From NCBI GenBank assembly GCA_900696465.1, contig CAADGE010000027.1, forward strand, positions 62,001 to 126,000: DNA of 64,000 bases. Reading direction: 5' to 3'. Position numbers and translations under genes: made by a program. The notes under the pieces are model-generated. The model was not told the origin of the DNA. It searched no databases and saw only the letters and a list, made by a program, of their open reading frames with translations. Source of the stretch: an uncultured Planctomycetota bacterium (lineage in GTDB: Bacteria > Planctomycetota > Phycisphaerae > UBA1845 > UTPLA1). Below are positions 1 to 64,000 of this stretch, in pieces; the first letter of the stretch is position 1, and every line of letters starts with the position of its first letter.

Positions 1-314
1 ACACCGACGAGGGCGTCGATCTCCGGCACGGCTTCGAGCAGCCGCTGGCCGTCGCGCTGGACGAGGCAACCGGCGACGACGAGACGCTTGATCTCGCCGT
101 CACGTTTCTGTGCCGCAGCTTCCCTGAGGATTTCAATGGCTTCGTCGCGGGACGCTTCCAGGAAGCCGCAGGTGTTGACTACGACCACGTCGGCCGCGCC
201 TCCGTCGCCGACGATGCCGCAGCCGCTCTCGGCGAGCAGGCCGAGCATCTTCTCGGAGTCGACGAGATTTTTCGGGCAACCGAGCGAGATGAATGAGACG
301 GTCGGTGGGGGCAT
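1..314 (-). CDS. rimO: Ribosomal protein S12 methylthiotransferase RimO, N-terminal part (cut by window edge)
   Basis: This is the first ~104 residues of a methylthiotransferase; the rest lies beyond base 1. Translated from the ATG at 314 it begins MPPPTVSFISLGCPKNLVDS, and SLGCPKNLVDSE is the diagnostic RimO signature. MiaB has MGCQMN at this place. Two further cysteines of the N-terminal auxiliary [4Fe-4S] cluster are visible in VNTCGF and VAGCLVQ. RimO adds a methylthio group to an aspartate of ribosomal protein S12, using S-adenosylmethionine and two iron-sulfur clusters. The radical-SAM CxxxCxxC motif would lie outside the window. No good Shine-Dalgarno precedes the start. The complete miaB paralogue sits at 36958-38559, so both enzymes are encoded within about 38 kb. 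Confidence 0.93.
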   Translation of the reverse strand, partial: MPPPTVSFISLGCPKNLVDSEKMLGLLAESGCGIVGDGGAADVVVVNTCGFLEASRDEAIEILREAAAQKRDGEIKRLVVAGCLVQRDGQRLLEAVPEIDALVG

Positions 315-404
315 GGTGCGATGGTCCGGGCGATTTCGACGCAACAGGGCCATTATAGCGGCGGGCGGCTTATCCGGGCAGCGACGGCCTGCCGCGCTTG
401 GCGC

Positions 405-441
405 AATAAAAAAGGAACGCCGGAAAAGCCCGGCGTCCCTT
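405..441 (-). terminator. Rho-independent terminator of the PEP-CTERM gene
   Basis: Arms 412-423 and 430-441 pair over 12 positions with one A-C mismatch, around a six-base loop (424-429). On the minus strand the hairpin is followed by six T residues (408-413 read in reverse), some of which also pair in the base of the stem. It lies 33 bases past the stop codon of the gene at 474-1121 and is oriented correctly for it. Confidence 0.8.
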
Positions 442-473
442 GTAATATTGGCGAAGTCGGTTCGTTCGATGCG

Positions 474-1121
474 TCAGCAGGCGCGGCGGCGGCGGACCGC
501 GATCAGGCCGAGCGTGCAAAGCAGAAGACCCGCCGTGCCGGGCTCGGGGACAATCTTGTCGGTGCCGACCCAGCCGCTGTCATTGTCGTTAATGCCCTGC
601 ACGTGTGCAGCGGAGTAATAGGTACCCGCTCCACCGCCCTCGACGCTGGAGAAAGCGAAGGAACTGGCCGCGATCGTCTGCGGCGAGGTGATCATGTAGG
701 TGACGGAGTCGGTGCCGTTGAATCGATTCGGACCGGCGTTTGAAAAGGTAAAGCGGATGTCGAAGAGACCGTCGCCGTCGGCCTGGAAGGCGTTGACGCC
801 CCGGCTGATCGATGACGCGAGCGGGCCGCCGGACAGGTAATTGATGGTCAAGCTGAGCGGGTTCAGCATCGGGTCGAGATTGAAGTACCAGTTGCTGACG
901 AACTCGCTGGAGCTTTGCAGCAGACTCTCCATCTTCAACGAGACACCGCCGGGTACGTCGGTGAAGGTTGCGCGAAGCCACGGCGGAGTGCCGTTGGGCT
1001 GGGTCGCGCCGCTGAATTCGTAGCTGAGTTCGAAGATGATCGGTCCGGCCTGTGCAGGCACTGCCCATGTAGAGATGCCACAAAGACAGACCAGAATGAG
1101 AATCGCTTGGATATTCTTCAC
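474..1121 (-). CDS. PEP-CTERM sorted secreted protein
   Basis: This is a 215-residue exported protein. The chosen start is GTG at 1121, preceded by GGGAG about ten bases upstream; it puts a clean signal peptide (Lys-Asn, then ILILVCLCGI, ending in PAQA) at the N terminus. The frame is open further upstream to 1220, but that extension is basic and unlike a signal. The body is Ser/Thr/Asn-rich, as in extracellular beta-sandwich proteins. The C terminus carries the full PEP-CTERM sorting signal: VPEPGT, a hydrophobic helix (LLLCTLGLIAV) and RRRR. Such proteins are processed by an exosortase, which is not in this window. No known domain was recognised in the body, so only its destination can be stated. 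A strong terminator follows. Confidence 0.85.
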   Translation of the reverse strand: MKNIQAILILVCLCGISTWAVPAQAGPIIFELSYEFSGATQPNGTPPWLRATFTDVPGGVSLKMESLLQSSSEFVSNWYFNLDPMLNPLSLTINYLSGGPLASSISRGVNAFQADGDGLFDIRFTFSNAGPNRFNGTDSVTYMITSPQTIAASSFAFSSVEGGGAGTYYSAAHVQGINDNDSGWVGTDKIVPEPGTAGLLLCTLGLIAVRRRRAC

Positions 1122-1694
1122 TTTCTTTCGTCTCCCAGTTTTACGAAACGCTCGGCTTCGTTCGTATGCCAAATTTCTGCGGCCGATGCCTGAACCGAGG
1201 CCATCGGTCAGCAAGATCATTCACCACTCGTACTCGGTTGCGGATCAGTCTTCCCCCGCCCGAGAGCGCTAACTACTGAGTAGAAATGTATCAGAACGGA
1301 GTGACCTGATCAAGGGATTCGGACTGTATATTTTCCCCTATCACTTTTGTCAGGCGATACTTATCGATGGGTTTCGTCATCATTTTATGGGGCACACCAA
1401 TCCGTACCGTTATTTCGGCCATGGGGAGGATAACCCCGATAAAATGGTCGGGTTGTAGCGGTATAGGGATTATCTATTTTGTCAGATATGGAGTTCGTTC
1501 GGTCGACTCTTACGAGTATGCGTGGGTGAACAATATGAATAAGGCGACGTGATGCCCGCACTTCCTGCGAGATCTGCGCATGCGCCGGATGGTGCACGAT
1601 GCAGACGGGCGGGATGCCCGTACCACCCTGCGCAGCGAGTTCGCCGGCGATGGATGGACAGCAGTTGACGGTCGTGTTCCGAGGAGGCAGTTAC
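1122..1694. other. Intergenic region with an AT-rich core and one hairpin repeat copy
   Basis: 573 bases without a convincing gene, between the PEP-CTERM gene (minus) and the small membrane protein gene (plus). Roughly 1270-1550 is clearly richer in A+T than the surrounding coding DNA and contains several short imperfect palindromes, for example GGGGAGGATAACCCC. A hairpin repeat (see 1605-1625) lies near the right end. A 61-codon frame at 1367-1552 lacks a ribosome binding site and was not accepted. Confidence 0.6.
1605..1625. repeat. Dispersed intergenic hairpin repeat, copy 1
   Basis: ACGGGC (1605-1610) and GCCCGT (1616-1621) form a perfect six-base stem around a five-base loop, followed by ACCA. 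The core CGGGCGGGAYGCCCGTACCA (1606-1625) recurs at 22358-22377 with a single difference. Both copies are intergenic, which suggests a REP-like element rather than chance. Confidence 0.55.
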
Positions 1695-1889
1695 TTGAAA
1701 CGGGTACCGAATGACACGATGCCGATGCGCAGGCGGCTGCGTTTTCGCGGTGCGCGAATCGGTTACGTACTTTTCTGCCTGCTGCTGGGCGCCGTCGTTT
1801 ATTACGCTCTGCGCAAGCACGCGCCGCCGGAGTTCTGGGATGCGCTGCGTTCGACGTACATGCAACAGGAAGAGGAGGGCGGGCAGTGA
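1695..1889 (+). CDS. Small single-pass membrane protein upstream of cardiolipin synthase
   Basis: About 64 residues. The TTG at 1695 is chosen because GAGGAGG (1681-1687) lies at ideal spacing; an in-frame ATG at 1719 is possible. An Arg-rich N terminus (MRRRLRFRG) precedes one membrane segment (IGYVLFCLLLGAVVYYAL), then a soluble tail ending in an acidic EEEGG stretch. The positive-inside rule predicts a cytoplasmic N terminus. No family was recognised. It precedes the cardiolipin synthase gene by 166 bases on the same strand and may be co-transcribed, but no functional link is shown. The very good ribosome binding site is the main reason for calling it a gene. Confidence 0.6.
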   Translation: MKRVPNDTMPMRRRLRFRGARIGYVLFCLLLGAVVYYALRKHAPPEFWDALRSTYMQQEEEGGQ

Positions 1890-2055
1890 AGGATTTTTCA
1901 TCGGTCATTCGAAAAATCAGATCAGCTGCAACAACGCTATCACGGTGAGTCATAGACGTGCAAGACGCCCGCGCCACCCATCTTGAGGTTGATTCGTAGC
2001 CGAATCTCGCTTCGGGTGCCCAGATGCCTGTTCACGCTTGTGTTGAATTTGTCCA

Positions 2056-3528
2056 GTGCATCGGGTAGCACTGTCGCTGATGTTGGGCACGGTCTGGTCC
2101 ATCCTGTGGGCGGGGCATTATCTGGCCGCCCTTGTCGTCATCGAGCACATCCTGAGAAACCGACGTGATCCTCGTGGGATGCTGGCGTGGATCCTCGCCC
2201 TGCTGCTGCTGCCGATTGTGAGTCTGATTCTCTACCTGATGATCGGCTACATGCCGATCGAGCGGAAGGTCCGTCGTCGTCGTCGCCGCCGCCGGGTCAT
2301 CGAGCCGGAGCTGCTGAAGGCGACAAAGGCCGCGGTCGGTCCGTATGACGTGATGGACATGCCGGAACTGGACCCGGCGCAGCGGTCGATTCTCCGCATG
2401 TCCACTCGGCTGAGCGACAGCTATGTCACGCACGGCAACGCGGTGACGATTTACCACGACGCCGAAGCGTTGTTCCTGTCGATGAGTCTGGCGATCGAGT
2501 CGGCTCACTCGCACATCCACATGCAGTACTACATTTTCTCCGCGGACGAGACCGGTCGGGCGGTTCGCGATCTGCTCCTTCGCAAGGCGCGGGAGGGCGT
2601 GGAGGTTCGCCTGTTGCTGGATGCGGTCGGTTGCTGGCGGCTGCCGCGTTCGTTCGTACGGGAGATGGAGCGCGGGGGCATTCATGTAAAATTCTTCCTG
2701 CCGTGGGGGCTGACGCGGCGGCGGTTTCATGTGAACTGTCGGAATCACCGCAAGGCGATCGTGATCGACGGACAGGTGGGCTTCCTGGGCAGCCAGAACA
2801 TCGGCGACGAATACCTCGGTCGTCGTCGCAAATATGGTCCCTGGCGTGATACGCATCTGCGCGTTCGCGGGCCTGCGGTGACGCAGCTTCAGGAGGTCTT
2901 CGTCGAGGACTGGCACTTCGCCGCCGGGGAGGACCTGGCCTCGCAGCCGCGTTACTTCCCTGAGCCGCAGCTCGGCGGTGCGCAGATCGTGCAGATCATC
3001 CCCAGCGGGCCGGACCGTCGGTTGAACGTGATGCACCAACTGCTCTTCGCAGCAGTGTCGGATGCGCGGCACTCGATCACGCTGATCACGCCGTATTTCG
3101 TTCCGGACCGTCCGATGCTTCTGGCGCTGGAATCAGCGGCATACCGGGGGGTGAAGGTTCGTCTGATGCTGCCGGCACGGTCGGACCATCGCATCGTGCT
3201 GTGGGCGGCTCGAAGTTATTACCAGGAGCTGCTCGAATCCGGCGTGGAGCTTTACGAATACGAGGAGGGCATGCTGCACTCCAAGGTGGTCGTGGTCGAT
3301 CGGCGCTGGGCGATGGTCGGCTCGGCCAACATGGATGAGCGCAGTTTCCGGCTGAACTTCGAGTTGACCAGCATCCTCTATGATTCGGAGCTGGCGCAGG
3401 AGCTGCTCGCCGATTTTGACGAGCTGCGCGGCCGGGCCCGGCGGGTGACCGCGGAGGCGCTGCAATCGTGGACCTATCTGCAAACGCTTGCCGCGGGGGC
3501 ATCGCGGCTGGCGACGCCGCTGCTTTGA
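2056..3528 (+). CDS. cls: Cardiolipin synthase (phospholipase D superfamily)
   Basis: A 490-residue membrane enzyme that makes cardiolipin from phosphatidylglycerol. Two N-terminal membrane segments (about residues 5-25 and 38-60) precede a basic stretch (ERKVRRRRRRRR) and two phospholipase D domains. Each carries an HKD motif: HRKAIVID followed by GFLGSQNIGDEY near residue 230, and HSKVVVVD followed by MVGSANMDERS near residue 410. Length and order match bacterial Cls. The listed start is GTG; an ATG at 2080 is in frame, and neither has a clear Shine-Dalgarno. The Arg run after the second membrane segment is unusually long and may bind acidic lipids at the inner membrane face. Gene identity is secure; which Cls paralogue it represents is not. 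Confidence 0.92.
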   Translation: MHRVALSLMLGTVWSILWAGHYLAALVVIEHILRNRRDPRGMLAWILALLLLPIVSLILYLMIGYMPIERKVRRRRRRRRVIEPELLKATKAAVGPYDVMDMPELDPAQRSILRMSTRLSDSYVTHGNAVTIYHDAEALFLSMSLAIESAHSHIHMQYYIFSADETGRAVRDLLLRKAREGVEVRLLLDAVGCWRLPRSFVREMERGGIHVKFFLPWGLTRRRFHVNCRNHRKAIVIDGQVGFLGSQNIGDEYLGRRRKYGPWRDTHLRVRGPAVTQLQEVFVEDWHFAAGEDLASQPRYFPEPQLGGAQIVQIIPSGPDRRLNVMHQLLFAAVSDARHSITLITPYFVPDRPMLLALESAAYRGVKVRLMLPARSDHRIVLWAARSYYQELLESGVELYEYEEGMLHSKVVVVDRRWAMVGSANMDERSFRLNFELTSILYDSELAQELLADFDELRGRARRVTAEALQSWTYLQTLAAGASRLATPLL

Positions 3529-3608
3529 TGTTGCCGCCTTGTGATCGCTCCGGCTTGGCGGGGTGCAGGTCGAAGGTCGAAACGGTATAGAATGCGAGGA
3601 TGAGCGCG

Positions 3609-4649
3609 ATGAAGATCGACCTGCATACCCATATCCTCCCTGAGCGATGGCCGGACCTCGTGGAGAAGTTCGGCTATCCCGGGTGGGTGCGGCTGGATCA
3701 TCACGCGCCGTGCCGCGCGAAGATGATGATCGGCGATCGGGTCTTTCGCGAGATCGAGGACAACTGCTGGAGCCCGGCGCGACGGATCGAAGACTGTGAC
3801 CGCACGGGCGTAAGCGTGCAGGTGCTGTCGACGGTGCCGGTGCTTTTCAGCTACTGGGCGAAACCGGCCGATGCGCTGGAGCTTTCGCGCATCCTGAACG
3901 ATCACATCGCCGGCGTGGTGCGCGGGCAGCCGTCACGGTTCATCGGGCTGGGTACGGTGCCGCTGCAGGATCCCGATCTGGCCTGCCGTGAGCTGGAGCG
4001 CTGCGTGCGCGAGCTGGGTATGCCGGGCATCGAGATCGGTACGCACGTCGAGCCAAACACATTCACCGGTCGCAGCGAGCACTGGAACCTGAACGAGCCG
4101 GCGCTGCTGCCGGTTTTTCAAACGGCCGAGCGCCTGGGGGCGTGCATTTTTGTGCATCCGTGGGACATGGTGGGCAAGGAGCGGATGCCTAAGTACTGGC
4201 TGCCGTGGCTGGTGGGGATGCCGGCGGAGACCTCGCTTGCGATCTGTTCGATGATCTTTGGTGGCGTGTTCGAGCGGGTGCCGAAACTTCGGGTGGCATT
4301 TGCCCACGGCGGCGGGGCGTTTCCGTTCACGCTCGGCCGGATTGAACACGGCTGGAAAGTACGGCCGGACCTTTGTGCGGTGGATTGCAAGGTGAATCCG
4401 CGGGAGTATCTCGCCCGAGGTGACGGCCGACCTGCCCGCTTCTGGGTGGATTCACTGGTACACGACGCCGATGCGCTGCGGATGTTGATCCGACAATTCG
4501 GCGAGTCGCGAGTCTGCCTGGGGTCGGACTATCCCTTCCCGCTGGGTGAGAAGGAGCCGGGCCGGTTGATTGCGTCGATGCATGAGTTGGGCGCTGACGT
4601 GGTGGATCAGCTTCTAGGTGGGGCGGCAAGGGCCTTACTGGGCAGATAA
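3609..4649 (+). CDS. Amidohydrolase of the ACMSD family (aminocarboxymuconate-semialdehyde decarboxylase-like)
   Basis: A 346-residue TIM-barrel metalloenzyme. The metal ligands of the family are visible: DLHTHILP at the N terminus, HPWDM near residue 180, AHGGGAFP near 230 and GSDYPFPLGE near 300. The substrate-binding segment FREIEDNCWSP with following arginines is that of true ACMSD rather than a generic amidohydrolase. ACMSD decarboxylates 2-amino-3-carboxymuconate semialdehyde, diverting tryptophan or nitroaromatic catabolism away from quinolinate and NAD. No other gene of that pathway is nearby, so the physiological substrate is uncertain. ATG at 3609 has GAGG ten bases upstream; an in-frame ATG at 3600 is also possible. 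A TATAGAAT (3586-3593) just upstream could be a -10 element, which would make the leader very short. Confidence 0.85.
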   Translation: MKIDLHTHILPERWPDLVEKFGYPGWVRLDHHAPCRAKMMIGDRVFREIEDNCWSPARRIEDCDRTGVSVQVLSTVPVLFSYWAKPADALELSRILNDHIAGVVRGQPSRFIGLGTVPLQDPDLACRELERCVRELGMPGIEIGTHVEPNTFTGRSEHWNLNEPALLPVFQTAERLGACIFVHPWDMVGKERMPKYWLPWLVGMPAETSLAICSMIFGGVFERVPKLRVAFAHGGGAFPFTLGRIEHGWKVRPDLCAVDCKVNPREYLARGDGRPARFWVDSLVHDADALRMLIRQFGESRVCLGSDYPFPLGEKEPGRLIASMHELGADVVDQLLGGAARALLGR

Positions 4650-4691
4650 GCACGAGGCCCCGTGCAGTGGCCCGGCGGCGCGTATGCCGCC
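4650..4691. terminator. Two hairpins between convergent genes, possible terminator
   Basis: GCACG/CGTGC (4650-4654 with 4661-4665) and GGCGGC/GCCGCC (4674-4679 with 4686-4691) are perfect short stems between two convergent genes. Neither is followed by a T-run, so Rho-independent function is doubtful. Confidence 0.3.
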
Positions 4692-4743
4692 CGACGACTG
4701 CATGGGGCCATCGTGATCGATCAGATTCTGTCGGATGCCCGGG

Positions 4744-4854
4744 CTAGAAGCCGAAGTTGGTCCGGGTGATGTCGAACAGAACGCCGATGAAGCTGTTGAC
4801 CACAAAACTGGTGATATTGATGAACAGCCAGAAAATAACGTCGTTGAAAAGCAT
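4744..4854 (-). CDS. 36-residue hydrophobic microprotein
   Basis: A short frame starting at ATG 4854 with AAGGAG exactly six bases upstream and ending in TAG at 4744. The peptide begins MLFNDVIFWLFINITS and ends in DITRTNFGF. Residues 6-27 are almost wholly hydrophobic and would span or lie along a membrane; several Phe and Asn residues give it an amphipathic look. It follows the channel-like gene at 4980-5930 on the same strand by 125 bases, so it may be in the same transcript. No family was recognised. Evidence for translation is the ribosome binding site, the clean start and stop, and the composition, which differs from that of antisense frames in this GC-rich DNA. Confidence 0.6.
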   Translation of the reverse strand: MLFNDVIFWLFINITSFVVNSFIGVLFDITRTNFGF

Positions 4855-4979
4855 GTGTGACTCCTTACAAGTTTTTGTTTAACGCATGTCTCGGTATCTT
4901 CCGTCGGCGATGCCGGAGTGTTGAGACCCGGCATCCGACGGCGATGCCATCTCACTTCGAAACGCGGTTTCTCCCGCGA

Positions 4980-5930
4980 TCAGAATCGAATGCCGAAGCC
5001 CACGCTGCACTGGAAGTCCGGGGCCTGTTCATTGAGGCCGACCGATGCCCGAAGGTCCATCGACAGGTTGTCCGTCAGGAAGATGATCGGACCGCCGCTG
5101 AGGATGTGGGCACAGTCTTCGCTGCGATTGCCGGGGTACAGGCCGAGGTACTCCAGGTAGAGCTTGACGCGGTCGTGGACCTGATAGGCACCCGCGAGGG
5201 TCACGCCGTTCTGGAAGAACTGGCCGTTGGACCCGTCGTTGACCCGGGCGAAATATGAGCCGTATGCGGTGAACTCGTTCGTGATGGCGTAGTTCCAGGG
5301 GAACTTCACCTCGGGCACGACGTTGTTCGCTGACTTCGTATCACCGCCGGTGGGGACGTTCAGCGAGGTGATGACGGAGACGTTCGGCAGGCCCTCTTTG
5401 TCGCGGAGGACGGGCATCTTGAAGCCGAGGTTCAGATCGGTGCCGCTGTCATCGTGCCACTCCTTGGTGACACGGCGGCCGCCCCGCGATGTGATCTGGT
5501 CCTGGAGTTCTGTAAGTGAAGCGCCGTTCCACTTGGCGCGGAATTCGAGCCAGTCGGTCAGACCGGTTCGGAAGGCCAGTTCGGGGAAGGTGTGATCCCG
5601 GATTCGCCGCTTGCTCTCGCGGTCGTAGGTGAACTGATAACCGCCTTCGATCTGGAAGCGGCCTCGCGGCACGAGTGCGGCCGTGTCGGAGAAGGCAGGT
5701 CGATCGGTGGCGATGCGACCTTCGAGGGGGGCCGGCTCAGGAAAGATCCAGAAGCCGCTGCTACCGCTCGAAGTTTGCGTGCCAGAACCCTGGAGACTCA
5801 TCGGGTCGTCCTGTGGATCGGCCGGTGCCGCTCGCAGGTCATCCGACCAGTCGGGTCGCTCATCGCCGAACGCGACGAAAGGTGCGATCAGGAGAAACAG
5901 ACACGATGCCCAAACGATTCGATGCTTCAT
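4980..5930 (-). CDS. Outer-membrane transporter-like protein (MetA-pathway phenol-degradation family type)
   Basis: A 316-residue exported protein. After a signal peptide (MKHRIVWASCLFLLIAPFVAFG) comes a Pro/Ser-rich spacer and then a beta-rich region beginning RIATDRPAFSDTAALVPRG. The pattern of a TDRP motif, long amphipathic strands, SLNVPTGGD and a C terminus ending in an aromatic residue (FGIRF) fits the Phenol_MetA_deg group of barrel-like outer-membrane proteins. The family name reflects early members; a substrate cannot be inferred. ATG 5930 is preferred over the in-frame ATG at 5951 because it gives a compact signal peptide. A weak TTGACA/TTCTAC pair at 6174-6146 on this strand could be its promoter. 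Confidence 0.75.
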   Translation of the reverse strand: MKHRIVWASCLFLLIAPFVAFGDERPDWSDDLRAAPADPQDDPMSLQGSGTQTSSGSSGFWIFPEPAPLEGRIATDRPAFSDTAALVPRGRFQIEGGYQFTYDRESKRRIRDHTFPELAFRTGLTDWLEFRAKWNGASLTELQDQITSRGGRRVTKEWHDDSGTDLNLGFKMPVLRDKEGLPNVSVITSLNVPTGGDTKSANNVVPEVKFPWNYAITNEFTAYGSYFARVNDGSNGQFFQNGVTLAGAYQVHDRVKLYLEYLGLYPGNRSEDCAHILSGGPIIFLTDNLSMDLRASVGLNEQAPDFQCSVGFGIRF

Positions 5931-6276
5931 GTTGACCTGTCCGCCTTTCATATTCGCGCAGGTTCTTTGCCTGTTCGATTCAACCGCGCGGCAACCCTGC
6001 CTCGGTGCGGTTCGCGTGCTTCCATGCGCGTCTGAATCGCCGTTAAGTGGGTTGAAATGCTTCTTCTTGAACGCGACCCGCCGGACGGCTGGGTCGTTCC
6101 ACTCGGCTCCGATCGTCGGGTACGGCGATACCCGGCGGCGGGAAAGTAGAACGGAGGTAGTGGTAGGGTGTCAAGCAAAAATCAATGCGCGACGTAGCAA
6201 ATCTGCAACGATTTGCTCGGAAAATGTTATCGGACAATATCGCTGCTGATTGGTTGCAGCCAGCACCGAAGCGCGA
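5931..6276. other. Intergenic region, possible weak promoter
   Basis: 346 bases without a gene. The stretch 6165-6245 is relatively AT-rich. On the minus strand TTGACA (6174-6169) and TTCTAC (6151-6146) are 17 bases apart, a -35 with a poor -10, pointing towards the channel-like gene. Nothing else was recognised. Confidence 0.4.
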
Positions 6277-6996
6277 TTAGTTAGCAGACGTCATTCCGTA
6301 CGTGGCGGCGGAGACCGGGCCGAGTTTCATACGGATGCCCTGCTGGATGGCCACGACTCGGGCTCGATTCTCACGGGCTTCGAAGGTGCCGGACAGACGG
6401 CACGGGCCGAAGAGATCGACGGGCGCGCCGACGGTGCGTACCGGGTAGAGCGAGGAGGATTCGACGAGGCCGGTCAGCGTCCTGCCGTCGCGTGACCGCT
6501 TGAACGAGACGAAGCCGGCGCCTTCGTAACTGATTATTTCTCTGCCCGCGGTGAGGCAATACTGGATGTTGGCATTGGTCTGGCTGCTTTCGGCGTGGGT
6601 TCGGCCGGGCTGGGCTCGCCAGAAAACCTCAATCAGCAGGGTTTGTGACATGCGAATGGGTACGCAGGGTGTGGCCGTATCCTGCTGGTCGTCGTCGGCG
6701 GGAGCATCTCCTGTTGGCGTATCGTCCGGCAAGACATAGTTCGGGGCGATCTCGAAGGCCAACGACCAGTTGTGGTCGGCTGCGATGAAGAAGTGGCCGG
6801 TCTCGAAGGATTCGGTATAGACCTGTGACTGCGGGCCGTCCTTGAAGGAGAGAATCTCGAATCGGGTGCCCTTTGCCTGGCACCCGATGAGCAGAGCCAG
6901 TGTCAGCAGCAGCCCGACAGATGGGATGCGCGAAGTCGCCGACGTGCAGGGGCGGCGCGGTGCGGCGCTGCGAGAAGAATCACATGTCCGCGGCAT
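6277..6996 (-). CDS. Predicted lipoprotein, unknown function
   Basis: A 239-residue protein starting at ATG 6996. Its start lies inside the end of the amidohydrolase gene (17-base overlap), and the two genes probably show translational coupling. A basic N-terminal region of about 30 residues leads into a hydrophobic core and lipobox (LTLALLIGC), so it should be lipidated on Cys and exported. The mature part includes an acidic PTGDAPADDDQQD linker and a C-terminal region without recognised domain. The long N-region before the hydrophobic core is unusual; no alternative start was found closer to it. Function is unknown; coupling suggests a role alongside the hydrolase. Confidence 0.7.
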   Translation of the reverse strand: MPRTCDSSRSAAPRRPCTSATSRIPSVGLLLTLALLIGCQAKGTRFEILSFKDGPQSQVYTESFETGHFFIAADHNWSLAFEIAPNYVLPDDTPTGDAPADDDQQDTATPCVPIRMSQTLLIEVFWRAQPGRTHAESSQTNANIQYCLTAGREIISYEGAGFVSFKRSRDGRTLTGLVESSSLYPVRTVGAPVDLFGPCRLSGTFEARENRARVVAIQQGIRMKLGPVSAATYGMTSAN

Positions 6997-7900
6997 CGAG
7001 GAACTCACTTTGAGAAGCGGCCGGTCTTGGCTGCGCAGCGGCGATGCCCAGCAGGCCCAGTGTGTCTCGCTCGACGATGGCGGCGAGCTGGGTGCGCGGC
7101 ACGGTCGGCAGGTTTGTGCCGGTGACGAGCTGGTTGATCCGGTATAGCGATTCGATCGCGGCCGTGGCCGAGGTGTAGGGGAAGTCGCTGCCGAAGAGCA
7201 GTTTGTCGATGACACCGTACTGGCAGGCCGACATGAGGGCGTTGTATGCCTGCCAGGGTCGGTGCAGCAGCGAGCTGATATCGGCGTAGATGTTCGGGTG
7301 CTTTCCGAGCAGCACAATGCACTCATCGACCCACGGATAGCCCATGTGAGAGATGACCAGCTTGAGCTGCGGCAGTTCGCGGGCTACTTCGTCGAGGAGC
7401 ACCGGGCGGGCGAATTCCATCTTGCTGGCGACTCGAAAATGGCCGTGGTCCACCAGGACCGGCATGCCCATGCGAGCGGCTTCAGCAAAGACCTGCATGG
7501 CGCGGCTGTCGGCAGGGTGGAAATCCTGCGCGGCCGGAGAGACGGTGATGGCCTTCATGCCGAGCTTGTCGTGGGCCAGCTCGAGTTCGGCGAGCGCTTC
7601 TTCGAGATTCGTCGGGTCGATTCCAGCGACGCCGATCAGCTTGTCGGGGTGTCGCCGTACATAGCTGGAGACCAGGGCGGTCGGAATCTCGATGCCCAGG
7701 TAGCGACTCTTGAAGGAGAGGACAAAGCTCTTGTCGACCGGTTCGCTGGCGCGGAAGTGGCATTCCATCGAGGCATCGGGCCAGCGGTCGCTGTCGGTCC
7801 GAGGGCGGAGGCCACGCAGGCCGCCATCGCGTAGCTCCTTGTCTGAAAGACCGAGCTGGTCGGGGGATTCCCAGATGTGCGTATGGCAATCTACAATCAT
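6980..7900 (-). CDS. Metal-dependent amidohydrolase (amidohydrolase 2 family)
   Basis: A 306-residue TIM-barrel hydrolase. ATG 7900 is chosen because the product then begins MIVDCHTHIWE, carrying the HxH metal motif at the very N terminus as usual, with AGGA nine bases upstream; the frame is open to 8188, but that extension is low-complexity and lies over the divergent promoter. Other family marks are VDHGHFR, LVISHMGYPWVDE (metal His) and LLFGSDFPY (catalytic Asp). It belongs to the COG2159 group, as does the ACMSD-like enzyme at 3609-4649, but lacks the ACMSD arginine segment. The substrate is unknown. It is followed by, and overlaps, the lipoprotein gene. Confidence 0.85.
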   Translation of the reverse strand: MIVDCHTHIWESPDQLGLSDKELRDGGLRGLRPRTDSDRWPDASMECHFRASEPVDKSFVLSFKSRYLGIEIPTALVSSYVRRHPDKLIGVAGIDPTNLEEALAELELAHDKLGMKAITVSPAAQDFHPADSRAMQVFAEAARMGMPVLVDHGHFRVASKMEFARPVLLDEVARELPQLKLVISHMGYPWVDECIVLLGKHPNIYADISSLLHRPWQAYNALMSACQYGVIDKLLFGSDFPYTSATAAIESLYRINQLVTGTNLPTVPRTQLAAIVERDTLGLLGIAAAQPRPAASQSEFLDAADM

Positions 7901-8205
7901 GTCGTTGAGTCCTGTTGTGAATCGTTTCCTATCTATCGCGGGAGTGTAATGGTTTTTTCGGTCGCACGGGAGGCAGAGGGGTGAAATGGGGCGGTCCGCA
8001 GTTCCAATAATTCTGCCGCTTGGACGCTCGCGGGGATTGACTCCGGAGACCATGGACTGGTAAGATGAGTGGTAGCTAGAGGTTGGGGAAGAGCCGACCC
8101 GACGATTTGTTTTTTTGCGCCACGAGGCACAGCGGATCGCTGCCGACAGCGGTTCCGCAGGTGCAGGTGGTGCAGTGTATTTGCGCATTCTGGAAGGGAG
8201 AAAGC
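7901..8205. other. Divergent intergenic region
   Basis: 305 bases between the amidohydrolase (minus) and the PEP-CTERM gene (plus). It contains the plus-strand promoter listed at 8037-8066 and the ribosome binding site GGAAGGGAG (8192-8200). No further structure was recognised. Confidence 0.5.
8037..8066 (+). promoter_or_regulatory. Predicted sigma-70-type promoter
   Basis: TTGACT (8037-8042) and TAAGAT (8061-8066) are separated by 18 bases, giving a predicted transcript start near 8073 and a leader of about 130 bases before the PEP-CTERM gene. Confidence 0.45.
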
Positions 8206-8979
8206 GTGCGCATCCGCGAAGCGATCCGGAATCTGCAACACGCGCGAGGATTTCGCGTGCGGTTGTGTTCCGCGCTTGCTGCGATGTGTCTGCTGCTTTT
8301 GACGGCTCGCGCGGCGCAGGCGACGATCGATCAGTCCTTTACCGAGGGCTTCAACGATGTCGCGATGCTGACCGGCGCCGGGTGGGTGATGACGAACCTG
8401 AGCAGCCCGTCGGGATCGACCGGCTGGTTCCAGGGTAATGCGGTTGAGTTTCCCGCGCAGAGCGGCATGGCGAATTCATACATCGCGGCGAGCTTCAACA
8501 ACGCCGGCTTCGGCATGAACGCCATCATCAGCAACTGGCTGATCTCACCTCCGCTCGATTTCAACAACGGGGATACGATTTCGTTCTGGACGCGTTCTGC
8601 GACCCCGGCCGGCAATACCGAGTTTGCCGATCGATTGCAGTTCCGCCTCAGCACGAACGGTGCGAGCACGAACGTCGGCGCCACGGCCACCAGCGTGGGC
8701 GACTTCACGCAACTGCTGCTCGACATTAACAGCACCTACAGTCAGATGACCATTTATCCCGATTCGTGGACGCGCTACGAAGTCACGCTCATGGGCCTGT
8801 CCGGCAAGACGCAGGGCCGCTTCGCCCTGCGATACTTTGTCGAAAACGGCGGTCCGGACGGTGAGCGATCGAACTACATCGGCATCGATACGCTTGAGTA
8901 CAATGCCATCCCGGAGCCGGCCAGTCTGGCCATGCTGGCGCTGCCGCTTCTGCTGCTTCGCCGGCGTCATCGGCGGTAA
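8206..8979 (+). CDS. PEP-CTERM protein with choice-of-anchor J-like domain
   Basis: A 257-residue exported protein. GTG 8206 follows GGAAGGGAG at good spacing and gives an N terminus with basic residues and a signal core (LCSALAAMCLLLLTARAAQA). The body starts with a pattern typical of choice-of-anchor J domains: FTEGFND, then GWVMTNLSSPSGSTGWFQGN, and LISPPLDFNNGDTISFWTR, a jelly-roll-like fold. The C terminus is a PEP-CTERM signal: IPEPASLAMLALPLLLL and then RRRHRR. It should be exported, processed by exosortase and held at or released from the cell surface. It stands alone behind its own promoter. The domain call rests on pattern recognition only. Confidence 0.8.
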   Translation: MRIREAIRNLQHARGFRVRLCSALAAMCLLLLTARAAQATIDQSFTEGFNDVAMLTGAGWVMTNLSSPSGSTGWFQGNAVEFPAQSGMANSYIAASFNNAGFGMNAIISNWLISPPLDFNNGDTISFWTRSATPAGNTEFADRLQFRLSTNGASTNVGATATSVGDFTQLLLDINSTYSQMTIYPDSWTRYEVTLMGLSGKTQGRFALRYFVENGGPDGERSNYIGIDTLEYNAIPEPASLAMLALPLLLLRRRHRR

Positions 8980-9098
8980 CGAAACCCAACAGTCACTTCA
9001 GGTTTGATGCTGCTACGGAGAATCTCCGCGCGCGGGCATCTGCAAGTTCGGCTCAGATCATCTGCAACGTGTGACGGTTGCGCAGCGGATGGATGGAA

Positions 9099-10946
9099 TC
9101 AGGCTGACATGACCGGCAGCGGCAGGATGCCGGCAGCCGGCGCGGGCTGCTCCGTCTTGACAAACACATCGTCGTACTGGCCTTCGAGGTAGCTGCGCGA
9201 CGGGCCGCTCTGGATGTGGTCCCACGGCAGCACCTCGTCGTAGGCACGTTCGCGATGTGCGTACCAGTCGGGGTCGATGCCGGTCGCGTCGAAGGCGCGG
9301 AGCCAGTGGCCGTATGCGAAGCATTCGTCCCAGCCGTCGAAACGGGCGCCGCCGTGGTAGGCATGTTCGATGGCGGCGGCCAGTCGCCGGTCGCCGCGCG
9401 AGAGGACGGCCTCCAGGATGGAACGCTGCGGGTCGTGCGTGCGTACAACGACGTTCTTGCCGCGATGTTTGCGACTCTTTTCCGCAAGCATGCGCCGGGC
9501 TTCGATGAAGTACTCCACGCGCGGCTGCGCGGCCCACTGGAAGGGTGTATAGGGCTTGGGCACCAGCCAGCCGACGCTGCCGGTGATATGAGCCGGTCCC
9601 TTGCCGATGCGTCGGCGAACGTGGGACATTTCCACGCACAGGTCATGGATTGCACGGATGTCGTCGGGCGTTTCGCCGGGAAAGCCGACCATGAAATACG
9701 CCTTGATGCGGTTCCACCCGGCTTTGTAGACCTCGCTGATGCCGTCCATGAGGTTGCCGTCGGTGACTTTCTTGCGGATGGCGGCGCGGAGGCGGTCGCC
9801 GGCCGCTTCGATGGCGATGGTCAGCCCGCTCTTGCGGACCTGATTGGCCATCCAAGGGATGTTCTGCAGCATCTTGTCGACGCGCAGGGAGGGCATGGAG
9901 ATGTTCACGCGGCGCGTGGCGAAGCGCTCGTTAATCTTCTCGGACAGCTCGCGCAGGTGCGGATAGTCAGCAGTCGAAAGCGAGAGCAGACCCAGCTCAT
10001 TGTGGCCGGTAGCGGCATACTGGGCCTCGGCGATTTCGAGAATCTTCTCGATGCTGCGGACCCCGACGGGCCGTTTGGTGTAACCCGCGTGGCAGAATCG
10101 GCAGCGTTGCGGACAGCCGCGCATGACTTCAATCGCCATGCGGTCGTGGACGACTTCGACGTAGGGAAGGAGCGGGCGAAGGGGGAAAGGTGCATGCTCG
10201 AAGTCGGGCGTCTGACATCGCTCAATCGGCTGAAGTACGGATTGCGGATTGCGGATCGTAGATAGAAGCGAACGGATCGTGCCGTCGTCGTTGTAAGCGA
10301 CCTTGTAGAGCGATGGGGCGTAGCACCAGGGGAAACGCCGGGCCATGTGCCCGATCATGTCTCGGCGGGGTACGCCATTCGTCTTCAGTTCCTTGTAATA
10401 AGCCAGGATCGCGGCCATCGACTCTTCGCCGTCGCCGATGACGACCAGATCGACAAAATCCGCGACCGGCTCGGGGTTGTCGGCCTGCGGACCGCCGACG
10501 ATGACCAGCGGGTGCGAATCGTCCCGTGCGGCAGTGCGAAGCGGGATACCTGCCAGATCGAGCAGTTGCAGCAGATTCGTAAAGCCCAGCTCATATTGCA
10601 GTGAGACGGCGAAGATGTCGGCCTCGCCCGCGGGCTGCCGCGTGTCCCATGTAAAGAGCGGAATGCGCCGCTCCCGCATGATCCGTTCTGCATCGACCCA
10701 CGGTGAATAGACGCGCTCGGCACAGACGCCGGGTGTGTGGTTGCAGAGCCAGTAGATGATCTGGCAGCCGAGATGGGACATGCCGATCGTGTAGGCGTCG
10801 GGAAAGGCGACGACGACGCGGACATCGGCGCGCTGCCAGTCGCCGTCGCGCACGAGTTGATTGATCTCGCGACCAATATACTGGCCGGGCTGCGAGACAG
10901 CGGGAAGCAATTCGTCGCTGATGCGCTGTGCGAGTTGTGGGTTCAT
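9099..10946 (-). CDS. B12-binding-type radical SAM protein (TIGR03960-like)
   Basis: A 615-residue radical SAM protein. The N-terminal part (IGREINQLVRD, then VVVAFPDAYTIGMSHLG) and the following GGPQADNPEPVADFVDLVVIGDGEE match the family with a cobalamin-binding-like domain ahead of the SAM barrel. The CxxxCxxC cluster motif is in MRGCPQRCRFCHAG, near residue 275; FMVGFPGET and related barrel segments follow. In many bacteria this protein is adjacent to, or fused with, a DUF2344 partner; none is seen here. The reaction is not established. ATG 10946 is chosen because the family begins close to this point; the frame is open to 11069 and no start has a convincing ribosome binding site. Confidence 0.85.
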   Translation of the reverse strand: MNPQLAQRISDELLPAVSQPGQYIGREINQLVRDGDWQRADVRVVVAFPDAYTIGMSHLGCQIIYWLCNHTPGVCAERVYSPWVDAERIMRERRIPLFTWDTRQPAGEADIFAVSLQYELGFTNLLQLLDLAGIPLRTAARDDSHPLVIVGGPQADNPEPVADFVDLVVIGDGEESMAAILAYYKELKTNGVPRRDMIGHMARRFPWCYAPSLYKVAYNDDGTIRSLLSTIRNPQSVLQPIERCQTPDFEHAPFPLRPLLPYVEVVHDRMAIEVMRGCPQRCRFCHAGYTKRPVGVRSIEKILEIAEAQYAATGHNELGLLSLSTADYPHLRELSEKINERFATRRVNISMPSLRVDKMLQNIPWMANQVRKSGLTIAIEAAGDRLRAAIRKKVTDGNLMDGISEVYKAGWNRIKAYFMVGFPGETPDDIRAIHDLCVEMSHVRRRIGKGPAHITGSVGWLVPKPYTPFQWAAQPRVEYFIEARRMLAEKSRKHRGKNVVVRTHDPQRSILEAVLSRGDRRLAAAIEHAYHGGARFDGWDECFAYGHWLRAFDATGIDPDWYAHRERAYDEVLPWDHIQSGPSRSYLEGQYDDVFVKTEQPAPAAGILPLPVMSA

Positions 10947-11467
10947 TCTCAGATCGTCGGAATTAACGGTTTCACCTTTCGAGTAACCTGCGGCGTTCGC
11001 TGATTTACGCCGGATTGATCCATCACGCCTGATCGTCCGCAAACATTCTCGTCGCGGCTCGGCAACCACGACCGAGAATCGTGCAGTGCCTCAATATAGC
11101 AGGTCCGAAAGCGCAGGGCGCGGCATTCTGGGCGATGGTCCGCATTGAAAGCGCGGCAGCAGTCCGCTCCGTGGACACGTGGCCGGGCCCTAGAATGCGT
11201 GCAGCAAGGCCCTCTCGCGCGAGGGCTTCTGAGACGTATTCATGCCTCGCGACGGGCATCGTGGAACGCGACCGCTCGTGAAACGCAAATGCGACGAAAG
11301 TGCTTTATTGCTCCGTAGTTGCAACGGCGGGCATGCTTGACGCAGGCGACGGAGGCGGGATAGAATGGACGAGTTCGAGGGGTTTTGCATTCGTCCCACC
11401 TGAGTCAGCACGCCTCGGGACGCCCCGCTAAGCGGGCCCCCAACCCACCTGGGAGGAATTTTCAAAG
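10947..11467. other. Intergenic region with promoter for the FG-GAP gene
   Basis: 521 bases between divergent genes. It holds the promoter at 11337-11366 and, close to the FG-GAP start, a short hairpin (CCCGCTAAGCGGG) and the ribosome binding site GGGAGGA. Frames within it have shadow-like composition and were rejected. Confidence 0.5.
11337..11366 (+). promoter_or_regulatory. Predicted sigma-70-type promoter
   Basis: TTGACG (11337-11342) and TAGAAT (11361-11366), each five of six to consensus, are 18 bases apart. The predicted start near 11374 leaves a leader of about 95 bases before the FG-GAP gene. Confidence 0.65.
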
Positions 11468-14400
11468 ATGAGCCGTCTTGCCACCACCCGCAGAGCGGTC
11501 GTCTGGACTTTGCTGGGCCTCGCCATCACCGGCGTGGGCACCGGTCTGAATTGTCCGTCCGGCGGTCCGCCGAATGCGAACCCGATCGTCCCAGTGGGCA
11601 ACCGGCCCCCGTGGATCACCATCACGAGCATCAATACTCCGGCGGGCGACGGCATTGCGGAGCAGGGCCAGCTCGTGCAGATTGCGTTTACCGGTTCAGA
11701 CGGCGAAGACACAGCGATTGCCCGCGTCTTTGCATCCACCTCGATCAATCCGACCCCCGCCGAAGAGATTCCGATCCTCGCGGGCTTCGCGGTCGGACCG
11801 GGTACGGCCAACGGTCTGGCCGTGTGGGACACGGCAACGGTTCCGACGAACTTCTACAACATCTTCGCTGAGATCGATGATCGTACGTTTGATCCGTTCA
11901 CCGGCACGGGCAATCCCGCCGTGCGCGTGACGTCGTCGCTTGGTGTGGTCGTGCTTCCTGCCGGCACGGTGCCGACGAACGGCGGCCCGACGATCGTTCC
12001 CAAGCTGCCGAACATCGACGTCGGCCTGACACACCAGGACTTGCTCGTCGTCCGCTTTGACGTGACCGATCCGAACGCCGATCAGGACACGCTCACGATG
12101 CGCATTTTGCTGGACCGTGACCGCGACTCGACGAACGACTCGGGCCAGCCGCCGATCCAGATCGATACGTTCACGCTCGGTGCAGGTTTTACGGCACCGA
12201 ACGTACTCGTTGAACAGCAGCGCCAGATCATCATCGACCTGAACCAGATTCCGATCCGCCGCGAGACCGATGCCCAGGGTCGGCCGCTGCCTTACTTCGT
12301 GCGCATCTCGGCCGACGACGGCAACGGCAACGTCGTGAACGCTTATACAAGCGGTGCATTGCGTCTGCTGTCGGCGGCCAACGGCGTGGTGGATCTGCTC
12401 GGTACGGGTGGAAGCATCGCCGGCGCTACCTTCCAGGGCTTCGGCGGACATCCGACCGATCCGACGCGCGGTGACCGGGCGGGCAGTTCCTTTGCCCGGC
12501 TGGGTGACGTCGATGGCGACGGGATTGATGATTTCGCGATTGTCTCCGAGACGGCCAGCCCGTTCGGCATTCAGGGCGCCGGTCATCTGTACACGATTTA
12601 TGGTCGCAGCCGGGTGGTGAATCCGGATCAACCCAACTCTGCGTTCTTCCAGGGCCGATTCTCCGGTCTGCAGAGTCTGAACACCGTCGGGACGTGGGTA
12701 GACTTCCCGCCGAGCGATCCGCGCTTCCGCAACTTCTTCAAGATTCGCGGGCAGTCGATGCCGCACTCGCACGAGACGGGCACCGGCACGCCATCGCTTG
12801 GAATCACCTCCGTCGCGGGGATTCCCGACCTGACAGGGGATGGCCGGCCGGAACTGATCGTCGGTGCGCCGTTCACGCGAGGTGTTGCAGATTTTGTGGA
12901 CGTGGATCCGTGCGACATCTGCCGATCATCGACCAACTTCACCTGTCTTGAGGTGGATCGATTCCGCATCGCGAATAACGCCCTGATGGGATCGGTCGAT
13001 GACATCACCGCGATCCCGGCCAATCAGTGGGCGCCGATCGATCCCGGAAATGCGGGCGGTTCTTTTCCACCCAACACGGAGCTGACGCTTGCCGGCAACG
13101 AGCGAATCACGCAGATTTTCCGGGTTCGCGTGGCGCTGACCGGCCAGGTGCCGAACACGCCCGCCATGGCGACGCCGAGTCTTTCGTTCGAGGTACAGCT
13201 TGAGAATTCGTGCGGACCGATGATCTTCGTCGGTCCGTTCCCGACGGAAGCAGGCGGCAGCTTCGTCGGCGATGTCTATCGCGCGGACTTTACGATCGAG
13301 GCGCCGCCTCCACCGCGACCCGATGAATTTCCCGTCGGTCTCGGACAGAGCTTCCCGCCGTCGATCTACGACGGACAGTTTGCGGTCTTCATTCGGCCGA
13401 ACCTGGCTGTGCAGCTTTCATCCATTCAGGTTTCGGTGGATTGCACGGTCGCGTCCTCGACGACGACGCCGACGATCGCGGCCTATCGCGATGGGTTGCC
13501 CCGGCCGGTTTCCGAGTCGGCGGCTTGTGCGAGTCTCGAGGACGGAGTGAATCCGTTCATGCTTCCGTTCCTGGTGACCAGCATCTTCGATCCGATGACG
13601 CAGGGACCGGCTTGTCCGCCGCTCAACCTTGCCCTGAATGCACTCCAGTCTTTCGTCGTCGGCGACACCTTCGGCATCATGACCGGCGTCTACAATCAGA
13701 TGCTCGATGGACATCGCTGCGCGACGATGAGCGCCATCCCTGGTTTCTTTGTCAATGCGACCGGGCTCGTGATTGATCCGAGCATCGGCGGTTATGAATC
13801 CGGCATGGTCTATTTTGCTGCGAGCAATCAGCATCTGACGACGCTCGATGAAAATGGTGTCTGGAATCGGGATGGTTGTCCCGTTCAGCCGGTCGGCCAG
13901 TTCGGACAGATTGCCGGCGGTTGTTTGAATGACTCTATCCGCGGCGGTCGATTCCGCGGGTCATGGTACAATCCGGACCTCATCAATGACGGACTGGGTG
14001 GACCGTTTCCCAGTGCTTATGACCCGACATCCCTGTTCGGCTACACAGTGGATGCGCTTCCGGACATCAACTCGATCTTCAGCGCCGATTCGGAACTGCT
14101 GATCTCCGCGCCGGGCGGTGCGGCGCGGGAAACGATCACGGTTGATCTGACCTCCGATCTTGGGGGAAGCTACACCGCAGGCACCAGTCGACAGACGACC
14201 TTCGACATCGGCACCCGATTCGGTCGGGTTCTCAGCGCGGGGCTTCTCATCTCAGGAACCGGCACGAACCTGCCGCGAATGCGGCTCTCGGTCAACGATT
14301 CCGGTGGCAATCCGATCCCCGGTGCGGATTCGACCCTCCTGCTCTGGGAAGGTCCAACTCAGGATCCTGATAACAACATCCTTCGCTTCCGACACTTTTT

Positions 14401-16276
14401 CGGCGGTCGCTCGGACAATGCCGTACCCAGTCTCTGTTTTGATTACCTGTTCCCGTTCAACGGGCTGGCCATGCGTTTCCCCGTGGTGCCGGAGGCCGAG
14501 TATGGCGGGCAGGGATTGCTGGCGCTGCTAGGACTTCCTGATTTTGATCAGTTGCTTGGTGATGGGGTGATTTCGCTGACGCTCGAGATTCTGGAGGATT
14601 GCACGATCACGAATTCGTCGGCCAACATTACCAGGGCGGAGTTTGTCATCGAAGGCCAGGTGCCTGGCTGGGGTTATGCGTGGCTGATCGAAGGCCAGGA
14701 CTACTCCGTCGTTAACGAAATCCTTACCCAGTGCAGCAACGCCCTGATCAACGTCAACCCGCCGCCGCGGGCACAGTCCTGGCCGTCGACGGGTTGCAAT
14801 ACCACCCTCACACCGGCGCCGGTGCGCGATTACTGTTTCCCGCAACCGCTGGCGTACCTTGTCGGCGAGGAGCGCGGCGATGCATTCGGCTGGGCGCGTC
14901 ATGCCGGAGATGTCAACGGGGACGGCGTGGCCGATATTGCCTGCGGTGCGCCATTGTCCAGCAATGACCCGTTCAACCCGGATACCATTGGATGCCCGTG
15001 CTCGCCGTACGACTCGGTATCTCAGTTCGCCTGCGGGCCCTTTGTGGAGCCGGCACCGCTTCAGAACAACGGCAAGGTTTATCTTATTTATGGCGAGGCG
15101 GTTTTCCAGAACGGTCCGCCGTGTCAGTACGAACGACTTGAGATTCGCGGCTCACACGACGGCGATCAATTCGGCCGCGTACAGGGTCGCGCCGGTGATA
15201 TGAATGGTGACGGCCTTGCCGACATGTTCTTCGCCGCCGAGAACTATGACGCGGTCGGCGGCATCGGCGGCGTACAGAATCGCGGTGTCGAGGCGGGCTT
15301 CGTCGGCGTACTCTTCGGCAATTACTCGCTCACCGGTGAAATCGCCATCAATGCCGAGCAGGTCGGTACCGGCAATTTCAAGGGTGTTAAGTTCATCGGT
15401 GGCTCGCCCGGCGTGCGGCTGGGCGGCGGTTTTACGTCGCGGACGAACCAACTGCTCTTCCCCGTGATGGGCATGCCGGATCGCCGCTATGAGGTGCTGC
15501 CGTCGATCGTTGAATATACGCAGCATGGCGTTTCCAGTGCCGGCGACTTCAACCTGGACGGTTTCGACGATCTCGTGATCACGGCGCCGGGTCAGGAGTG
15601 GCCGGCGGCGAAGCTGCAATTTGTCGGACCGGTGACCGACGGGACGACCGTGACCATTAACGGCCGCACCTTTGAGTTTGAGATCAGCGGCGGCGTAGGG
15701 GCCGGTCGCACACCAGTGCTCATCAACTCGACCAACGCGGCGGCGGCCCAGGCGGCGTTCTTCAACGTGCTGGAAACGGCCTCGACCGACGAGAGTCTGA
15801 ACGTGGCCGCGCTGACCTCGCGGCTGGACTTCCCCGATCCGCTGCCGGACATCCCGACCGTCACCTTTCTGGCCCGTCGGACGACCGGCTTTGCCGTGTC
15901 GAGCAGCTCCGGCAGCATTGTCGTGACGCAGACGCCGCGACAGGGCGTGGCCTACGTCATCTTCGGCGGGACGAACCTGGAGAATAAGACCTTCTACCTG
16001 CCTGAAGACCTGAATCGTCGCGTCAACGGCGGCCGCATCCTCAAGGGCGTCGTGTTCGTCTCCGCCTATGAGAAGGGCACGCAGGACGAAGCGCCGATCG
16101 AGGCCGTCATGGGTGTGGGCGACGTGGATGGCGACGGCTTCCGGGACATCATCCTGGGGGCGCCGACCGCCGACTTCATCAACGTGCTGGCGCCCAATCA
16201 GCGGCGACAGTCCGTCGGCGAGGCCTATCTGATCTACGGAAGCGACTTCGGTCTGAATCATCCGACCGCGCCGTAG
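11468..16276 (+). CDS. Giant exported FG-GAP repeat protein (integrin alpha-like propeller)
   Basis: A 1602-residue protein with an N-terminal export signal (Arg-rich start, then VVWTLLGLAITGVGTG); Cys29 after GLN could be lipidated, but the lipobox is not canonical. At least six calcium-binding FG-GAP motifs are visible: DVDGDGIDDFAIV near residue 346, DLTGDGRPELIVGAP near 454, DVNGDGVADIACGAP near 1148, DMNGDGLADMFFAAE near 1244, DFNLDGFDDLVITAP near 1360 and DVDGDGFRDIILGAP near 1552. They form two blocks separated by about 700 residues holding Cys-rich beta-sandwich-like segments. It ends shortly after the last FG-GAP repeat, without a PEP-CTERM signal. A surface or adhesive role is likely. 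It is a single-gene unit with its own promoter and terminator. Confidence 0.85.
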   Translation: MSRLATTRRAVVWTLLGLAITGVGTGLNCPSGGPPNANPIVPVGNRPPWITITSINTPAGDGIAEQGQLVQIAFTGSDGEDTAIARVFASTSINPTPAEEIPILAGFAVGPGTANGLAVWDTATVPTNFYNIFAEIDDRTFDPFTGTGNPAVRVTSSLGVVVLPAGTVPTNGGPTIVPKLPNIDVGLTHQDLLVVRFDVTDPNADQDTLTMRILLDRDRDSTNDSGQPPIQIDTFTLGAGFTAPNVLVEQQRQIIIDLNQIPIRRETDAQGRPLPYFVRISADDGNGNVVNAYTSGALRLLSAANGVVDLLGTGGSIAGATFQGFGGHPTDPTRGDRAGSSFARLGDVDGDGIDDFAIVSETASPFGIQGAGHLYTIYGRSRVVNPDQPNSAFFQGRFSGLQSLNTVGTWVDFPPSDPRFRNFFKIRGQSMPHSHETGTGTPSLGITSVAGIPDLTGDGRPELIVGAPFTRGVADFVDVDPCDICRSSTNFTCLEVDRFRIANNALMGSVDDITAIPANQWAPIDPGNAGGSFPPNTELTLAGNERITQIFRVRVALTGQVPNTPAMATPSLSFEVQLENSCGPMIFVGPFPTEAGGSFVGDVYRADFTIEAPPPPRPDEFPVGLGQSFPPSIYDGQFAVFIRPNLAVQLSSIQVSVDCTVASSTTTPTIAAYRDGLPRPVSESAACASLEDGVNPFMLPFLVTSIFDPMTQGPACPPLNLALNALQSFVVGDTFGIMTGVYNQMLDGHRCATMSAIPGFFVNATGLVIDPSIGGYESGMVYFAASNQHLTTLDENGVWNRDGCPVQPVGQFGQIAGGCLNDSIRGGRFRGSWYNPDLINDGLGGPFPSAYDPTSLFGYTVDALPDINSIFSADSELLISAPGGAARETITVDLTSDLGGSYTAGTSRQTTFDIGTRFGRVLSAGLLISGTGTNLPRMRLSVNDSGGNPIPGADSTLLLWEGPTQDPDNNILRFRHFFGGRSDNAVPSLCFDYLFPFNGLAMRFPVVPEAEYGGQGLLALLGLPDFDQLLGDGVISLTLEILEDCTITNSSANITRAEFVIEGQVPGWGYAWLIEGQDYSVVNEILTQCSNALINVNPPPRAQSWPSTGCNTTLTPAPVRDYCFPQPLAYLVGEERGDAFGWARHAGDVNGDGVADIACGAPLSSNDPFNPDTIGCPCSPYDSVSQFACGPFVEPAPLQNNGKVYLIYGEAVFQNGPPCQYERLEIRGSHDGDQFGRVQGRAGDMNGDGLADMFFAAENYDAVGGIGGVQNRGVEAGFVGVLFGNYSLTGEIAINAEQVGTGNFKGVKFIGGSPGVRLGGGFTSRTNQLLFPVMGMPDRRYEVLPSIVEYTQHGVSSAGDFNLDGFDDLVITAPGQEWPAAKLQFVGPVTDGTTVTINGRTFEFEISGGVGAGRTPVLINSTNAAAAQAAFFNVLETASTDESLNVAALTSRLDFPDPLPDIPTVTFLARRTTGFAVSSSSGSIVVTQTPRQGVAYVIFGGTNLENKTFYLPEDLNRRVNGGRILKGVVFVSAYEKGTQDEAPIEAVMGVGDVDGDGFRDIILGAPTADFINVLAPNQRRQSVGEAYLIYGSDFGLNHPTAP

Positions 16277-16319
16277 CACAGCACGACGGCTCATCGTCCT
16301 GTGTATCGCAATCAACAGA

Positions 16320-16352
16320 GGCCCGGTTGCCGCGATGGCGCCGGGCCTTTTT
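16320..16352 (+). terminator. Rho-independent terminator of the FG-GAP gene
   Basis: GGCCCGG (16320-16326) pairs perfectly with CCGGGCC (16341-16347), followed at once by TTTTT (16348-16352). It lies 44 bases past the stop codon. Confidence 0.85.
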
Positions 16353-16405
16353 CATGGGCCGTTTGCCCGAACGAGGAGACCTCGCTCGATCGTCGGCGAC
16401 TACAT

Positions 16406-17353
16406 TCAGCGGGAGTGACGGGAGAAAAAGGACCCTATCTCCTCTGATGCCGAGAAATCTCCACCTGTCAGGCCAAGGAAGGTTGACGGCAACAAGTGTT
16501 GGCCGCCCGGCCAGGTGTGGCCGCCGCCCTCCACCGAGATCAAGATCACTTCTGCGCCATGTGAGTTGAGCGGCGAATGTACTTGCCGTCGTGCGAATGT
16601 TCCGTCGGTCGGGTTGCTGTCGGGCAGTTCATCGAACTGAGGAATCGGCGACGCCTCGTTATGACCGATCCAGAAATCGGCCGTATCCCACGCGGATAGA
16701 ACCACGCCGTGACCGAGGAAGCCGGGGCCGCCAGCGAATGGAGTAAGAGGATCGGCCGTTCCTTGGATTAGCAGGATAGGAATCTTCGACTTTGGCCGGG
16801 GGACCAGGTTGAGGAGGTCAACGCTCAGCAACGAAGCCACTGGTGCGACGGCGGCGAAAGTTTCTCCCAGCTCGAATGCCAGGCGGCTTACCATGTGTCC
16901 GCCGTTGGAATAACCCGTCGCATAGACCCGGGTAAGGTCGATGGCGAACTCCGACTGAATCTGATCGATCAGGACCCGTGTGAAGTCCACGTCATCTACG
17001 GACGTTGTTCGTTCCGCTCGACCGTCGTTCCAGGAGCCGTTCACTGCATCCGGGTATGCCACGATGAAGCGATCCCGCTCAGCGAGCATGCTGAAGCGGG
17101 TGGCTCGGCAGATGTCGCGCCCGGAAGCGAAGGTCTCGTGATACACGAGGATCAACGGCAGGGCCGTGCCGTCGTAACCGGAAGGTACATAAAGCTGAAA
17201 AGTCCGTTGGATGCCTTGATGAAGCAGCACCCTCGTCATTTCTTTCGGGGTGTTGCTGTCCACGCCGCCGGGAACGCAGCCCGGGAAAAAAAGAATGCAG
17301 CAGACGATGATCTCTCCGCGCAGCGCTGGTCGAGTCAAGCTCATGCCGAACAT
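16406..17353 (-). CDS. Secreted esterase, polyhydroxybutyrate depolymerase / feruloyl esterase-like
   Basis: A 315-residue alpha/beta-hydrolase with a lipoprotein-like signal (IIVCCILFFPGC). Family marks are the strand LPLILVYHET with a likely oxyanion region, the nucleophile elbow YATGYSNGGHM (Ser in GxSxG) and the catalytic His in GGGHTWPGG. The Asp is probably in QGTADPLTPF. This arrangement is that of the LpqC/COG3509 group, which cleaves ester bonds in polyhydroxyalkanoates or plant phenolic esters; the actual substrate is unknown. The start is ATG 17353, with an in-frame ATG at 17344; neither has a strong ribosome binding site. It is transcribed towards the FG-GAP gene, whose terminator lies between them. 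Confidence 0.8.
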   Translation of the reverse strand: MFGMSLTRPALRGEIIVCCILFFPGCVPGGVDSNTPKEMTRVLLHQGIQRTFQLYVPSGYDGTALPLILVYHETFASGRDICRATRFSMLAERDRFIVAYPDAVNGSWNDGRAERTTSVDDVDFTRVLIDQIQSEFAIDLTRVYATGYSNGGHMVSRLAFELGETFAAVAPVASLLSVDLLNLVPRPKSKIPILLIQGTADPLTPFAGGPGFLGHGVVLSAWDTADFWIGHNEASPIPQFDELPDSNPTDGTFARRQVHSPLNSHGAEVILISVEGGGHTWPGGQHLLPSTFLGLTGGDFSASEEIGSFFSRHSR

Positions 17354-17610
17354 CCATCGGAAGTGAACGTGATGATCCCGGGTATTGTCTGATGAATGGC
17401 TTCGACGTGAATCTTAACTTCGCAAGACTTCGGCAGGAAGCCGGGCTTCGGGGGATCGCAGAGATTTGCAGGCGCGAACTATCGGGCAAAGAACTTCATC
17501 GATTGAGGACTAGTTTTCGTCGGCAGGCGACGAGGGCGGCCATGGCGTGATCATCAGATGATGATCAGCGGCTTGATCCTGCGACTGCGGTGACGCCGCC
17601 AGGGCATGCC

Positions 17611-17640
17611 TTGTGCGGCGTTTGGCGTTCGTACTACAAT
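17611..17640 (+). promoter_or_regulatory. Predicted promoter of the tRNA-Thr gene
   Basis: TTGTGC (17611-17616) and TACAAT (17635-17640) are 18 bases apart; the -10 matches five of six. The tRNA begins 10 bases downstream of the -10. Confidence 0.5.
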
Positions 17641-17649
17641 GTCTCGCAC

Positions 17650-17722
17650 GCCGCCGTAGCTCAGTTGGTAGAGCAGCGGTTTTGTAAACCGCAGGTCATC
17701 GGTTCGAGTCCGATCGGCGGCT
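17650..17722 (+). tRNA. tRNA-Thr (anticodon TGT)
   Basis: A complete cloverleaf. The acceptor stem GCCGCCG pairs with CGGCGGC (17715-17721); the D arm is GCTC...GAGC. The anticodon stem GCGGT/ACCGC encloses the loop TTTGTAA, so the anticodon is TGT. The T arm ATCGG-TTCGAGT-CCGAT is intact. The discriminator base is T. CCA is not encoded. Confidence 0.97.
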
Positions 17723-17823
17723 GTTTGTCTGGTTTGTTCCTGTAGATGCACTTCGGCTGGTAAGCGTGCCGTCGTCAACAATCCTTGCCATCGCTGCAAT
17801 CCGGCTATGCATTGCTCGCCGCG

Positions 17824-18306
17824 TCAGAAGGGCGAAGACGGTACCGCCGCGTCTGACGTGGTGATGCACCCGACGATCGGGTGGCTGAGCTGCTCCCAGT
17901 CGTCGAGCCGCATGCGGACGGCCTCCCGGTGTGTGCCGGCCTGCATCAGCAGGCGCTCGTCTTTGAGCAGACGGCGGTCCACGACCGTGGGCAGCCCATA
18001 GAGACTGCCGATCGGCGGCTCGGCACCCACTTCGCAATCCGGGAAAAGCGTCTTCAACTCGTCCTCCGTGGCCAATCGCAGGTTGTCCTCGTCGAGCAGT
18101 TCGGCGGCTCGATCTAGGTCGAGCCGATCCGGCGCCGCCAGGACGCACATCGCGAACCCGCGCTTGCCGCGCACGATGACCGGCTTCGCGACCTCAAAGC
18201 CGGAGACTTTCGCCTCGCGCGCGAGGGCCTCTGATGTGAACGTAAGTCGATGCTGAATCTTCCGATACGGCATCTCCCGCTGATCGAGTTCCCTTTCCAG
18301 TTTCAT
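17824..18306 (-). CDS. YbaK/ProX-type aminoacyl-tRNA deacylase
   Basis: A 160-residue protein matching the YbaK/prolyl-tRNA synthetase-associated domain over its whole length. Typical segments in order are MPYRKIQHRLTFTSEALA, VSGFEVAKPVIVRG (the conserved Lys), LLDEDNLRLATEDELKTLFPDCEVGAEPPIGSL and QAGTHREAVRMRLDDW. These proteins hydrolyse mischarged aminoacyl-tRNAs in trans; the amino acid specificity cannot be read here. The start is ATG 18306, the only one close to the domain; upstream open frame to 18552 is discarded. It lies next to the tRNA-Thr gene on the opposite strand, probably by chance. Confidence 0.85.
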   Translation of the reverse strand: MKLERELDQREMPYRKIQHRLTFTSEALAREAKVSGFEVAKPVIVRGKRGFAMCVLAAPDRLDLDRAAELLDEDNLRLATEDELKTLFPDCEVGAEPPIGSLYGLPTVVDRRLLKDERLLMQAGTHREAVRMRLDDWEQLSHPIVGCITTSDAAVPSSPF

Positions 18307-18708
18307 GACACCACACCCCGAGTTGGTGGGTCGCATTGAGACTTCAGGCGCCGCCGACGTCGATCCACCCGTGTGCCCGTCAACGGCATGCCGGACGTTA
18401 CCGATGTGTTGCTTGCGGAGCCAGCGTCCGCGGGCGACACAGCGCGACCGCAGGCGCGAGGAATGAATTATCCCAAGGCCCGCACGGCGCGCGTGCCGAT
18501 TGAATGGATTATAGCAATCAGTATGCCAGCGCGGCGGAGGGCATTGCGACATGAACGGACCCGATCGCGTGGCCCGAGTGCGGATGCGTCCACACAGTCA
18601 CGGTGGAAGTTCCCGCATCACTGTCGAAAGACCTCTGAAGTTGCTCAGCCCTCAGCAGTGCAGCTCGGGGTGCAATTTGCACCAGCCAGCCGGGTGTGTT
18701 TTGACCGC
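18307..18708. other. Intergenic region, nothing recognised
   Basis: 402 bases between two minus-strand genes. No promoter, hairpin or credible small gene stood out; frames here have the Arg/Ser-rich look of non-coding GC-rich DNA. Confidence 0.4.
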
Positions 18709-19119
18709 TCAGTCATCTTCCTGACGAGGCGGGGGCAGATGGAGATCGTCTTCACGCGGCAGCTTGTGCATCTGCCAGACGTCTTCTGAAGGGGTCGGCG
18801 GGCGGGTTTTTCGCAGGAGATACTGCCGGTAGCGAACCGAAAAGCGAATGATCGCGATCGAGGCGATCACGAAGATCAGCACGAGGATCAGCGACCAGAA
18901 CAGGGCCTGCCTTGAGCGGACGGTCCGTACGGTTTCAGGGGGGTAGTCGAAATCATCCGCGGAGTGCGAAGGCGTTACGGATGGCGCAGAAGTGGTCGGG
19001 CTCGCGGGCGGCGGAGTCTCCGTCTGCCGTGCGACGGCGGCCGGGATGTGTCCAAGCGTCAGCACGGTCGTCAGCAGAGCAGCGACCCGGAGTGCAATCG
19101 GACAGATGAAGAGTCTCAC
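18709..19119 (-). CDS. Membrane protein following dnaJ, unknown
   Basis: A 136-residue protein with a probable signal sequence (residues 1-31, ending in AAVA), a Pro/Thr/Ser-rich extracytoplasmic stretch, one membrane segment (ALFWSLILVLIFVIASIAIIRF) and a charged cytoplasmic tail rich in Arg, Pro and Asp. It begins with GTG six bases after the dnaJ stop codon, and the likely ribosome binding site GGAG lies inside the end of dnaJ, so the two are probably co-translated. No family was recognised. The layout resembles a small regulatory or scaffold protein, but that is only a guess. Confidence 0.7.
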   Translation of the reverse strand: MRLFICPIALRVAALLTTVLTLGHIPAAVARQTETPPPASPTTSAPSVTPSHSADDFDYPPETVRTVRSRQALFWSLILVLIFVIASIAIIRFSVRYRQYLLRKTRPPTPSEDVWQMHKLPREDDLHLPPPRQEDD

Positions 19120-19125
19120 GCTTGC

Positions 19126-20121
19126 TCAGCTCCACAGCCCGTCGCGGGGAGAACCGATCCGGGTTCGGGCCAATTGTTCGAGCAGGCGGCGCTGCTCGTC
19201 CGTGAGGGTGTTTGGCGGGACGATTTTAATGACCACGAAGAAATCGCCGCGGCCGCTGCCGCGGGGGTTGGGCATTCCGAGTCCGGCGAGGCGCAACTTG
19301 GCGCCGCTGGCCGTGCCGGGCGGCAGTGTCACCGTGCGGACACCATCGGGCGTCGGTACGTCGATCCGGGCCCCGAGGGCGGCCTCCGTGATCGTGACCG
19401 GCGCCATCAGATAGAGGTGATCATCGATTCGTTCCCAGTAGCGGTGCGGCTGTACATGGCAGACGACGTAGAGATCGCCTGCGGATTTTCGGCCGCCGCC
19501 GGGCTGCCCCTTGCCGCGCACGCGAATGCGCTGTCCGTTGCGTACGCCGGGGGGAATGCGCACGGCGATGGTCTCGCTGGATCGGCCCTGCTGGAGTTGC
19601 AGGTTTAAGGTCGTGCCATGCAGGGCCTGATCGAAGCTCAACGTGACCGGGTGCTCGACATCGCGTGAGGAGGGTGGCGCTTCGGTGAAGCCGGACCGGC
19701 CGCCGTCGTGCCCGCCCATGTCGACGTGTACACCGCCGCGGCCTCCGGCCTTGCGCAGGAACTCCTCCAGCACCGAGCTGACACCGCCGCCACGGCGACC
19801 GCCGGAGAAGTCGAACATATCTGCGATTGAGTCGAAGTCGAATACTTCGCCGTCGCGGGTAGACCAGTGCGTCGCCCCGCCGGGCTGAAATCGCGGGTCC
19901 ACTCCCGCATGGCCGAACTGGTCGTAACGGGCTCGTTTTTCCTTGTCGGACAGGACGGCGTAGGCCTCCTGCACTTCCTTGAAGCGTGCTTCGGACTGCT
20001 GGTCACCCTTGTTGTGATCGGGGTGGAATTGTTTGGCCAGACGTCGATAGGCCTTCTTGATGTCCGCCTCGCTGCTGCCTTTGGGGACGCCAAGTACCTC
20101 GTAGTAATCCCGGTTCGCCAT
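19126..20121 (-). CDS. DnaJ-type co-chaperone (CbpA-like, no zinc finger)
   Basis: A 331-residue J protein. The J domain (residues 4-70) includes DYYEVLGV, the HPD motif in FHPDHNKGD and YDQFGHAG. A Gly-rich region follows, and then two C-terminal substrate-binding beta domains (VTLSFDQALHGTTL, RIPPGVRNGQRIRVRGKG, TITEAALGARIDVPTPDG, GRGDFFVVIKI). The CxxCxGxG zinc-finger repeats of DnaJ are absent, so it is a type-II, CbpA-like co-chaperone for a DnaK-type Hsp70 in the cytoplasm. A near-consensus promoter lies just upstream. It heads a two-gene unit with the small membrane protein. Confidence 0.93.
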   Translation of the reverse strand: MANRDYYEVLGVPKGSSEADIKKAYRRLAKQFHPDHNKGDQQSEARFKEVQEAYAVLSDKEKRARYDQFGHAGVDPRFQPGGATHWSTRDGEVFDFDSIADMFDFSGGRRGGGVSSVLEEFLRKAGGRGGVHVDMGGHDGGRSGFTEAPPSSRDVEHPVTLSFDQALHGTTLNLQLQQGRSSETIAVRIPPGVRNGQRIRVRGKGQPGGGRKSAGDLYVVCHVQPHRYWERIDDHLYLMAPVTITEAALGARIDVPTPDGVRTVTLPPGTASGAKLRLAGLGMPNPRGSGRGDFFVVIKIVPPNTLTDEQRRLLEQLARTRIGSPRDGLWS

Positions 20122-20147
20122 GCAAGAATGCCCGTTTAACCAGAGGA

Positions 20148-20176
20148 ATTATACGAGTACTCGGTCCGTCCGGCAA
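20148..20176 (-). promoter_or_regulatory. Strong predicted promoter of dnaJ
   Basis: On the minus strand TTGCCG (20176-20171) and a perfect TATAAT (20153-20148) are 17 bases apart. The predicted start near 20141 leaves a leader of about 20 bases. No CIRCE-like heat-shock operator was seen. Confidence 0.75.
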
Positions 20177-20223
20177 CGTGTTGCGGCGTGGCAGCGTGGC
20201 AGAAATCGACCATCTGGTTACAC

Positions 20224-20238
20224 TTATCGTAGCGATAA
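20224..20238. promoter_or_regulatory. Palindromic operator candidate TTATCG-TAG-CGATAA
   Basis: A perfect six-base inverted repeat with a three-base spacer in the divergent region between dnaJ and the nitrilase-crcB unit, 47 bases before the latter. It overlaps a possible -10 (GATAAT). The cognate regulator is not identifiable from sequence. Confidence 0.4.
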
Positions 20239-20284
20239 TCGCGAGCCGCGCCGACAGGGTTCGCGTTGACCGGAAGGAGCGATC

Positions 20285-21559
20285 ATGATCGTGGCATGTG
20301 GTCAGATGGAGGCGACGACGCTTTCCGAGGCACCGCGCGCCTGGCCGATGGCTGAACGTCTGGCTGCGCAGGCCCGTGCGGCCCAAGCGGACCTGCTCGT
20401 GCTTCCGGAGTGCGCCTATCCCGCCTACTGGCTGGAGTCGGTCGCGCGCTACATGCAGCCGGATATCGAGCGAAGCAACCGCGTGCTTGAGCGCTTCGCT
20501 GCGCTGTCCAGGGAGCATCGGATATGGATCGTGACCGGCTTCGTCGAGGAGAATGGAGGTCAGTTGCACAACAGTGCCGCGGTTTTCGATCGATCCGGCG
20601 AGCTGGTCGGCATTGCCCGAAAGAGTTTCATGTGGGATTGTGACAACCGCTGGTTCACACCGGGTTCGTCGCTTTCCGTCTTCGACAGCGAGTTCGGCCG
20701 CATGGGCGTGCTGATCTGCGCCGATGCCCGGACACCGGAGATCGTGGCCACCCTGGCGACGGGGGGCGCGGAGTTCACCATCGAGCCGACGGCCTGGGTC
20801 AATGCCGGCCGGTGGGGACAGAATTATCTGAACGTACAGGCGGATTTCATGATCCGTGCCCGGGCGATCGAGTTCGGCCTTCCGTTTGCCTGTGCGAGCA
20901 AGAGTGGCTGCGAGGCCGACAAGCTTGAGTATGTCGGACAGAGCCAGATCGTCGATGCCGATGGACAGGTGCGAGCGAAAGCGCCGATCGGCGGCGAGCA
21001 CCTGATCAGTGCAGAGATTTCACCGGCGACGGCCCGACTTCCGGTTCTTGACGATGATCAACGTGATCGCCTTCTTGGCGGCAGGCCGCCGATGCGGGCA
21101 ACGGGCCGTGCGGGCAGGGTGTCGATTCGCTGTGCGGACGATGCCGGGGCGATCTGTGATTCGATACGCCGTGCAGGGGGACGCGTCTGTCACCTGGGCG
21201 GCAATGACCTTCGGAACTTCGCGCCGGCGCGATGTGCGGCTCTCGATGGGGCGCAGGTGCTTGTGTACGACGGATTATCGCCCGAAGAGGCCCTGCTGCG
21301 GACGCGTGCCGCAGAGAATCGCGTCTTCGCAGTCGCGGTGGGTGTCACCGGCGTGTCGCTGCTGGCCGCGCCGGATGGATCCATTCGTCAGCGTTCGTCG
21401 GACATCGGTGAGTCGATCGAGCTTGACCTGTCGCTTGCGGATGACAAGCACTTCACGCCGGAGACAGAACTCTGGGAGCAGCGACGCGCCGCCTGCTTTC
21501 GTCTGCCGGCCGCCGCGGCTTCGACGAGGCAGGTATCCTCGGTATGTGGAACGGTGTAG
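20285..21559 (+). CDS. Nitrilase-superfamily hydrolase with a degenerate second nitrilase-like half
   Basis: A 424-residue protein starting at ATG 20285 behind AAGGAG. Residues 1-255 form a full carbon-nitrogen hydrolase domain with the Glu-Lys-Cys triad: Glu in LLVLPECAYP, Lys in ARKSFMWDCDNRWF and Cys in MGVLICADARTPE. The C-terminal part (about 275-400) again looks like a nitrilase fold but lacks the triad: VCHLGGNDLRNFAP stands where the Cys segment would be, followed by GAQVLVYDG and RTRAAENRVFAVAVGVTG. Such enzymes cleave nitriles or amides such as N-carbamoyl compounds; the substrate is unknown. The stop codon touches the crcB start, so it is co-transcribed with the fluoride channel. 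Confidence 0.8.
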   Translation: MIVACGQMEATTLSEAPRAWPMAERLAAQARAAQADLLVLPECAYPAYWLESVARYMQPDIERSNRVLERFAALSREHRIWIVTGFVEENGGQLHNSAAVFDRSGELVGIARKSFMWDCDNRWFTPGSSLSVFDSEFGRMGVLICADARTPEIVATLATGGAEFTIEPTAWVNAGRWGQNYLNVQADFMIRARAIEFGLPFACASKSGCEADKLEYVGQSQIVDADGQVRAKAPIGGEHLISAEISPATARLPVLDDDQRDRLLGGRPPMRATGRAGRVSIRCADDAGAICDSIRRAGGRVCHLGGNDLRNFAPARCAALDGAQVLVYDGLSPEEALLRTRAAENRVFAVAVGVTGVSLLAAPDGSIRQRSSDIGESIELDLSLADDKHFTPETELWEQRRAACFRLPAAAASTRQVSSVCGTV

Positions 21560-21943
21560 ATGCATAAACTCCTGTTGATCGCCGCGGGGGGCGCGCTTGG
21601 CTCGGTCCTGCGATACGCCGTCGCCGGATGGATGCAGAAGTGGACCGGTTCGGCCTTTCCGATCGGTACCCTGGTGGTCAATGTTTCGGGCTGTCTGGTG
21701 ATCGGTTTTCTCGGCATGGCCCTGACCGGTCCGCTGCTCATTCGCGAGGAGTATCGTATCGCTCTGCTGATCGGCGTTCTCGGGGGTTACACGACCTTTT
21801 CGACATTCGGCCGCGAAACGTATCTGCTTGCAGCAGACGGGCAGTTCTGGTTCGCCTCGATGAACATCCTCCTGTGCAACGCGCTGGGTCTGGCCGCTGT
21901 CTGGCTGGGGCATCGCGTCGCACAGAAATGGTTCGGAGTCTAA
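21560..21943 (+). CDS. crcB: Fluoride channel CrcB/Fluc
   Basis: A 127-residue inner-membrane protein with four membrane segments. Signature motifs are GGALGSVLRYAVAGW at the N terminus, GTLVVNVSGCLVIGF in the second segment and GVLGGYTTFSTFGRET in the third, which carries the pore Phe and the Asn/Thr residues. It works as an antiparallel dimer that lets fluoride leave the cell. ATG 21560 directly follows the nitrilase stop codon. No fluoride riboswitch was found ahead of the unit at 20122-20284. DUF190 follows after three bases. Confidence 0.95.
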   Translation: MHKLLLIAAGGALGSVLRYAVAGWMQKWTGSAFPIGTLVVNVSGCLVIGFLGMALTGPLLIREEYRIALLIGVLGGYTTFSTFGRETYLLAADGQFWFASMNILLCNALGLAAVWLGHRVAQKWFGV

Positions 21944-21946
21944 GCC

Positions 21947-22288
21947 ATGACGATTCCCCGCGAAGGTTGCCTGCTCCGCATCTTTATCGGCGAGAGCGAT
22001 CAATGGGAAGGTCGCCCGCTGTACGAGGCGATCGTGCTCAAAGCGCGGGAGATGCACCTGGCCGGTGCGACCGTACTCCGCGGGCCGATGGGATTTGGGG
22101 CCAACAGCCGCCTGCATACGGTGAAGATTCTGCGCCTGTCGGAAGACCTGCCGATGGTCATTGAGATCGTGGACAGTCGCGCAAAGATTGATGAACTCCT
22201 TCCGCACATCGAGCAGATGGTCAAGGAAGGAATGATCACGCTGGAGCGCGTGGAAGTCATTCAATATCGCGGCAAACAGCCGCAGTAG
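21947..22288 (+). CDS. DUF190 protein, PII-like
   Basis: A 113-residue cytoplasmic protein of the DUF190/COG1993 family. Typical features are LLRIFIGESDQWEGRPLYEAIVLKAREMHLAGATVLRGPMGFG, in which GATVLRG and GFG are most conserved, and SRLHTVKILRLSEDLPMVIEIVDS. The fold is related to PII signalling proteins. DUF190 genes are very often found beside crcB, as here (three-base gap), and probably act in the fluoride response, though the mechanism is not established. It is the last gene of the nitrilase-crcB-DUF190 unit. Confidence 0.9.
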   Translation: MTIPREGCLLRIFIGESDQWEGRPLYEAIVLKAREMHLAGATVLRGPMGFGANSRLHTVKILRLSEDLPMVIEIVDSRAKIDELLPHIEQMVKEGMITLERVEVIQYRGKQPQ

Positions 22289-22357
22289 CGCGGTTGTCCA
22301 TCGCCCCGGTTACTTTCTTTGCATGTCAGTCGCATTGCCTACACGGCCGCGAGGACG

Positions 22358-22377
22358 CGGGCGGGACGCCCGTACCA
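22358..22377. repeat. Dispersed intergenic hairpin repeat, copy 2
   Basis: Core CGGGCGGGACGCCCGTACCA, identical to the copy at 1606-1625 except for one base in the loop. It lies in the gap between the DUF190 and HD-GYP genes, which converge on it. Confidence 0.55.
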
Positions 22378-22394
22378 TCTTTCCGAGTCATGAA

Positions 22395-23171
22395 TCAGTG
22401 CGCGGCCTCATCGACGGGCCGTTGTTCACGGAGCCATTCGATGGCCAGAACGGCCAGGTTCGGATCAAACTGTGTTCCCCGGCAGCGCTGCAGTTCGAGG
22501 ATGGTTTCGGGGATGGTTCGCGCATGTCGATAGCTGCGCGGCGAGAGCATGGCGTCGATGCAGTCGGCCACCTGTACGAGGCGTGCGCCGATCGGGATCG
22601 CACGGCCTGCCAGACCACTCGGATAACCGCTGCCGTTGAACCACTCGTGATGGTGGAGAATGAGCGTCAACTCCTCATCGAGAAACTCAAGCGGCTTGAG
22701 GATGGAAACACCGAACTGCGGGTGAAGTTTGACGTGCTCAAATTCTTCGGTGGTCAGCGGGCCGGGCTTTTTGAGAATCGAATCGGGCAGGGCGATCTTG
22801 CCGACGTCGTGGAGCAGGGCGGCAAGCGTGATGATCTCAATCTGCGACGTTGAGAAGCCGGCACGTCGTGCCAGCTCTTCAGCATAGGTTGCGACGTGAA
22901 TCGAGTGCTGCTCGGTGTAGGGATCGCGCGCTTCGACCGCTGCCACCATCGCCATCACGCTGTCCGCGTGTGCACGACGAACTCGATGCTGGAGTCGAAG
23001 GATTCGATGTGTCAGTTCCTGGCAGGCGGCGCGGCGCTCGGCGGGCTTGTCGTTCCATGAGCGTTGTGTTGCCGAGGCGAGACCGCAGGAGAGCGACCTG
23101 TTACGGTGGGGGGGGCGGGCGCGTTGATGTTGCTGATCGCGCTCGGTGGCTGCGGACTGCGGCTTGTTCAC
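22395..23171 (-). CDS. HD-GYP domain phosphodiesterase (c-di-GMP turnover)
   Basis: About 258 residues. A short N-terminal region (LTHRILRLQHRVRRAHADSV, probably coiled coil) leads into a complete HD-GYP domain: RDPYTEQHSIHVA, the HD pair in LAALLHDVGKIALPD, EFEHVKLHPQFG, and HHHEWFNGSGYPSGLAG, which contains the GYP motif. VADCIDAMLSPRSYR supplies the final Asp. Such proteins hydrolyse cyclic di-GMP; no sensory domain is present, so it may be a partner-regulated or constitutive enzyme. GTG 23171 with an upstream GGGGGAAG is chosen; an in-frame ATG lies a few codons further upstream. Confidence 0.85.
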   Translation of the reverse strand: MNKPQSAATERDQQHQRARPPHRNRSLSCGLASATQRSWNDKPAERRAACQELTHRILRLQHRVRRAHADSVMAMVAAVEARDPYTEQHSIHVATYAEELARRAGFSTSQIEIITLAALLHDVGKIALPDSILKKPGPLTTEEFEHVKLHPQFGVSILKPLEFLDEELTLILHHHEWFNGSGYPSGLAGRAIPIGARLVQVADCIDAMLSPRSYRHARTIPETILELQRCRGTQFDPNLAVLAIEWLREQRPVDEAAH

Positions 23172-23633
23172 GTCTTCCCCCCGTGGCATGCACTTTTCTG
23201 GCTGCCGACCCCCACAGCGTGCCATCCGGCCTTGATCCGAGCGTCCTAATATCCGGCTCGCGGCAGTGCTGCCGATCGATGACCACTGATCGGAGCCGTT
23301 CCATCGCCGCTTGAGGTAGCTGTCCGGTCCGTCAACACCGCCTGTCCGGAAAGCACTCCCTCACGGCTTCCACTGCAGGTCGATTTGTTCACTTTCGGTT
23401 CGTCGGTCGCATGGAATTTCGTCATCGCGTCGTTTGCAAATCCTGACCGGGTCCTAAACAATGCCGACGCGTTATCGGTGCAGGTGATGCGGCGGTTTGG
23501 GCCGCGCTTCGCAGGAAGCGGAGTGCCCCTCTGCAACAATGACACACGCGACGCATGGCGCAGGTAGCTGGCGCGTCGCTCGCGCCGGGCTGCAACCGGC
23601 GATCTGGGACGGCGTTCGGCAGGCAGGGAGGCG
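23172..23633. other. Divergent intergenic region between HD-GYP and anmK genes
   Basis: 462 bases. A 40-codon lipoprotein-like frame on the plus strand overlaps the HD-GYP start and was rejected. Near 23570-23600 an imperfect hairpin (GGCGCG with CGCGCC) precedes anmK. No clear promoter was found for either gene. Confidence 0.4.
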
Positions 23634-24845
23634 ATGGCCCGAAAAGTCAGAATCATCCTCGGACTCAACAGCGGCACCAGCGCCGATGGTGTCGATGCCG
23701 TGGCTTGCGAGGTGAAAGGTCGCGGGGTTCGGTTGCGAGCGAGCGTGCTCGATCACCTTCACCGCGCGTATTCCCCGCAACTTCGTGACCGACTTCTTGC
23801 TGTCATGGCGCCGGCAACCACGCGGACCGAGGAAATCTGCCGGCTCGACGTGGAGGTTGGTCGTGCCTTTGCCCGTGCGGCGAGCGATCTGGTTCGCCGC
23901 CTCGGGCTTCGCCGCGTCGATCTCATCGGCTCACACGGGCAGACCATCTGTCATCTTCCGCCCGGTCATGGTGCCGGAACGAAATCGGCTGGTACTGTGC
24001 ACGGCACGCTGCAGATCGGCGATGCAACCGTCATCTCGGAATCGCTGGGGTGTCCGGTCGTGCATCGCTTTCGTCAGGCCGACATGGCCGTGGGCGGACA
24101 GGGCGCGCCACTCGTTCCGTGGACGGATTACGTCCTTTTCGGCGACGCCAAGCGCAGTCGCATCGTGCAGAACATCGGGGGCATAGCCAATCTCACATGG
24201 CTGCCGGCGCGCGGCCGTGTGGAGGACGTGATGGCGTTCGACACCGGCCCCGGCAACATGATGATCGACGCCGTGGTTCGCAGGATCACGAAGGGCCGCG
24301 AACTTCTGGATCGCGGCGGTCGTCGCGCAGCCCGAGGGCGTATCAGTCTGACGCTGTTGAAGATGCTGCTGGCGCACCCGTATCTGGCAGTGCCCCCGCC
24401 CAAGAGTTGCGGGCGGGAGCAATTCGGCGAGGTCGCTGTCGAGCGTCTGATACGTCGACTGAATCACGGCAAGCTGCGCCCGGATGACTGGGTCGCCACG
24501 ATGACGCACTTCAGCGCGATCTGCATGATGCTCGGCTATGCACGGATCAGCGATCTGACACGGCGCGGCTACCCGCCGATGGATGAAATCATCCTCTGCG
24601 GCGGGGGGGCGAAGAATCGCACGCTCGTCCGGCAGCTCACGGACCTCGTGAACGGCGGCCGTCGCCGAGTGACAATCACCACCACCGAGGATTACGGCAT
24701 CGCCGCGCAGGCCAAGGAAGGGCTTTCTTTTGCCATGCTGGCGGCGGCCTGCGTGGATCGTGTGCCGGCGAATCTTCCCCGCGTCACGGGCGCACGACGG
24801 CGTGCGATTCTGGGGCAGGTCTGCGATACGGGGAGGCGGTCGTGA
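23634..24845 (+). CDS. anmK: Anhydro-N-acetylmuramic acid kinase AnmK
   Basis: A 403-residue cytoplasmic sugar kinase that opens and phosphorylates 1,6-anhydro-MurNAc to MurNAc-6-phosphate during peptidoglycan recycling. Family motifs are ILGLNSGTSADGVDAVACE at the N terminus, DLIGSHGQTICHLP, DMAVGGQGAPLVPWTDY, NIGGIANLTWLP, FDTGPGNMMIDAVV and ILCGGGAKNRTL. In the first motif Asn replaces the usual Met (GVMSGTS). GGGAGG lies just before the ATG. Its end overlaps the murQ start by four bases (GTGA), so the two consecutive enzymes of the route are translationally coupled. Confidence 0.95.
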   Translation: MARKVRIILGLNSGTSADGVDAVACEVKGRGVRLRASVLDHLHRAYSPQLRDRLLAVMAPATTRTEEICRLDVEVGRAFARAASDLVRRLGLRRVDLIGSHGQTICHLPPGHGAGTKSAGTVHGTLQIGDATVISESLGCPVVHRFRQADMAVGGQGAPLVPWTDYVLFGDAKRSRIVQNIGGIANLTWLPARGRVEDVMAFDTGPGNMMIDAVVRRITKGRELLDRGGRRAARGRISLTLLKMLLAHPYLAVPPPKSCGREQFGEVAVERLIRRLNHGKLRPDDWVATMTHFSAICMMLGYARISDLTRRGYPPMDEIILCGGGAKNRTLVRQLTDLVNGGRRRVTITTTEDYGIAAQAKEGLSFAMLAAACVDRVPANLPRVTGARRRAILGQVCDTGRRS

Positions 24846-25807
24846 GGCGTCGATCCAAGAAAGTCACCGGTCGCGGCCATCTGTTGACTGAGCGGCGAAA
24901 TCCGCGATCGCGCGATCTGGACGCCATGCCGCCGGCCCGGGCCTTCGACGTGATGAACGCGGAAGATCGTGTCGTGCCGCTTGCCGTTGCGAAGGCCAAG
25001 CCGGCGATCCTGCATGCGATCCGGCTGGTGTCAGCCGCGTGGCAGTCCGGCGGACGACTGATCTACATTGGTGCGGGCACAAGTGGTCGGCTGGGCGTGC
25101 TGGACGCGTCCGAGTGTCCGCCGACCTTTCGATCCGATCCGAAGATGGTGCGCGGGATCATTGCCGGCGGCCGCAAGGCCCTTTGGCGGAGCGTGGAAGG
25201 AGCGGAAGACGAGGCGCGCGCCGCCGTTCGCGCGCTGGCGGCGATGCGCGTCGGCCGGCGCGACGTGGTCATGGGCATTGCCACGGGCGGTACGACGCCT
25301 TATGTGCATGCGGCGATTGCCGCGGCCCGACGGCGCGGGGCGCGGACGATCTTCTTCGCCTGTGTGCCAAAGTCGCAGGTGCGGATGGCGTGCGATGCGG
25401 ACATCCGCGTCTTGACCGGGCCGGAAGTGCTCTCCGGCTCCACGCGCTTGAAGGCCGGCACGGCGACGAAGCTTGTGCTGAACATGATCACCACGCTCAG
25501 CATGGTCCGACTCGGCAAGACCTATGGCAATCTCATGGTCGATCTGAACAGCTACGCGTGTCGAAAGCTGACGGAGCGGGCCACCCGGGTCATCGTCGAG
25601 GCGACAGGCGTGTCGATCGACCGTGCCCGGCGACTTCTGCGAGAGGCGCGAGGTCGTGCGAAGACGGCGATCGTCATGCAGCGCAAGGGTCTGAGCCGCA
25701 AGGAGGCCGAGTCGCTGCTGCTGCGGTGCGGCGGCCATGTTTCCGCGGCACTGTCCGCGAGGCCTGCGGAACATCGCTTGCAACGAAGCCCGCGCACCGG
25801 AAAATAG
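24842..25807 (+). CDS. murQ: N-acetylmuramic acid 6-phosphate etherase MurQ
   Basis: A 321-residue SIS-fold lyase that splits the lactyl ether of MurNAc-6-phosphate to give GlcNAc-6-phosphate and D-lactate, the step after AnmK. Motifs are LLTERRNPRSRDLDAM, LIYIGAGTSGRLGVLDASECPPTF with the catalytic Glu, SVEGAEDE with the second Glu, GIATGGTTPYVHAA, SGSTRLKAGTATKLVLNMI and GKTYGNLMVDL. The last ~25 residues are basic and poorly conserved. It starts with GTG overlapping the anmK stop codon and is followed after four bases by a thioesterase gene. Confidence 0.95.
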   Translation: MRRRSKKVTGRGHLLTERRNPRSRDLDAMPPARAFDVMNAEDRVVPLAVAKAKPAILHAIRLVSAAWQSGGRLIYIGAGTSGRLGVLDASECPPTFRSDPKMVRGIIAGGRKALWRSVEGAEDEARAAVRALAAMRVGRRDVVMGIATGGTTPYVHAAIAAARRRGARTIFFACVPKSQVRMACDADIRVLTGPEVLSGSTRLKAGTATKLVLNMITTLSMVRLGKTYGNLMVDLNSYACRKLTERATRVIVEATGVSIDRARRLLREARGRAKTAIVMQRKGLSRKEAESLLLRCGGHVSAALSARPAEHRLQRSPRTGK

Positions 25808-25811
25808 GGGC

Positions 25812-26219
25812 ATGTCGACGAAACCACCGATCTGTTGCGACATCTCGCTTCGCGTGCGCTATGCGGAGAGCGACCCCATGGGCTACCTGCATCATGCGAA
25901 ATACTTTGAGTATTTTGAGATGGGCCGTACCGAGCTGCTCCGGCTGGCGGGTTTTCGATATCGCGATCTCGAGGCACGCGGCGTGCTCTTTGCCGTGGCG
26001 AAGGTTGAGGTGCAGTTTCGCGCGCCGGCCTACTATGACGACGAGCTGGTGCTGACGACGAAGATCGAACGCATGACCCGGGCACGCATCGATCATTCCT
26101 ACGTCCTGCGACGCGACGGCCGACTGCTCTGCGAGGCGAAGACGACGCTCGCCTGCATTGATCGCGAGGGCAAGCTCATTCCCATTCCCGATGAGATTTT
26201 TCATGCCGGAAATGAGTGA
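25812..26219 (+). CDS. YbgC-like acyl-CoA thioesterase (hot-dog fold)
   Basis: A 135-residue 4HBT-type thioesterase. The pattern SLRVRYAESDPMGYLHHAKYFEYFEMGRTELLR is the hallmark, with the catalytic Asp in the AESDPMG segment; VEVQFRAPAYYDDELVLTTKI and CEAKTTLACIDREGKLIPIP complete the fold. It hydrolyses acyl-CoA thioesters in the cytoplasm; chain specificity is unknown. It starts four bases after the murQ stop codon, so it belongs to the same transcription unit although it has no known link to cell-wall recycling. Confidence 0.88.
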   Translation: MSTKPPICCDISLRVRYAESDPMGYLHHAKYFEYFEMGRTELLRLAGFRYRDLEARGVLFAVAKVEVQFRAPAYYDDELVLTTKIERMTRARIDHSYVLRRDGRLLCEAKTTLACIDREGKLIPIPDEIFHAGNE

Positions 26220-26252
26220 AGTTCCGGCAGACCAACCTGGCGGGCCTCTCGC

Positions 26253-27473
26253 GTGATCTGGCTGTTTGTCATTCTGGGGCTCTGCGGCATGGCGTCGGCC
26301 CTCTACGGGCTGGGACGCGCTTCATCGGCGCGCCGCGGGCTGTATTGGCAGATTGCCTCGGTGGGCCTGTTCGTCGTGGCGTGGGTTCTCGGCCACGAGC
26401 AGGGCGGCGGCTGGGTCGTGCTGATCCTTGCTCTTCTGGCGACGATCACAGGATCACTGCTTCGTCGACGCGGCGACGAATCCTATGTAGCCGCGCAAGC
26501 GACGCCGAGACACACAAGCGAGCGCTCCATTGGCGAGGCGGTAACGGACGAGAATGCTGAAAAGCGCGCGGATGCGGATGAACTGTCACGCGGAGAATCC
26601 TCAGTCGATTCCATGGTTTCAGAGTATTCTCCGTTTGCGGTCGCTCCGCCGCCGCTGGTCAGTTGGGTGCTGTTGTCGAAGTCCTGGCAATTCGTGCCGG
26701 ATGTATTTCTCGCCTCGCTTCGTCGCGCCGGAGAGCGCTCGGCCCGGTTGGATGGACCGATCACCAGCGGCGCGGCGCGGTTCGCCATCGGTCGCCTCCT
26801 TCTGGAGGTCGAATACTTCAGCGGTGCCGCACCCGCGAAGGAAATCGCAGAGGCCATCTCGCAGAGCTGGGACTGGCCGGAGGCAGCATCGACCGTGCGG
26901 ACGCATGCGGCGCGCGTGCGGTTTACGACGCGCGTCGAGCGTTATGCCATGCAGGGAGAAAACTCGCGACCGGCCATTCTTCGACTTCATGGCCTGGCGC
27001 ATCGGGCACTCGCGGAATTTGCGCCGGCCTGCGCGAACTGGTGGCCCGGCGCGGCGCGACTGCTCTCGCCCGACACGCAGCCGCGCGATGCCGGTGACGA
27101 GCGGCCGATCCTTCTCGCAGCAGCGACCGCTGTCAGCTTCCGCACGCTTCCGCTCGACGGCGATCTGACCGGGCACTTTGTCTGCGACAGCATGGGGCTG
27201 GACACACTGGGACTGCTGGACGTTCAGGTGAGCGTCGAAGGCGAGCCGGACGAATCGGTTTCGCGGGCGCTCTATGCGCTGGCAGCAATTCAACTGGAAA
27301 CGAACGACGTACCAGAGGAGGGCATGCCGTGGCCGAGTGATGGTTCGCCGCGCTGGCGGCTGCGCCGGGGGCCGGCGTGCTTCGGCCGACCGCGCGAGGT
27401 GCTGCTGCTGGAGCCAATCGACGAAAACGGCGAATCGGCCGGCGCCGTGCCGGAAGCGAATCCTAGGACTTGA
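26253..27473 (+). CDS. Membrane-anchored protein of unknown function
   Basis: A 406-residue protein starting with GTG. Three membrane segments lie at the N terminus (about residues 2-21, 30-47 and 52-70), followed by a charged linker (about 75-130) and a soluble domain of about 270 residues with regularly spaced Trp and Arg (SKSWQFVPDVFLASLRR, ISQSWDWPEAASTVRTHAARV, DGDLTGHFVCDSMG). No family was recognised. It follows the murQ-thioesterase genes after 33 bases and may be read from the same promoter. Its last 11 bases overlap the end of the convergent FMN reductase gene. Confidence 0.7.
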   Translation: MIWLFVILGLCGMASALYGLGRASSARRGLYWQIASVGLFVVAWVLGHEQGGGWVVLILALLATITGSLLRRRGDESYVAAQATPRHTSERSIGEAVTDENAEKRADADELSRGESSVDSMVSEYSPFAVAPPPLVSWVLLSKSWQFVPDVFLASLRRAGERSARLDGPITSGAARFAIGRLLLEVEYFSGAAPAKEIAEAISQSWDWPEAASTVRTHAARVRFTTRVERYAMQGENSRPAILRLHGLAHRALAEFAPACANWWPGAARLLSPDTQPRDAGDERPILLAAATAVSFRTLPLDGDLTGHFVCDSMGLDTLGLLDVQVSVEGEPDESVSRALYALAAIQLETNDVPEEGMPWPSDGSPRWRLRRGPACFGRPREVLLLEPIDENGESAGAVPEANPRT

Positions 27474-28044
27474 GCTTGCGGATGGTCTCCGCGAGCTTCG
27501 CGCCGATCTTTCGGACCGCATCCTGCTGCGCGGCGTCTTCCAGCGAGCCGTCGGGATTGAAGGCCTCGTGCGCTTTAGAGACGGCAAGTTGATCCGGCAG
27601 CACGAGTACCCGGATGTTTCCCAGGATCATCCGGAGCGTGACCAGCCCGCGAAGCCCACCCAGCGCACCGGGCGAAGCGCTGATCAGCGCTGCCACTTTG
27701 CCATCGAAGCACTGCAGCGGTTTTTCGCCGGCCGCCGGCCGCGAGGCCCAGTCGATGGCGTTCTTGAGCAGGGCGGTGATGGAGCTGTTGTATTCCGGCG
27801 AGGAAATCAGCAGTCCGTCATGCGCGAGGAGCAATTGCTTGAGCTTTCTCGCGTTATCCGGAAGGCCGTCGGTCTTTTCAAGGTCTTCATCAAAGATGGG
27901 CAACGGCAGATCGCGCAGGTCCAGCAGCGTGACCTCCGCACCGCCTGCCCGTGCGCCGTCGGCGGCGATGCGTACGAGCTTCTTGTTGTACGATTCCTTC
28001 CGGGCACTACCGGCGAAGGCGAGGATTCTGGGTGTTACAGGCAT
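27463..28044 (-). CDS. NADPH-dependent FMN reductase
   Basis: A 193-residue flavodoxin-fold enzyme. ILAFAGSARKESYNKKLV is the FMN phosphate-binding loop; LPLPIFDEDLE, LLISSPEYNSSITALLKNAIDWASR and SASPGALGGLRG are characteristic of the chromate reductase/quinone reductase group. It transfers electrons from NADPH to FMN-bound acceptors such as quinones or azo compounds. ATG 28044 with GGGAGC upstream is chosen over an upstream in-frame codon at 28071. It is convergent with, and slightly overlaps, the membrane protein gene. Confidence 0.9.
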   Translation of the reverse strand: MPVTPRILAFAGSARKESYNKKLVRIAADGARAGGAEVTLLDLRDLPLPIFDEDLEKTDGLPDNARKLKQLLLAHDGLLISSPEYNSSITALLKNAIDWASRPAAGEKPLQCFDGKVAALISASPGALGGLRGLVTLRMILGNIRVLVLPDQLAVSKAHEAFNPDGSLEDAAQQDAVRKIGAKLAETIRKLKS

Positions 28045-28153
28045 GTGTTTGCTCCCGTGCGATGAACGCACGGAAGCATCATAGCAGGCAGCTGTGCGGC
28101 CGGGGCTTCGAGACGGCCGGAAATCGTCGCAGGTCGTCAGTCGGGTGAAGGCG

Positions 28154-28876
28154 TCAGAATCGCGAGCCCTCCTGGTTGGGCGTCAGGTCCTGCTGGACGG
28201 TCTTCTGATCCCGGAACTCCACGCCGAATTCACGGTTCAGGATGTTGATGCCGCCATCATGCGGTCCGAGGGCTCGGTTGTTGTCGCGGCGAATCATGTC
28301 GCGCACGTAGCCGCCGCGCATCCAGGCGCGCTTCTGAAGATCGAGCATCACGTTACCGGTGAAGTGGATGCGCAGCTCGTTCATCGGGCGGCCGTCCATG
28401 AAGCCGAAGGTCTCGCGATAGTAGCTGCTCTCCTGGCTGACCATGCCGTTGGGTTGGTTGGCGCCGGCATCGCGATAGGTCATGCGGAAGCTGTTGCCCG
28501 ACCGCGGCCAGCCCCGATTGGCCGACGGACAGGTGAAGATTTTTTCGTCTTGTCCGAGGTAGATGGGCATGAGGACGTTTTGCAGCGAGAGCGGCCATCG
28601 CTCGCGGTCGTACGGGTTGATTTCTTCGTCGGGCACGCTGGTCGCGTCGAACTTGTTGTTGACCATCGGTGAAAGGACGTACGGCACGCGGCTGTCATTG
28701 GCGACGCTGTAGGCCCAGATGGCCCGGGCGATCTCGTGCATCCGTGTCTGGCAGGTCATCTTGCTCGCATGTCGGCGCACGGCGGAGAGGGCCGGTGCGA
28801 TGATTCCGACGAGGAGGGAAATGATCGCAACGACGACCAGCATCTCGATGAGGGTGAATCCGGTTCGTTTGTTCAT
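28154..28876 (-). CDS. Prepilin-type protein (type II secretion/DUF1559-like pseudopilin)
   Basis: A 240-residue protein with a class-III prepilin leader: MNKRTG, then FTLIEMLVVVAIISLLVGII, with cleavage and N-methylation expected at Gly-Phe and Glu at position 5 of the mature form. The planctomycete family usually ends in a H-x9-DG motif (HSGGANVLFADGSV-like); here the corresponding segment is HDGGINILNREFGVEF, in which the Asp-Gly has decayed. It is the last gene of a three-gene minus-strand unit with the two paralogous surface proteins, so it may form part of the machinery exporting or displaying them. ATG 28876 gives the canonical leader. Confidence 0.82.
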   Translation of the reverse strand: MNKRTGFTLIEMLVVVAIISLLVGIIAPALSAVRRHASKMTCQTRMHEIARAIWAYSVANDSRVPYVLSPMVNNKFDATSVPDEEINPYDRERWPLSLQNVLMPIYLGQDEKIFTCPSANRGWPRSGNSFRMTYRDAGANQPNGMVSQESSYYRETFGFMDGRPMNELRIHFTGNVMLDLQKRAWMRGGYVRDMIRRDNNRALGPHDGGINILNREFGVEFRDQKTVQQDLTPNQEGSRF

Positions 28877-28933
28877 TTTTTTGCTCGTGGCCGGGGAGCG
28901 CAAGGCCGGGCCCTGCGCTCCCCTCGACTCTGC

Positions 28934-30169
28934 TTACCGCGCTCCGCGACGGCGGAGTTGACACACCACCCCCATGCCCAGTGCGAGGAGTCCCAGCGTC
29001 GCCGGTTCGGGGATCGGCGCGGACTGTGCGATGAGCACCACGTCGTAGCCGATCGTGTCACCGAAGACAGGGTCGAAGCTGTTGTTCATCCCGAAGCCGG
29101 CGGATTCGAAATAGACGACGCGCTGTGAAAGCGGATTGACCAGTGGCAGGACCACCTGGTCGAGGTAGGCGCCGAGGTCGCCGCCGAAGTCCGTCAGCGG
29201 CAGGCCGCCGTTGTTCGGGGCGGTGAACTGATCCGCCGCCGGTCCGCTCGTGATGGAGACGAAAGGCGGCATCCCGCTCGATTGCGCGAAGGAGTTGCCG
29301 ACCTGCGACGTATCCACCTGCGGCCAGAGCGTGGTGCCCAGGCCCTGCCCGGCGAGCGTCGGGAAGTTTCCATTTCCATCGCGCTCGATCACCCAGCCGC
29401 GGAGTTTGCCGAGATACTGGAAAGTTCCCAGCGTGGATGCCGTCGTGCTGGTCGGGTCGATCGAATCATGCCAGAGCTCGTAGCCGAGATTGTTCACCCG
29501 CCAGATGCCCGGTGCGTGCAGACTCAGCGCGCCCTGTCGCGTGTCGATCGACGGGTTGATGGGGTTGCCGAGGGTTCCGTCGGGTTGCGTGCCGGCGAGC
29601 GTGTTCACGGTAAGCGTGATGTCGGGACCAAATCCAGCGAAACCCTGATTCGTGGCCGTCGCGTCGAAGTTCGACAGCCCGATCGTGCCGCCCGCTGTGT
29701 CCACGTTCAGCGTGAGGAAACTGCTTGATCCGGGAATCTCCACGGGCGTCTGGTTGGCCACCGGCACGAGACTACGGGCGTTGTTGTTCAGATCGCCATC
29801 GAGATCGAGCAGCGGTCCGCCGAGGTAATCAATGCTCAACAGGGGCTGATTGCCGACCGCGCCGAGCGGAATGCTGCCCCGTCGGAACAAGAAGCTCAGC
29901 GAGCCGTACTGATTCGGACTGAGCAGGGGCGTGCCAGTCCCGAGGTACGGCGCGGGCGCAGTGCCGGCCGTGCCTGCCAGTCGGTCGCCGTCAAAAAAGC
30001 TGCCGGGCACCACGACGGGCGGTCCGGAAGGAAACACCGGACGACTGACGCCGGGGGTCATGCCCGCGTTGACGCCGGTCAGCAAGTAGTAATTCTCCGC
30101 CGATGCACTCGCTCCGAAGGCCAGTGCCAGCAGTCCGGTCAGTGTGATGGTCGTAAGTTTGTTCAACAT
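28934..30169 (-). CDS. PEP-CTERM surface protein, paralogue A
   Basis: A 411-residue exported protein. Signal peptide: LNKLTTITLTGLLALAFGASASA. The mature part begins ENYYLLTGVNAG and carries many segments shared with the upstream neighbour (30215-31582): FLFRRGSIP, IDYLGGPLLDLDGD, ARSLVPV, VEIPGSSSF, TLAGTQPDGTLG, INPSIDTR, GQGLGTTLWPQVDTSQVGN and GDTIGYDVVLIAQS. It ends in a PEP-CTERM signal (IPEPATLGLLALGMGVV, then RRRGAR), whereas the neighbour ends in a dockerin. The function of the shared ~370-residue region is unknown; the Gly/Asn/Asp-rich composition suggests an extracellular beta fold. Start ATG 30169; GGGAAG lies upstream. Confidence 0.85.
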   Translation of the reverse strand: MLNKLTTITLTGLLALAFGASASAENYYLLTGVNAGMTPGVSRPVFPSGPPVVVPGSFFDGDRLAGTAGTAPAPYLGTGTPLLSPNQYGSLSFLFRRGSIPLGAVGNQPLLSIDYLGGPLLDLDGDLNNNARSLVPVANQTPVEIPGSSSFLTLNVDTAGGTIGLSNFDATATNQGFAGFGPDITLTVNTLAGTQPDGTLGNPINPSIDTRQGALSLHAPGIWRVNNLGYELWHDSIDPTSTTASTLGTFQYLGKLRGWVIERDGNGNFPTLAGQGLGTTLWPQVDTSQVGNSFAQSSGMPPFVSITSGPAADQFTAPNNGGLPLTDFGGDLGAYLDQVVLPLVNPLSQRVVYFESAGFGMNNSFDPVFGDTIGYDVVLIAQSAPIPEPATLGLLALGMGVVCQLRRRGAR

Positions 30170-30214
30170 TTCGCTTTCTTCCCTTTCTTTCAAGCAGGCC
30201 CCGCGTCGGGGCGG

Positions 30215-31582
30215 TTATTGGAGAAGCACAGTTACCAATGCCTGGATATCCAGCGCATCGACGGATTCGTCCTGATTGACATCTGCTCGTACAAACTCGC
30301 AGGCGGACAGCGCGCCCGGATCGAGCAGCGCCTCCACCAGCGCATCGGCGTCGGCCGGATTAATCACGCCGTCGCCGTTAACGTCGCCGACGATGACGGC
30401 TGCCGCAAGAGACTGCGCAATGACGACCACGTCGTAGCCGATCGTGTCGGTAAAGACGGGGTCGCCGCTGTTGTTGATGCCGAAGCCCGCCGCTTCGAGA
30501 TACACGAAGGCCCGGGCCTGCGGATCAAGATGTGGAACGACGACGCTGTCGAAATACGCGCCGATGTCGCCTCCGGCATCGGTCAGCGCCACGCCGCCGT
30601 TCCCGGCCACGGTAAAGTCATCGCCGGTGAAGAAACCGTCCTGCGACGCGCCTTTGAAAATGGTCGCCGTCGGCCCGAAGACCGTTACGGCGGCATTGAA
30701 CGTGTTCCCGACCTGCGAGGTGTCGACCTGGGGCCACAGCGTAGTGCCGAGGCCCTGACCGGACAGGAGCGGAAACTCGCCCGTTTCGCAGTTTCGCACG
30801 ACGTACCATCCACGGAAGGTACCCAGATGCTGCATCGTGCCCAGGTCGTTCGGCGTGCCGGTCTCCGGTGAGATCGAGTCGTACCACAACTCGAAGCCCA
30901 GGTTCTCGACTCGCCAGACGCCGGTCAGATTGCCGTTACCAGTGAAAGGTGTCAGCGTACCGACACGCGTGTCGATCGACGGATTGATCGCGTCGCCGAG
31001 CGTGCCGTCCGGTTCGGTGCCGGCCAGGGTCACGACAGTGACCGCGATCCGGCCATCAAAACCCGGCGCGCCTTCGCTCGTGCCTGTGGCGTCAAAGTTG
31101 AGCAGCGTGATGACGCCGCCGGCCGTGTCGATGCCCAACTCGATGAAACTCGAAGAATCGGGGATCTCGACGTGGGATTGCCCCGTGACCGGCACGAGAC
31201 TTCGCGCCGTGTTGTCGATGTCGCCGTCGAGGTCCAGCAGCGGGCCGCCGAGATAATCGATGCCCATCAGCGGCACGTAGAGGCCGAACGCCGGAACGCT
31301 GCCGCGGCGAAACAGAAAGCTGAACGCCCCGACGTGGTTTGGTGGATACACCGGTACGCCGATGCCGACGAATGCAACCGTGCCGCCGGTGTCGTTCGTG
31401 CCGGCCAGCCGGTCGCCGTCGTCGAAGGCGTTGGCGATGCCCGGGCCCGGTACAGCATCGACCATGCGCCGCGCACCGGGGTATTTTTGATGATCGACGC
31501 CGGTCAGGAGGTAGAAGTTCTCAGCCCCGGCGACCGTCGCCAGGGTCAGGATCGCGACCGAAGTCGCGCAGATTATTTTCAT
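30215..31582 (-). CDS. Dockerin-bearing surface protein, paralogue B
   Basis: A 455-residue exported protein, clearly a duplicate of the adjacent 28934-30169 product: ENFYLLTGVD, FLFRRGSVP, IDYLGGPLLDLDGD, ARSLVPV, GQGLGTTLWPQVDTSQVGN and GDTIGYDVV-like segments in the same order. The signal peptide is MKIICATSVAILTLATVAGA. Instead of a PEP-CTERM signal, it ends in a type-I dockerin: DVNGDGVINPADADALVEALL and DVNQDESVDALDIQALVTVLL, two calcium-binding loop-helix repeats about residues 395-455. A dockerin should bind a cohesin; none is seen in the window. It is first in the three-gene unit. Confidence 0.87.
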   Translation of the reverse strand: MKIICATSVAILTLATVAGAENFYLLTGVDHQKYPGARRMVDAVPGPGIANAFDDGDRLAGTNDTGGTVAFVGIGVPVYPPNHVGAFSFLFRRGSVPAFGLYVPLMGIDYLGGPLLDLDGDIDNTARSLVPVTGQSHVEIPDSSSFIELGIDTAGGVITLLNFDATGTSEGAPGFDGRIAVTVVTLAGTEPDGTLGDAINPSIDTRVGTLTPFTGNGNLTGVWRVENLGFELWYDSISPETGTPNDLGTMQHLGTFRGWYVVRNCETGEFPLLSGQGLGTTLWPQVDTSQVGNTFNAAVTVFGPTATIFKGASQDGFFTGDDFTVAGNGGVALTDAGGDIGAYFDSVVVPHLDPQARAFVYLEAAGFGINNSGDPVFTDTIGYDVVVIAQSLAAAVIVGDVNGDGVINPADADALVEALLDPGALSACEFVRADVNQDESVDALDIQALVTVLLQ

Positions 31583-31757
31583 GGTACGGTCTCATTGAAC
31601 GTCGGCGCTTCCACGATGGTTCGCCGCTCGCGACTGAATGAACATCATGCGCCTGCGGAGGCGAACACGGTTGCACGGATGCACCGCGGATTCAATCCTC
31701 GGTCGATGCGGACGCGCGGATTGCGCTCCGTTCACCGATCAGGCGCTTACGAATGTG

Positions 31758-32315
31758 TCAGTGCGAGTGAGCGGGTGGCGCTCGAGGAGGAATGCAGAGC
31801 AGGTTGATGAGAAGGTCCGATGGACGACAGCGTGGCAGGGCCTGCCATGCGTACCATCGGCGCGGCAAGTCGCGAAGGATGTCCAGCAGGGCGGCAGCGC
31901 GGATGCGGCCGCGACAGGCGTCAAGAATCCGCCGAAGGCCCGGCCAGGAGGCGAGGCCCGCCGTGGTGACGAGCAGCCAGTAGTTGATGCCTGCATCGTG
32001 GAGGTAGTCCGGCATGCCGCGTTCAATGAGACCGACGTGCAGCAGGGCGATGACCACGAGGAAGGTGACGACCTTGCGCCGGTCGGAAAGCAGCCGCAGC
32101 GAATAGGCATAAGCGATTTCGGCGATGAAGAACAGGTTGCTCAGGGTGAGCAGAAGCAGGGAGGACCAGCGGACCGACTCGCCGTTCTGCCAGAGGGTGG
32201 AGAAGACATTGATCGTGATCGGCGCGTGCAACAGCAGGACAGCCGCCCAGAACAGCCGCCAATACGACTGTTTTCGGCTGACCTGCACCTGACTCGAATT
32301 GACGCAACCTCTCAA
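31758..32315 (-). CDS. Polytopic membrane protein, unknown
   Basis: About 185 residues with four predicted membrane segments (YWRLFWAAVLLLHAPITINV, SLLLLTLSNLFFIAEIAYAY, KVVTFLVVIALLHVGLI, INYWLLVTTAGLASWPGL) and a basic C-terminal tail ending in HSH. TTG 32315 is chosen because GGAGAGAGAAG lies at good spacing; the frame is open to 32402, but that would run through a perfect hairpin. No family was recognised. It is on the opposite strand to, and divergent from, the radical SAM gene at 32500. Confidence 0.65.
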   Translation of the reverse strand: MRGCVNSSQVQVSRKQSYWRLFWAAVLLLHAPITINVFSTLWQNGESVRWSSLLLLTLSNLFFIAEIAYAYSLRLLSDRRKVVTFLVVIALLHVGLIERGMPDYLHDAGINYWLLVTTAGLASWPGLRRILDACRGRIRAAALLDILRDLPRRWYAWQALPRCRPSDLLINLLCIPPRAPPAHSH

Positions 32316-32345
32316 CTTCTCTCTCCGGTCGGCTTGTATCCGGCG

Positions 32346-32365
32346 GCTGGAGCGACGGCTCCAGC
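32346..32365. repeat. Perfect 8-bp inverted repeat in divergent region
   Basis: GCTGGAGC (32346-32353), four-base loop GACG, GCTCCAGC (32358-32365). The hairpin sits between the divergent membrane protein and radical SAM genes. It could act in either leader RNA or be a REP-like element. Confidence 0.5.
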
Positions 32366-32499
32366 TACCCTTGGTCATGTTGCCGAGCAGAATCATAGGC
32401 AAGGACCGTGCCGCAGGCTTTCACCGTTTCGGCTCGTGTTCTGCTATGATTCATGCAGTCTGCAGCGACCCGGCGCAGGAGTCAAGCGTAGTTTTCCTC

Positions 32500-33390
32500 A
32501 TGGCCGATGCGAAGAAATCCCCCACTTCCCTTCAAATGGCCTACCAGGCCCACGGCCGGCGCTGGCAGGACTTCAAGTATGTGTACCCGGTGGTCTCCCG
32601 GCGCAGCGGCGGACTTTCCGTGGGGATCAACCTGAATCCCGACAAGGCGTGCAATTTCGACTGCATTTACTGCCAGGTTGATCGCAGCACGCCCGGCCCG
32701 ACACGCAAGGTAGAACTCGACGAGCTTCACAGTGAGCTGTCCTGCCTGCTGGACGAAGCCATCTGCGGCCGGCTCTTCGAGGTTCCGCCGTTCGACAGCG
32801 TGCCGGCCGGTCGTAGAAAGGTTCGCGATCTTGCCTTCAGTGGCGACGGTGAGCCGACGACCTGTCCGCAATTCGAGGAAGCTGTGCGCCTGGCCGTCGA
32901 CGCGCGCCGCACGCGCGGCCTGAATGATGCCAAGCTGGTGCTCATTACGGATGCCTGCTACCTGACGAAGCCCTCGGTGCGTTCGGCCCTGCGGCTTTTC
33001 GACGAAAACAATGGAGAAATCTGGGCGAAGCTCGACGCCGGTACGCAGGATTACTATCAACTGGTGAACCGTCCGAATTATCCGCTCGCGCACGTCCTGG
33101 AGAATATTCTCGATGCCGCGCGCGTTCGCCCCATCGTGATCCAGTCGCTCTGGATGCGGGTACATGGACAATTGCCGCCGGAAGCAGAAGTGAGCGCCTA
33201 CTGCGATCGGCTTAATGAGCTGTTGATCGGCGGCGGGCGTTTGAAGCTGATTCAACTCTACACGATCGCACGCCGGACGACGGAAACGTACGCCAAACCA
33301 CTGACCGACGCAGAGCTCGATCGGCTCGCCGCTGTCGTCCGTGCGCGGGTTTCCGCTCCGGTGGAGACCTTTTACGGCGTGCAGAGCTGA
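32500..33390 (+). CDS. Radical SAM protein
   Basis: A 296-residue radical SAM enzyme with the cluster motif KACNFDCIYCQVD (Cys51, Cys55, Cys58). A GGxSVGINLNPD segment precedes it, and DLAFSGDGEPTTCPQF and WAKLDAGTQDYY follow, both conserved in a group of small SAM proteins that resemble pyruvate formate-lyase activases and MoaA-like enzymes. The reaction is unknown. The start is ATG 32500; AGGAG lies about 20 bases upstream, further than ideal. A TATGAT at 32445-32450 could be the -10 of its promoter. Confidence 0.82.
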   Translation: MADAKKSPTSLQMAYQAHGRRWQDFKYVYPVVSRRSGGLSVGINLNPDKACNFDCIYCQVDRSTPGPTRKVELDELHSELSCLLDEAICGRLFEVPPFDSVPAGRRKVRDLAFSGDGEPTTCPQFEEAVRLAVDARRTRGLNDAKLVLITDACYLTKPSVRSALRLFDENNGEIWAKLDAGTQDYYQLVNRPNYPLAHVLENILDAARVRPIVIQSLWMRVHGQLPPEAEVSAYCDRLNELLIGGGRLKLIQLYTIARRTTETYAKPLTDAELDRLAAVVRARVSAPVETFYGVQS

Positions 33391-33434
33391 ATCCTATGCG
33401 GTAGAATCCCGGCATCTGCGAAAGGACCGGATCC

Positions 33435-33710
33435 ATGAGCTTTGAAGAACGTGCGGATGCCGTAATCGCGGCGCTGGATGGCGACGAGCTGAAGCAGGTC
33501 TATCGCATTTTGCATCAGCATCTGAACGAGCATCCGGAACTGATGGACACGGACTTCCTCATCGAGCTGCAGAATTACCTCCATCGTCGTGCCAGGGCCG
33601 AGGGCATCGACGTCGGAGACCACGGCGCATGGGACCGCTGGCTGGGCAATGACGGTGCGCCCTCCTGTGAGGCGCGGTCGCGGATGCGGCGGAAGCTGCC
33701 GGAACAGTGA
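33435..33710 (+). CDS. Small helical protein, unknown
   Basis: A 91-residue, charged, predominantly helical protein (MSFEERADAVIAALDGDELK... then LHQHLNEHPELMDTDFLIELQNYL). No known domain was recognised. AAAGGA lies at good distance before the ATG, and the composition is unlike antisense frames. It follows the radical SAM gene after 44 bases; TAGAAT about 28 bases upstream of its start may be its own -10. Confidence 0.7.
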   Translation: MSFEERADAVIAALDGDELKQVYRILHQHLNEHPELMDTDFLIELQNYLHRRARAEGIDVGDHGAWDRWLGNDGAPSCEARSRMRRKLPEQ

Positions 33711-33865
33711 CGCGGACGAAGCGTTGGCGCGTGGATATGAATCATCGGAAGGCGTTCCTGCCGCGACCACCGGAAGGGTGCAAGTGAAATAATCGTTACC
33801 GTGGATCGTTCCGTTCAGTACGTTTGTCTGCGCACAACGAGGGCTTTGATTGAAGGAATAGCGAC

Positions 33866-35245
33866 ATGGCAACTTTCCGTCTGTTTCCTGCGTATCTGGC
33901 AATCCTGACGCTGGCCTTGACCGACTCGGCGTACGCGCAGAAGCCCTCGAAGGACATCGAGACCTACTGGCCGCAGTGGCGCGGACCGCTCTGCAACGGC
34001 GTCGCGCCGAAAGCCAATCCACCGACCGAGTGGAGCGAAAAGAAGAACGTTCGCTGGAAGGTGGAATTGCCCGGCCTGGGGCACGCCACGCCGGTCATCT
34101 GGGGCGACACGCTCTATGTCCTGACGGCCGCGGAGAAGAAATCAGAGCCCGATGCCGCCATGGATCTGCATCTTCAGGACCCTGAGCAGCCGCGCGAGCG
34201 CCGCCGCCGGCCTGGTTTCGCCCGTCGCCCCGCGCCACCGTCGAAGGTCTATCAGTTCCAGGTGCTGGCCGTGGATCGCAAGACCGGCAAGACCAGGTGG
34301 ACGACGACCGTCCGCGAGGAAAAGCCGCACGAGGCAGGCCACACCGACAGCACGCACGCTTCGCCGTCTCCGGTGACCGACGGCAAGCATCTCTACGCCC
34401 ACTTCGGATCGCGCGGCCTTTACTGTCTCGATCTCAAGGGCAACATCAAGTGGGAGGTCGATCTTGGCGACATGCGCACGCGCAACGAGTTCGGCGAAGG
34501 CAGTTCACCGGCGCTGCACGGAGACACGTTGGTCGTGAACTGGGATCACGAGGGCGATTCCTTCATCGTCGCGCTCGATGCCGCGACCGGCAAGGAGCGA
34601 TGGCGCGTCGAGCGCGATGAGCCGACGAGCTGGTCCACACCGTTGATTCTTGAAGTTGACGGCAAACCGCAGGTCATTGTCAGTGCGACCAATTACATCC
34701 GCTCGTATGACCTGGCGACCGGCAAGGAGGTCTGGCGATGCGGCGGCATGACGGCCAACGCCATCCCCACGCCCATCGCGGGTAATGGTCTGCTTTACTG
34801 CCTGTCCGGCTTCCGTGGCAATGCGCTTCTGGCCATACGCTACGAGAAGGCCCGTGGAGACATCACCGGCACGCCCGCCGTCGTCTGGAAGCATGATCGT
34901 GACACGCCTTATGTGCCGTCGGCATTGCTCTACGACGATTCGCTTTACTTCCTTGATCACAACAAGGCAATTCTCTCCTGCTTTGATGCGAAGACCGGTA
35001 AGCCGCGCTACGACAAGCAGCGCCTGCCGGGGCTTGAAGGCGTCTATGCCTCGCCGGTCGGGGCGGGAGGTCGCGTGTACATTGCAGGGCGCAACGGCAA
35101 GACCATCGTGCTGCGTCACGCGGAGAAATTTGAAGTGCTGGCGACCAACGAACTGGAGGACGGTTTTGATGCATCGCCGGCCATCGCCGGTGATGAGCTG
35201 TATCTCCGCGGTCGCAAGGCGCTCTACTGCATCGCCGCGAAGTAG
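33866..35245 (+). CDS. PQQ-like beta-propeller exported protein
   Basis: A 459-residue protein with a signal peptide (LFPAYLAILTLALTDSAYA) and a WD-like propeller of the PQQ-binding repeat class. Blade motifs recur: WPQWRGP, VIWGDTLYVLTAA, FQVLAVDRKTGKTRW, GLYCLDLKGNIKWEVDLG, IVALDAATGKERWRVERDE, YDLATGKEVWRCGGM and AGDELYLRGRKALYCIAAK. Proteins of this type are abundant in Planctomycetota and are related in fold to BamB. No catalytic residue of quinoprotein dehydrogenases stands out, so a scaffold or binding role is more likely. It is not obviously in an operon. Confidence 0.87.
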   Translation: MATFRLFPAYLAILTLALTDSAYAQKPSKDIETYWPQWRGPLCNGVAPKANPPTEWSEKKNVRWKVELPGLGHATPVIWGDTLYVLTAAEKKSEPDAAMDLHLQDPEQPRERRRRPGFARRPAPPSKVYQFQVLAVDRKTGKTRWTTTVREEKPHEAGHTDSTHASPSPVTDGKHLYAHFGSRGLYCLDLKGNIKWEVDLGDMRTRNEFGEGSSPALHGDTLVVNWDHEGDSFIVALDAATGKERWRVERDEPTSWSTPLILEVDGKPQVIVSATNYIRSYDLATGKEVWRCGGMTANAIPTPIAGNGLLYCLSGFRGNALLAIRYEKARGDITGTPAVVWKHDRDTPYVPSALLYDDSLYFLDHNKAILSCFDAKTGKPRYDKQRLPGLEGVYASPVGAGGRVYIAGRNGKTIVLRHAEKFEVLATNELEDGFDASPAIAGDELYLRGRKALYCIAAK

Positions 35246-35281
35246 CCGCCGATTGCGACATCGACGCACACCAGCGTTGAG

Positions 35282-35767
35282 CTATTCAACGACCGTATAG
35301 ACCTGTACGGCCGGGCCGATCATGGCCACGTCCGCCTGCGGGCTTGATCGTGTGCGGCCGATGCAGCGATTCGTCGCGGGGTCGATCCCTGTGATGACAC
35401 CCCATTCGCATTCATCCGGCGGGGGCCAGCCCATCCATGCGAGGACCGGTTCGTCGCGGGTCAGGGCCGCGCGGATAAAGGGCAAATAGCTGTCTCGGAA
35501 GTGCTGTTCGAATTCCGGCGGCGTGGGCAGGGGCGCTGCTTCCGGCGGGTGAAGATCTCGTAGCTCGATGCCGAAGCGCCGCGCGGCGTCTACCACGTTT
35601 GCGTGCCCGGTGGACAACAGGCCGGCGAGGGTTTTCAAGTCAACCTCCGCGCCGAACGCGCGAAGCAGGGCATCCAGCGCGAGGGTCAGCGAATCCTGCG
35701 ATGCCCCGGCGATTCGGAACGCGACGGAGGCGGTACGACATGCTGCTTTACCTGCTGTCATTGGCAA
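35282..35767 (-). CDS. Hypothetical protein following pilT, weakly C39-peptidase-like
   Basis: A 161-residue protein beginning six bases after the pilT stop codon, hence probably co-transcribed with miaB and pilT. The N-terminal half (SLTLALDALLRAFGAEVDLKTLAG...) and the later WGVITGID-ATNRCIGR segment faintly recall peptidase C39-like/BtrH-like folds, in which an N-terminal Cys would be expected; at the matching place only Ser/Asp is seen, so it would be inactive. The assignment is weak. A MTAGK start a few codons downstream is also possible. Confidence 0.55.
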   Translation of the reverse strand: MPMTAGKAACRTASVAFRIAGASQDSLTLALDALLRAFGAEVDLKTLAGLLSTGHANVVDAARRFGIELRDLHPPEAAPLPTPPEFEQHFRDSYLPFIRAALTRDEPVLAWMGWPPPDECEWGVITGIDPATNRCIGRTRSSPQADVAMIGPAVQVYTVVE

Positions 35768-35773
35768 ATCGCA

Positions 35774-36886
35774 TTACCTCGATCGCTGCACCATCGTGCC
35801 CGCCTGCGTGTTAATGCCGCGGAGCCGGCTCGACAGGGCCTCGGCATTCGGGGCATGCTGCATGGCCACGTCCATGAAGACCATGTCCTGTTCGACAAGA
35901 TGGGCCAGCGACGATGTGAAGCTGTGCATGCCATCCTTCTCGCTGGAAGCGATCAGCGACGGAATGTCTTCGTCCTGCTCCTTGCGGATCAGGTCCTTGC
36001 AGGTCGGATTGTTGATCAGCACTTCCGTGGCCGGTACGAGCGGCTTGTCCTCGTGCGCTCCGGGCAGGAGCCGCTGGGCGCAAATCGCACGGAGACTGTT
36101 GGCCAGCGAGCCGCGGACGAATTCGTGTTCGGTTCGGGGGAAGAACTCCAGGATGCGGGCGAAGGCCTGCATCGTGTCGGCGCTGTGCAGACTGCCGAAG
36201 ACCAGGTGGCCGGTCTCCGCGGCCTGAAGCGCCGCCGTCATGGTGAACTTGTCGCGCATCTCTCCGATGAACAGCGTGTCCGGATCCTGCCGGACGACGT
36301 ACTTGAGTCCCTCGGCATAATCAGGGATGTCGATGCCGATCTCCCGCTGGCTGATGATGCACTTCTTCGGGCGGAAGAGGTATTCCACCGGGTCTTCAAT
36401 GGTGACGATGTTCTCATGCCGCGTTTCGTTGATGTGCTCGATCATCGAAGCCAGGGTCGTGCTTTTGCCCGAGCCGGTGATGCCGCAGACGATGATGATG
36501 CCTTCGTTGGTGTTGTCGATCAGCTTGCGATAGATCGGCGGCAGGTGCAGCGCTTCAAAGCTGGGAATGGTTGAATTGACCCGGCGGATGGCAGCATTCA
36601 TCCTCGCTCCGGCGCGAAAGATGTTGACCCGGAAGCGATCGCCATCGGTCAGCTCGGTGGCAAAGTCCAGATCGCCATACTGCTCGTAGAAATCGCGTCG
36701 CGCGGGCGGGATGATCGGCTCCATGATCCGGGCGATGTCTTCGCCGGAAAGGGAGGGCATGTTCACCGTGCGCAGGTGCCCGCCGACGCGATAGGTCGGC
36801 GGCAGTCCGGACTTGAGATGCAGGTCCGACGCGCCGTGCGCCTTCATGGCGCCGAGGAGCTGCTGGATCGTGAGCGTTGCGGCCAT
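35774..36886 (-). CDS. pilT: Twitching motility ATPase, PilT/PilU type
   Basis: A 370-residue retraction ATPase of type IV pili. Motifs: Walker A GITGSGKST near residue 136-143, Asp box VTIEDPVEYLF near 161, Walker B DTLFIGEMRD near 203-212 and His box GSLHSADTMQAFARILEFFP near 231-250. The AIRNLIRE signature of true PilT is replaced by KDLIRKEQDEDI, and the C terminus (GMHSFTSSLAHLVEQDMVFMDVA) resembles PilU, so PilU-type function is possible. ATG 36886 with GAGAG upstream is preferred to an open upstream frame. The gene follows miaB by 71 bases. The pilin it acts on is not evident, although a prepilin-like gene is at 28154. Confidence 0.9.
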   Translation of the reverse strand: MAATLTIQQLLGAMKAHGASDLHLKSGLPPTYRVGGHLRTVNMPSLSGEDIARIMEPIIPPARRDFYEQYGDLDFATELTDGDRFRVNIFRAGARMNAAIRRVNSTIPSFEALHLPPIYRKLIDNTNEGIIIVCGITGSGKSTTLASMIEHINETRHENIVTIEDPVEYLFRPKKCIISQREIGIDIPDYAEGLKYVVRQDPDTLFIGEMRDKFTMTAALQAAETGHLVFGSLHSADTMQAFARILEFFPRTEHEFVRGSLANSLRAICAQRLLPGAHEDKPLVPATEVLINNPTCKDLIRKEQDEDIPSLIASSEKDGMHSFTSSLAHLVEQDMVFMDVAMQHAPNAEALSSRLRGINTQAGTMVQRSR

Positions 36887-36957
36887 GGGTTCTCTCGGTG
36901 ATTGCCTCGTCACTCGCATGCCCGCGGTCGGCAATCCGCGAGTTTCAGTGGTTTAGT

Positions 36958-38559
36958 TCATTTTAGTACGCTCAGGGCCATGTTCCGCCTTTTCAAGCGC
37001 GTGTCACTGCCGGTCGGTTCGCATTCCAACTGCCCGTGGAGCGTGTAGGGCGTTGCCGCGACGATGCGAACGCTGACCAGCCGGCCGATCAGCTCCTCCG
37101 AACCGTCGAAGACGACGATCTGGTCACCGGAGGTGCGGCCGACCAGTTGACCGCTGGTCCGCGCGGCCGTGTCGACCTCTTCCCCGCGCGACTGTTCCGA
37201 CTCCTGCATCCTGAGTGCCTTCTTGCTGTGGCCCTCGACGAGCACTTCGACGCATTGCTCAAGCATCGCCCGATGGTTCGCGACGTTGATCTCCGCCTGG
37301 ACGGCGAGCAGGTCGTTGTTGCGCCGGCGCTTGACCTCGTCGGGCACGTCGTCGACCAGCCGTTCGTCGGCCTTCGTCCCCGGGCGCGGGGAATACTTGA
37401 AGATGAAGCAGTTCTTGTATCGGGCGTCGCGCAGCAGTTCCACGCTCTGCCGGAAGTCGTCCTCCGTTTCGCCACAGAAGCCGACGATCATGTCGCCGGC
37501 GATGCACAGATCGGGCATCCGCGCACGGGCTCGGTCGAGCAGGGCTCTGTATTCTTCCACGGTGTAACCGCGGTTCATGCGCTTGAGAACTTCGTTGCTC
37601 CCGCTTTGTGCGGGGATGTGCAGATAGCGGCAGATGCGCGGGCTCTCGGCCATTACCGCGAGGGTCTCATCGGTGAAGTCGCGCGGGTAGCTGGTCACGA
37701 AGCGCAGCCGCGGCAACTGCGGCACTTCGTCGTGTACGCGGCGCAGCAGCTCGGCGAAGCTGGTGGAACGACCGCCGCCTTCGGGCCGGTAATGATAGTG
37801 ATTGACCGTCTGGCCGAGGAGCGTCACCTCGATGACACCGGCATCCGCCAGTCGCCGAACTTCGTCCACAATGTGGTCCGGCGGGCGATGCACTTCCGGA
37901 CCGCGCGTAAAGGGCACGACGCAGAAGCTGCAATACTTGTTACACCCGCGCGTGATCCGCACGTAGGCCTGATGGCGGCCGAAGACTTTGGGCGTATGTG
38001 CGTGCGACGTCGTTGCGAAGACCCGCCCGCTGTCCAGGGCCTCCAGGTCGTCGTGTGGACCGAGTTGTCGAACCGGCGTCGAATGTTCCCGCAGGCGGCC
38101 GCTCAGCGCGATGGCCTTCGGCGCGGCGCCGTTTTTATGTCGCGATCTGCCGTTCGTTGAGGACCCGTTCTTACTCGATGGGTCTGTCGCGCGAGCCGCG
38201 CGGACTTCATCCACCAGACCGGGCAGTCGATGCAATTCGCTCGGGCCGCAGAGGATGTCCACGTTCGGCATTTTTGCCAGGAGGCCGTCGCCGTCGCGCT
38301 CCGCCATGCAACCGATGACCGCAATGACCTGATCGGCCCGCCGCTGCCGGGCACGCTTGAGATAACCCAGCCGCGAATAGACCTTGTCTTCCGCATGCTG
38401 CCGCACGCTGCACGTGTTGATGATCACCAGCCCGGCGCGCTCCATCTCCTCCGTCAGTCGATAGCCGCGCGAAAGCAGCTCGCCCAGGACGAGTTCGCTG
38501 TCGAGGGCGTTCATCTGGCAGCCCATCGTTTCAAGATACAGGGTCTGGTCGGTGCTCAT
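36958..38559 (-). CDS. miaB: tRNA-2-methylthio-N6-dimethylallyladenosine synthase MiaB
   Basis: A 533-residue radical SAM methylthiotransferase that modifies A37 of tRNAs reading UNN codons. Auxiliary cluster cysteines are Cys14 (METMGCQMN-type segment), Cys50 (IINTCSVRQHAE) and Cys84 (VIGCMAERDG); the SAM cluster is in RGCNKYCSFCVVPFTRG (Cys206, Cys210, Cys213). A TRAM-like domain ends the protein. The first SAM Cys falls about 50 residues later than usual because of a Ser/Asn/Lys/Gly-rich insertion (about residues 123-192) between the two domains. It is preceded by a good promoter and heads a unit with pilT and a small gene. Confidence 0.97.
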   Translation of the reverse strand: MSTDQTLYLETMGCQMNALDSELVLGELLSRGYRLTEEMERAGLVIINTCSVRQHAEDKVYSRLGYLKRARQRRADQVIAVIGCMAERDGDGLLAKMPNVDILCGPSELHRLPGLVDEVRAARATDPSSKNGSSTNGRSRHKNGAAPKAIALSGRLREHSTPVRQLGPHDDLEALDSGRVFATTSHAHTPKVFGRHQAYVRITRGCNKYCSFCVVPFTRGPEVHRPPDHIVDEVRRLADAGVIEVTLLGQTVNHYHYRPEGGGRSTSFAELLRRVHDEVPQLPRLRFVTSYPRDFTDETLAVMAESPRICRYLHIPAQSGSNEVLKRMNRGYTVEEYRALLDRARARMPDLCIAGDMIVGFCGETEDDFRQSVELLRDARYKNCFIFKYSPRPGTKADERLVDDVPDEVKRRRNNDLLAVQAEINVANHRAMLEQCVEVLVEGHSKKALRMQESEQSRGEEVDTAARTSGQLVGRTSGDQIVVFDGSEELIGRLVSVRIVAATPYTLHGQLECEPTGSDTRLKRRNMALSVLK

Positions 38560-38582
38560 GCTTCGCCGTAGTTAAAAACGCC

Positions 38583-38612
38583 ATTTTACTCGTCCACTGC
38601 CATCAGGGTCAA
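38583..38612 (-). promoter_or_regulatory. Predicted promoter of miaB
   Basis: On the minus strand TTGACC (38612-38607) and TAAAAT (38588-38583), each five of six to consensus, are 18 bases apart. The leader before the miaB ATG (38559) is about 16 bases. Confidence 0.65.
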
Positions 38613-38658
38613 CGCGGGCGTTGCCGTGCCATGCGATGTCGCTTGTAATGTCTGGCGC

Positions 38659-39183
38659 ATGATCCAACGACCGGCACAAATCAACGCATGGGTGATGTGG
38701 ATGCTGGCCGGCATCGGCCTGATCGCGACGATACTTTTCGGCTGCCACCAGACCCGCTTCTCGACCGGAGTGCTCCCGGCCGACGGTGAAGAACTGCCCA
38801 TTCTCCATCGCATCCACGGTGCGCACTGTCTGGAAACCCGTGCGATGCAGATTGTCGTTCGCGATGCCGCCACGCTGGCCCAGATCCCGCTGGCCGATGT
38901 ACCCGTCGATTTTCGCAGCGAGATGCTGCTCATCGTCACGCTCGGGCAGGTCACGTCGGATCAGTACGCAGTGGACATTACGCGCGTCTGGCGGGATCGG
39001 GGAATGTTGCGCGTGGAGACCGTCGTTACCGCGCCGCCGCCCGGAGTGCCGGTGGTCATGGCCAGCCCGTTCTGCATTGCCGTCGTGCCGCAATGCGCGC
39101 TGAACGTTGCCGAATTCGCCACGAAGCCGCCGCTTCGCTCGCGTGCCTGGCAGCAGGGCGAGCCGCCGGGTTCCTGGAAGTAA
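38659..39183 (+). CDS. Lipoprotein with PrcB-like C-terminal domain
   Basis: A 174-residue protein. MIQRPAQINAW precedes a hydrophobic core and lipobox (GIGLIATILFGC). The C-terminal half, with EMLLIVTLGQVTSDQYAVDITRVWRDRGMLRVETVVTAPPPG and MASPFCIAVVPQ, has the spacing of the PrcB_C domain (a beta domain originally described in the Treponema dentilisin complex). The role would be outside the cytoplasm, perhaps as a protease-complex accessory, but no protease gene is near. ATG 38659 is chosen for the compact signal; an upstream in-frame codon exists at 38626. Confidence 0.7.
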   Translation: MIQRPAQINAWVMWMLAGIGLIATILFGCHQTRFSTGVLPADGEELPILHRIHGAHCLETRAMQIVVRDAATLAQIPLADVPVDFRSEMLLIVTLGQVTSDQYAVDITRVWRDRGMLRVETVVTAPPPGVPVVMASPFCIAVVPQCALNVAEFATKPPLRSRAWQQGEPPGSWK

Positions 39184-39211
39184 TCCGGATCGTACCAGTT
39201 CTGAACGGATA

Positions 39212-40429
39212 TCAGGGCTTCCGAAGCAGACGCTGACGATCCGGCAGTCTGGCTAACACGTGAACGATGCGCTCGGCCGCATGGCCGTCGCCGTAGGGAT
39301 TGGTCATCCCTGCAAGCGTCACCCGGAAGGATGGATCCAGTGCCGTACGGATGGCTCCACCAACGGCGCTACGATCGAGCGGGGCGTCGATCACGTTGGC
39401 CGGGCGAAGCCGTCCCTGCTGCCGATTGCCGATGTTGACCACCGGCAGACGGAACGATGCCGCTTCGATCAGGCCGGCGCTGGAGTTTCCGATCAGCACT
39501 GCGGCGTGCGCCAGGCAGCTCCAGAACATCTCCCGGGCGAGCGATGCCGCCACGACCGCATCCAGCCGGCGACGGACGAACCCGCACCAGGCATCGGCGA
39601 TCGCATCGCGGCCGACATCCGCATTGGGGCCGATGATCAGCAGCTTGAGCGGTGAACCTTCCAGCGCAGCCAGCAATTCCTCGATCTGCCTTTCGGGCGT
39701 CAGGGTCGTGATCGTCTCAGGATGAAAAATCACTACGGCCATCGGTCGTGAGAGATCGAGCCCCAGCCGGCGACCCAGCTCGCCGCGTGACAGCGGTCGG
39801 AAACGTCTGAGCGCATCGAGTGCCGGTGCGCCGACGCAGTGTATTCGCCAGGGCGTTTCACCCATCGAAGCGATTCGCCGGGCATGTTCGGGCAGCGCGG
39901 GAAAATGCAGATGCGACAACTTCGTAATCGCGTGGCGGCAGGCGTCGTCGTATGCTCCTTCGGTCGTGTCACCGCCGTGCAGATGCGCGATCGGCACACC
40001 GCGAATCAGCGCGGCCAGCGAAGCCGCGAGCATCTCCGTGCGATCACCGAGCACAAAGACAAGGTCGGGCGCGGCTTCCTCCAGCGCACGCGCGAATTCG
40101 ATGACCGCCCGCCCGGCCGTTTCGGCCACGCTGCACGGATCATCCTTGGTCGCCTGATGCACCACGGGGCGAATTCGCACGCGCGGGATCGCCGGCAGAT
40201 CATCCAAGGTATGGCCATGCTGATCGCTCAGGTGTGTTCCACCGGCCAGCAGCGTGATGTCCAGTGGTTCAGCCGCTGACAGCGCCGTGAGCAGCGGTTC
40301 ATAGATGCCGGCGTCGGCGCGGCTCGTGCTGATGCATGCAATTCGACGCAGCCAGGAACCGGTGACCGGTGATGGAAAGCTCGGTGATGCGCCCGTGATC
40401 GCGTGAGGAGGTGTGAGGGTGAAGTTCAT
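39212..40429 (-). CDS. neuC: UDP-N-acetylglucosamine 2-epimerase (hydrolysing), NeuC/WecB family
   Basis: A 405-residue enzyme of the UDP-GlcNAc 2-epimerase family. Motifs: RIACISTSRADAGIYEPLL (NeuC-type N terminus after a ~25-residue extension), FVLGDRTEMLAASLAALIRGVPIAHLHGGD, HLHFPALPEHARRI and the UDP-binding GNSSAGLIEAASFRLPVVNIGNRQQGR. The NeuC type releases ManNAc (or a diacetyl sugar) and UDP, the first step towards nonulosonic acids. No nonulosonic acid synthase or cytidylyltransferase gene is in the window, so the rest of the pathway must be elsewhere. It follows the TPR protein gene after 27 bases on the same strand. Confidence 0.85.
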   Translation of the reverse strand: MNFTLTPPHAITGASPSFPSPVTGSWLRRIACISTSRADAGIYEPLLTALSAAEPLDITLLAGGTHLSDQHGHTLDDLPAIPRVRIRPVVHQATKDDPCSVAETAGRAVIEFARALEEAAPDLVFVLGDRTEMLAASLAALIRGVPIAHLHGGDTTEGAYDDACRHAITKLSHLHFPALPEHARRIASMGETPWRIHCVGAPALDALRRFRPLSRGELGRRLGLDLSRPMAVVIFHPETITTLTPERQIEELLAALEGSPLKLLIIGPNADVGRDAIADAWCGFVRRRLDAVVAASLAREMFWSCLAHAAVLIGNSSAGLIEAASFRLPVVNIGNRQQGRLRPANVIDAPLDRSAVGGAIRTALDPSFRVTLAGMTNPYGDGHAAERIVHVLARLPDRQRLLRKP

Positions 40430-40456
40430 GTTCGTCGGCCGATGTGCCGACGCGGT

Positions 40457-41698
40457 CTAATCAATCCGTACACGGGCCGGCGGCGCATCCGGATTGGTCG
40501 CCAGTTCTTCCAGCCGGGGAAGCTGCGACTTGAGCGCCTCGGCCTGCGGCGAGCCCGGGTAGCGCTGAATGAGCTGCCGGGCCAGGTCGACGGCCTCTAT
40601 ATATCGACCGTGCTTGGCGTAATCCATGATCTGGGCTTCAAGCTGCTGGCGATGCTCGATCTGTGCGTTCGACTCGAGCATCGGGATCTGCATGAGAAAC
40701 GCCTCTGCCTCCGGGCTGCCGGGAAACCGTTCGACGAAGGTCCGCGCCGCCGCCAGCGCTTCTTCCCAGCGCTTGCGGGAGACAAACCGCTGCACTTCTG
40801 CATGCATGCGCCGCCGCTGCTCATCCTGGAAGAGGCGATGCTCGCGCTCCAGCCGCAGCAGGAGCTGTCGCGCCTCGGCCGAGTCGGGGTGCCGTTCGAG
40901 GAGCTGCTGCACGAGTTGCCGGGCGCGGGGCCAGGCCGAGATGCTGATCAGGTCCTCGACCTGCTTCGTGCAGCGAAGGATGTCGTCCGACTCGTAGCGC
41001 TCCCGATCCGATTCCAGTTGCTCCATCAGCAGCCCGATGCGCTGCGACTCGGGGTAGCGCAGCTTGAGACCTTCCACGAGCTGTCGGGCGCGGGGAAAGT
41101 TGCCCTGACGGCTCAGCGCCAGCGCGGTTTCTCGCGTCTGAGAGAACTCGATCTCCTCCGCACGCAGTCGCTTGTGCTGCCGTTGCTCTTCGGAGAGCAG
41201 CGAATTATCGCGGATGTCCTTGAGAAGCTGCACCAGCTCCTGCAACTGCGCCGGGGCCATGCCACTGGATTCCGGTGCCTGTACTACGGCACTCTGGACG
41301 GTAGTCGGTGGCGGCGCATCCTCAAACAGCGGGAGTGTCCCATCACCGTGCGATGTGTCCTCTGGCGACACGGCAACGTGCGACGGGGCAGCGGCGCCCA
41401 GTTCGTATTGGTACTTCTCCACGCGGATCAGCGAGGACTGCAAGCTGTCCAGGTATCGCAGCATCGCGGACAGCCCGAAGAGCAGCCCGGCCATCGCCAG
41501 ACCAAGCGCCACATACACCCCGAACAGCCCGAATGCCGCGACGTTCGGCTCGTCCGGATGGCTGAGCGCCCAGACCAGCCGGGCAGCGCCGCCGGTCACA
41601 CACAGCGCCAGCACGAATACGCCCAGTCGGCGAAGCAATCGCTCGTCGCGAAGCTGGCGGCCTTCAGCGTGATTCGGTTGGTCGGAAGGTGGGTTCAT
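40457..41698 (-). CDS. Membrane protein with TPR-like repeats
   Basis: A 413-residue protein. Two membrane segments lie near residues 25-45 and 58-80, followed by a coiled-coil-prone region and four TPR-like repeats with a common pattern of aromatic, Ala-Arg and [FY]P-x-S: FPRARQLVEGLKLRYPES, WPRARQLVQQLLERHPDS, WEEALAAARTFVERFPGS and YIEAVDLARQLIQRYPGS, spaced about 60 residues. TPR arrays mediate protein-protein contacts; here they probably face the cytoplasm or periplasm as part of an envelope complex. It precedes neuC in a two-gene unit. ATG 41698 is preferred to an upstream in-frame codon at 41740. Confidence 0.75.
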   Translation of the reverse strand: MNPPSDQPNHAEGRQLRDERLLRRLGVFVLALCVTGGAARLVWALSHPDEPNVAAFGLFGVYVALGLAMAGLLFGLSAMLRYLDSLQSSLIRVEKYQYELGAAAPSHVAVSPEDTSHGDGTLPLFEDAPPPTTVQSAVVQAPESSGMAPAQLQELVQLLKDIRDNSLLSEEQRQHKRLRAEEIEFSQTRETALALSRQGNFPRARQLVEGLKLRYPESQRIGLLMEQLESDRERYESDDILRCTKQVEDLISISAWPRARQLVQQLLERHPDSAEARQLLLRLEREHRLFQDEQRRRMHAEVQRFVSRKRWEEALAAARTFVERFPGSPEAEAFLMQIPMLESNAQIEHRQQLEAQIMDYAKHGRYIEAVDLARQLIQRYPGSPQAEALKSQLPRLEELATNPDAPPARVRID

Positions 41699-41891
41699 GG
41701 TCGGCGGTGGATGCAACGGACCCGTGCAGGCGGCGATCAAACGGGTACATCAGCCCCATTCATAATGCTACACTCGCAGCGGCGCGAATCAAGCCGTGGC
41801 ATCGTTATCGGCGGCCGAAACTCACTTGCGGCACGGCTGAGGACGCCTCGAACGCACTGGCCGCGCCGTGCAGGTCCGGTAGCATGACGCC

Positions 41892-43190
41892 ATGACTGAA
41901 ATCTCTCAGATTACCCTGCGGCCGGTGGCGGCTCCCGTAGACCGCATGGTACGGCTGCCCGGCAGCAAGAGTCTGACCAACCGGGCACTCCTGGCGGCGG
42001 CCCTGGCCCGCGGTCGATCGCAGCTTGCGGGAATCCTGCTGGCGGATGACACGCGACACATGATCCGCTGCCTGCAAACACTCGGCGTGCCGCTTGCTGT
42101 CGACGAGAACGCCCGGACGGCAAGGATCGACGGCTGCGGCGGATTCTTCCCCGAGAGCGAGGCCGGGCTGTATGGTGGAAACGCCGGCACCGTCATCCGT
42201 TTTCTCGCGGCGGCCTGCGCGGCCTCGCGCGGCGAGTACCAGCTCGATGGCGATGCGCGAATGCGGCAGCGCCCCATCGCCCAGCTCGTCGATGCCCTTC
42301 GCGATCTCGGCGCGCAGATCGGTTATGCCGAGGCCGAGGGTTACTGTCCGTTGTCGATCCATGCACGCGGGCTGCGTGGCGGGAAGATCGTCTTTGATCG
42401 TCCTGTTTCCAGCCAGTTTATCTCTGCGCTGCTCATGGCCGCGCCGCTCGCGTCGGATGACGTGATGATCGACGTATCGAGCGGACTGCCAAGTGCACCC
42501 TATGTAAAGATGACGCTCGCGGTGATGGATGCCTTCGGCGTCACTGCCGTTGAAGACCGTATGGAGCGTTTCATCGTACCCGCACCGCAGGTCTACACCG
42601 CCGCGCCGTATGCCGTGGAGCCCGACGCCTCAGCCGCTTCATATTTCTTTGCTGCCGCCGCCCTGACCGGCGGCCGCGTCACGGTCGAAGGCCTCGGGAC
42701 GAATAGTGTGCAGGGAGACTGGGGCTTCGTGGACGTTCTCCGTCAGATGGGTTGCCGCGTGGAAGCGGACGCCCACTGCACCACGGTTCATGGCCCGCCT
42801 GACTGCCGCCTGCGAGGTATTGATGTTGATCTGGGTGCGATGCCGGACGTTGCTCCCACGCTGGCCGTACTGGCGGCCTTTGCAGATGGACCCACGCGCA
42901 TCCGAAACGTGGCCAATCTGAGAATCAAGGAGAGCGACCGGCTCCATGCCCTGGCCACGGAACTGGGCCACCTCGGCGTATCAACGGAAGTCTTCGAGGA
43001 CGGCCTGATGGTCCGGCCGGACCGACCGCCCGTTGCGGGAGTCATCGATACCTACGACGACCACCGCATCGCCATGAGTTTCGCGCTGGCCGGGCTCCGG
43101 CTGGACGGTGTGACGATTCGCGATCCGGGCTGCGTGGAGAAGACTTTCCCTGATTTCTTCAGGCAATGGGAGCAACTCCAGGGCCGATAG
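41892..43190 (+). CDS. aroA: 3-phosphoshikimate 1-carboxyvinyltransferase (EPSP synthase)
   Basis: A 432-residue enzyme of the shikimate pathway that joins shikimate-3-phosphate and phosphoenolpyruvate. Motifs: RLPGSKSLTNRALLAAALA (catalytic Lys), GGNAGTVIRFLAA, DGDARMRQRPIAQLVDALR, RPVSSQFISALLMAAPLA, AVEPDASAASYFFAAAALTGG, MPDVAPTLAVLAAF, LRIKESDRLHALATEL (catalytic Glu) and DTYDDHRIAMSFALAG. The pair Val-Ile in GTVIRF replaces the usual Ala/Thr-Met of GTAMRP-type enzymes; the Pro of that motif is Phe, as in class II enzymes. It is a single-gene unit, transcribed opposite to its neighbours. Confidence 0.96.
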   Translation: MTEISQITLRPVAAPVDRMVRLPGSKSLTNRALLAAALARGRSQLAGILLADDTRHMIRCLQTLGVPLAVDENARTARIDGCGGFFPESEAGLYGGNAGTVIRFLAAACAASRGEYQLDGDARMRQRPIAQLVDALRDLGAQIGYAEAEGYCPLSIHARGLRGGKIVFDRPVSSQFISALLMAAPLASDDVMIDVSSGLPSAPYVKMTLAVMDAFGVTAVEDRMERFIVPAPQVYTAAPYAVEPDASAASYFFAAAALTGGRVTVEGLGTNSVQGDWGFVDVLRQMGCRVEADAHCTTVHGPPDCRLRGIDVDLGAMPDVAPTLAVLAAFADGPTRIRNVANLRIKESDRLHALATELGHLGVSTEVFEDGLMVRPDRPPVAGVIDTYDDHRIAMSFALAGLRLDGVTIRDPGCVEKTFPDFFRQWEQLQGR

Positions 43191-43599
43191 AGTTCGTCTG
43201 TTCTTGTGTGGTGGAAGCTTCGTGCCGAGAGGAAGTAAAAAGAACGAGGGCGCACCGAGCGAACTTGCGGAACCCAGCATCTTAGATGGCTGCGCTGACG
43301 CGACAGCCGCGCACATGGGCGCTCGCAAGCGTGGGTTGCAGTGGCGGGTGTTCCGACTCACCGCTCAGCGCGTGGTTCGCTCGTTGCGCCGACACTGAAG
43401 TCTAGCACGCGTTTTCCAACTCGGCAATGAAATTCCGCTCGAGTTTGTGCAATGATCGTTTTCGGGCGTGCACGTATCTACAGTGCGATGTGAGCCGTGC
43501 TTGCATTGCTCGCCCACTTGCGAGGACGCCGGTAGTTGCCGCGCAAATGAAAGCGAGTGAATCTGCATGAATCTACAGGGTGTGCATGGTCTCGGTGTT
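43191..43599. other. Intergenic region between convergent genes, nothing recognised
   Basis: 409 bases between the ends of aroA and the HEAT-repeat gene. A segment near 43320-43375 has a CGCTCGCAAGCG inverted repeat followed by low-complexity GC-rich text of a sort often dispersed in planctomycete genomes, but no second copy is in this window. No terminator with a T-run was found. Confidence 0.4.
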
Positions 43600-46107
43600 T
43601 CATGTCGAGCTGCCGACGCTGGTGCCCTCGGGTTTGACGGATTCGATCGTCTCGCGGAGCGACTCCATCGCGCCGCGCCGCTGTTCCTCGTTGCCGTTCG
43701 GCTCGTACCCCTGCCAGTTCGGGGCCAGTCGCTTGGCGAGTCTCAGCAGTCGTGCTTCGACCTCCGGCGAGGCCGTGGCATCGGTTTGCTTCGTCAGTCG
43801 CTGGTAGACCTGCGGCAGCACGGCTTGGCGACCAAGCTGGAACAGCTTTGATTCTGCCTCCGGGTCCGTGGCGATGGCGTCGAGCAGACGACTGACGTCC
43901 GCGTTGCGTTTGGCTGCCAGTTCTTCCCGCATCGCGGCCAGATCGTTTGCGAACGGCTCGCCTGCCTTCCGTGCGAAGTCCGACGACATCTCGAGCAGGT
44001 TACGGGCCTCTGCGAATCCGGTCGCGTCCTTGGCCGCGGCGATTCGCGATGCGACTTCCCGGCGGATCGTCTCCGCGATCGGAAGCGGGTCGGTCAGTTC
44101 GCCGTTGACCTGCTGCCCGTCAAAAAACTCGCCTACCCGTTTGAGCGCCGCTGCGTCCTCGCGTCCCTTGAGCAGCGCGGCGATCGAGCCATTGGCCAGA
44201 TGGGCGTACCGATTGCTCTGCATGTCGGCGACGAGTCCCATGGCCTGTTCGAGACTCGCGGAGGCCGCGGTGTATTCGCCGAGTTCGAGTTGTGCGTCTG
44301 CAATTCGCTCGAACACATCGATGCGATCTTCGCGCGGCAACTCCTCGAAGCGAGCGGCATCGGTGCGAAGGGCGCGCAACAGCTCGATCCGGCGGCGCTG
44401 CGCCGTCTTGTCATCCGGACGATCAAACTGGTCGGAGATGCGAATCCGTGTTTCGGTGGGAAGCCGCTGGGCTACGGACAGGTAGCTGTCCCACGCATGC
44501 TGCCGGATCGCGGCATCCGGCTCGCGATCGACGTGCAAGTATCCCTGAAGCGTCGCGAGGTCGTCTTCTGTGCTGCCGCATTTGCCGAGGGCGTCAATGG
44601 CCGCCAGTCGAATCTCCGCATCGGGAGAGGATGTCAGTGGTCGGATCAACCCGGCGGCGGTGACATCCTCGTAGCCCGCCAGTCCGGCAATGGCCGCGCG
44701 GCGGATACGCGGTGTTCGACCCTCCGTCATCTCACGCTCGAAGATGGATCGAAACTCCCGCGCGCCGATCGCCGCCATCGCGGTCAGAAATTTCTCGCGA
44801 AGGTCGTTATCCTGTGGTCCGAGTCGTTCATAGCGATCCCGGATCCTGCTGATCATCTGATCGGAGTCCGGCGGCAGCTGCTGTCCGCGACGCAGCAGCG
44901 TGCCCAGTGAGATGGCCGCCTCGCCGACCACCGCCGGTGCGTCGTCATTCAAACGCTCGATGAGTGCGGGCAGTGCGCTCAGGTCGTCGAGCCGCCCCAG
45001 CGCACTGACCTGGGCCGCGCGGACGTCGTCGTCCAACTCGCGCGAGCTGGCCTCCATCAACTTCGTCACTGCGTTCGACAACCGAAGATCGCCCACGATG
45101 CGTGCGGCACGCAGACAGACCTTCGAGTCCGGGTCGGTTGTCAATTCGACGATTCGGGCCTTGGTCTCGGGGTTGATCTCCCGCCGGTCGGTGATCATGT
45201 CATTGACCAGGTCGAGTCCGAGCAGTCGCAGCGCCGCCACGTCGTCCGCCAGGAGTGATTGCAGAAAGCGCGGCCGATTGGGCTCGGCCGTGTTGAGATA
45301 GGCCTCCCGGCTGGCAGCGACCAGGCGGCGCGTCAGCTCGGAGCGATCATTGCGAATGCGTTGTACCTGCTGTGCCCGGGACTCGATCAGGGCCTTGAGA
45401 AACTTTTCCTGCGTCAGGGACGAGGCCCGTCGCCACCAGTTCAACGCCGCCTCCGGGTCGCTCATTCCTGCACCGGTCGCCTCGTTGAAGGCCGCCAGTG
45501 CGGCATAGCGAATCGCCCGGTCAGTGTCTTCAAGAAGTCCGGCCAGCAAACCGATCGCCTGGATATCGTCGCTTAGTACACCCAGCGCCCGGATCGCGGC
45601 CATCCGGCGGGGCCGGGCATAGGCCGCATCTTCAGCAATCGGTCGGAGCCGTCCGACGACCACGGTGCTGTCAAATCGACGAATCGCTCGGGTGACCGCC
45701 TCGATGACGCCGGGTCGAGTATCGCCCAGCATCGCCAGCAGGGCTTCGACCAGTGCCGCGGGCGGGCGTTCGAAGTCTGCGATCGCGCTGCATACGGCAA
45801 GCTGCGCCGCGAGATCCGGCGGATCGCCCGCCAGCACGCTCATCAGCCGGGCAACCGCTTCGTCGCCGCCGATTTCAAGCAGCCGCGTCGCACCGAGCTT
45901 GCGCGCCTCGGGGGTGTTGTTCCCTCGGATGAGCAGAATGTTTTCATCAATCCGCTGGGTAGTAGCCGCCGGCTCGGAAGCAGCGGAGGTGGTGGGGGAG
46001 GGCTTCTGGGAGTCGGGCGCAGACGCCGGCTGCGCAGCCAGGTTCCCCGGCAGCAGCAACGCTGCACCTGCGACGAGTCGACAAACCCATGCCGGAGGGA
46101 GTTTCAC
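43600..46107 (-). CDS. Exported HEAT-repeat protein
   Basis: A 835-residue protein. GTG 46107 gives a signal peptide (VKLPPAWVCRLVAGAALLLPGNLAAQ); ATG codons further upstream give only a basic extension. A Pro/Ser/Ala/Thr-rich spacer (PASAPDSQKPSPTTSAASEPAATT) leads into tandem helical HEAT-like repeats over about residues 65-550: LLEIGGDEAVARLMSVL, AIADFERPPAALVEALLAML, AIRALGVLSDDIQAIGLLAGLL and ALGRLDDLSALPALIERL among others. The last ~250 residues are helical and less repetitive. HEAT solenoids serve as scaffolds. No enzymatic motif was found. Confidence 0.82.
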   Translation of the reverse strand: MKLPPAWVCRLVAGAALLLPGNLAAQPASAPDSQKPSPTTSAASEPAATTQRIDENILLIRGNNTPEARKLGATRLLEIGGDEAVARLMSVLAGDPPDLAAQLAVCSAIADFERPPAALVEALLAMLGDTRPGVIEAVTRAIRRFDSTVVVGRLRPIAEDAAYARPRRMAAIRALGVLSDDIQAIGLLAGLLEDTDRAIRYAALAAFNEATGAGMSDPEAALNWWRRASSLTQEKFLKALIESRAQQVQRIRNDRSELTRRLVAASREAYLNTAEPNRPRFLQSLLADDVAALRLLGLDLVNDMITDRREINPETKARIVELTTDPDSKVCLRAARIVGDLRLSNAVTKLMEASSRELDDDVRAAQVSALGRLDDLSALPALIERLNDDAPAVVGEAAISLGTLLRRGQQLPPDSDQMISRIRDRYERLGPQDNDLREKFLTAMAAIGAREFRSIFEREMTEGRTPRIRRAAIAGLAGYEDVTAAGLIRPLTSSPDAEIRLAAIDALGKCGSTEDDLATLQGYLHVDREPDAAIRQHAWDSYLSVAQRLPTETRIRISDQFDRPDDKTAQRRRIELLRALRTDAARFEELPREDRIDVFERIADAQLELGEYTAASASLEQAMGLVADMQSNRYAHLANGSIAALLKGREDAAALKRVGEFFDGQQVNGELTDPLPIAETIRREVASRIAAAKDATGFAEARNLLEMSSDFARKAGEPFANDLAAMREELAAKRNADVSRLLDAIATDPEAESKLFQLGRQAVLPQVYQRLTKQTDATASPEVEARLLRLAKRLAPNWQGYEPNGNEEQRRGAMESLRETIESVKPEGTSVGSST

Positions 46108-46814
46108 GCAGTCACAGTCTTTCTGTCTGGTTTGCCTCCGAAACGGTGCGGCCTCGGCAGGCATGGATCGGCGATTGGGCATTTCGAGCGCTGAATCTCT
46201 TTCTATTTCTAGCATTCTGCCGTGAGTTCGTCAAAGCGCAGGAACTGCGCACGCCCCTCAGGCGAGCATTTTCTCTCCAACCTCTCTACTCTGACAACGT
46301 TGTGGTAGATAGGTTGGTTCGTAACGATCGCATATCTGCGGGTCTGCTTCTCATCGTTGCCGCGCGGCTGCATTCATGTGATCCGGGCTGCTGCGGAGGT
46401 TTTGGGTGTTCGTTCTTGCGATCGCGGTCCATCGCTCCGGATGATCCACGACATTTCAAATTCGACGTACGAAGTCCATTCCGGGTCGACGAGCGTAGCA
46501 CCATCCGTATCGCACCGCCGACGGCACGGTATCCGCGATTACGTCGACGACTGTTATCTATGGATACAAACTGCTGCCGTGGCCCGCCACGCCGCTCCAG
46601 TCCATCCACGTCCTCCTCGAACGTAACCAGCGGCCAGTAATAGTCTTGTCGGCGAATCCGATCAGAGCCCGAGAGGTCCGAATCCGCCTTCCAGCGAAGC
46701 GTATTTGTTGCAACCCGTTCGTCGGACCGACATACAATGCAAGGTAGGTGTGTAACTTCCTCGCGTGACAGCCATTTACCGGTCCGGGTATAATCCATGC
46801 CGATGCACGTCTCC
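46108..46814. other. Long divergent intergenic region
   Basis: 707 bases between the HEAT-repeat gene (minus) and a lipoprotein gene (plus). Frames on both strands (46089-46640 plus; 46286-46816 minus) lack ribosome binding sites and protein-like composition. The right end holds a promoter at 46765-46794. The stretch is less GC-rich than its surroundings and may contain a decayed gene or regulatory DNA; nothing specific was recognised. Confidence 0.45.
46765..46794 (+). promoter_or_regulatory. Predicted promoter with perfect TATAAT
   Basis: GTGACA (46765-46770) and TATAAT (46789-46794) are 18 bases apart. A transcript start near 46801 would lie downstream of the first two in-frame ATG codons (46797; the second, 46803, just after), supporting translation from 46815 or later. 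Confidence 0.6.
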
Positions 46815-48122
46815 ATGATTCAGCTGGTTTGCAGACACCTCAGGCCAAAGGGCATGATTGCGTTTGCTTTTGCCATGGTTCTCCTTGCGTCCTGCCAGCG
46901 AGTGGGCGCTCAGGAGTCACCATCGCCTGCCGTACAGCAGACTCCGGCTGCAACCCAGTCCGACGGGGAAACAGTGGACAAAGCCACTGCCCAGACACAC
47001 CCCAACAATCCCGAACTCTGGAACGTGGACAAGATGATGGAGGAGGCCGTCCTCCAGATTTCCAGGCGGTACAACCTCAACAAGGCGCAGGAGGAGTACA
47101 CCCGACTCCTGCTGGTCAATCGCACCCGGGCTTTTCTCGATGTTTACGAGAAAGATGTTCGGGAACTCCTCCGCGAATCCATCGATTTGCGACTTGGTCT
47201 CAAGCCCGGAACGATGGACGCCTACAAGCGCTGGGCCGAGCGAGCCGCACCGATCTACGCGGCTGCCCAGAAGGCGATCCTCGACGGCAACGAGGAATGG
47301 GGCGCGATTCTCGATGCGACTCAGAAGCAGGTTCATGATGCGGACCTGGCCGCCATGCGCACCAGCTTTGCCCAGGTCGACCGCATGATTGAAACCTGGA
47401 AGAGCGGCGGCCAGCCGCAGGTGGCGCTTGCCAGCAGCGAGCAGAATGCACCGCAGCAGTCCGGCCTTCAGGGCGGGGGCAAGATGCAGGAAGGCCGGGT
47501 TTCCGAGCCGCATCAGCCCGTCGTGCAGCAGCAGGTTGAAGACACCTGGCTGGCGTACGTGAACCGCTTCATCCGCACCTACAAGCTCGACGAGAAACAG
47601 GCCATCTCGGCCCGCGACAAGATTTACAAGGACATCCGCGACCAGGCGACGCAATATCGCGAGAAGCGCAAGAACGAATTTGCCGCCCTTGAAGCCGAGG
47701 CCCTCGCGATCAAGCCCAAGCTCGACCGCAAGGAGATCGACCAGCGCCGTCGCGACCTCGAGCGGCCGATCGGCGAGATGTTTGTGACGCTCGATCAGCG
47801 GCTTCGTGCCCTGCCGGACCGTAAGCAGCTCGACAGTGCCGACCCAGCCGAGGTTCGCCAGTTGGAGGAGTGGTACAAGCTCCTGGCCGGTCAGTACGGT
47901 GCGGCGGAGAAAGCAGCCAAGCCCGAAGCCAAGACCGTAAAGCCATCCGAAGCTAAGCCCGCAGAGAAGGGTGAAGAAGCGCCCGCAGCTAAATCCGAGG
48001 GTCCCAAGTCGGCCGCCCCCGCTCTCCCATCCCAGCCCGGTAAACCGGTTGGCGACGAGAAGAAATCAGATGCCGCTGGCTCCTCACAGAGCAAAGATTC
48101 TGCCCCGTCAAGCGGTGAGTAG
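46815..48122 (+). CDS. Lipoprotein, helical, unknown function
   Basis: About 435 residues. A basic N-region (MIQLVCRHLRPKG) precedes the signal core and lipobox MIAFAFAMVLLASC, so it should be lipidated. The mature part is Gln/Thr/Ala-rich, then strongly helical (NLNKAQEEYTRLLLVNRTRAFLDVY, LLRESIDLRLGLKPG, ISARDKIYKDIRDQATQYREKR), ending in a long Lys/Pro/Ala/Ser-rich low-complexity tail (about the last 70 residues). No family was recognised. Candidate starts are ATG 46797, 46803, 46815 and 46854; 46815 is listed because a TATAAT overlaps the region just before 46797. Confidence 0.78.
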   Translation: MIQLVCRHLRPKGMIAFAFAMVLLASCQRVGAQESPSPAVQQTPAATQSDGETVDKATAQTHPNNPELWNVDKMMEEAVLQISRRYNLNKAQEEYTRLLLVNRTRAFLDVYEKDVRELLRESIDLRLGLKPGTMDAYKRWAERAAPIYAAAQKAILDGNEEWGAILDATQKQVHDADLAAMRTSFAQVDRMIETWKSGGQPQVALASSEQNAPQQSGLQGGGKMQEGRVSEPHQPVVQQQVEDTWLAYVNRFIRTYKLDEKQAISARDKIYKDIRDQATQYREKRKNEFAALEAEALAIKPKLDRKEIDQRRRDLERPIGEMFVTLDQRLRALPDRKQLDSADPAEVRQLEEWYKLLAGQYGAAEKAAKPEAKTVKPSEAKPAEKGEEAPAAKSEGPKSAAPALPSQPGKPVGDEKKSDAAGSSQSKDSAPSSGE

Positions 48123-48414
48123 TCCGCATCTTCGGCTCAACCTGCAACACAATTTCACAGGTACTCGAAACCCTTGCTTCGCAGTAATGGTTGCCCTGTA
48201 CCGGTCTGCCAGCCATCGCTGATACGCCTATTTCCTGACCTGCGGAATCGAAGGCGGCAGCCCTTGCATTCCCCTCTGCCCCGGCTACCATCCCGTTAAT
48301 ATTGAGACTCATTCTCAATTAGAAATCCGGCCGGAGGAGCCGATGTGAGGCCGTTCGGGAACAGCAGAATTGCAAACAAGCTCGCCGGACAAACTGGCAA
48401 GGAGTCCATCAAAG
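48123..48414. other. Intergenic region carrying a Fur-box-like palindrome
   Basis: 292 bases. The central part holds ATTGAGA-CTCAT-TCTCAAT (48301-48319), described separately. AAGGAG (48399-48404) is the ribosome binding site of the heme oxygenase gene. Confidence 0.5.
48301..48319. promoter_or_regulatory. Fur-box-like operator upstream of heme oxygenase
   Basis: ATTGAGA (48301-48307) and TCTCAAT (48313-48319) form a perfect seven-base inverted repeat around CTCAT. The central TGAGACTCATTCTCA closely follows the TGAGAATCATTCTCA form of Fur operators. It lies about 95 bases before the heme oxygenase start, as expected for repression by iron-loaded Fur. Confidence 0.7.
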
Positions 48415-49134
48415 ATGATCACTCAGACTGACGCACAACCGATCATGGTTCAACTCAAGGAATCCACTCGCGCCCAGCACGACGCCGCCGAACATGGCGC
48501 GTTTAATGAGCAGCTCATGAAGGGTCGCCTGCCGCGCGAGGCCTATGTCCAGTCGCTCGAACAGCTCTTCCTGATACACCGAGCGCTGGAGCACCACTTG
48601 AGACGTTTCCGCACGGAATTGACTACCTTCGATCGCGTGCTGCGGGACGATCAGTTTCAGGAGCCCTATCTGCGCGAGGACCTGGGCTACTTCGGCAGCA
48701 AGGTTGATTCGATCCGCCCGCTCTCGTCGACGCGGAAGTTTCTCGAGCGCATCGAATCCATCGCCGCCACGCAGCCGGTCGCGCTGCTCGGTATTCACTA
48801 TGTCTTCGAGGGAAGCAACAACGGTTCGAAGTTCATAGCAAAGGCGGTTCGCCGCGCGTATCAACTGAACGATACGTCGGGCACGCGCTACCTCGATCCC
48901 TATGGCGATCGCCAGACTGAGACCTGGAAGCACTTCAAGGAAGACATGAATGCCTGTGTCTTCACGCCGCAGGAGACCATTGCCATCCTTCAGGCGGCAG
49001 GCGACACCTTTCTAGCCGTGATGGAGCTTCATCGAGAGCTGTACGAGACCGTGCAGCACAGCGCTGAAGCACGAAAGCCCGCGACGGAGAAGCCCGTCGG
49101 CAAGTGCCCCTTTCACCATGCGGCGATGAACTGA
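48415..49134 (+). CDS. Biliverdin-producing heme oxygenase with C-terminal CPFHH motif
   Basis: A 239-residue protein of the heme oxygenase family. LKESTRAQHDAAEHGAFNEQLMKG carries the proximal heme ligand (His22); LGYFGSKVDSI and LLGIHYVFEGSNNGSKFI correspond to the distal helix region with its Gly-rich bend. It opens heme to biliverdin, CO and iron, releasing iron in the cytoplasm. The start is ATG 48415 behind AAGGAG. The end GKCPFHHAAMN adds a Cys-Pro pair (Cys231-Pro232) with two His; this resembles heme regulatory motifs and is not part of the catalytic core. A Fur-box-like palindrome upstream suggests induction under iron shortage. Confidence 0.88.
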   Translation: MITQTDAQPIMVQLKESTRAQHDAAEHGAFNEQLMKGRLPREAYVQSLEQLFLIHRALEHHLRRFRTELTTFDRVLRDDQFQEPYLREDLGYFGSKVDSIRPLSSTRKFLERIESIAATQPVALLGIHYVFEGSNNGSKFIAKAVRRAYQLNDTSGTRYLDPYGDRQTETWKHFKEDMNACVFTPQETIAILQAAGDTFLAVMELHRELYETVQHSAEARKPATEKPVGKCPFHHAAMN

Positions 49135-49172
49135 TACGCTGGCTGGACGAAGATGATTCGGCGGCGGCCGTG

Positions 49173-50000
49173 CTATTTCTCGCCGGCGGACAGGCGTCCA
49201 AGTTCCTGGCTGCGCCGGAAGGCCGCCAGGACGGCTTCCGACACGTGCTCGGCGACACGGCACTCTTCCAGCTTGTTCATGGCCGCCTGCGTTGTACCGC
49301 CCGGGCTGGTCACCGCGCCGCGCAACTCTGAGGGTGAGGCACCCTTTTCCAGCAACATCGCCCCGGCGCCCACGCAGGCATGCGCCGCGAGAATCTGTGC
49401 ATCTTCGCGTCGCAGCCCCGCCGCCACGCCGCCCTGCATCATCATCTCGACGAAGTAATAAAAGTAAGCCGGACCCGAGCCGGCCACCGCGGTAACCGCG
49501 TTCATCAGCTCTTCGTCATCGACTTCTACAGTCACACCGCCGGCGCCGAAGAGGTGTTTGATTTCTTCCATGTCGTCCGTGGAGGCGTGTCGTCCGCGAT
49601 AGAGACCCGTCACGCCGCAGCCCAGCCCAAAGGGCAGATTCGGCATCGCCCGTACCACGCGGATCGGTCCATCACCCAGTGCCGCGGCAATCCGATCGGT
49701 TGAGACGCCGGCCATGACACTGACAAAGAGGTGCTCGGGCGTGACCACGGAACGGATCGATGCCGCCGCCTCGGCGAAGCGCTGCGGTGTGACTGCGAGC
49801 ATGACCACTCGGGCATCGCGTACGACTTCGTTATTCTCCCGGACGACTGCGACCGGCAGCGGATGCTGCTCCAGCTTGCGGCTCCAGGATGCCACGATCC
49901 GCCCGGCTTCCAGATACTCGCTCTGGATGAGGCGGTTGACGATGATCATCGCGATGTGGCCGGTGCCGACCACTCCAAGTGCGTATTTGTGTTCCTGCAC
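49173..50000 (-). CDS. proC: Pyrroline-5-carboxylate reductase
   Basis: A 275-residue NAD(P)H-dependent enzyme for the last step of proline synthesis. YALGVVGTGHIAMIIVNRL is the Rossmann motif; VVMLAVTPQRF, MAGVSTDRIAAALG, VVRAMPNLPFGLGCGVTGL, AVAGSGPAYFYYFVEMMMQGG and LRGAVTSPGGTTQAAMNKLEE are the family signatures, the last containing the substrate-binding loop. The usual GxMxxA is GTGHIAM here. It lies 60 bases downstream of the glycan locus on the same strand and may be read from its transcript, but a functional link is unlikely. Confidence 0.94.
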   Translation of the reverse strand: MQEHKYALGVVGTGHIAMIIVNRLIQSEYLEAGRIVASWSRKLEQHPLPVAVVRENNEVVRDARVVMLAVTPQRFAEAAASIRSVVTPEHLFVSVMAGVSTDRIAAALGDGPIRVVRAMPNLPFGLGCGVTGLYRGRHASTDDMEEIKHLFGAGGVTVEVDDEELMNAVTAVAGSGPAYFYYFVEMMMQGGVAAGLRREDAQILAAHACVGAGAMLLEKGASPSELRGAVTSPGGTTQAAMNKLEECRVAEHVSEAVLAAFRRSQELGRLSAGEK

Positions 50001-50060
50001 GGCTCTGACCTTTCCGGTGCGTATGCGGCGTCGCGCCGCACTCCCGATTCGGCGGGTTGG

Positions 50061-51566
50061 CTAGGGGCTCGCATACTTCGCGAGAAACTCCTCGCGGCCC
50101 AGTTGCCGAACGCCGTCGTAAAGACTCTCGACGAATACTATATCCGCTTCCTGCAGAATCGGGTCCTCCGAGGAGATGGCTCCCGGCCATGCGGGGATGA
50201 CGCGTGCCGTATGCGTCGGCGGTGCTTCGGCGCGGCGGCTCCAGATCTTTATCAGCCCGAGATGGAGCTGTCGGGGAACGTCCGCGGCATAGACTGCCTT
50301 CCGGTCCCACCAGGATTCAAACGCCCGTGCGGAGGCCTGCGTGGTGCGCCCGTCATGTATCCAGGATCGAATCTGACGGCTGGTATTGTTCAGACCGACC
50401 ATCAGCAGCAGGGTCAGCGCGATAAGAGCGACGCGTCGATCAAGTCGCTCGAGCGCCCATGCCCCCCAGAGCAAAATGACGACAAAGGCGGGAAAGGTAA
50501 ATCGCTGGCAGTAATGGCTCGCGGCCTCGATGAAATTCACCTGTGGAGTTCCGAGCACCAGTGAGACCGGTCCAATGGCGACGGCCAGGCACATGAGATA
50601 GCTTGCCGCAAGCAGCCCGGAGCTTCGAGCCGCACGACAGAGCGTCCACAAGAGCAGCGCGTTGATCGGGATCGGCAGCCACCATGCCCAGCGGGCGGTG
50701 CCGTAGATCATCCAACCGGTGAACTGCGGCCACGCGCTGACCAGATATCGCGCGATCTCGAACGGGTCATACTGCCCGCCGCCATAGCCACCGACGAACT
50801 GGCCCATCATGGCCCGGCGATAGACAAAGTACGCCGCAGCCGGCAGGGCGAAGGCGCCCAGCAGCAAGGCCCGCCGGGGCAGGCGCACGCCCGGCAGCAC
50901 CAGCAGGAGCGCCGGCAGAGGAGCGTATATTTCCTTGAACAACGTGGCCGCGAAGTAGCAGGCGATCGCGCCGAGCAGGGGAGTCGGGCCGCCGCGGTCG
51001 AGGTAGCGGAGTGTCAATATAATGGCACCTATTGCCGGAATCAGACCCTCCAGATAGTGACGCGAGGCGGTGTAGCCGATCAGCGCGGCGGTATCTACGC
51101 TCAGCAGAAACACGAAGCCCGCGAGCACGGCCGTCGGCCAGGCGCACCATCGTCGCAGAAGCGCGACGATCATCATCGCCGCGATGCTCGCTGAAACGAT
51201 CGAATGAAGCCGGTAGCCGGGAATCCACCACTCAAAGATCGCCCAGTCCAGCTTGAGGGAGACGAGCAGCAGCGGCACGAAGTTGTTCGCGGAGACGTCG
51301 TAGCCGGTGAAGATGTCAATCAGGCCCCGCCCGTCGACATGAGCGAGGATGTCCACCTCGTCCGCCGTGAACCACGCCGGGATCAGCCGGTGGTAGCGGA
51401 TCAGGGCGGTCAGTAAAAACCAGACGAACAGCGCCGCAAAGATGCGAAAAGGGTGTCGGTCGAGAGCAGCCGACAGCGCGGCCAGTTGGAAGCGCTTCGA
51501 CCAAGGGCGCGCCGGATGCGCCGCCCCCGGTGCCTGTGAGATGGTCTGAGCCGGTGCATCGGTCAT
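50061..51566 (-). CDS. GT-C-type membrane glycosyltransferase-like protein
   Basis: A 501-residue polytopic protein with about 11-12 membrane segments. The first extracytoplasmic loop contains AWFTADEVDIL, an acidic pair in the place typical of GT-C glycosyltransferases that use lipid-phosphate sugar donors; ANNFVPLLLVSLKLDW and later YTASRHYLEGLIPAIGA fit the same fold. The C-terminal ~100 residues are soluble (AFESWWDRKAVYAADVPRQ...). It should act on the outer face of the cytoplasmic membrane. Its ATG (51566) overlaps the stop codon of the 4.3-kb gene upstream (ATGA), so the two are translationally coupled. The family call rests on pattern only. Confidence 0.72.
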   Translation of the reverse strand: MTDAPAQTISQAPGAAHPARPWSKRFQLAALSAALDRHPFRIFAALFVWFLLTALIRYHRLIPAWFTADEVDILAHVDGRGLIDIFTGYDVSANNFVPLLLVSLKLDWAIFEWWIPGYRLHSIVSASIAAMMIVALLRRWCAWPTAVLAGFVFLLSVDTAALIGYTASRHYLEGLIPAIGAIILTLRYLDRGGPTPLLGAIACYFAATLFKEIYAPLPALLLVLPGVRLPRRALLLGAFALPAAAYFVYRRAMMGQFVGGYGGGQYDPFEIARYLVSAWPQFTGWMIYGTARWAWWLPIPINALLLWTLCRAARSSGLLAASYLMCLAVAIGPVSLVLGTPQVNFIEAASHYCQRFTFPAFVVILLWGAWALERLDRRVALIALTLLLMVGLNNTSRQIRSWIHDGRTTQASARAFESWWDRKAVYAADVPRQLHLGLIKIWSRRAEAPPTHTARVIPAWPGAISSEDPILQEADIVFVESLYDGVRQLGREEFLAKYASP

Positions 51567-54500
51567 GGGCCGGGCTTGCCACGGCGAAAGTCGAGCAGGC
51601 CGCGATACATCGACAGCCGCAGGTCCACATAGGTCCATCGGTAAAGCCAGCGATGCAGCGGCTGCGGGGCGTAGCGGATTTTCTCTCCGACATAGAGCAG
51701 CATCGCTCCACCTGCGGTCAGCCATTTGAGCGCCTGCAGCCAGGGGTAATACTTCACCACCTTGCGCTCGAAGACGAAGCGGTTTGACAACTGAGGATGC
51801 TGTGCCAGGAAGTAGCCGAGCAGGTAGCCGTGGCGATACTTCTTGCGCCGATAGGGCAGATACGTTGGATAATACTCGTGCTGCACTTCGACGTCGGGCA
51901 TGAACACCATCCGCGTCGATTCGCCCAGCAGGCGGAAGCCGAACTCGATATCTTCCACGCCGGACGCGAGAAAGTTTTCATCGAAGCGCGTCTCGCCCAG
52001 CACGTCGCGCGGGATCACTACGCAGGCCGTATAGAAATAGTTGGGCGGGACATTTTCGGGATCGTCGAAGTTGTAGATGTTTACATCCTGGGATTGCCAC
52101 AGGAAACGCTCGAAGGGGTCGACCGAATCCTGCCACGGGGCGGCGATTCGCGCCAACAGCACCCGGCCGGGATGCCTGCGAGCCGTATTGAAGACGCGCG
52201 TCAGCATGTCGCGTCCGACGAGGATGTCATCGTCCAGCAGCAGGACCAGCGGCGCCCGGGCGACGTTGAGCCCCATGTTCCGCGTCGATGCGACGCTTGA
52301 TCGATCGCAGCGCAGCGTGGAAAGATTGGGGTACATTGCTTTCAGTTGATTCAGCACCTGCGGCGTGGCGTCGGACGAGTTGCTGTCGACGATGATGACC
52401 TCGTAGTACTCCGGCGGCACGTCCTGCGACATGAGCCGCTCCACCACGCGCGGAAGCTGATCGGCACGGTTGTGCGTCGGCATCACGATGGAAATCGCCG
52501 GCTTAGAAAGGCCCTGTAAAGGCGATTCCTTCGCCGACTCCGGCTCGGGAAATGCGATCCGCACGCCGCCCCACAGCCCCCAGCCAAGGTGTTCGTTGCC
52601 GTCGAATCGCAGCGTGATTAGACGCGGTGCGTCCGCGGCCCCGGTCACTGCGATGCGAAACGGCACCCAGGCACGATGCTCCTGCTGTGCCGGATGAAGT
52701 TCACCTCTCCATGCCTCCTGCCCGTCGATGTGTATGGTAAAGACCCCGACCGCTCGGTCGTCCCATGCTTCCTGCGGAATCGCGACGTGACCCTGTAGCT
52801 CCGCACCGGGCTCCACCGTCGTCTGATAAGTCACTTCGGCCGTGCGATAGACGAGTAGCGCCGGTTTAGACTCACCGCCCACGGAGGCGCCGGGATGGCG
52901 CGTGATGTGCCCCTCGATGGGCAGCGCTGCTTCAAGCCGCTTTTCCGCCTGTGGCAGTTCCTTGACGAGATCCACGAGCGCACGACCGCTGCTGCGCTCC
53001 CGCAGGGTCAGATCACGGCCGTGGCGGCCGTAGGTCCAGCCGTTGAAGAAGACCCAGCGATGCCTGCCGAACTTGCCGCGGCCCTCGCGACCGCGGACTG
53101 CCGCCGGCAGGTAGCGCAGCGATGCGAACATCGCCTTGATCGTATTCCACCGGTGCCAGAGCGGATTTCGCGAGATCGTCCCCACGCGCAGCATCGCCAG
53201 GTAATGCAGAAAAAGATCCATCCGCGTGCCGTACATGGCCCGCATCAGGGCGCCGTTGCGCATGGTGTAATAGTGCTGCGTCTTCGGGGTCTTCTTGGGA
53301 TCGAGGTCTTCGGTGAAGTGTTGCACCACCGCCTCGGGCACGTAGATGCACTTCCAGCCGTGCAGCCACATCCGCCAGGACAGGTCAATGTCCTCGAGGT
53401 ACATGAAGAAAGACCGTTCAAAACCGCCGCCGATCTGCCGCAGCGCCTTCGCACGGATCATCATACAGGCCCCGCTGCACCAGCTCGTCTCGCCGGTGAT
53501 CGGGTCGTAATACTTGGGATGCTCCCGCGGCGCCTGACGTGCTTCGGCGATGCCGATCTTTGGATCGCGCTCCAGTCGCTGGATCAGCAGCGTGATGGCA
53601 TCCGGCTCGATGACCGTGTCGAGATTGACGACAAAGTAATACTCGGCATCGCCGTAGCGGAAGGCGTGTTCGTAACCGCCGGTGAAACCCAGGTTCTGCC
53701 CGGTGGGGATCAGTTTCAGCGGCATATTGAGGTCGTTTGCCGCCGTCTGCATTTTCGCGAGCGTATTATCACGGGAGCCGTTGTCCGCGAAGACAAGCCG
53801 CAGCCGCTCGGCGGGATAATCCAGCCGCCGCAGACTGTCGAGAAATCCGTCGAGCCAGCGGGCCGAGTTGTACGACACCACCATGATGTCCACGCTCGGA
53901 AGCGTTTGCGCACGATACTTCGGTTCCAGCGCGCGGACGTGCGCCTCCAGCCCCGCCTGATATTCCCGAGCACGGCGGATTTCCTCGTGGAGAAGATTCA
54001 ATTCCGTCTGCACCTCGTCCATACCGCCCGGCGCCAGCACCTTGAGCAGTCGCAGCTTGTATTCCCGGCGAAGTTCCACCTCGCGCGACGGCGGCAGCAT
54101 CCGCTTTTGCAGGGCGAACTCCATCGCCACCGCCGCAGCTTCGAGCAGCGGCCGATCGAGACCCTCGAACGCCTGCGCCTGCCAGATCGTCTCCGTGCAG
54201 TAGGGCACGCACCATGCGCTGCGAGCAAACCCCAGCGGTGCCAGTGAAGTTCGATGGGCCAGGTCGTAGTCGATCAGCACCCAGGCATGATCCGGCGTTC
54301 GCAGGATATTGCGTCCGATGAAATCGCGCGTCGTCACGACCGTGCGCAGTGAATCCTTCCGCTGCATCACATTTCCTCGAAACGCCTCGCTGATGGCATC
54401 GGCTATGCTGTCGCACGCGAGCAGGTCACGCAATGCCACAGCGCAGGCCTGCAATTCCGCATTGAGCAGGTCCTCCTCCACGGGCCGCCCGAAACTCCAC

Positions 54501-55891
54501 ACCGTATCGATGATTTCCCGAATGCGCTGCGTCGCCTCCTCTGCGGAAAGCACCTCGCGGGCCACGAGCGCGTCGAGCGACTCGGCCTCGGCCACGAACT
54601 CCTCGACCAGCCAGAGACTCTGTGCATCACGCGACTGGCCGTAGAGCTTCGGCGGCCTGAACGAGTCCGCCTGTTCGTAGAGCGCGTAGGCACCAAGGAT
54701 TGCATCCGGAGCGAACGGGCCCGACAGCGGAATCTGTTTGACCGATGCGATCGGCCGGCCGTGCAGCTCGACGGTGTATCGTTCGGTGCGGCAATCCGGT
54801 CGAAAGTCCACGGCCTGCTCGATGCGGGTTACGCTCAGGGATGCGGCGTCGAGCAGGTTGATCTCGCCGGCATCCAGCAGTGCCTTCTCGGCGGCATTGC
54901 GTGCCGATTGCCTGCGCAACCGACGCATCGTCGCCGTGCCTCCTGCACGCTCCAGTACGAAGCCGAACGAAGGCACGAAGTACCGAGCGAGTTTCATCCT
55001 CGCCAGGTTGCGATAAATCGGGTCCAGCCGTGTCTCCAGATTCAGCGGCGCACCATCGACGCCGCTGTGCTCGTGCGCCGGCAGCCCTCGTTCCAGGAGA
55101 AAGGCATCTACCTCTTCGAGGTCCACCATGTGCTCGATCAGTTTGTAATCCGGGAAGCAGGCATAGGCGCGCGACAGCTCCAGCCCGGCCTCCTCAAAGA
55201 GCTGAAGATACTGATCCAGCGCCCAGGTTCGCGCTGCGGCGCCTTCCTCGCGATCCAGCAGGTAGGTGAAATCCTTCCGGCCGGTGTGATCATCCGGCGC
55301 GCCCAGCAGATATTTCAGCCCGGTGGCGTTTTCTATCCCGATGTACACACTGCCGCGCGGCGTCAGCGCGCTGCACACGCGGCGCAGGGCCAGCAGATGG
55401 CCGGCGCGATCGCCCGCTTCAAATCCCAGGTTCGTGTATTCCAGCACGCCGTTGAGAACGATGAGATCGAAAAAGTTCTCCCGCAGCGGAAACGTGCGCA
55501 GATCGCCGCGCAGCAGATGCACGCGGCAATCTTCCTGCCGGGCGATTTCCCGGAGAATCCGCAACCGCGCCAGCGTCAGGTCAAGGGCATAGACCTCGCC
55601 GCGCCGCGCCAGGGGGATCGTGAGTTGTCCCCAGCCGCTGCCGATATCGAGAAACCGGCCGCCTGGCGGAAGATCGAGAACGTCGAGCATGCGCGTCCGC
55701 GCCGGATCGAGAATGATGCGGTGCAGCCAGGGGAGCCGGGCGCCGAAGCGACGGTTGACCACGTCGCGCCACGGCTCACGCTTGAGTTCCGCGAGAATCT
55801 CTCGTTCTTCGGTGCTGCCGATGTCCGTGTACGAGCCCTCGCTCGCGCCCTGACAGAGAATATCCCCGTCCACGAGCTGGAAATCGTCCAT
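51563..55891 (-). CDS. Methyltransferase-kinase-GT2-beta-sandwich-GT2 multidomain protein
   Basis: About 1442 residues from ATG 55891 (GTG 55936 and TTG 55999 are possible). Domains in order: (1) SAM methyltransferase, residues about 65-215, with RFLDIGSGWGQ (80-88) and DLIVLNGVLEY; (2) protein-kinase-like domain, about 360-565, with beta3-type Lys (ASVKQIP, Lys385), RDFIGRN (Asp523, Asn528) and IDYD (541-544); (3) helical segment, about 620-665; (4) GT2, 667-955, with VDIMVVSYN, NLDT and MYLEDIDLSWR; (5) beta-sandwich, about 1012-1114; (6) GT2, 1133-1375, with ISIVMPTHNR, LLLDDDI and GVEDIEFGFR. The first three parts are arranged as in WbdD, which caps O9a polysaccharide. Overlaps the next gene by ATGA. 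Confidence 0.85.
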   Translation of the reverse strand: MDDFQLVDGDILCQGASEGSYTDIGSTEEREILAELKREPWRDVVNRRFGARLPWLHRIILDPARTRMLDVLDLPPGGRFLDIGSGWGQLTIPLARRGEVYALDLTLARLRILREIARQEDCRVHLLRGDLRTFPLRENFFDLIVLNGVLEYTNLGFEAGDRAGHLLALRRVCSALTPRGSVYIGIENATGLKYLLGAPDDHTGRKDFTYLLDREEGAAARTWALDQYLQLFEEAGLELSRAYACFPDYKLIEHMVDLEEVDAFLLERGLPAHEHSGVDGAPLNLETRLDPIYRNLARMKLARYFVPSFGFVLERAGGTATMRRLRRQSARNAAEKALLDAGEINLLDAASLSVTRIEQAVDFRPDCRTERYTVELHGRPIASVKQIPLSGPFAPDAILGAYALYEQADSFRPPKLYGQSRDAQSLWLVEEFVAEAESLDALVAREVLSAEEATQRIREIIDTVWSFGRPVEEDLLNAELQACAVALRDLLACDSIADAISEAFRGNVMQRKDSLRTVVTTRDFIGRNILRTPDHAWVLIDYDLAHRTSLAPLGFARSAWCVPYCTETIWQAQAFEGLDRPLLEAAAVAMEFALQKRMLPPSREVELRREYKLRLLKVLAPGGMDEVQTELNLLHEEIRRAREYQAGLEAHVRALEPKYRAQTLPSVDIMVVSYNSARWLDGFLDSLRRLDYPAERLRLVFADNGSRDNTLAKMQTAANDLNMPLKLIPTGQNLGFTGGYEHAFRYGDAEYYFVVNLDTVIEPDAITLLIQRLERDPKIGIAEARQAPREHPKYYDPITGETSWCSGACMMIRAKALRQIGGGFERSFFMYLEDIDLSWRMWLHGWKCIYVPEAVVQHFTEDLDPKKTPKTQHYYTMRNGALMRAMYGTRMDLFLHYLAMLRVGTISRNPLWHRWNTIKAMFASLRYLPAAVRGREGRGKFGRHRWVFFNGWTYGRHGRDLTLRERSSGRALVDLVKELPQAEKRLEAALPIEGHITRHPGASVGGESKPALLVYRTAEVTYQTTVEPGAELQGHVAIPQEAWDDRAVGVFTIHIDGQEAWRGELHPAQQEHRAWVPFRIAVTGAADAPRLITLRFDGNEHLGWGLWGGVRIAFPEPESAKESPLQGLSKPAISIVMPTHNRADQLPRVVERLMSQDVPPEYYEVIIVDSNSSDATPQVLNQLKAMYPNLSTLRCDRSSVASTRNMGLNVARAPLVLLLDDDILVGRDMLTRVFNTARRHPGRVLLARIAAPWQDSVDPFERFLWQSQDVNIYNFDDPENVPPNYFYTACVVIPRDVLGETRFDENFLASGVEDIEFGFRLLGESTRMVFMPDVEVQHEYYPTYLPYRRKKYRHGYLLGYFLAQHPQLSNRFVFERKVVKYYPWLQALKWLTAGGAMLLYVGEKIRYAPQPLHRWLYRWTYVDLRLSMYRGLLDFRRGKPGP

Positions 55892-56110
55892 GCTCGAAAG
55901 GGCGTCGGTCAAGCGATGATCTTGCTGCAGGGTCACGCGGGCTGGTTCCCGAACCGTCCGACGGCGCGCGTCGCCGAAGACCGCGCCGATCGGAGGCAAG
56001 TCCGCGCGAGGATCGAACCTTCGCGCCTCCGGCGAGAGAAATCATGATCCGCGAATCACGGCACAGGGTCAAGTCTCGCGGCCGCCGGACGACGCATCCG
56101 ACCGGCGCAA

Positions 56111-57445
56111 TCAAAGAGAAACCGCGAATAATCGACGCGCGAATACAACAATCAAGACTGCTTCGATGACGAACACGGTCGCCGTCGCCACGGCAGCGCC
56201 GTAGATTCCCAGCGGCGGTATCAGTGCGAGATTAAGCACGAAGTTGCCCCCAACGGCGATGAAGATCAGTCCGGTGTACACGCCCGGCATGCCGCCCTGC
56301 AGAAAGATGCCCAGAAACGGACGATAACCCGAGTTCAGCAGGATGCCGGCCATCAGGATCGCGAACACCAGCCAGCTTGCACCCATGCCGTGGTCCGCAC
56401 CGCAGAGCTTCAGGAGCAGGGGATAGCCGGCGACCGCGACGAGTGTGACAGCGGTCATCAGTGCATACATCACCCGCTTGACCTTACGCGCCGCTTCGAC
56501 GATTCGCACGCGATCATGCTCCGCGAAGGCCCGTCCGAAGATCGGGTCGAGATTTCTTCGCACGACGATCGGTATCTGGCAGAATCCCTCGGCGAGAATC
56601 GCGGCAAAACTGTAGATGCCGACGGCTGCGTCGTTCGTGAAGTAGCCAAGCATAAGCACGTCCACGCGGGTGTTCATCTCACTCAGCAATCCGCTCATAA
56701 AGCCGCGCAGGCCGAACGAGGCATGCTCGCGATACCATCGTTCCCCGCTGGCGGGCCTACGCAGCGGAACCACGAACCAGCGTACGTAAATGATGGTGAT
56801 CAGGAACAACGCCAGTTCCGACGTGGTCAGGGAGAGCGCCAGCCATGCATGCGGCCAGCCCGCGGCCAGGATACCCGTGATCGATGCCAGGATGAAGACG
56901 AATCGCGCGGCTTGCAGCACGGCAAAGGCGCGCATGAAGCGCAGCCCGTTGAGCGCGCTGAGCAGAATCTTGTTCAGCGAGAAGAAGATGAGCCCCGGCG
57001 CCGCCAGGGCCAGCCCGGTCGCAACGCCGGTACTCGAGAGAAACGTTCCTACGCTATCGCTGAACAGATACGCCGCGGCGCAGACAATGGCCGAGAGGAT
57101 CGCGCCGAGGAGCAGTCCGGCCGTCGTGATTCGCCCGCACAGGTCGCGCTCGTCCGAATGGTAGGAAAGCTGCTTGAGTACGGAAAGATGCACACCGCCG
57201 ACGGCGATCTGCGAAAGAATGATGTAAATCGCGAAGACCTGATTGAAGACGCCCAGCGCCTCGGCCCCGCGCCATCGGGCGATCATCGCGTTCATCAGAA
57301 TGCCGGAGACGCCCAGCACGCCGACGCTGGCCAGGTTCCACAGCACTTCGGCACTGAACCGGTTGCGCAGCGACAGCGCCGAACGCAGCCCGGAGCGCAG
57401 GCCGGATCGATCGGCTCCGTCCGCGACGTCCGACTCAGGTCGCAT
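56111..57445 (-). CDS. Polysaccharide flippase (MOP superfamily, Wzx-like)
   Basis: A 444-residue membrane protein with about 12-14 membrane segments. ATG 57445 is chosen because it overlaps the end of the amidotransferase gene by 11 bases and gives a start just before the first membrane segment (NRFSAEVLWNLASVGVLGVSGILMNAMIARW). The charged TM7 region FGLRGFMSGLLSEMNTRVDVLMLGYF is typical of Wzx-type lipid-linked oligosaccharide flippases. It would move lipid-linked sugar units made by the adjacent glycosyltransferases across the cytoplasmic membrane. It is 219 bases upstream of the multidomain gene on the same strand. Confidence 0.85.
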   Translation of the reverse strand: MRPESDVADGADRSGLRSGLRSALSLRNRFSAEVLWNLASVGVLGVSGILMNAMIARWRGAEALGVFNQVFAIYIILSQIAVGGVHLSVLKQLSYHSDERDLCGRITTAGLLLGAILSAIVCAAAYLFSDSVGTFLSSTGVATGLALAAPGLIFFSLNKILLSALNGLRFMRAFAVLQAARFVFILASITGILAAGWPHAWLALSLTTSELALFLITIIYVRWFVVPLRRPASGERWYREHASFGLRGFMSGLLSEMNTRVDVLMLGYFTNDAAVGIYSFAAILAEGFCQIPIVVRRNLDPIFGRAFAEHDRVRIVEAARKVKRVMYALMTAVTLVAVAGYPLLLKLCGADHGMGASWLVFAILMAGILLNSGYRPFLGIFLQGGMPGVYTGLIFIAVGGNFVLNLALIPPLGIYGAAVATATVFVIEAVLIVVFARRLFAVSL

Positions 57446-59507
57446 AGTGTCTGGGAATCTCCGCGATGCGTTGAACGATCGGCTCGAACTGATCCCCCAG
57501 CCCGATGGTGTCAAGATACCACTGGATCGACTCCCAGCGCGGCTCGTTTTCCTTGCGGGCCATCTCGATGGCCTGAGCGCGCGTGAGTAACCCCTCGCGG
57601 ATCTGATTGCTGCGGAAGGTGTCGTTCTCCGAGAAACCCGCAACCATGCAATAGATGTAGTTGTAGAACGACGCCGTGCCGTCGCCGATCCGCCAGGTGG
57701 AATCCGTATCCGTCGCCGTCTCCCAGTCATAGGCGTCGATGATTGTCCGCGTGATCGTATCTTCCTCCCACCGGATGAAACGATACAGGTTCAGATAGTC
57801 GCGCCGGATGACATAGAAGCAGGCATACGCCCAAAGCGTGTCGAGCGTGGAAGCGTTCAGATAGGCCGGGTTTCGCAAATAGGCCATGCCGTAGTACGTC
57901 GCCAGTTTGATCTTCTCCTTCAGTCCCAGCGTATAGACATGATCCGGATCATCCGGCCGCCCGCTGCGCACGCCGCAGAAGCCGGTCTTGAACTCCGTCT
58001 TCTCCAGCATGTTTTCGCCGAGGATGATGACCGGCAGGCCGATCTGCGCCTTGAGCTGATTCGCATGGTGGAAATACTGCTTGTCACCGGCCATGAACAG
58101 CGGAATGATTCCCAGGTCCGGCTTCTTCAGCCAGGCCCGTACATTCGACCGGATGTATCGCCGTTTCTTCTCGATGTCCGCAGAGACGAGGATGTGCTCC
58201 ACGCCGAGCTTGCCGCAGATGCGGGAGATGTTTCGCCGCGCCAGGTCCGTCACCATGCCCCAGTCGTAGGTGAACGCGATCGGATTCATGCCCAGTTCAG
58301 TCTTCACGAAATGCAGACAGTAGGTGCTGTCGCGACCACCGGAGAGCCCCACAAGGCAATCGGGGCGGCCATCCGTTCGGCGCAGTGGATGAAGTATTTC
58401 CCGAAGCGCATCGACGCCGCGCACCTCGTTCGGCCGGTAGTGACGGCAGTAGTTGCACACGCCGTCTGAGTCGAAGGCGATCATCGGCATCGTTTCCGGC
58501 AGGATGCACTTCCTGCATCGTCGCAGCCGCTCAATCGCCTCAAAGGGTATCCGCGGCAGACGATCCGCGCGGGGCATGAATAACGTCGGTGCTGTTGCTG
58601 CTTGCCGCGGTGCGACGCGCGCCTCGTGTCCGTTTTCACCGTTAAACGACGCGGGGATGATGTCCACGACGCGCCGCGCTGACGCAGCCCGCGGCAATAC
58701 GCTCGACGATGGTGGATCACCGATCAGCTCGAATGACTCTATCGACAGATCGCGAAGATTCACAACGCAGCCGTGGCCCGGGCGAAGTTGAACGACCCGG
58801 CAAGCGCCGAGCAACGGTTCGAGGTATCGCCGGCGCAGCAACTGAAGAAGGATGTATTCCTCCGAGGCGAAGACGATTGCGTCTCCCCGCGGTGGCGTGC
58901 CCAGGTACAGCGAACCTGTATTCGTCGCCAGCACCATCGCGTCCAGATCGTCGAACACAACGGCGATCGACGCGGCACCGCGAATTTCGTCGAATGTACG
59001 ACGGACGGCTCCGATCAGATCAAGTCCGTCGGCCAGGTGCTTGCGGATAAGCCCGACGATTACTTCGCTGTCGACACGCCCTCTCCGCTCCAGATCAGGA
59101 TTGGCCTGCCACAGGGCTTCGTCGTTGACCACGATACCGTTGTGGATGCCCACGGCCCCGCGGTGGATCACCGGCTGGTTGTTCAGACGGTTGCCCTGCT
59201 CGCCGGTGGTCACCAGTCTCGAGTGTCCGATTACGGTCACCGGTTGCCGCAGCGGCTCCCGCCGCGATCGAACGCCGTTGCCAGCCATTTCCCGAAACAG
59301 CCCGCGATACTCCGGCCGGCGCACCAGTGCGGACGCCCGGACCGCCTCTTTGAAGACACGAATTTCCCCGCCGCTGACCAGCGCGATGCCGGCCGCCTCC
59401 TTGCCGCGCGATTCAGAAAGCCGGAACAGGTCATTCACCGCCGACTGCAGCGCGGTCGGTGAAAACGTTGCGTCTTCTCGAATGCTGATTCCGAAGATGC
59501 CGCACAT
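57435..59507 (-). CDS. Class-II glutaminase fused to WbpG/PseA-type sugar amidotransferase
   Basis: A 690-residue fusion. Start ATG 59507 puts Cys at position 2 (MCGIFGISI), as needed for an N-terminal-nucleophile glutaminase; HSRLVTTGEQGN and VGIHNGIVVND are class-II glutaminase segments. Around residues 329-356 a four-Cys element (CRKCILPETMP...GVCNYC) precedes a PP-loop synthetase with GLSGGRDSTYCLHF near residue 385; VIILGENMLEKTEFKTG and DTDSTWRIGDGTASFYNYIYC are typical of N-acetyl sugar amidotransferases. It should adenylate an N-acetyl sugar and place glutamine-derived ammonia on it, giving an acetamidino sugar. Pseudomonas WbpG obtains ammonia from a separate class-I HisH-like protein; here the glutaminase is of another class and in cis. 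Confidence 0.87.
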   Translation of the reverse strand: MCGIFGISIREDATFSPTALQSAVNDLFRLSESRGKEAAGIALVSGGEIRVFKEAVRASALVRRPEYRGLFREMAGNGVRSRREPLRQPVTVIGHSRLVTTGEQGNRLNNQPVIHRGAVGIHNGIVVNDEALWQANPDLERRGRVDSEVIVGLIRKHLADGLDLIGAVRRTFDEIRGAASIAVVFDDLDAMVLATNTGSLYLGTPPRGDAIVFASEEYILLQLLRRRYLEPLLGACRVVQLRPGHGCVVNLRDLSIESFELIGDPPSSSVLPRAASARRVVDIIPASFNGENGHEARVAPRQAATAPTLFMPRADRLPRIPFEAIERLRRCRKCILPETMPMIAFDSDGVCNYCRHYRPNEVRGVDALREILHPLRRTDGRPDCLVGLSGGRDSTYCLHFVKTELGMNPIAFTYDWGMVTDLARRNISRICGKLGVEHILVSADIEKKRRYIRSNVRAWLKKPDLGIIPLFMAGDKQYFHHANQLKAQIGLPVIILGENMLEKTEFKTGFCGVRSGRPDDPDHVYTLGLKEKIKLATYYGMAYLRNPAYLNASTLDTLWAYACFYVIRRDYLNLYRFIRWEEDTITRTIIDAYDWETATDTDSTWRIGDGTASFYNYIYCMVAGFSENDTFRSNQIREGLLTRAQAIEMARKENEPRWESIQWYLDTIGLGDQFEPIVQRIAEIPRHYAT

Positions 59508-59627
59508 GGAGCCGTAGGTCCGTTCGTAATCGATCGTCTGCGTATGAAAGTTTGCCAAGCCGACCGTACCGCTCGACTGCGGTCTGAGCGGGCTAGAACC
59601 ATAACTGCGGCCGGCCGGAGTAGAATC

Positions 59628-62624
59628 CTATGCGCCCGCAGGTCTTTCGGAAAGTCCGGCACGTCGTCGGCGCGACCACCTCATGACGAAGTAGAAATGC
59701 CCCAGCGCAGCGGCCGTGCCGAGCGCCATCGCCGGCAGGAAGTAGGGCGGTCGATAACGAAACTCGACGACGTGCCTACCCTTCGGTACCGCGACCGCCT
59801 TCAGGTTGTAATTCGCACGGAAGATGCCCGTCTCCTTCCCGTCCACCCACGCCCGCCAACCGTGGTCGTAGTTGTCGCTCACAACAAGAAAGCAGTCGCG
59901 GTCTGCCTCGATCTCAAAGCGCTGGTCCGAGCTTCGTAGTTCGAGATTGGTCACGCGGCCGTCCACCATGGCCTCGGCGCGCGGCGCACCCGCGATCGGC
60001 CGCATGTCCTCCTCCGCCCAGATGTACGACCGCAGATCGTCCATCGCCTGCGACAAAGCTGCGAGAATCTCTTCCGGTGTTCCGTACTTCAGTCCGCCCG
60101 CCAGCCATGCCCGCCCGTAGGACTTTGTGTTCTCCAGAACGACCAGTTCGCCATCGTAGATGACTTTGTATTTGTCGAGCCGCCCCGGAGCGTCGGCATG
60201 GATTGTGAACGTCAGATCGCCGGGATGCTCCTTTCCGTTGATCGAGAGCGTGCCTTTCTTCAGGATGTCCACATCCTTCGTGCACAGCACGTCCAGCACG
60301 CCGTCGAGATCGTCCCGCGCCGTCAGTTCGACTGCGTAGTGCCGTCCCTGCTGCGCCTCAAACTCGCCGAGATCAAACGTCAGCCGACGAACTTCCTCCT
60401 GCCATTGACCATTAGACCATTGCCGCTGCGTGCCATCCGTCAGATCCAGAATGCGTAGTTCCGCCGGTGAGTCGCCTGTCCACTTGCCATGCGGTATTCG
60501 AATTGCCGCCCAGCCGACGACCATCGCGCGTTCGGCTACGAATGTCTGCCGCAGCGACTGGCCCGGCGCCAGCTCGATGATGTGATTCCACTCCGGCTGC
60601 TTGACGAGGTAATCCCGCGAGAGGTCATCGAGCTTCGTCAGGGAATCCATGGCCACATAGCGTATGCCCAGCATCTCGACGACCGGGCTCCCCAGGCGCG
60701 TCTGTACGCTGCTGTCAAAGAGAAACTGTGTCGGGTGCTCGCGCAGGGCCTCCTCGTTGAGAAGCCGATAGAGTCCCTTGGTCCGCGCGTTGAAGAATCC
60801 TCGCCCGCTGAAGTTGTTAAGGTCGTAGAAGAGCGGGATGTTTGCCAGAAAGGTCGCATCCATTCCCAGCATCTTGTCGTCACCGATATGCTCCTGCAGA
60901 AAACGCACCGCCGGCGTGCGCAGGTAGAACGCGGTCCGGGCGATCGTCGGGTTCCAGCCGACGGCGATCCGCGGGTCAGGCGGGCGTTGGGTATCCGGCT
61001 GAAGCACCGTCGAGGCCTGACATCGCGACAGCGGGTACCAGCTTTTATCCATCATCTGTAAGTCGGCAAAGAGCATCAGGGCGACGCATGTCTTGATCCA
61101 CCATGTCGTCTCTCGTCGCAGGTAAAGTGTCAGTCCCACGATCGCGGAGAGACCGATCACGCCGGCCTGCCAGTGCAGATGCGCCTGTTGGAAGGCCGAC
61201 AAATCGGCATCGCCCATCGACAGTCCGATCCCCCATCCGCCGAAACCCACCAGCGCGAGCAGAAGCAGCGCGCCACCGCGCCGCACCCACATCGGCAATC
61301 GGCGCTGCGACAGATCGTTCAGCGCGTATGCCAGCAGCACAGACAGGACGAACGCCAGCAGGAGCTTCTGCCGCGTGTTGGGATTGCTGTTGAAGATCGG
61401 CACGTGCTGGATGAAGCGGCCGAGCACATCACCGACGTTGTAGAGCAGCACGATCAGCCAGGCCGCGAAGAGCAGATAGAACGCGCGAATCCACGACAGT
61501 CGAAACGTTGCCAGACTCAGCAGCGTTACTGCAAGCGGGAGGATGCCGATGTAGAACGTGTATTCGTACCAGGTGCCGATTGCGCCGCCGCGCTGGTAGG
61601 GCGGCCCGTAAAAGAACGGATACACCCATGCGATCAGCCCTTCGATCGGCAGCCGCCACTGCCAGTAGCGCTCGCGATAGGTCCAGTCAAAAGCGGAGAA
61701 GAAGTCCGCCGTCGCCAGGAGCGCCGGTGCTGACATCAATAGCCCGACGAGATACATACCCGCGAACGCCGCGAGGAGCTTGAGACGCCGCCCGTGCTGT
61801 CCGAGGATGCGGAAGACCGTATACGCCACCAGGAAATACAGACAATAAACCGTGCCCGCCGGAAAGCCGGAGAGTATGACCGTCCAGAGGAGAACCGGCA
61901 TCGCCGCCGCCCAGGCCGCGCTGCGATGCTGAATGACGCGCTCGGTACCATAGGCCAGGATCGGCAGCATCATCAGTTGCAGATGCATCGGGAAGATCAG
62001 GTCCTGCACTGCGTACTTGCAGTAGCAGAAGACAATCGCTCCGCAGAGGCCCGGCCAACGGCCGATCCCGATGATCCGCGCATATTTATAGAAGAAAAGA
62101 CCGCCCAGCAGGTGCCGCAGCAGGAAATACGCCGTCATTCCCACCGGTGTCTTGAGGATGAGCACCGCGAGCAGCAGTGGCAGGACCATCAGTTCATGTT
62201 TGATGACAAAGAAAAACGGCGTGCCGTTCTGAATCTTGTCGCACCAGTATGGTATCTCGCCGCGCTTCAGGCATTGCCGCACGTATTCCACCTGCGGCAC
62301 GAACATATCGACCTGATCGGTGAGGACCGGATTGCTGCCCCCGGCGATCTCCGGCGGCCGATGATCCGCCCACGGCTTGTGAAAGAAGATCAGGTCGGAC
62401 GGGGCGATCACTTCCGCGCGGAAGAACACGTCCGGGTAGGCCGCGACCGTCATGAGAACCAGCAGCAGCAGGACGAGAAGCGTGTCATGGCGACGGCACC
62501 AGTCGCCGATGCGGGAGCGTGGCGCGACGGCGCGGTTCGACGCAGGAGATTCCTGTGCGGAACCTGCGATGGGTTCGTGCTGCGGCGAGGTGGATTCGCT
62601 GGCTTCAGTCGGCAAAACGGTCAC
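59628..62624 (-). CDS. YfhO family membrane protein
   Basis: About 998 residues. Twelve or more membrane segments occupy residues 45-490. The first external loop has FHKPWADHRPPEI and later DKIQNGTPFFF, in the positions conserved in YfhO proteins, which are GT-C-fold-related. A large extracytoplasmic C-terminal region follows, with the YfhO end domain FLVVSDNYDHGWRAWVDGKETGIFRANYNLKAVAVPKG and RYRPPYF, and a last membrane helix. YfhO is implicated in modification of cell-surface glycans. GTG 62624 is listed; TTG 62708 is also in frame, neither with a good ribosome binding site. First gene of the minus-strand glycan locus. Confidence 0.78.
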   Translation of the reverse strand: MTVLPTEASESTSPQHEPIAGSAQESPASNRAVAPRSRIGDWCRRHDTLLVLLLLVLMTVAAYPDVFFRAEVIAPSDLIFFHKPWADHRPPEIAGGSNPVLTDQVDMFVPQVEYVRQCLKRGEIPYWCDKIQNGTPFFFVIKHELMVLPLLLAVLILKTPVGMTAYFLLRHLLGGLFFYKYARIIGIGRWPGLCGAIVFCYCKYAVQDLIFPMHLQLMMLPILAYGTERVIQHRSAAWAAAMPVLLWTVILSGFPAGTVYCLYFLVAYTVFRILGQHGRRLKLLAAFAGMYLVGLLMSAPALLATADFFSAFDWTYRERYWQWRLPIEGLIAWVYPFFYGPPYQRGGAIGTWYEYTFYIGILPLAVTLLSLATFRLSWIRAFYLLFAAWLIVLLYNVGDVLGRFIQHVPIFNSNPNTRQKLLLAFVLSVLLAYALNDLSQRRLPMWVRRGGALLLLALVGFGGWGIGLSMGDADLSAFQQAHLHWQAGVIGLSAIVGLTLYLRRETTWWIKTCVALMLFADLQMMDKSWYPLSRCQASTVLQPDTQRPPDPRIAVGWNPTIARTAFYLRTPAVRFLQEHIGDDKMLGMDATFLANIPLFYDLNNFSGRGFFNARTKGLYRLLNEEALREHPTQFLFDSSVQTRLGSPVVEMLGIRYVAMDSLTKLDDLSRDYLVKQPEWNHIIELAPGQSLRQTFVAERAMVVGWAAIRIPHGKWTGDSPAELRILDLTDGTQRQWSNGQWQEEVRRLTFDLGEFEAQQGRHYAVELTARDDLDGVLDVLCTKDVDILKKGTLSINGKEHPGDLTFTIHADAPGRLDKYKVIYDGELVVLENTKSYGRAWLAGGLKYGTPEEILAALSQAMDDLRSYIWAEEDMRPIAGAPRAEAMVDGRVTNLELRSSDQRFEIEADRDCFLVVSDNYDHGWRAWVDGKETGIFRANYNLKAVAVPKGRHVVEFRYRPPYFLPAMALGTAAALGHFYFVMRWSRRRRAGLSERPAGA

Positions 62625-62696
62625 GCACGCTGGTTGACGGATCGCCGCTCTCGGATGAGAATTCGTACCGGCAGCGACGCCGCGGGAACGACGACT

Positions 62697-62721
62697 CGAT
62701 CGCGCCAAGCTAACGCGATCG
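62697..62721. promoter_or_regulatory. 8-bp inverted repeat in divergent control region
   Basis: CGATCGCG (62697-62704) and CGCGATCG (62714-62721) with a nine-base loop, between the glycan locus (minus) and a methyltransferase gene (plus). It could be an operator or hairpin. CGATCG is common in this genome, so chance is not excluded. Confidence 0.3.
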
Positions 62722-62755
62722 CGCCTGAAGCGTCAAGCGAAGGCCGACCCGAACG

Positions 62756-63319
62756 ATGAACGATCCCCTCGGAAAATGGCTGGCCGACTGGCGCATCCGC
62801 ACCGTGCTGCCACATGTGCGAGGCCGATTGCTCGATGTCGGCTGCGGCGCCAACCGCCTCGTGCGACAGTACGGCAACGGCGTCGGCGTCGATGTCTTCA
62901 ACTGGGGTGACGTGGACGTGGTCGTCGATGACACCGCGAAGCTGCCTTTCGACGACGGCACCTTCGACAGCGCGACGATCATTGCGGCGCTGAATCACAT
63001 CCCCAACCGGCTCGACGTGCTCCGGGAGATCCGCCGCGTGTTGCGGCCCGGGGGCAGACTGATCCTGACGATGATTCCACCGCGCATCTCCACCGTCTGG
63101 CACGTACTGCGCCGCCCCTGGGACGACGACCAGAAGGAACGCGGGATGAAGGAAGGGGAAGTCTACGGCCTCTCGCGCCGCCAGGTGGAGGCCCTGCTGC
63201 GCGAGGCGGGTTTCGAGGTCCACCTGTCGCGCACGTTCATGCTCGGCATCAACCGGCTGACCGTGGCCACACTTCCGGCTGCATCGACCGCGCGGGCATC
63301 CGCCTCGGTGCCGGTGTAA
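62756..63319 (+). CDS. Class-I SAM-dependent methyltransferase
   Basis: A 187-residue methyltransferase of the type-11 group. GRLLDVGCGANRLVRQYG is motif I; VGVDVFNW, DTAKLPFDDGTFDSATIIAALNHIPN and EIRRVLRPGGRLILTMIPP are motifs II, the acidic loop and post-III. The segment MKEGEVYGLSRRQVEALLREAGFEV is usual for the C terminus. The substrate is unknown; it is divergent from the glycan locus and could methylate a precursor or product of that pathway. No clear ribosome binding site precedes the ATG. Confidence 0.88.
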   Translation: MNDPLGKWLADWRIRTVLPHVRGRLLDVGCGANRLVRQYGNGVGVDVFNWGDVDVVVDDTAKLPFDDGTFDSATIIAALNHIPNRLDVLREIRRVLRPGGRLILTMIPPRISTVWHVLRRPWDDDQKERGMKEGEVYGLSRRQVEALLREAGFEVHLSRTFMLGINRLTVATLPAASTARASASVPV

Positions 63320-63356
63320 TCGCGCATTTCCTCCGAGCCAGAACGCGATGGTCGTC

Positions 63357-64000
63357 TCAGGCAGATCGCCGCGCGCCCCGCGGGCGGCGGCGCGTGACAC
63401 CGAACATCACCAGTCCCAGCAGGGCGGCCGTGCCCGGCTCCGGCGTGAAGGCGCAGCGCATGAAGCGCACATCGTTGAGCGTGATCTTGTCAGCCACGAG
63501 CTGCGTGCAGCCCTGGGCGTTGTTGATGTTGATCTCACCACCGCGATTGCCGACGGTCCAGAAGGCCACGCCATTGAGGACGGTATTGTTGAAGTTAAAG
63601 TGTTGGGCGTTGTCCTGCCGGTTCGAGAAGAACATCACGCTCGTCAGGCCGATGCCGCCGTTGCCGACCAGGATGTTTCCGTTGGAGATGAGCATCTTCG
63701 CGCTGTTGGGCACGCGAAAGATCGCCGCCGCATCGGCCGGGCCGTTGATCACCAGGTTCGAATTTTCCAGCAGAAAGTCATTGCCCCCGGTCAGGATGTC
63801 GATCACGTTGAGCCCCGGTGACAAGTTGATCGTGGTGTGCGTGCTGATCTTGCCGCCGCTGCCGGCCAGATTCAGCGTGCTCGTCGAGGCCAGCGTCGGA
63901 ATGGTCGCGCGAGCGTCCGCGATCTCCGCCAGCAGCGGCGCGAAGGAATGGTTCGGCGTGATGCCCGCCAGATTGGGCGAATCCATCCGTGTCGATTGCA
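63357..64000 (-). CDS. PEP-CTERM protein, choice-of-anchor A-like (cut by window edge)
   Basis: The frame is open at base 64000, so the start is outside the window; at least 214 residues are present. The Asn/Gly-rich body (ISTHTTINLSPGLNVIDILTGGNDF, NLVINGPADAAAIFRVPNSA, NFNNTVLNGVAFW) has the style of the choice-of-anchor A or ice-binding-like beta-solenoid surface domains. The C terminus is a PEP-CTERM signal: FTPEPGTAALLGLVMFGVTRRRPRGARR. It should be exported and processed by exosortase. Stop at 63357. The transcription unit upstream cannot be seen. Confidence 0.8.
   Translation of the reverse strand, partial: QSTRMDSPNLAGITPNHSFAPLLAEIADARATIPTLASTSTLNLAGSGGKISTHTTINLSPGLNVIDILTGGNDFLLENSNLVINGPADAAAIFRVPNSAKMLISNGNILVGNGGIGLTSVMFFSNRQDNAQHFNFNNTVLNGVAFWTVGNRGGEININNAQGCTQLVADKITLNDVRFMRCAFTPEPGTAALLGLVMFGVTRRRPRGARRSA

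Follow-up and report, generated by a model that had tools for sequence, protein, structure and literature searches.

A planctomycetal fusion of methyltransferase, kinase-like and two GT2 modules as a candidate polymerase-terminator resembling Klebsiella O7 ORF6

In Klebsiella O7, a single polypeptide chain, ORF6, both polymerises the glycan and caps it with methylphosphate (PMC11231755). Its two GT2 modules polymerise together with ORF7, and in the published assay a mimic of the repeat unit was phosphorylated and partly methylated, while the D441A variant gave no reaction; the necessity of the CBM present in ORF6 was left unsettled by the authors (PMC11231755). WbbB of Klebsiella O12 is another polymerase-terminator made as one chain, and the capping systems treated in the same study export their products via Wzm/Wzt (PMC11231755). 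Since ORF6 has been published with this layout, extension and capping by one chain is already known as a principle. New in the locus analyzed here and its relatives are the occurrence of other N-terminal modules on the GT2-GT2 core within the same bacterial family, a conserved Wzx-type operon in which no Wzm/Wzt was seen, and the shortness of the helix.

The fusion protein P0001 is encoded on the minus strand at positions 51563..55891 of the window, i.e., the whole 64,000-nucleotide stretch of DNA that was analyzed. Its open reading frame begins with an ATG at 55891 and runs for 1442 amino acids with zero internal stops. The start is uncertain because the frame stays open upstream as far as a TTG at 55999 and because a full-length relative in another genome of the same genus (G016) starts about 20 amino acids earlier. 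From the N-terminus, the modules are a methyltransferase, a kinase-like part, a short helix, a GT2 module, a beta-rich linker and a second GT2 module; this order, proposed in the preliminary description, is borne out by Pfam and NCBIfam matches for the methyltransferase and both GT2 modules within one uninterrupted frame. The same description had asked whether the fusion recurs and had named an assembly artefact joining neighboring genes as one of the findings that would overturn it. The whole architecture does recur in G016, as a protein of 1479 amino acids with 58-59% identity, and its neighbors are those of P0001 (the YfhO and amidotransferase counterparts were recognized by reading only). 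A full-length copy of this degree of divergence in the same gene order rules out an assembly or annotation artefact, in favor of which nothing was found.

The class I SAM-dependent methyltransferase module (residues ~31-319; 54935..55801, minus strand) contains the SAM loop DIGSGWG at residues 82-88 and is matched by Methyltransf_25 (residues 81-154, 2.3e-12) and Methyltransf_31 (77-188) of Pfam. BLAST relates it to two proteins of the O7 type, one from Citrobacter (33% identity over 236 amino acids, E 4e-21) and WP_024686765 from P. asturiensis (31% over 277 amino acids, E 8e-18), and an hhalign comparison with the O7-type methyltransferase gave 99.4%. Judged from these significant sequence relationships, the P0001 methyltransferase belongs with the O7-type proteins. 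It is likewise related to the methyltransferases of two proteins from the same phylum (G348, E 2.6e-21; G403, 4e-19), in which a kinase also follows in the same chain; their kinase, in contrast to that of P0001, is a recognizable APH domain, and Pfam finds no GT match in them.

These two proteins come from a set of 8 genomes of the phylum in which the N-terminal part of P0001 finds a match. The genome of P0001, with its kinase-like domain in the chain, is itself among the 8, while G348 and G403 carry a Pfam-recognized APH domain in the same chain as the methyltransferase. An APH gene adjoins the methyltransferase in G116 (1.3e-15) and G301 (0.00017, just below the cut-off), and a gene with a kinase motif, found by reading, adjoins it in G352. 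As a counterexample to this association, no kinase accompanies the methyltransferase of G262 in the stretch that was read.

The kinase-like module of P0001 (residues ~356-585; 54137..54826, minus strand) was delimited by profile comparison with PDB, motif spacing and local conservation; it comprises K385, a presumed hinge at residues ~414-467, D523/N528 and D541. Sequence inspection placed K385, D523, N528 and D541 exactly where the preliminary description had reported them intact, and all four are kept in G016. The domain itself found no family match, with zero Pfam families at E <= 10 and zero NCBIfam families at E <= 1. A profile built from P0001 and G016 retrieved 91 PDB sequences at E <= 10 (best E 0.0019), and 58 of the 60 listed were kinases, mainly protein kinases. 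The alignments lay mostly over residues 414-467, and the listed matches left the D523-D541 segment uncovered, save for one non-kinase row. A small-set control search placed kinases in 14 of its 20 top rows, with a non-kinase gene of the window as the best row and none of the rows significant. An alignment of four kinase members also matched kinases in PDB, a result that we discount because two of its members are Pfam-recognized APH domains. Profile-profile comparison by hhalign, with two-sequence profiles, gave 0.2-2.4% against O7-type, APH and WbdD kinases, values that were not significant and did not stand out from the 0.1-0.6% of non-kinase controls; this test has little power, as other kinase pairs fail it too, e.g., APH against the WbdD kinase (0.3%). 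Single-sequence AF2 models of residues 1-680 and of the kinase part were unusable (pLDDT 36.8 and 39.9).

Further indications come from the D/N/D motif. The spacing from D523 to N528 (+5) and D541 (+18) is equal in P. asturiensis and in WbdD of E. coli HS (D350/N355/D368); the corresponding WbdD residues are named as D351, N356 and D369 in the published account (PMC3482155). A search pattern set after the sequence was seen (D-x4-N-hydrophobic-x9/10-two hydrophobics-D) had 0 occurrences in 17,964 control residues and arose in 35 of 20,000 shuffled versions of the region. P0001, G016, P. asturiensis and WbdD all contain this pattern, but the kinase or kinase-like domains of G348, G403, G352 and Citrobacter lack it. 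Between P0001 and G016, the motif falls into the best-conserved part of the domain (23 of 33 positions identical in a window chosen on the motif vs 76 of 197 elsewhere; p 0.001). Taken from sequence, a kinase-type fold with intact K/D/N/D residues is probable, and the part resembles a further cryptic sugar kinase, one missed by the family libraries that were searched. The missing family match would also suit an inactive domain that binds or presents the chain end and leaves capping to the methyltransferase alone, as in the methyl-capped chains of Klebsiella O5 and E. coli O8; methyl-only terminators of the WbdD type have been described. We consider such an arrangement improbable, given that all four residues are kept in G016 and that the last three fall into the best-conserved part of the domain.

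The preliminary description had modeled the protein on WbdD of E. coli O9a. What holds of this comparison is the equal order of methyltransferase, kinase and helical segment (a coiled coil in WbdD) together with the D/N/D spacing; WbdD is, however, not the closest relative. It lacks GT modules, its kinase is recognized by Pfam (APH 2.6e-11) whereas that of P0001 is not, and the similarity between the two proteins is insignificant, both by BLAST against the E. coli HS protein (best E 0.35, for 33% of 42 amino acids over the presumed hinge) and by hhalign of the kinase parts (2.4%). On the BLAST, profile and Pfam tests, we rejected P0001 as a WbdD member. That it is nevertheless a true member of this family with GTs attached, as the shared order, the shared spacing and the weak hinge match might suggest, is very unlikely, as its methyltransferase groups with other proteins.

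The comparison with O7 ORF6 can be made through its look-alike from P. asturiensis. WP_024686765 (1457 amino acids) has the ORF6 layout, and its gene immediately follows those for an ABC permease and ATPase. The landmarks published for ORF6 recur in it at identical or nearly identical positions: G91/G93, D443 (D441 in ORF6), DXDD and NXD. P0001 shares with it an N-terminal methyltransferase that is significantly related, a kinase-like domain unseen by family searches with equal D/N/D spacing, a helical spacer and two GT2 modules. ORF6 possesses a CBM-like domain before its helix, whereas P0001 has none there and instead carries a beta-rich piece between its GT2 modules that hhalign finds unrelated to the CBM; an extended coiled coil in ORF6 contrasts with the short helix of P0001; the GT2 modules of P0001 and P. 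asturiensis are only 21-28% identical; and the O7 cluster contains Wzm/Wzt where a Wzx-type gene lies beside P0001. Klebsiella O12 WbbB, by its description, likewise unites a terminator and two GT modules for polymerisation in a single polypeptide, but its terminator is a Kdo transferase rather than a methyltransferase-kinase.

About 40 amino acids separate the kinase-like part of P0001 from its helix (residues 624-659; 53915..54022, minus strand), which by heptad count spans about five heptads in ~36 amino acids. The first GT2 module (residues ~661-900; 53192..53911, minus strand), which begins at ~656 according to NCBIfam, carries DNGS at 703, NLD at 756 and ED at 833, and the second (residues ~1129-1360; 51812..52507, minus strand) carries DSNS at 1169, DDD at 1220 and ED at 1313; both thus have DXD-type (NLD, DDD) and ED motifs. 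The Pfam match to Glycos_transf_2 lies above the cut-off (1.3e-41, best stretch 1134-1250), and Glyco_trans_2_3 (best stretch 802-877) and Glyco_tranf_2_3 (1131-1353) were also found. The predicted beta-rich linker joining the two modules (residues ~1001-1128; 52508..52891, minus strand) matches zero Pfam families at E <= 10. It is conserved in G016 and in the relative from G008 and missing from that of G001, and its WGLWG segment is conserved in three relatives. The preliminary description took it for a beta-sandwich, a putative fold here, that may serve as a carbohydrate-binding element.

The genes around P0001 lie on the same strand. Upstream are a Wzx-type flippase (56111..57730 as the longest ORF, the true start being probably later; Polysacc_synt 4.4e-12), a class II glutamine amidotransferase domain joined to a WbuX-like sugar amidotransferase (57435..59558; GATase_6 2.4e-10; TIGR03573 4e-38, below its cut-off) and a YfhO-type membrane protein (59628..62708; Pfam YfhO 9.6e-22). 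Downstream, a membrane protein whose longest ORF (50061..51725) overlaps the fusion has no Pfam match itself and is GT39/PMT-like only via its G016 counterpart (PMT E 0.0073, below the cut-off). No Wzm/Wzt was detected in the operon by Pfam or, by reading, in the 20 kb upstream. The single Wzt_C match in the genome, from a search blind to Wzt proteins that lack this domain, is on a different contig, and G015, a genome without the fusion, has a counterpart of it. No Wzy_C was found among the operon genes scanned; the 8 matches in the genome are all on other contigs.

By analogy with the assayed ORF6 (PMC11231755), the earlier proposal that one polypeptide both extends and caps a glycan is plausible, and we put the probability that P0001 is a cytoplasmic polymerase-terminator working like Klebsiella O7 ORF6 at roughly one in two. 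The two C-terminal GT2 modules would extend a lipid-linked glycan, with repeated rather than single sugar transfer, at the membrane, and the non-reducing end would reach the N-terminal head across the short helical spacer, a possible ruler. There the kinase module would phosphorylate the sugar at the chain end and the methyltransferase would methylate this phosphate; with the terminal phosphate methylated, chain growth would stop. Once finished, the chain would probably cross the membrane through the operon's Wzx-type flippase, and the YfhO and GT39-like membrane proteins might then decorate it on the outer side. A rival reading, clearly less probable, is that the two GT2 modules each contribute a single sugar to a lipid-linked oligosaccharide whose length is fixed, and that the head adds methylphosphate (or separate phosphate and methyl groups) to this unit; Wzx would flip the unit, which would be used as it is, e.g., as a short glycan, with no polymerisation in the cytoplasm. 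The short helix, the Wzx-type flippase and membrane proteins in a conserved operon, and the fact that no Wzm/Wzt was seen would fit such an assembler, but the closest characterized layout polymerises (PMC11231755) and the operon genes scanned include no Wzy_C. The short helix and the lack of a Wzm/Wzt match in the operon and upstream also weigh against the O7-like reading. If P0001 is indeed a polymerase-terminator, the O7 plan extends to a distant bacterium, and the Wzx context makes the tie of the cap to ABC export testable. The helices of the orthologues P0001 and G016 differ, by reading, by ~14 residues, so that nature itself provides a pair in which the dependence of chain length on the helix could be examined.

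In relatives of the same bacterial family, the GT2-GT2 core lies under other N-terminal modules. Two genomes have a methyltransferase-kinase head. In a third (G008), the head is apparently GT-B/Capsule_synth-like and has a long helix (Capsule_synth E 0.0022 and BFO_1060 7.6e-07, both below curated cut-offs, with nothing useful from PDB), and a fourth has a methyltransferase with an O7-type CBM. We tentatively consider, as a possibility that is on balance doubtful, that capping heads can be exchanged like cassettes on a conserved polymerase core, with at least one capped chain leaving via a Wzx flippase. Evolution would then have kept the sugar-adding core and swapped the chain-ending head, and end-capping would be separable from export by ABC transporters.

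We also searched for relatives on mobile elements and in E. coli. The G348 protein had no match on plasmids, the Citrobacter gene had none in E. coli DNA, and no kinase relative was found on the viral contigs scanned. With the Citrobacter protein as query, the plasmid search returned only this protein and that of P. asturiensis. For P0001, scans of viral contigs gave three matches, all within the methyltransferase part, the phage search gave two partial matches (query residues 21-269), and on plasmids a single partial match was found, to the first 640 amino acids of the query.

The ORF for the fusion protein P0001 (51563-55891, minus strand; 1442 aa) is real, the Pfam database recognizes in it an N-terminal methyltransferase and two GT2 modules, and the residues named in the preliminary description sit at the positions it gave. 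When P0001 was searched against the genomes of its family, 4 of 17 matched at E ≤ 1e-30; full-length matches were found in its own genome and in G016, a member of the same genus, while G008 and G001 from the same family matched over the C-terminal part only. No match at this threshold was present in G015, the third genome of the genus. With residues 1-997 as the query, 4 of the 114 genomes of the order were recovered (E ≤ 1e-20), and the first GT2 region found matches in 4 of 397 genomes of the class, themselves drawn from a larger group (E ≤ 1e-25). Both searches returned the same four genomes as the family search, and misses are possible in both because at most 5-7 candidates per genome were scored. 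The fusion recurs as a second full-length copy in G016, whose protein (1479 aa) is 58-59% identical to P0001 from end to end. The two genomes have a gene order in common: a small opposite-strand methyltransferase, YfhO, an amidotransferase, a Wzx-type protein, the fusion and a GT39/PMT-like membrane protein. Of the G016 genes, the GT39/PMT-like, Wzx-type and fusion genes were run through Pfam and the other neighbors were matched by reading. Since a full-length relative with the same neighbors in the same order exists, an assembly artefact joining adjacent genes is excluded.

According to the published account (PMC11231755), ORF6 of Klebsiella O7 consists of a methyltransferase, an unannotated 223-aa domain, a CBM, a coiled coil and two GT2 modules. 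The 223-aa domain was demonstrated to be a kinase, inactive in the D441A variant; the repeat is polymerized by ORF6 together with a partner enzyme, and ORF6 caps the chain with methylphosphate. O12 WbbB is another single protein that extends and caps its glycan (PMC11231755). The proposal that one polypeptide performs both tasks was therefore already in print for these two proteins, and for P0001, which is largely understood by analogy, it would hold on that footing. Among the open-access papers listed in literature searches, judged on titles and abstract openings, there is no report of P0001 or of a capped chain exported by Wzx. We compared O7 ORF6 through a stand-in, a P. asturiensis plasmid protein (WP_024686765) carrying its published landmarks; the methyltransferase of P0001 is related to that of this protein and to that of a Citrobacter plasmid protein, a relative devoid of GT modules that adjoins ABC transporter genes.

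We estimate at roughly 80% the probability that the middle region of P0001 adopts a kinase fold, and activity of this putative enzyme is predicted a little less firmly. Pfam recognizes the kinase of WbdD, the cap enzyme of E. coli O9a (APH, 2.6e-11); it returned no family at E ≤ 10 for the P0001 region, a single weak and irrelevant match for that of G016, and nothing for the corresponding part of either of two O7-type proteins. Searched alone against 392 genomes of the phylum, a sample that seems to lack G016, the region found only itself. A two-sequence profile of P0001 and G016 matched 91 PDB sequences at E ≤ 10; protein kinases accounted for 58 of the best 60 (best E 0.0019), the other two being a capsid protein and an aminopeptidase. 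These entries are redundant, representing about a dozen different kinases, and just seven sequences reach E 0.03. Among the best 60 of the 91, the kinase alignments fall mostly on residues 414-467, which we read as a candidate kinase hinge, and none covers the D523-D541 segment. The presumed hinge was aligned to WbdD residues 286-330 by BLAST as well as by hhalign, significantly by neither. The presumed catalytic residues D523, N528 and D541 are spaced at +5 and +18, identical to E. coli HS WbdD (D350, N355, D368) and to P. asturiensis (D443); the Citrobacter relative has Glu at the third position. Within the domain, conservation over 33 residues peaks in the window that begins at residue 521; a window chosen on the motif has 23/33 identities vs. 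76/197 elsewhere (p 0.001). In four hhalign kinase pairs, the P0001 region scored 0.2-2.4%, no better than non-kinase controls (0.1-0.6%); the test is weak, as APH vs. WbdD also fails (0.3%). AF2 run without an alignment gave no usable P0001 model.

The helix following this region comprises about 36 aa in heptads. Its G016 counterpart (approximately residues 640-695; L018:8676-13115, minus strand) scored longer, but the run contains a proline; by reading, it looks to be made of 14-residue (two-heptad) repeats, with about one more than in P0001.

Toward its C-terminus, P0001 shares 53% identity with G008 over 838 aa and 56-58% with G001, the latter in two pieces. The G008 protein differs in its head, which Capsule_synth matches weakly, and in a long helix-rich segment seen by reading. 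The methyltransferases of G001 and P0001 gave no BLAST match at E 0.01, whereas that of G001 matches P. asturiensis (1.4e-6); G001 also carries a domain resembling the P. asturiensis CBM (31% over 135 aa), lacks the piece between the GT2 modules found in P0001, and has an ABC ATPase gene nearby. For the capped systems that it treats, the introduction of PMC11231755 names terminated chains as the only transporter substrates. In contrast to O7-type loci, the P0001 operon possesses a Wzx-type gene in place of an ABC transporter; none was found among the operon genes scanned or, by reading, over the next 20 kb upstream. A search of five genomes found a single Wzt_C match in each; that of the P0001 genome lies on another contig, and G015 has one although it lacks the fusion. 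Exchange of heads on a common core combined with Wzx export is the boldest reading, a tentative one that we regard as rather unlikely. Separately, a Nitrospinota contig (L013:8001-11044, plus strand) encodes a GT2 that shares 39% identity with the first GT2 module of P0001 and is joined to what reads as a radical-SAM-like stretch; a second GT2 is the next, separate gene.

The N-terminal 640 aa of P0001 found matches in 8 of 392 phylum genomes, its own included (E ≤ 1e-12). An APH kinase lies in the same chain as the methyltransferase in G348 and G403, and an APH gene adjoins it in G116 and G301, scoring just under the cut-off in the latter. The 971-aa G352 protein (L032:5269-8181, plus strand) has a methyltransferase of this same family at the C-terminus and an N-terminal region with no clear family match; the next gene overlaps it and has a kinase motif by reading, TPR-like matches below cut-off, no Pfam APH match, and an hhalign value of 43% to the G348/G403 kinase. 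On the G375 contig (L093:616-3582, plus strand), a methyltransferase that reads as O7-type comes directly after the Wzm and Wzt genes, and the contig ends within it. No kinase was seen in the stretch read around the G262 methyltransferase. Hence, in six of seven judgeable genomes (G348, G403, G116, G301, G352 and that of P0001), a kinase or kinase-like domain accompanies the methyltransferase.

WbuX-type enzymes usually depend on separate HisH/HisF-like partners. The amidotransferase at 57435-59558 (minus strand; TIGR03573 4e-38, under the family cut-off) is a class II (GATase_6) glutaminase domain fused to a WbuX-like N-acetyl sugar amidotransferase, and its G016 counterpart (L018:14601-16661) starts, by reading, with the same glutaminase motif. 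The protein encoded at 63357-63998 (minus strand) ends, by reading, in a PEP-CTERM-like sorting signal.
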